10,620 nt of DNA from Halanaerobiaceae bacterium (GTDB lineage: Bacteria; Bacillota_F; Halanaerobiia; Halanaerobiales; CSSED10-376), in assembly GCA_003557445.1 (NCBI GenBank), contig PWOK01000108.1:1-10620 (forward strand). Reading direction: 5' to 3'. Both the position numbers and the translations under genes were made by a program. Below are positions 1-10,620 of the stretch, piece after piece. Under the pieces are notes generated by a model. The model saw only the letters and a list, made by a program, of their open reading frames with translations, was not told the DNA's origin and ran no database searches. Position 1 is the first letter of the stretch. Each line of letters starts with the position of its first letter.

Positions 1-1
1 A

Positions 2-103
2 AATGGATATACTAAAAAAGAAGCCATAAAAAAAGTTGCCCGGGAAAGAAACATTTCCAGAAGGAAAGTTTATAAAGAGGCAATTTCTATAAAAGTAAAA
101 TAA
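2..103 (+). CDS. rsmI: RsmI C-terminal fragment (16S rRNA 2'-O-methyltransferase), 5' end outside window
   Basis: The last 33 codons of a gene enter from the left edge and end at TAA 101-103. The readable tail contains GYTKKEAIKKVARERNISRR followed by KVYKEA. This matches the C-terminal helical segment of RsmI, which methylates the 2'-O of C1402 in 16S rRNA using S-adenosylmethionine; family members typically carry a 'KKEAIKxVAxExxxxKRxVY' ending. The catalytic tetrapyrrole-methylase-like domain lies outside the window, so the call rests on this tail and on context: in many Firmicutes rsmI sits just upstream of metG. Only 29 bases separate its stop from the metG start, so the two are probably co-transcribed. 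Confidence 0.75.
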   Translation, partial: NGYTKKEAIKKVARERNISRRKVYKEAISIKVK

Positions 104-132
104 AATACTAAATTTTGAAAGGATGATTGTCT

Positions 133-2052
133 GTGAGCAAAAAGAAAACATTTTATGTAACCACACCAATTTATTATCCAAGTGACAAATTACATATTGG
201 TCATGCTTATACAACTGTTGCTGCTGATACTATTGCCAGATTCAAAAAAATGAATGGTTATGATACCATGTTTTTGACCGGTTCTGATGAGCATGGTCAA
301 AAAATTGAGAGAAAGGCTAAGGAAGCAGGAAAAGAGCCAGCTCAATATGTTGAGAAAATAGTATCATCTTTTAAAGATTTATGGAAAAAACTTGGTGTTG
401 ATTATGATGATTTTATAAGAACAACAGAAGAAAGACATGAGACAACTATACAGAAAATTTTTGATAAGTTATATGAAAAGGGCGATATTTATAAAGGGAA
501 ATATGAAGGCTGGTATTGTACTCCCTGTGAAAGTTTCTGGATTGAAAGACAGATAGGTGAGGATAAACTCTGTCCTGATTGTGACCGCCCTGTAGAGTGG
601 ATAGAAGAGGATAATTATTTTTTCAAAATGACAAAATATGCTGATAGATTACTTAAACATATAAAAGATCATCCTCAATTTATTCAACCTGAAAGCAGAC
701 GCAATGAGATGGTTAATTATATTAAAGAGGGTATGGAGGATTTAAGTGTTTCCCGTACCAGTTTTGACTGGGGAATACCTGTACCTTTTGATGAGGATCA
801 TGTTGTTTATGTCTGGTTTGATGCTGTTTGCAATTACATAACAGCAATTGGTTATTTAGCTGATGAAGAAAAATTCAACAAATACTGGCCTGCAGATATA
901 CATCTGGTTGGTAAAGATATATTACGTTTTCATACTGTAATCTGGCCCTGTATATTGATGGCTCTTGATTTACCTTTACCTGAACAGGTATTTGGACATG
1001 GTTGGTTACTTACTAAAACCGGTAAAATGTCCAAATCTAAAGGGAATGTAGTGGATCCGGTAGAATTAATTGAAGATTTTGGAGTTGATCCTATTAGATA
1101 TTATCTTTTAAGGGAGGTTCCTTTTGGTACTGATGGTACCTATTCTACAGAGGCTTTAATTCAGAGAATAAATTCTGATCTGGCAAATGATCTGGGAAAT
1201 TTATTAAACAGAACAGTAAGTATGGTAGAACAGTACTTTGAGGGGATAATACCTGAACCTGCCCAAAAAGAAGAAGTTGACCAGGATTTAATTAACCTTG
1301 CAGCAGAAACTGTTGAGAATGCTAATAAGAGTATTGATCAATTAAAATTTACTACAGCTTTAGAAGAAATATGGAATTTTGTTCGTAGAAGTAATAAATA
1401 TATTGATCAGACCCAACCCTGGATACTTGGTAAAGATCAGACAAAAAAAGAAAGATTGGGAACAGTATTATATAATTTATTAGAAGCCTTAAGAATTATT
1501 GCCGGTATGCTTAAACCATTTATGATAGAAACCCCGGAACACATTTTCCAGCAGCTGGGACTGAATGGAGAAATCAAAGAGTTAAAATGGAATGATATAG
1601 AAAAATGGGGTGGTTTAAAAACAGGTATAAAAGTAAACAAAGGTGAGCCAATATATCCCAGAATTGATATGGAAGAATATTTTGCAGAAAAGGAAAAAGA
1701 ACAGAAGGATAAAAAGAAAAAAACAAATATAATAAGTTTTGATGACTTTAAAAAAATTGATCTTAAAACAGCCAAAATTCTTACTGCAGAAAAAATTGAG
1801 GGAAGTAATAAACTTTTAAAATTAAAAGTTGATCTTGGTTCAGAAAAAAGACAGCTTGTTGCCGGGATAGCTGAAGATTATAAACCCGAAGAATTACCGG
1901 GCAAAAAAATATTAATGGTTACCAATCTTGAACCTGCTGAGATATTTGGTGTTAAATCTGAAGGTATGTTACTTGCAGCTTCCAGTGACCAGGGTGATCT
2001 GTCCCTTGCCACAGTTGATAAAGATATAGTGGAAGGTAGTAAAGTAAAATAA
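133..2052 (+). CDS. metG: Methionine--tRNA ligase with C-terminal tRNA-binding OB-fold
   Basis: This cytosolic class I aminoacyl-tRNA synthetase charges tRNA-Met with methionine at the cost of ATP. The class I signatures are present: HIGH at residues 21-24 and KMSKS at 298-302. A zinc knuckle of two CxxC pairs (C129/C132 and C147/C150) sits in the connective region. The helical anticodon-binding domain follows, then a lysine-rich linker, then an Arc1p/Trbp111-type OB-fold tRNA-binding domain from about residue 536 to the end, with the typical VAGIAEDYKPEEL and GVKSEGMLLA stretches. At 639 residues it has the normal length for the dimeric form with the fused OB domain. I chose GTG at 133 because AAAGGA (118-123) lies about 9 bases upstream. 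An in-frame TTG at 127 would add two residues but sits too close to that site. No T-box or other leader fits in the 29-base gap after rsmI, so expression probably comes from an upstream promoter. Confidence 0.97.
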   Translation: MSKKKTFYVTTPIYYPSDKLHIGHAYTTVAADTIARFKKMNGYDTMFLTGSDEHGQKIERKAKEAGKEPAQYVEKIVSSFKDLWKKLGVDYDDFIRTTEERHETTIQKIFDKLYEKGDIYKGKYEGWYCTPCESFWIERQIGEDKLCPDCDRPVEWIEEDNYFFKMTKYADRLLKHIKDHPQFIQPESRRNEMVNYIKEGMEDLSVSRTSFDWGIPVPFDEDHVVYVWFDAVCNYITAIGYLADEEKFNKYWPADIHLVGKDILRFHTVIWPCILMALDLPLPEQVFGHGWLLTKTGKMSKSKGNVVDPVELIEDFGVDPIRYYLLREVPFGTDGTYSTEALIQRINSDLANDLGNLLNRTVSMVEQYFEGIIPEPAQKEEVDQDLINLAAETVENANKSIDQLKFTTALEEIWNFVRRSNKYIDQTQPWILGKDQTKKERLGTVLYNLLEALRIIAGMLKPFMIETPEHIFQQLGLNGEIKELKWNDIEKWGGLKTGIKVNKGEPIYPRIDMEEYFAEKEKEQKDKKKKTNIISFDDFKKIDLKTAKILTAEKIEGSNKLLKLKVDLGSEKRQLVAGIAEDYKPEELPGKKILMVTNLEPAEIFGVKSEGMLLAASSDQGDLSLATVDKDIVEGSKVK

Positions 2053-2166
2053 CCTGAAAAAATGTTTTTCAAAATCATGAATTGAAATAAAAAAACAGGG
2101 AATAAAACCATATAAATCATCAGTAATCCGGTAGAAATACATTAATATATAAAGGAGGTAAAATTA

Positions 2167-2817
2167 ATGAAAAGTAGAGATTCCATACCTGAGGCTACAA
2201 TAGAAAGGCTGCCCTTATATTACCGAGTACTGGATAAATTAAATAAGTTTGAAGAAGTTGATGTTGTTTCTTCAAAAGAACTGGGGGGAAAACTGGGGAT
2301 AGCTTCAACTCAGGTCAGAAAAGATTTATCTTATTATGGAGAATTTGGGCGAAGAGGTGTAGGTTATGATGTGGATGAATTAAAAAAAACTATTGGAAAA
2401 ATACTTGGTGTGGATAAAAACTGGGAAGCTGTGATGATTGGAGCCGGAAATCTGGGGCGAGCTCTGGTAAATTATAGGGGTTTCAAAAAAATGGGTCTGG
2501 AAATAAACTATGTTTTAGATGAAGATTTAAATAAAATAGGGCATAAAGTCGGGGATGTTGAAGTCCAGAGTATAAACAAACTGGAGGAAATAGTAAAAAC
2601 AAACAACATAAAAGTAGGTATAATAACAGTTCCTTCTGAATCAGCACAAAAAGTTGTAGATCAGCTGGTCAGTGCCGGGATAAAAGGTATCTGGAACTTT
2701 GCACCTACACGATTATATGTACCAGAAGATATCACTGTAAGAAACGAAGATATGGCAGTAGGTATTGTAAGTTTGATTTATCATTTAAGCTGGCAGGAGG
2801 AAAAAAATAATAATTAA
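2167..2817 (+). CDS. rex: Redox-sensing transcriptional repressor Rex
   Basis: Rex is a dimeric repressor that senses the NADH/NAD+ ratio and leaves its operators when NADH rises, derepressing fermentation and NADH-oxidising genes. The 216-residue protein has the two expected domains. The N-terminal winged helix (about 1-80) carries the diagnostic stretch IASTQVRKDLSYYGEFGRRG (45-64). The C-terminal Rossmann domain has the dinucleotide motif GAGNLG (92-97), and the family ending (GIWNFAP, then MAVGIVSLIYHLSW) is intact. ATG 2167 is preceded by a near-perfect AAAGGAGGT (2151-2159). It lies 114 bases after metG; I see no clear terminator or good promoter in that gap, so read-through from metG is possible. 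Its stop codon (2815-2817) overlaps that of the convergent cheR gene. I found no complete Rex operator palindrome in the window. Confidence 0.96.
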   Translation: MKSRDSIPEATIERLPLYYRVLDKLNKFEEVDVVSSKELGGKLGIASTQVRKDLSYYGEFGRRGVGYDVDELKKTIGKILGVDKNWEAVMIGAGNLGRALVNYRGFKKMGLEINYVLDEDLNKIGHKVGDVEVQSINKLEEIVKTNNIKVGIITVPSESAQKVVDQLVSAGIKGIWNFAPTRLYVPEDITVRNEDMAVGIVSLIYHLSWQEEKNNN

Positions 2818-3593
2818 TTTTTTTTATAAAAAGATAGTTTTTCTTTTTTTAAATTATAGTCAACTGCATTAAATATGAATTCTGTATTTCCCAAAAACAG
2901 ATATCCATCTTTATTTAATGCTCTGGCAAATTTGTTAGTTAAATCTTTTTTAATTTCTTTAGTGAGATAAATAAAGAAATTTCTACAGAGAATTAAATCC
3001 CAGTTATTTTTAAAATTACCTTTGATCAGATCTTTTTGCTCAAAGGATATCAGTTTTTTAATCTTTGGTTCTATTTGATATAAGTTGTTATTTTCATCAA
3101 CTGAATTAAAATATTTTTCTATAAGGTTTACAGGGATGTTTTTTAGTGATTTTTTTTTATAAATTCCTTTTCTGGCTTCTTCCAGAATGCTGGAATCTAT
3201 GTCACTGGCCAGTATATTAAATTTTCTGGTAGAAATACCTGCTTCCTGTAAAAGGATTGCAAGGGTATAGGGTTCTGAACCATTAGAACAGGGGGCACTC
3301 CATATATTGATTTTGTTTTTGTGTTTAAGTAACTCAGGGAAAATATTGTCCTTTAGATAATAAAAGGATTCCGGATTCCTGAAAAATTCAGAGGTATTAA
3401 TGGTAAGATGGTTTAGATAGGCTACCCTGAAATCCGGTTCATTATTAATTTTTTCCAGGCAGGTGCTATATTCATTAATATTATAGCGTTTCATTAAACT
3501 GTCTGTACGCCTTTTTACTCTTTTTATTTTATAACCATCAAGATTTAAATTTAATATATTTATTGCTTTATTTTTAAAATCATCAAAGTCCAT
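2814..3593 (-). CDS. cheR: Chemotaxis protein methyltransferase CheR
   Basis: CheR transfers methyl groups from S-adenosylmethionine to glutamate side chains of chemoreceptors, opposing CheB in sensory adaptation. The 259-residue protein has the short N-terminal helical domain (about 1-65) and the SAM-dependent methyltransferase domain. Visible motifs are INTSEFFR at 65-72 (family form T-x-x-T-x-FFR), the SAM loop SAPCSNGSEPYTLA at 99-112, an acidic pair D131/D133 after the second strand, and CRNFFIYL at 203-210. The start is ATG at 3593: GAGAGGAG lies 11 bases upstream inside the end of cheB, and MDFDDF fits the family start. An upstream in-frame ATG at 3644 lies deep in cheB and lacks support. 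It begins one base after the cheB stop, so the pair is almost certainly co-transcribed and translationally coupled. Confidence 0.93.
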   Translation of the reverse strand: MDFDDFKNKAINILNLNLDGYKIKRVKRRTDSLMKRYNINEYSTCLEKINNEPDFRVAYLNHLTINTSEFFRNPESFYYLKDNIFPELLKHKNKINIWSAPCSNGSEPYTLAILLQEAGISTRKFNILASDIDSSILEEARKGIYKKKSLKNIPVNLIEKYFNSVDENNNLYQIEPKIKKLISFEQKDLIKGNFKNNWDLILCRNFFIYLTKEIKKDLTNKFARALNKDGYLFLGNTEFIFNAVDYNLKKEKLSFYKKN

Positions 3594-3594
3594 T

Positions 3595-4623
3595 TTAATA
3601 GTTGCTCCTCTCGATTTGTTTGATAATATTTCCTGGAATATCATATAAAGGTGTTATTTCATCATAGGCTTTTTCTTTTATAGTACTGCCAGGCATACCG
3701 TAAACAAGAGCTGTATCTCTGGCTTCAACAATACCATAACCATTATATTTTTTTATCTCTTTCATCCCAAGTGCACCATCATGGCCCATTCCGGTTAAAA
3801 TTACACCTATTACACGTTCTTTATATATTTGGGCAGAAGAGATCATCATATAATCTATACAGGGTCTAACACCCCATTTTTTAGGTTTTTGATTTAGTCT
3901 TATTCTTCCCTTTTCGGTAATAAGTAAATGATAATTACCTGGAGCCAGTAATACAGTTCCTGGCTTTATAAGATCATTACTGGAGGCTTCTTTAACATTT
4001 AAATTAGCAAGCTCATTTAAATGGTTGGCCAGAGAAGTGGTAAAACCCTCAGGCATATGTTGTACTATAACAATGGCAGCAGGTAAATCAGCAGGTAAAG
4101 GTTTTAGAAGGGATTTTAAGGCCTTAGGCCCACCTGAAGAAGTTCCAATAGCAATGACAGGATAATTGTATTTAGTTCCTTTAATACCGGTATAATTTTT
4201 AGAAGGTGTTTTATAATCTTCTTTAAAAATTTTACTTTTACTGGCTGCTTTGATTTTTGTAATCATTTGTTTTTTTATATCATCAATGTTTAAAGAGATT
4301 TCCCCCGAGGGTTTGGGAATAAAGTCAAAGGCCCCAATTTCCAGGGCCTGTAGTACTGTTTCTTTATTGTCCATGGCACTGAGCATTATCACTGATATTT
4401 CAGGGTGTTTTTTACGAATTATTTTTAAAGTATCGATTCCATTTAAAACTGGCATTTCTATATCCAGGGTTACTATATCAGGTTTTTTTTGTTCAATTAA
4501 TTCCAGGGCTTTTTTGCCGTTTCTGGCTGTTGCTATTACATTTAATTCAGGGTCATTATTTATTGTTTTTTTAAAAATTTGTCTCATAAAAGCAGAATCA
4601 TCTACAACTAAGACTTTTATCAT
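3595..4623 (-). CDS. cheB: Chemotaxis response regulator / protein-glutamate methylesterase CheB
   Basis: CheB removes methyl groups from chemoreceptors, and deamidates receptor glutamines in some species, when phosphorylated by CheA. The N-terminal receiver domain (about 1-120) shows the acidic pocket D8/D9, the phospho-acceptor D54 in VTLDIEMPVLNG, and K104 in the IPKP turn. A linker of about 30 residues leads to the methylesterase domain (about 153-342) with the catalytic triad S162 (GTSSGG), H189 (VQHMPEGFT) and D282 (TGMGHDGALGM). At 342 residues it is full length. ATG 4623 has GGAGG seven bases upstream. cheR follows directly. No CheA, CheW, CheY, receptor or flagellar gene is in the window, so this is an orphan adaptation pair here. 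It is divergent from walJ, with 111 bases between the starts. Confidence 0.96.
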   Translation of the reverse strand: MIKVLVVDDSAFMRQIFKKTINNDPELNVIATARNGKKALELIEQKKPDIVTLDIEMPVLNGIDTLKIIRKKHPEISVIMLSAMDNKETVLQALEIGAFDFIPKPSGEISLNIDDIKKQMITKIKAASKSKIFKEDYKTPSKNYTGIKGTKYNYPVIAIGTSSGGPKALKSLLKPLPADLPAAIVIVQHMPEGFTTSLANHLNELANLNVKEASSNDLIKPGTVLLAPGNYHLLITEKGRIRLNQKPKKWGVRPCIDYMMISSAQIYKERVIGVILTGMGHDGALGMKEIKKYNGYGIVEARDTALVYGMPGSTIKEKAYDEITPLYDIPGNIIKQIERSNY

Positions 4624-4681
4624 TGTAATCCTCCATTACTTTTGTTAATATAATAGTAAGTTTTAATATTAAAGTATATAG

Positions 4682-4709
4682 TTAACTATTCTTGTTTATT
4701 GGATAAAAT
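4682..4709 (+). promoter_or_regulatory. Possible sigma-A promoter for walJ-rlmH
   Basis: TTAACT (4682-4687) and TAAAAT (4704-4709) are separated by 16 bases, giving partial matches to the -35 and -10 consensus. They lie 26 bases before the walJ start in the divergent cheB/walJ gap. The surroundings are very AT-rich, so chance matches are likely and this call is tentative. Confidence 0.3.
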
Positions 4710-4734
4710 CCTGCAAATTATTTGAGGTGATTTG

Positions 4735-5523
4735 ATGAAAATTAATATTTCTGTACTGGGGAGTGGTAGTTCAGGTAATTCAATATATATTGATTACTGT
4801 GGTAAAGGTATCCTTATTGATGCCGGCTTGAGTGGAAAAAAAACATGTGATCGGTTAAAAAAATGTGGTCTTGAAATTGATACATTAGAAGCAATTTTAC
4901 TGACACATGAACATCAAGATCATATTAAAGGTGCAGGTATTCTTTCCCGTAAATGCAATTTACCTTTATATGCCAATGAAAAGACCTGGGAAGCAGCCTG
5001 TAATAAACTGGGGAAAGTAAAAGAAAAGAATCAGCATATTATAAAAGATGAGTTTATGATTGGGGATATAGGAATAAAGCCGTTTTCAATTTCTCATGAT
5101 GCCAGTGATCCGGTGGGGTATATATTACAGTGTGCAGATAAAAAAATAGCAATTGCCACTGATATGGGGTATATAACTCCGGAAATAAGAGAACAGCTGA
5201 AAGGAATGGATTTTTTAATAATTGAAGCAAATCATGATCTGGAATTGTTAATGAGAGGTTCATACCCTCCTTCATTGAAAAAAAGAATAAGAGGTAAAAG
5301 AGGCCATTTGTCCAATGATGATACTGCAGATTTATTACCTAAAATTATAAATAGCAATAATCCCTGTATATTACTGGCTCATTTGAGTAAGGATAATAAT
5401 ATTCCAGATCTGGCTTATATAACTATTAAGAATAGTCTGGAGAAAAATCAAATTAAAATTGGTCAGGACCTTGAGCTTGGTTTTACCTATCGAGAGAAAC
5501 CAACAAAAGTGTATCAGGTATAG
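4735..5523 (+). CDS. walJ: WalJ/YycJ family metallo-beta-lactamase-fold hydrolase
   Basis: This 262-residue protein belongs to the YycJ/WalJ (VicX) family, metal-dependent phosphodiesterases/exonucleases of the metallo-beta-lactamase fold linked to DNA repair and, in Bacilli, to the WalKR locus. The fold's metal ligands are visible: THEHQDH at 57-63 (H58, H60, D62, H63), H121 in SISHDA, and D143 in ATDMGY. The N-terminal strand with GSGSSGN (9-15) is typical of the family, as is RGKRGHLSN near the C-terminus. I use ATG 4735 rather than the TTG three bases earlier, because GAGGTGA (4724-4730) suits the ATG better. rlmH follows after 27 bases, echoing the Bacillus/Staphylococcus order walJ-(htrA)-rlmH but without the protease gene. 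No walKR genes are in the window, so a tie to that two-component system here is not shown. Confidence 0.92.
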   Translation: MKINISVLGSGSSGNSIYIDYCGKGILIDAGLSGKKTCDRLKKCGLEIDTLEAILLTHEHQDHIKGAGILSRKCNLPLYANEKTWEAACNKLGKVKEKNQHIIKDEFMIGDIGIKPFSISHDASDPVGYILQCADKKIAIATDMGYITPEIREQLKGMDFLIIEANHDLELLMRGSYPPSLKKRIRGKRGHLSNDDTADLLPKIINSNNPCILLAHLSKDNNIPDLAYITIKNSLEKNQIKIGQDLELGFTYREKPTKVYQV

Positions 5524-5550
5524 TTTTTAAAGGAGTGATTTGAAAAACAA

Positions 5551-6030
5551 ATGGAAATAAATATAATTGCTGTTGGTAAAATTAAAGAAAATTATATTCA
5601 GTCAGGAATAGATAATTATATTAACAGATTACAGAGATTATGTGAAATCGAAATACATGAAGTTAATCCTCGAAAAGTAACAAAAAAAGCTACAGGAGGT
5701 CAGATAGAAAAAATTAAGGAAAAAGAGGGTGAACGTATATTAGAAAGAATACCTGAGGATAATTATATTATTGCTTTATCTGTACAGGGTAAACCCATGA
5801 CTTCAGAGGGGCTGGCTAAATCTCTTAAAAATCTTCAGCTTCAGGGACATCAAAAGATCACCTTTATAATCGGAGGGTCACTTGGTTTGAGTGATAAAAT
5901 AGAAAAAAAAGCAGATTATATTTTATCCTTATCCCATATGACTTTTACCCATCAGATGATTCGTTTAATTTTACTGGAACAAATTTATAGGGCTTTCAAG
6001 ATAATGAATGGTGAACCCTATCATAAGTAG
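5551..6030 (+). CDS. rlmH: 23S rRNA (pseudouridine1915-N3)-methyltransferase RlmH
   Basis: RlmH is a small SPOUT-class methyltransferase that adds a methyl group to N3 of pseudouridine 1915 in helix 69 of 23S rRNA on assembled 70S ribosomes. The protein is exactly the usual 159 residues. It shows the trefoil-knot SAM-binding elements: FIIGGSLG (105-112), SLSHMTFTHQMIRLILLEQ (126-144) and the ending NGEPYHK (153-159). The start is fixed by the family N-terminus (MEINIIAVGKIKE). The nearest ribosome binding site, AAAGGAG (5529-5535), lies about 15 bases upstream, longer than usual. A tiny frame-shifted TTG frame (5540-5560) overlaps the start. It is the second gene of the walJ operon and is followed by a probable terminator. 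In Staphylococcus the 3' end of this gene is the SCC integration site. Confidence 0.97.
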   Translation: MEINIIAVGKIKENYIQSGIDNYINRLQRLCEIEIHEVNPRKVTKKATGGQIEKIKEKEGERILERIPEDNYIIALSVQGKPMTSEGLAKSLKNLQLQGHQKITFIIGGSLGLSDKIEKKADYILSLSHMTFTHQMIRLILLEQIYRAFKIMNGEPYHK

Positions 6031-6072
6031 TGCATAAGAATAAGGTTTTAGAGGTAGTAGGCTGTGGGCAGC

Positions 6073-6104
6073 TAAAATATTCTGATGGCAGGTATTTTAT
6101 TTTT
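6073..6104 (+). terminator. Probable intrinsic terminator after rlmH
   Basis: The arms TAAAATA (6073-6079) and TATTTTA (6093-6099) are perfectly complementary. Inside them CTG (6082-6084) pairs with CAG (6089-6091) across an ATGG loop. Five T residues (6100-6104) follow at once. The outer stem is pure AT, so stability is modest, but the position 43 bases after the rlmH stop and just before a new promoter fits well. Confidence 0.5.
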
Positions 6105-6113
6105 ATGCAAGTA

Positions 6114-6122
6114 TGATATAAT
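6114..6122 (+). promoter_or_regulatory. Extended -10 promoter for the nucleotidyltransferase gene pair
   Basis: The string TGATATAAT gives a perfect TATAAT (6117-6122) preceded by the TGn extension (6114-6116). No good -35 hexamer lies 17 bases upstream, which is tolerated by extended -10 promoters. Transcription would start near 6129, giving a leader of about 34 bases carrying the AGGAGGG site (6151-6157). This argues against any gene start upstream of 6163. Confidence 0.6.
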
Positions 6123-6162
6123 AAAATTGTACGGAAAAAATTTTATAACCAGGAGGGCTAAC

Positions 6163-6729
6163 ATGTCTAAATCTAATGATATAGGTTTAATGGATAAAGA
6201 TAGTCTCTTGGAGATTTTCAGTTATCTCAACGAACGGCTAAAAGAAAATCAATTACAACTTGAAATAACAATATATGGTGGTTCTATTATGACTATGGTT
6301 TATGATAATAGACCTGCTACAAAAGATATAGATTGTGTGTTTAGCGAAACTAACTTAAAGATATTGGATAACATTCTAAAACTTATTAAGTTTACATATA
6401 ATCTTTCAGATAATTGGATAAATGAAGAAATCAAAGAACCATTAAAAGCCCTCTTAAAAGAGGATATAGAAACCTATAAAGTATATTCTAATTTAAAAAT
6501 ATTAAAACCAAAAGCTGAACAATTACTTGCTATGAAGGTACTGGCGGCCAGACCCGAGCCAGCTAAAGATTTTGTAGATGCTTATATATTGTGTAAAGAT
6601 TTGAAGATTACCACTAAAGCAGAGCTTTTAGATATAGTTTCAGATTATATTTCTCTAACACTTTTAGGAGAAAGGCAAATAAGTTTTATTAAGTATTTAG
6701 GGGAGGAGTTAGGTTATGATTGGAAATAA
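6163..6729 (+). CDS. Nucleotidyltransferase-fold protein (DUF6036-like), candidate toxin of a two-gene module
   Basis: The 188-residue protein has the N-terminal signature of a minimal nucleotidyltransferase. IYGGS (37-41) ends in the glycine-serine motif, and after a 13-residue helix TKDIDCVF carries the DxD metal pair D55/D57. Further on, EQLLAMKVLAARPEPAKDFVDA (119-140) has a lysine (K125) and acidic residues (D136, D139) placed like the later motifs of AbiEii/MenT-type enzymes. I recall similar proteins under DUF6036, usually next to a small partner, as here. The substrate cannot be read from sequence; relatives of the fold modify tRNA or proteins. ATG 6163 is chosen because AGGAGGG lies five bases upstream; a longer frame back to 6085 starts inside the terminator and ahead of the promoter. 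The next gene overlaps its end by 14 bases. Confidence 0.72.
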   Translation: MSKSNDIGLMDKDSLLEIFSYLNERLKENQLQLEITIYGGSIMTMVYDNRPATKDIDCVFSETNLKILDNILKLIKFTYNLSDNWINEEIKEPLKALLKEDIETYKVYSNLKILKPKAEQLLAMKVLAARPEPAKDFVDAYILCKDLKITTKAELLDIVSDYISLTLLGERQISFIKYLGEELGYDWK

Positions 6730-7093
6730 ATATTTAAAAGCTTTATTTGAGTACCCAGATGAAGATACGACTATAAATCAATTACTGGAATTATTAAAAT
6801 CTAAGGATATGAAATTTATAAATAGTTTATATGAACCAATAGATATCGATAACTGTAATGATAAAGAATTAAAGTATTTAATTAAAATTTCAGCCTTAAT
6901 AGATTATTATTTACAATTATATGAGATAGAGGTACCTACCTGGTTAAGGGATGAAAGGTTAAGGTTTGAAAAACCCTATTTTCATTCAAAAAGATTAACT
7001 GATTTTGAAAAGGTAAAGTTGCAATATATTAATCCTTCTCCGTTTAAAGTACGAAATGTTTATTTTGATTTATATGGTATTGATAGAATTTAG
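6716..7093 (+). CDS. Partner of the nucleotidyltransferase-fold protein, candidate antitoxin
   Basis: This 125-residue soluble protein has no signal peptide or membrane segment. Its ATG (6716) lies inside the end of the preceding gene in another frame, with GGAGGAG (6702-6708) seven bases upstream, so the two are translated from one message. The N-terminal half is helical. The C-terminal half has a distinctive pattern: VPTWLRDERLRFEKPYF (73-89) and NPSPFKVRNVYFD (106-118). From memory, this P-x-W-l-x-(D/E)..L....P.F ... PxxFx.RNvf arrangement recurs in the C-terminal part of proteins encoded beside DUF6036 nucleotidyltransferases, often there fused to an N-terminal helix-turn-helix. No obvious helix-turn-helix is seen here. 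The antitoxin role is inferred from gene pairing, not from any domain I can name. Confidence 0.62.
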   Translation: MIGNKYLKALFEYPDEDTTINQLLELLKSKDMKFINSLYEPIDIDNCNDKELKYLIKISALIDYYLQLYEIEVPTWLRDERLRFEKPYFHSKRLTDFEKVKLQYINPSPFKVRNVYFDLYGIDRI

Positions 7094-7112
7094 ATTGGAG
7101 ACTTTTTTATGT

Positions 7113-7138
7113 ACTTCCTTCCTGTTACAGAAGGAAGT
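7113..7138. repeat. Inverted repeat (hairpin) downstream of the gene pair
   Basis: ACTTCCTT (7113-7120) and AAGGAAGT (7131-7138) form a perfect 8-bp stem around a 10-base centre that can itself pair CTG with CAG. It lies 20 bases after the stop of the preceding gene and between two convergent genes, where a terminator is expected. No T-run follows on either strand, so it may only stabilise 3' ends; T6 at 7103-7108 precedes it on the plus strand. Confidence 0.5.
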
Positions 7139-7173
7139 TAAAACAAAACTCATTTAAAGTTAAAAGCGTGATA

Positions 7174-7222
7174 AGGGTAATAGGTGAAACCCTAAATCCT
7201 ATTAGATATTACCATATAGGGT
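7174..7222. repeat. Cluster of competing short inverted repeats
   Basis: Four short pairings share bases: AGGGT (7174-7178) with ACCCT (7189-7193), TAATAGG (7178-7184) with CCTATTA (7198-7204), GGTAATA (7176-7182) with TATTACC (7207-7213), and ACCCTA (7189-7194) with TAGGGT (7217-7222). They cannot all form together. The cluster overlaps the last codons and 3' flank of the arginine-rich gene on the minus strand. Confidence 0.45.
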
Positions 7223-7352
7223 GGCGCCTTCTACGTCTACGTCTGCGCCTCCTGGGAGGTCTTCGTCTCCTACGTCTACGCCTACGCCTTCTGGGAGGTC
7301 TACGTCTTCTGCGGGGCCTGCGTCTTCTTCTACGCCTGTCATAATCACCCAT
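7209..7352 (-). CDS. Arginine-rich 47-residue mini-protein (protamine-like composition), function unknown
   Basis: The minus-strand frame from ATG 7352-7350 to TAA 7211-7209 encodes MGDYD-R7-P-R5-PP-R11-PP-R10-HPIW: 33 of 47 residues are arginine. The start has an excellent site, GGAGGTG (complement of 7359-7365), six bases upstream. Arginine codons are mixed (13 AGA, 8 AGG, 7 CGT, 4 CGC, 1 CGA), so this is not a simple triplet expansion, and the local GC content is far above the surroundings. PP pairs recur every 13 residues, reflecting a 39-base repeat. There are no hydrophobic segments, signal peptide, acidic body or cysteines. Such composition would bind nucleic acid strongly; possible roles include DNA condensation, rRNA binding, a spore or coat component, or a membrane-active peptide. 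I do not recognise the family. It is convergent with the nucleotidyltransferase pair and divergent from the ORF at 7598. Confidence 0.75.
   Translation of the reverse strand: MGDYDRRRRRRRPRRRRRPPRRRRRRRRRRRPPRRRRRRRRRRHPIW
7221..7298 (-). repeat. 39-base tandem repeat inside the arginine-rich gene
   Basis: Two adjacent 39-base units (7298-7260 and 7259-7221 on the minus strand) each begin CCTCCC and encode PP followed by 10-11 arginines. I count about 31 of 39 bases alike. The plus-strand string CTGGGAGGTCT occurs at 7252-7262 and again at 7291-7301, exactly 39 bases apart. A further CCT proline codon at 7218-7220 is in phase as a third start. Confidence 0.7.
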
Positions 7353-7452
7353 ATAAAACACCTCCATTATATTTTTGAGGTTATATTCTGATTGGAAACC
7401 CGTTAAAACAATATATTAGAGTTGCCATAAGAATAAAAAAATAACATATAAT

Positions 7453-7481
7453 ATACTATGTAATAAAAAACTATTTGTGAA
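7453..7481 (-). promoter_or_regulatory. Possible promoter of the arginine-rich gene
   Basis: Read on the minus strand, TTCACA (7481-7476) matches the -35 consensus at five of six positions. Seventeen bases on, TAGTAT (7458-7453) matches the -10 at four of six. The start point would be near 7446, giving a leader of about 94 bases. The region is extremely AT-rich, so other placements are possible. Confidence 0.35.
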
Positions 7482-7533
7482 ATATAATGGAAAAAGATAA
7501 TAAAAATAAAAAATCTTTTGTTTACAGGTTTTA

Positions 7534-7562
7534 TTGATTATAAGCCATTAACATTATATAAT
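7534..7562 (+). promoter_or_regulatory. Sigma-A type promoter upstream of the small membrane ORF
   Basis: TTGATT (7534-7539), a 17-base spacer and a perfect TATAAT (7557-7562) form a good vegetative promoter. Transcription would begin near 7569, about 29 bases before the ATG at 7598. It probably also serves the gene at 7813, as no terminator separates them. Confidence 0.6.
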
Positions 7563-7597
7563 ATTTATTAAATAAAAATTAAAAAGAGGTGAATTGC

Positions 7598-7744
7598 ATG
7601 CAAAAAGAGTTAGAATCAGAAGGAAATTTTATAGTTCCAGATGCTCTTAAAACCTGGTTTGTTATCCATTTTTTTGTTGATATGATAGCAGCAATTCCTC
7701 TGTTTATAATGCCAGATTCTGGATATATTGGAGAAATCGTTTAA
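7598..7744 (+). CDS. 48-residue putative membrane protein, possibly a truncated remnant
   Basis: A short frame (ATG 7598, TAA 7742-7744) follows AGAGGTGA (7585-7592) at proper spacing and a well-formed promoter. Residues 1-18 are polar (MQKELESEGNFIVPDALK); residues 20-38 (WFVIHFFVDMIAAIPLFIM) form one hydrophobic segment; a short tail follows. The pattern 'K-x-W-hydrophobic-H-F-x-(V/I)-D-x-I-x-AIPLFI-x-P' resembles, from memory, the first membrane segment of longer multi-pass bacterial proteins of unknown function. If so, this copy stops after one segment of several. The 68 bases after the stop contain another open stretch in a different frame (ending KYMRGN, just before 7813) that could be debris of the same gene. 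It may be a genuine single-pass mini-protein or a decaying gene; I cannot decide from this window. Confidence 0.5.
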   Translation: MQKELESEGNFIVPDALKTWFVIHFFVDMIAAIPLFIMPDSGYIGEIV

Positions 7745-7812
7745 AAAAATAAATCAAGCATATCAAACCTCGTTTTAGAGAGATTTGCTAATAAATATAT
7801 GAGGGGGAACTA

Positions 7813-8562
7813 ATGGTGTTAGATGCAATTTCAATAACAATTATTTTTATTATTCTTTCAGCACTGGTGGCAGTTATTGTTAGAAAAACCAAAAAGGATA
7901 AATGTTTAAAAAGTTTTAGAGATAATATAGTAACTCTGGAACTGATTAATGGTCAGACAGCCAAAGGAGAATTAAAGGTCAAAAGTTCCGGGATTAAAAT
8001 TGATTATTCTAAAAAAATAAGTGATCAAAGTGGATTGACATTTCTAAGCTATCTTTTATATAAAAGTGAATATCCTGATATTCTTGCAATTGTTAGGTAT
8101 TATAAAGATTTAAGAGAAAATGCGAAAAAGGAAAGAGAAAAAGATTTCAAAAAAACATTTAATCCTTCCCGCTGGAGAAGAGTTTTAAGAACTATCATTA
8201 ATTTTCTTAAAATTATTAAAGATTCTATTATTGAAATTTTAAATTTATTAACAAATCATCTTTCTAAAACTACTCCTGTGGGTATGACTATGGGAAAACA
8301 GGAAAATCATATTACAAGAATGAAAAATGAAGTATATGGGGTTATTGAAACATCATATGAACCACTGCTTGAAGAATATATCGGACATAGAGTTATTCTT
8401 GAATTAAAAAAGGGCAATGAATGGGTTAAATATAAAGGGGTTTTGAAGGAATATACAGCAGAATTTATAGAAATAATTGATGTTGAATATGGGGAAAAAA
8501 AATATCAGGCTGATTTAATTGTACTCAGAAAATATGGTATTGTTCGCAATCTGAGTGAGTGA
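7813..8562 (+). CDS. Membrane-anchored protein of unknown function with two beta-rich segments
   Basis: This 249-residue protein starts with one membrane segment (about 6-23) followed by RKTKKDK, so the bulk is probably cytoplasmic. Residues 38-66 (IVTLELINGQTAKGELKV, then IKIDY) look like a small beta-barrel of Sm/SH3 style. A basic, helical middle follows (98-150), including RRVLRTIINFLKIIKD, which could lie on the membrane surface. Residues 178-226 (YEPLLEEYIGHRVILELKKG, then KGVLKEYTAEFIEIIDV) repeat the beta-rich theme: 'VILELKKGNEWVKYKGVLKEY' echoes 'VTLELINGQTAKGELKV', suggesting two related barrels. I have an impression of similar conserved hypothetical proteins in anaerobes but no name or function. 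GAGGGGG (7801-7807) precedes ATG 7813. It follows the 48-residue membrane ORF by 68 bases, probably on one transcript. Confidence 0.7.
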   Translation: MVLDAISITIIFIILSALVAVIVRKTKKDKCLKSFRDNIVTLELINGQTAKGELKVKSSGIKIDYSKKISDQSGLTFLSYLLYKSEYPDILAIVRYYKDLRENAKKEREKDFKKTFNPSRWRRVLRTIINFLKIIKDSIIEILNLLTNHLSKTTPVGMTMGKQENHITRMKNEVYGVIETSYEPLLEEYIGHRVILELKKGNEWVKYKGVLKEYTAEFIEIIDVEYGEKKYQADLIVLRKYGIVRNLSE

Positions 8563-8660
8563 AAATAAGGCCTTTGGTATATTATTCACGTGATTAATTA
8601 CTGTGTAGTTAAGCAAATTAATATTACATAAAAGGTATAAAGTGTAAGAAATTTTTCACT

Positions 8661-8689
8661 TTGAATAATAAATTTAACCATGATATACT
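8661..8689 (+). promoter_or_regulatory. Promoter of the lar operon
   Basis: TTGAAT (8661-8666), exactly 17 bases, then TATACT (8684-8689), preceded by TGA (8681-8683) as an extended -10. The start point would be near 8696, about 70 bases before larB. Just upstream, AAAGTG (8639-8644) and CACTTT (8657-8662) form a 6-bp inverted repeat whose right arm overlaps the -35 by two bases, so it could be an operator. Confidence 0.6.
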
Positions 8690-8764
8690 TATTTAAATAC
8701 TTTTAATATCAAGCAATTATAAAATTTTTTTAAGTGAATATTAAAGTAAAGAGGGATGTATAAA

Positions 8765-9520
8765 ATGATAAAAAACACTGACGAATTAAAAAAAATACTT
8801 AAACAGATAAAAAAAGGTAAACTGAATATTGATAGGGCAGTAGAGAAACTAACTGATCCCGGTTACCAGGACTTAGGTTTTGCCAAGATAGATCATAATA
8901 GAAGCAGCAGAAGGGGATTTCCTGAAGTTGTACTCTGTGAGGGAAAAACAAAAGATCAGGTTGTTCAAATCATGGTTAAATTAACTGATCTTTATGACAA
9001 TGTTCTGGCAACAAGGGCTGTACCGGAAGTCTTTGAGGCAGTAAAGGAAAAGATATCTGAAGCCAGATATAATAGGTCTGGTAGAACAATTACTGTTGAA
9101 AGAAAACCCCTGGAAAGAAAGGGATCAATACTGGTTGTAAGTGCAGGTACGGCTGATTTACCGGTAGTTGAAGAAACAGTGGAAACCGCAAAAATAATGG
9201 GTAATAAAGTAGAAAAACTTACAGATGCTGGAGTGGCTGGAGTTCATAGATTATTAAATAATGTATCTTATCTGAATAAAGCAAAGGTAATAATTGTAGT
9301 GGCGGGAATGGATGGGGCTTTACCCAGTGTTGTGGGAGGACTTGTAAATAAACCTGTAATTGCAGTTCCCACCAGTGTTGGTTATGGAGCAAGTTTTGGA
9401 GGACTGGCACCACTTTTAACCATGTTAAATAGCTGTGCAGCAGGTATTGGAGTGGTGAACATAGATAATGGTTTTGGTGCTGCCTATCTGGCAAATTCAA
9501 TAAATAAAATAGGAGAATAA
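8765..9520 (+). CDS. larB: LarB, pyridinium-3,5-biscarboxylic acid mononucleotide synthase
   Basis: LarB catalyses the first step of nickel-pincer nucleotide synthesis: it carboxylates nicotinic acid adenine dinucleotide at C5 and cleaves off AMP. The 251-residue protein has the LarB-specific N-terminal region with DLGFAKIDHNRSSRRGFPEV (36-55) and a C-terminal PurE-like (AIR carboxylase) domain from about 120, with SAGTADLP (126-133), GVAGVHRL (156-163), VAGMDGALPSV (179-189), GYGASFGG (206-213) and NSCAAGIGV (222-230). C224 in NSCAAG is in the position of the covalent catalytic cysteine reported for the Lactobacillus enzyme. I use ATG 8765 rather than 8756: the GAGGG site (8751-8755) touches the upstream ATG but lies nine bases from this one. 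larC follows after 24 bases. Older annotations call this family 'PurE-related, NCAIR mutase-like'; the purine role does not apply. Confidence 0.93.
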   Translation: MIKNTDELKKILKQIKKGKLNIDRAVEKLTDPGYQDLGFAKIDHNRSSRRGFPEVVLCEGKTKDQVVQIMVKLTDLYDNVLATRAVPEVFEAVKEKISEARYNRSGRTITVERKPLERKGSILVVSAGTADLPVVEETVETAKIMGNKVEKLTDAGVAGVHRLLNNVSYLNKAKVIIVVAGMDGALPSVVGGLVNKPVIAVPTSVGYGASFGGLAPLLTMLNSCAAGIGVVNIDNGFGAAYLANSINKIGE

Positions 9521-9544
9521 GTAAAAAGTGAGGATGATAAATAC

Positions 9545-10620
9545 ATGAATATATATTTTGATATATTTTCAGGAATTAGTGGTAATATGATTCTTGGAGC
9601 TTTAATTGACCTTGGTGTGGATTTTGAAAAATTGAAGGCAGAATTGGGGAAATTGGATTTAAGAGATGAATATAATATAAAGATAAAAAAAGTAAACAAA
9701 AAAGGAATTCAAGCAACCTATTTAGAGGTTGAATTGATTAAAGATAAACACCATAAACATGAACACCATCATCATGGACGTTCACTTTCAAAAATAAATA
9801 AAATTATAGAGCAAAGTTCATTATCAGAGAGGGTTAAAAAAAGAAGTAAAGAAATATTTTTTAATCTTGCTCAGGCCGAGGCTAAAATACATGGGAAGGA
9901 TATTGATGAAATACATTTTCATGAAGTGGGAGCAGTAGATGCAATTGTAGATATTGTTGGAAGTGTAATCTGTCTTGAACTTCTGGGAATTGAAAAGGTC
10001 TATGCTTCAAGGATTAATACAGGAACAGGTTTTGTTAAATGTGATCATGGAATGATGCCAGTTCCAGCACCGGCAACACTGGAATTACTTAAAAACATAC
10101 CTCTATATTCTACAGGTATAAATAAAGAACTGGTTACTCCTACAGGATCAGCTATTATCTCTACAGTGGCTGAAAGCTTTGGTCCCAGGGAGGAAATGAA
10201 GATTGCTAAAACAGGATATGGAGCAGGGTGGTATGACCTGGAAATACCCAATGTTTTAAGGGTAAACCTGTTTCAGAAAAATATAAAAAACAATCATAAA
10301 AAAAAAATTAAATTAATCGAAACCAATATAGATGACATGAATCCGGAATTTTATGAGTATATAATGGAAAAATTATTTAAAGCAGGGGCCCTGGATGTGT
10401 TTTACACCCCCATCCATATGAAAAAAAGCAGGCCTGCTGTTAAATTAAGTGTTTTAACAGAAATGGTTAATAAGGACCAAATTATAGATATTATACTGAC
10501 AGAAACAACCAGTCTGGGTGTTAGAATTTATGATAATATAGAACGGGAATGCCTGGAAAGACAGATAAAAGAAGTTGAAACCCCCTGGGGTATGGTTAAT
10601 ATAAAACTGGGAATTAAAGA
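9545..10620 (+). CDS. larC: LarC, nickel insertion protein for the nickel-pincer nucleotide (3' end outside window)
   Basis: LarC is the CTP-dependent cyclometallase that inserts nickel into the bis-thiocarboxylated nucleotide made by LarB and LarE, giving the cofactor of LarA-type racemases/epimerases. The frame is open from ATG 9545 to the window edge, 358 codons; about 40-60 residues are expected beyond. The N-terminus MNIYFDIFSGISGNMILGAL is typical. A histidine-rich stretch at residues 69-77 has seven histidines in nine positions, as expected for nickel handling. HFHEVGAVDAI (124-134) is a second conserved metal-site motif. LVTPTGSAI and ETNIDDMNPEFYEY mark the middle and the start of the C-terminal (LarC2) domain. 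Both halves are in one frame, unlike Lactobacillus plantarum, where larC1 and larC2 are joined by a programmed frameshift. The GTGAGG site (9528-9533) lies about 11 bases upstream. LarA and LarE are not in the window. Confidence 0.93.
   Translation, partial: MNIYFDIFSGISGNMILGALIDLGVDFEKLKAELGKLDLRDEYNIKIKKVNKKGIQATYLEVELIKDKHHKHEHHHHGRSLSKINKIIEQSSLSERVKKRSKEIFFNLAQAEAKIHGKDIDEIHFHEVGAVDAIVDIVGSVICLELLGIEKVYASRINTGTGFVKCDHGMMPVPAPATLELLKNIPLYSTGINKELVTPTGSAIISTVAESFGPREEMKIAKTGYGAGWYDLEIPNVLRVNLFQKNIKNNHKKKIKLIETNIDDMNPEFYEYIMEKLFKAGALDVFYTPIHMKKSRPAVKLSVLTEMVNKDQIIDIILTETTSLGVRIYDNIERECLERQIKEVETPWGMVNIKLGIK

Follow-up and report, generated by a model that had tools for sequence, protein, structure and literature searches.

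Does a reading frame that spells mostly arginine encode a bacterial protein, and if so, what would such a protein do? The question is raised by a 47-codon frame, here the Arg ORF, on the minus strand (7352-7209) of a 10,620-nucleotide stretch of DNA from a salt-loving Halanaerobiaceae bacterium, a relative of Halanaerobium (contig PWOK01000108.1), the whole of which was analysed and is referred to below as the window. Read from its ATG to a TAA stop, the frame has the form MGDYD-R7-P-R5-PP-R11-PP-R10-HPIW (MGDYDRRRRRRRPRRRRRPPRRRRRRRRRRRPPRRRRRRRRRRHPIW, translated from the minus strand, 7352 to 7209), with arginine at 33 of 47 residues (70%) in runs of 7, 5, 11 and 10. The computed product has a mass of ~6.8 kDa, a charge of about +31 and a pI of 12. 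It is protamine-like in composition, being very high in arginine and having that arginine in runs, and it is expected to lack an ordered fold and to bind any strongly anionic partner. A preliminary description of this DNA had reported the coordinates, strand, sequence, stop codon, ribosome-binding site and arginine share (70%), and all were reproduced from the sequence.

On balance, and with modest confidence, we favour reading the Arg ORF as a genuine small gene that is translated and lineage-restricted and that would yield a disordered, protamine-like polycation. Translation itself appears probable from the signals described below.

Start signals and genomic position

The Arg ORF sits in a gap (7094-7588) flanked by a two-gene plus-strand cassette on one side and a 48-aa plus-strand ORF on the other. 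It had been described as antisense to its neighbours, which holds for orientation and not for overlap: it lies within the gap, coincides with no plausible gene, and is opposed to the flanking genes in direction only. GC content is 56.9% in the Arg ORF and 31.7% in the window. Four of the five other reading frames of the tract are open as well, and openness of the frame is for that reason no evidence for a gene.

A near-ideal Shine-Dalgarno sequence, GGAGGTG (7359..7365, minus strand), lies six bases before the ATG. Across both strands of the window, GGAGG occurs 4-9 bases upstream of 5 of 324 ATGs, one of which is that of the Arg ORF, while the other four open ORFs of 125, 188, 216 and 342 aa; the start signals of the Arg ORF thus resemble those of real genes in the window. 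An alternative in-frame ATG at 7367 would extend the product to 52 aa and is not preceded by GGAGG.

A perfect 12-nt inverted repeat (7363-7374 / 7480-7491) is also present; only in longer transcripts would it allow upstream RNA to base-pair with the Shine-Dalgarno region of the Arg ORF. Sequestration of the Shine-Dalgarno by this repeat was considered and set aside, the fold being no better than that of shuffled sequences (z about -0.9).

Repeat copies and codon usage

Within the Arg ORF are two tandem 39-bp copies of 13 codons each (7225-7263 and 7264-7302, minus strand), identical at 33 of 39 bases. Aligned in register, the copies show six base differences, all of them third-position changes synonymous for arginine. 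The chance that six random substitutions in a 12-codon unit would all be synonymous is 0.0004-0.0005 by simulation under four mutation-bias settings and 0.0004-0.0009 by formula, both calculated for a register displaced by four bases and hence without one end codon (AGA/CAC), which lies past the run. The first and third codon bases are also linked in the way the arginine code demands: all 21 AGN codons end in A or G, and 11 of 12 CGN codons end in T or C (Fisher p 6e-8). Two points count against this evidence. Part of the linkage could have arisen by expansion of an AGACGT hexamer. The changes between repeat copies are synonymous also in a plus-strand Leu/Arg frame (inferred from comparison of the frames), so that the copies show one or other of two frames to be constrained; of these the minus frame is the likelier, given its start site.

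Arginine is encoded in the Arg ORF by AGA (13), AGG (8), CGT (7), CGC (4) and CGA (1). The argument of the preliminary description from codon variety proved weaker than stated, as such variety is ordinary here: 11 longer ORFs in the window use all six arginine codons (AGA 64, AGG 22, CGT 10, CGA 7, CGC 5, CGG 3). Synonymous variety nonetheless amounts to 1.83 bits in the Arg ORF versus 0.87-1.20 bits in four arginine tracts of shadow frames, and arginine codons of the Arg ORF vary at both first and third positions. Amino-acid entropy was dropped as a test of the coding frame, since shadow arginine frames are low in entropy too.

The alternative that survives best is a non-functional one, in which a GC-rich minisatellite carries a chance Shine-Dalgarno-like sequence and is either not translated or without effect. 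The tandem repeats, the fact that the tract is open in four of its five other frames, the lack of homologues in the searches below and the fact that the locus is known from one sequence are all consistent with it. It does not sit well with a Shine-Dalgarno-ATG pair like that of four long genes nearby, nor with synonymous-only divergence between the repeat copies, and we consider it unlikely, if by no means negligible. These same two observations support the earlier suggestion of a real and easily missed small gene with a protamine-like composition. The roles proposed along with that suggestion (condensing DNA or RNA, ribosome association, a place in the spore coat, membrane activity) are conjectural.

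Searches for relatives

Against 5.8 billion proteins, the 52-aa form drew 100 word-sharing candidates, none at E≤1, and the 47-aa form 68, none at E≤10. Among 59 genomes of the class, a single genome gave a match at E≤10 (24% identity, 10.7 bits, in a 394-aa frame), which we did not take for a relative; 398 genomes of the phylum gave 26 at E≤10, the best with E 0.015 and 17.4 bits, among which no relative was recognised. Thirty of the phylum loci were fetched and 18 of these read, plus L164. A longer overlapping frame is present in 15 of the 18; of the other three, L163 has a long frame interrupted by a stop, L178 an ordinary protein of 272 aa and L183 a frame of 777 aa with 76% GC. For scale, the Arg ORF scores 49.9 bits against itself and 24.1 bits against a made-up peptide of like build, so a relative of like build should show in a single genome and may escape the large protein search.

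In IMG/VR, 600 stretches fit the peptide pattern and none was confirmed by tblastn; in plasmid and phage DNA, searched at E≤10 with the low-complexity filter on, no match covered 80% of the query. Homopolymers are a weak point of short-word protein search, bias-corrected HMMER and low-complexity filters alike. The same weakness of profiles applies to Pfam, where the 52-aa form matched no family at E≤0.1, including SASP (PF00269), DUF1127 and any protamine family. The 47-aa form matched no family in NCBIfam, PADLOC or PHROGs. An RNA element at the locus was likewise rejected, Rfam giving no match at E≤1 across 6000-8800. We found no description of the Arg gene in the literature searched, a limited collection queried with limited wording.

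Synteny was anchored on a 249-aa plus-strand protein (7813..8562) that has a hydrophobic stretch near its N-terminus and matches LSM (Sm-like) weakly, just over the Pfam cut-off; it is present in 11 of 38 genomes of the order. No Arg-rich ORF was found beside this gene in any of the ten of these 11 genomes that were read, within flanks of up to 1.5 kb.

The relatives of the host set the distance over which these comparisons were made. In a MetG search of 38 order genomes the top match was G257 (1097.7 bits, 73%), with three others also at 73%, and in a MetG tree of 27 rows the window and G257 group together on long branches, with support of 99/99. Five relatives, reached via a 199-genome sample of the phylum, have Rex identities of 58-71%, and LarB loci are distant, the best segments having 61-62% among the matches listed and none being close. 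The failure of the class, phylum, protein and viral searches to find a relative counts against the gene reading as such; taken with it, the results suggest that the Arg gene would be lineage-restricted, the genomes compared being no nearer than a sister at MetG 73%.

Arginine runs in shadow frames

A poly-Arg pattern had 75 matches in 19 of the 38 order genomes, and its backwards-read control was commoner in most of those genomes. For 30 of the 75 the surrounding locus was retrieved, some loci overlapping one another, and every one of these runs is overlapped by a longer open frame. A match in Erwinia phage Yoloswag (60% of the query, E 0.01) is likewise an off-frame reading of an Asp/Glu-rich annotated protein. 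We also observed long arginine runs that shadow Glu-Gly-rich parts of Halanaerobiia frames of 238-252 aa (L106 at 1452-1550, L109 and L112). Glu-Gly-rich frames are thus a trap for poly-Arg gene scans, and many genomic arginine runs shadow acidic genes.

The acidic frame of the Arg tract is 48 aa long, mixed in composition and begins with GTG. That the Arg ORF is itself the shadow of an acidic gene is disfavoured by its start site, by the mixed composition of this 48-aa frame and by the variety of its codons. A low-complexity protein was also noted in a Bacillota MAG, where a plus-strand frame at 14689-15075 of L002 encodes 128 aa (MGYYGGRPGFGRPGFGPGFG...).

Upstream promoter and the sporulation question

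Upstream of the Arg ORF, on the same strand and ~100-127 bases before the ATG, is a sigma-K-like promoter candidate, CACA-N15-CATAGTATA (AC-N16-CATANNNTA; 7452..7479), from which a 5' leader of ~92 nt is predicted. The form AC-N16-CATANNNTA has this single match in the window on both strands; in other fetched loci there are 10 matches of this form in 263,497 bases. The chance of a sigma-K-like match in the 238 upstream nt is 0.2-1.2% under the sequence models used, for a pattern chosen post hoc and as one of several (sigma-E, -F and -G patterns were also tried). The match fits what is described in the portions of the sources consulted, namely AC at -35 with a sigma-E-like -10 in C. difficile sigma-K promoters and a classical spacing of 16-18 (PMC3789822), and an optimal gap of 15 plus or minus 1, i.e. 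14-16, between the longer elements recognised by B. subtilis sigma-K (PMC517825). On the other side, a MACM -35 held to a spacing of 16-17 has no match, and relaxing the -10 yields six in the window. The candidate is overlapped by a sigma-A-like site, TTCACA-17-TAGTAT (7481-7453, minus strand, 9 of 12); sites of this kind are in no excess in the region (6 found versus 4.5 expected in shuffles).

Whether the host sporulates bears on the same point. SASP were detected in 12 of the 38 order genomes and SpoIVA in 11 of 38. Sigma-K scored over the cut-off in 4 of 8 genomes by an imperfect test, in which the B. subtilis control, whose sigK is a split gene, fell below the cut-off. In the sister G257, whose completeness is not given, none of SASP, SpoIVA and sigma-K was found over the cut-off. 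H. orenii is reported to have genes for sporulation, but its spores have not been demonstrated experimentally (PMC2626281), and Natronospora is termed endospore-forming in a title cited by PMC13220968.

The sigma-K-like candidate is a hint of a spore role for the Arg ORF. In this narrower version of the favoured reading, the product would be made late in sporulation, from sigma-K-driven transcription in the mother cell, and deposited in the spore coat to glue anionic layers or bind silica in the manner of the cationic CotB1 tail. An MG-Y-like start, as in the Arg ORF, is common among small coat proteins. The lone, correctly oriented promoter match and the presence of SASP and SpoIVA in the order argue for such a role; the overlapping sigma-A-like site, the post hoc pattern and the missing sporulation markers of the sister, which the MetG tree places closest, argue against it. 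We regard it as doubtful, the target and timing of the Arg protein being inferred only and the spore role taking perhaps a third of the probability that we give to the gene as a whole.

The silica comparison rests on PMC11818168, in the consulted part of which Arg9, protamine and the cationic CotB1 tail are described as binding or forming silica. Bacillus cereus CotB1 (CotB1p/SB7 tail) and Arg9 tags each carry a cationic Arg-rich segment, and that of the Arg ORF could likewise bind anionic silica. CotB1 differs in being 171 aa long, in having a zwitterionic C-terminal region and in a tail that mixes arginine with other residues, and the two are likened by description. Silica binding by CotB1 is, moreover, inhibited at high ionic strength according to the same text, which is a caution for a halophile (PMC11818168).

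Neighbouring genes and remaining alternatives

The plus-strand cassette facing the Arg ORF (6163..7093) consists of a DUF6036/AbiEii-like nucleotidyltransferase, with a Pfam score just under the cut-off, and an overlapping 125-aa partner with no Pfam family above it; the arrangement is toxin-antitoxin-like, and the Arg ORF stands apart from it. The partner has 403 relatives at E≤0.001, with identities up to 92%, yet occurs in just 3 of 59 class genomes, the pair being kept in all three. Its matches include Natronospora cellulosivora (84%), a member of Halanaerobiales according to the source consulted, and a Halanaerobiaceae bacterium (80%). The cassette is thus patchy in distribution and may be mobile.

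Arg-rich peptides disturb membranes, and a toxin-antitoxin-like cassette adjoins the Arg ORF; the product might on these grounds be a secreted or released antimicrobial polycation, or a third part of the cassette. No signal peptide, exporter or immunity gene was recognised by eye among the ORFs of the window, and in the three class genomes that carry the cassette its fetched flanks contain no Arg-dense frame (the downstream flank of L227 is 276 bases, to the contig end), which disfavours the Arg ORF as a cassette component. We judge both versions very improbable. Less credible again is coding by the plus strand, in the form of a 58-aa Leu/Arg/Gly ORF (7168-7344): this frame is open and the repeat differences would fall on fourfold-degenerate sites there too, but it starts at a GTG that is not among the GGAGG-preceded starts and would leave the AGR/CGY linkage unexplained. 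That the Arg ORF is an arginine-sensing leader peptide attenuating a downstream gene is scarcely credible, for while runs of a single amino acid are typical of leader peptides, gene order speaks against it (the next plausible minus-strand gene, cheB, starts at 4623, beyond four plus-strand genes) and a scan of 6950-7850 found no minus-strand terminator-like site.

Several other features of the neighbourhood were noted. Between the convergent 125-aa ORF and the Arg ORF is a strong hairpin (7100..7151; z -2.8 for 7080-7230, minus strand), a possible shared 3' structure that has no U-run and is absent from the terminator scan list. The one terminator-like site of the region (7310-7322, plus strand) is inside the arginine tract; it has 5 pairs and may be due to chance (1 found, 0.3 expected). 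On the far side of the gap, the 48-aa plus-strand ORF (7598-7744) has a membrane stretch, TWFVIHFFVDMIAAIPLFI, and an abrupt end, and could derive by truncation from a copy of some longer membrane protein.

An 11-bp direct repeat, CATAAGAATAA, occurs just after the rlmH stop (6033-6043) and again beyond the Arg ORF (7426-7436); it is probably due to chance, a second 11-bp repeat being present nearby. An SCC-like insertion after rlmH was accordingly rejected, as only this repeat was found and the rlmH end has no close second copy. Downstream of rlmH, relatives G258 and G259 (L133 and L134) have different genes, one of them restriction-like by eye. This hints that the 3' side of rlmH is a hot spot for insertions here, as it is in staphylococci.

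Proposed function and implications

If the Arg ORF is translated as we favour, its 33 guanidinium groups per 47 residues would bind polyanions irrespective of sequence, whether nucleic acid or the anionic surface of a spore or cell, and would condense or coat them. The arginine runs would be broken by proline pairs and framed by a short acidic head and the HPIW tail. The array would have grown by tandem duplication of the 39-bp unit and then been maintained as protein.

Among known systems, animal sperm protamines are the nearest in build: they are short, disordered and strongly cationic, with arginine in blocks, and pack sperm DNA. The Arg ORF shares the small size, the blocks of arginine, the predicted disorder and the strong positive charge, and departs from protamines in its Pro-Pro breaks, its acidic head, its bacterial host and the absence of Pfam homology. 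The SASP of spores (PF00269) are small like the Arg ORF product and coat DNA, a DNA-binding role being possible for the latter as well; to our knowledge they are not poly-arginine, and their profile was unmatched. DUF1127 proteins, which are Arg-rich, are small and basic like the Arg ORF product, for which Pfam gave no match.

As a tentative conjecture that we hold unlikely, the Arg ORF could encode a bacterial protamine: a native, near-pure poly-arginine protein of a halophilic Halanaerobiia bacterium, perhaps of late sporulation, whose extreme guanidinium density would keep it bound to polyanions such as the chromosome, the spore surface or silica in salt concentrations that strip off ordinary basic proteins.

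Homopolymeric genes escape notice because all they have in common is low-complexity words. If translated, the Arg ORF would be an example of homopolymeric small ORFs, a class that is masked by design in annotation and homology tools, and it would constitute an extreme natural test of positive charge in a bacterial protein, and this in a halophile, whose salt screens ionic binding.
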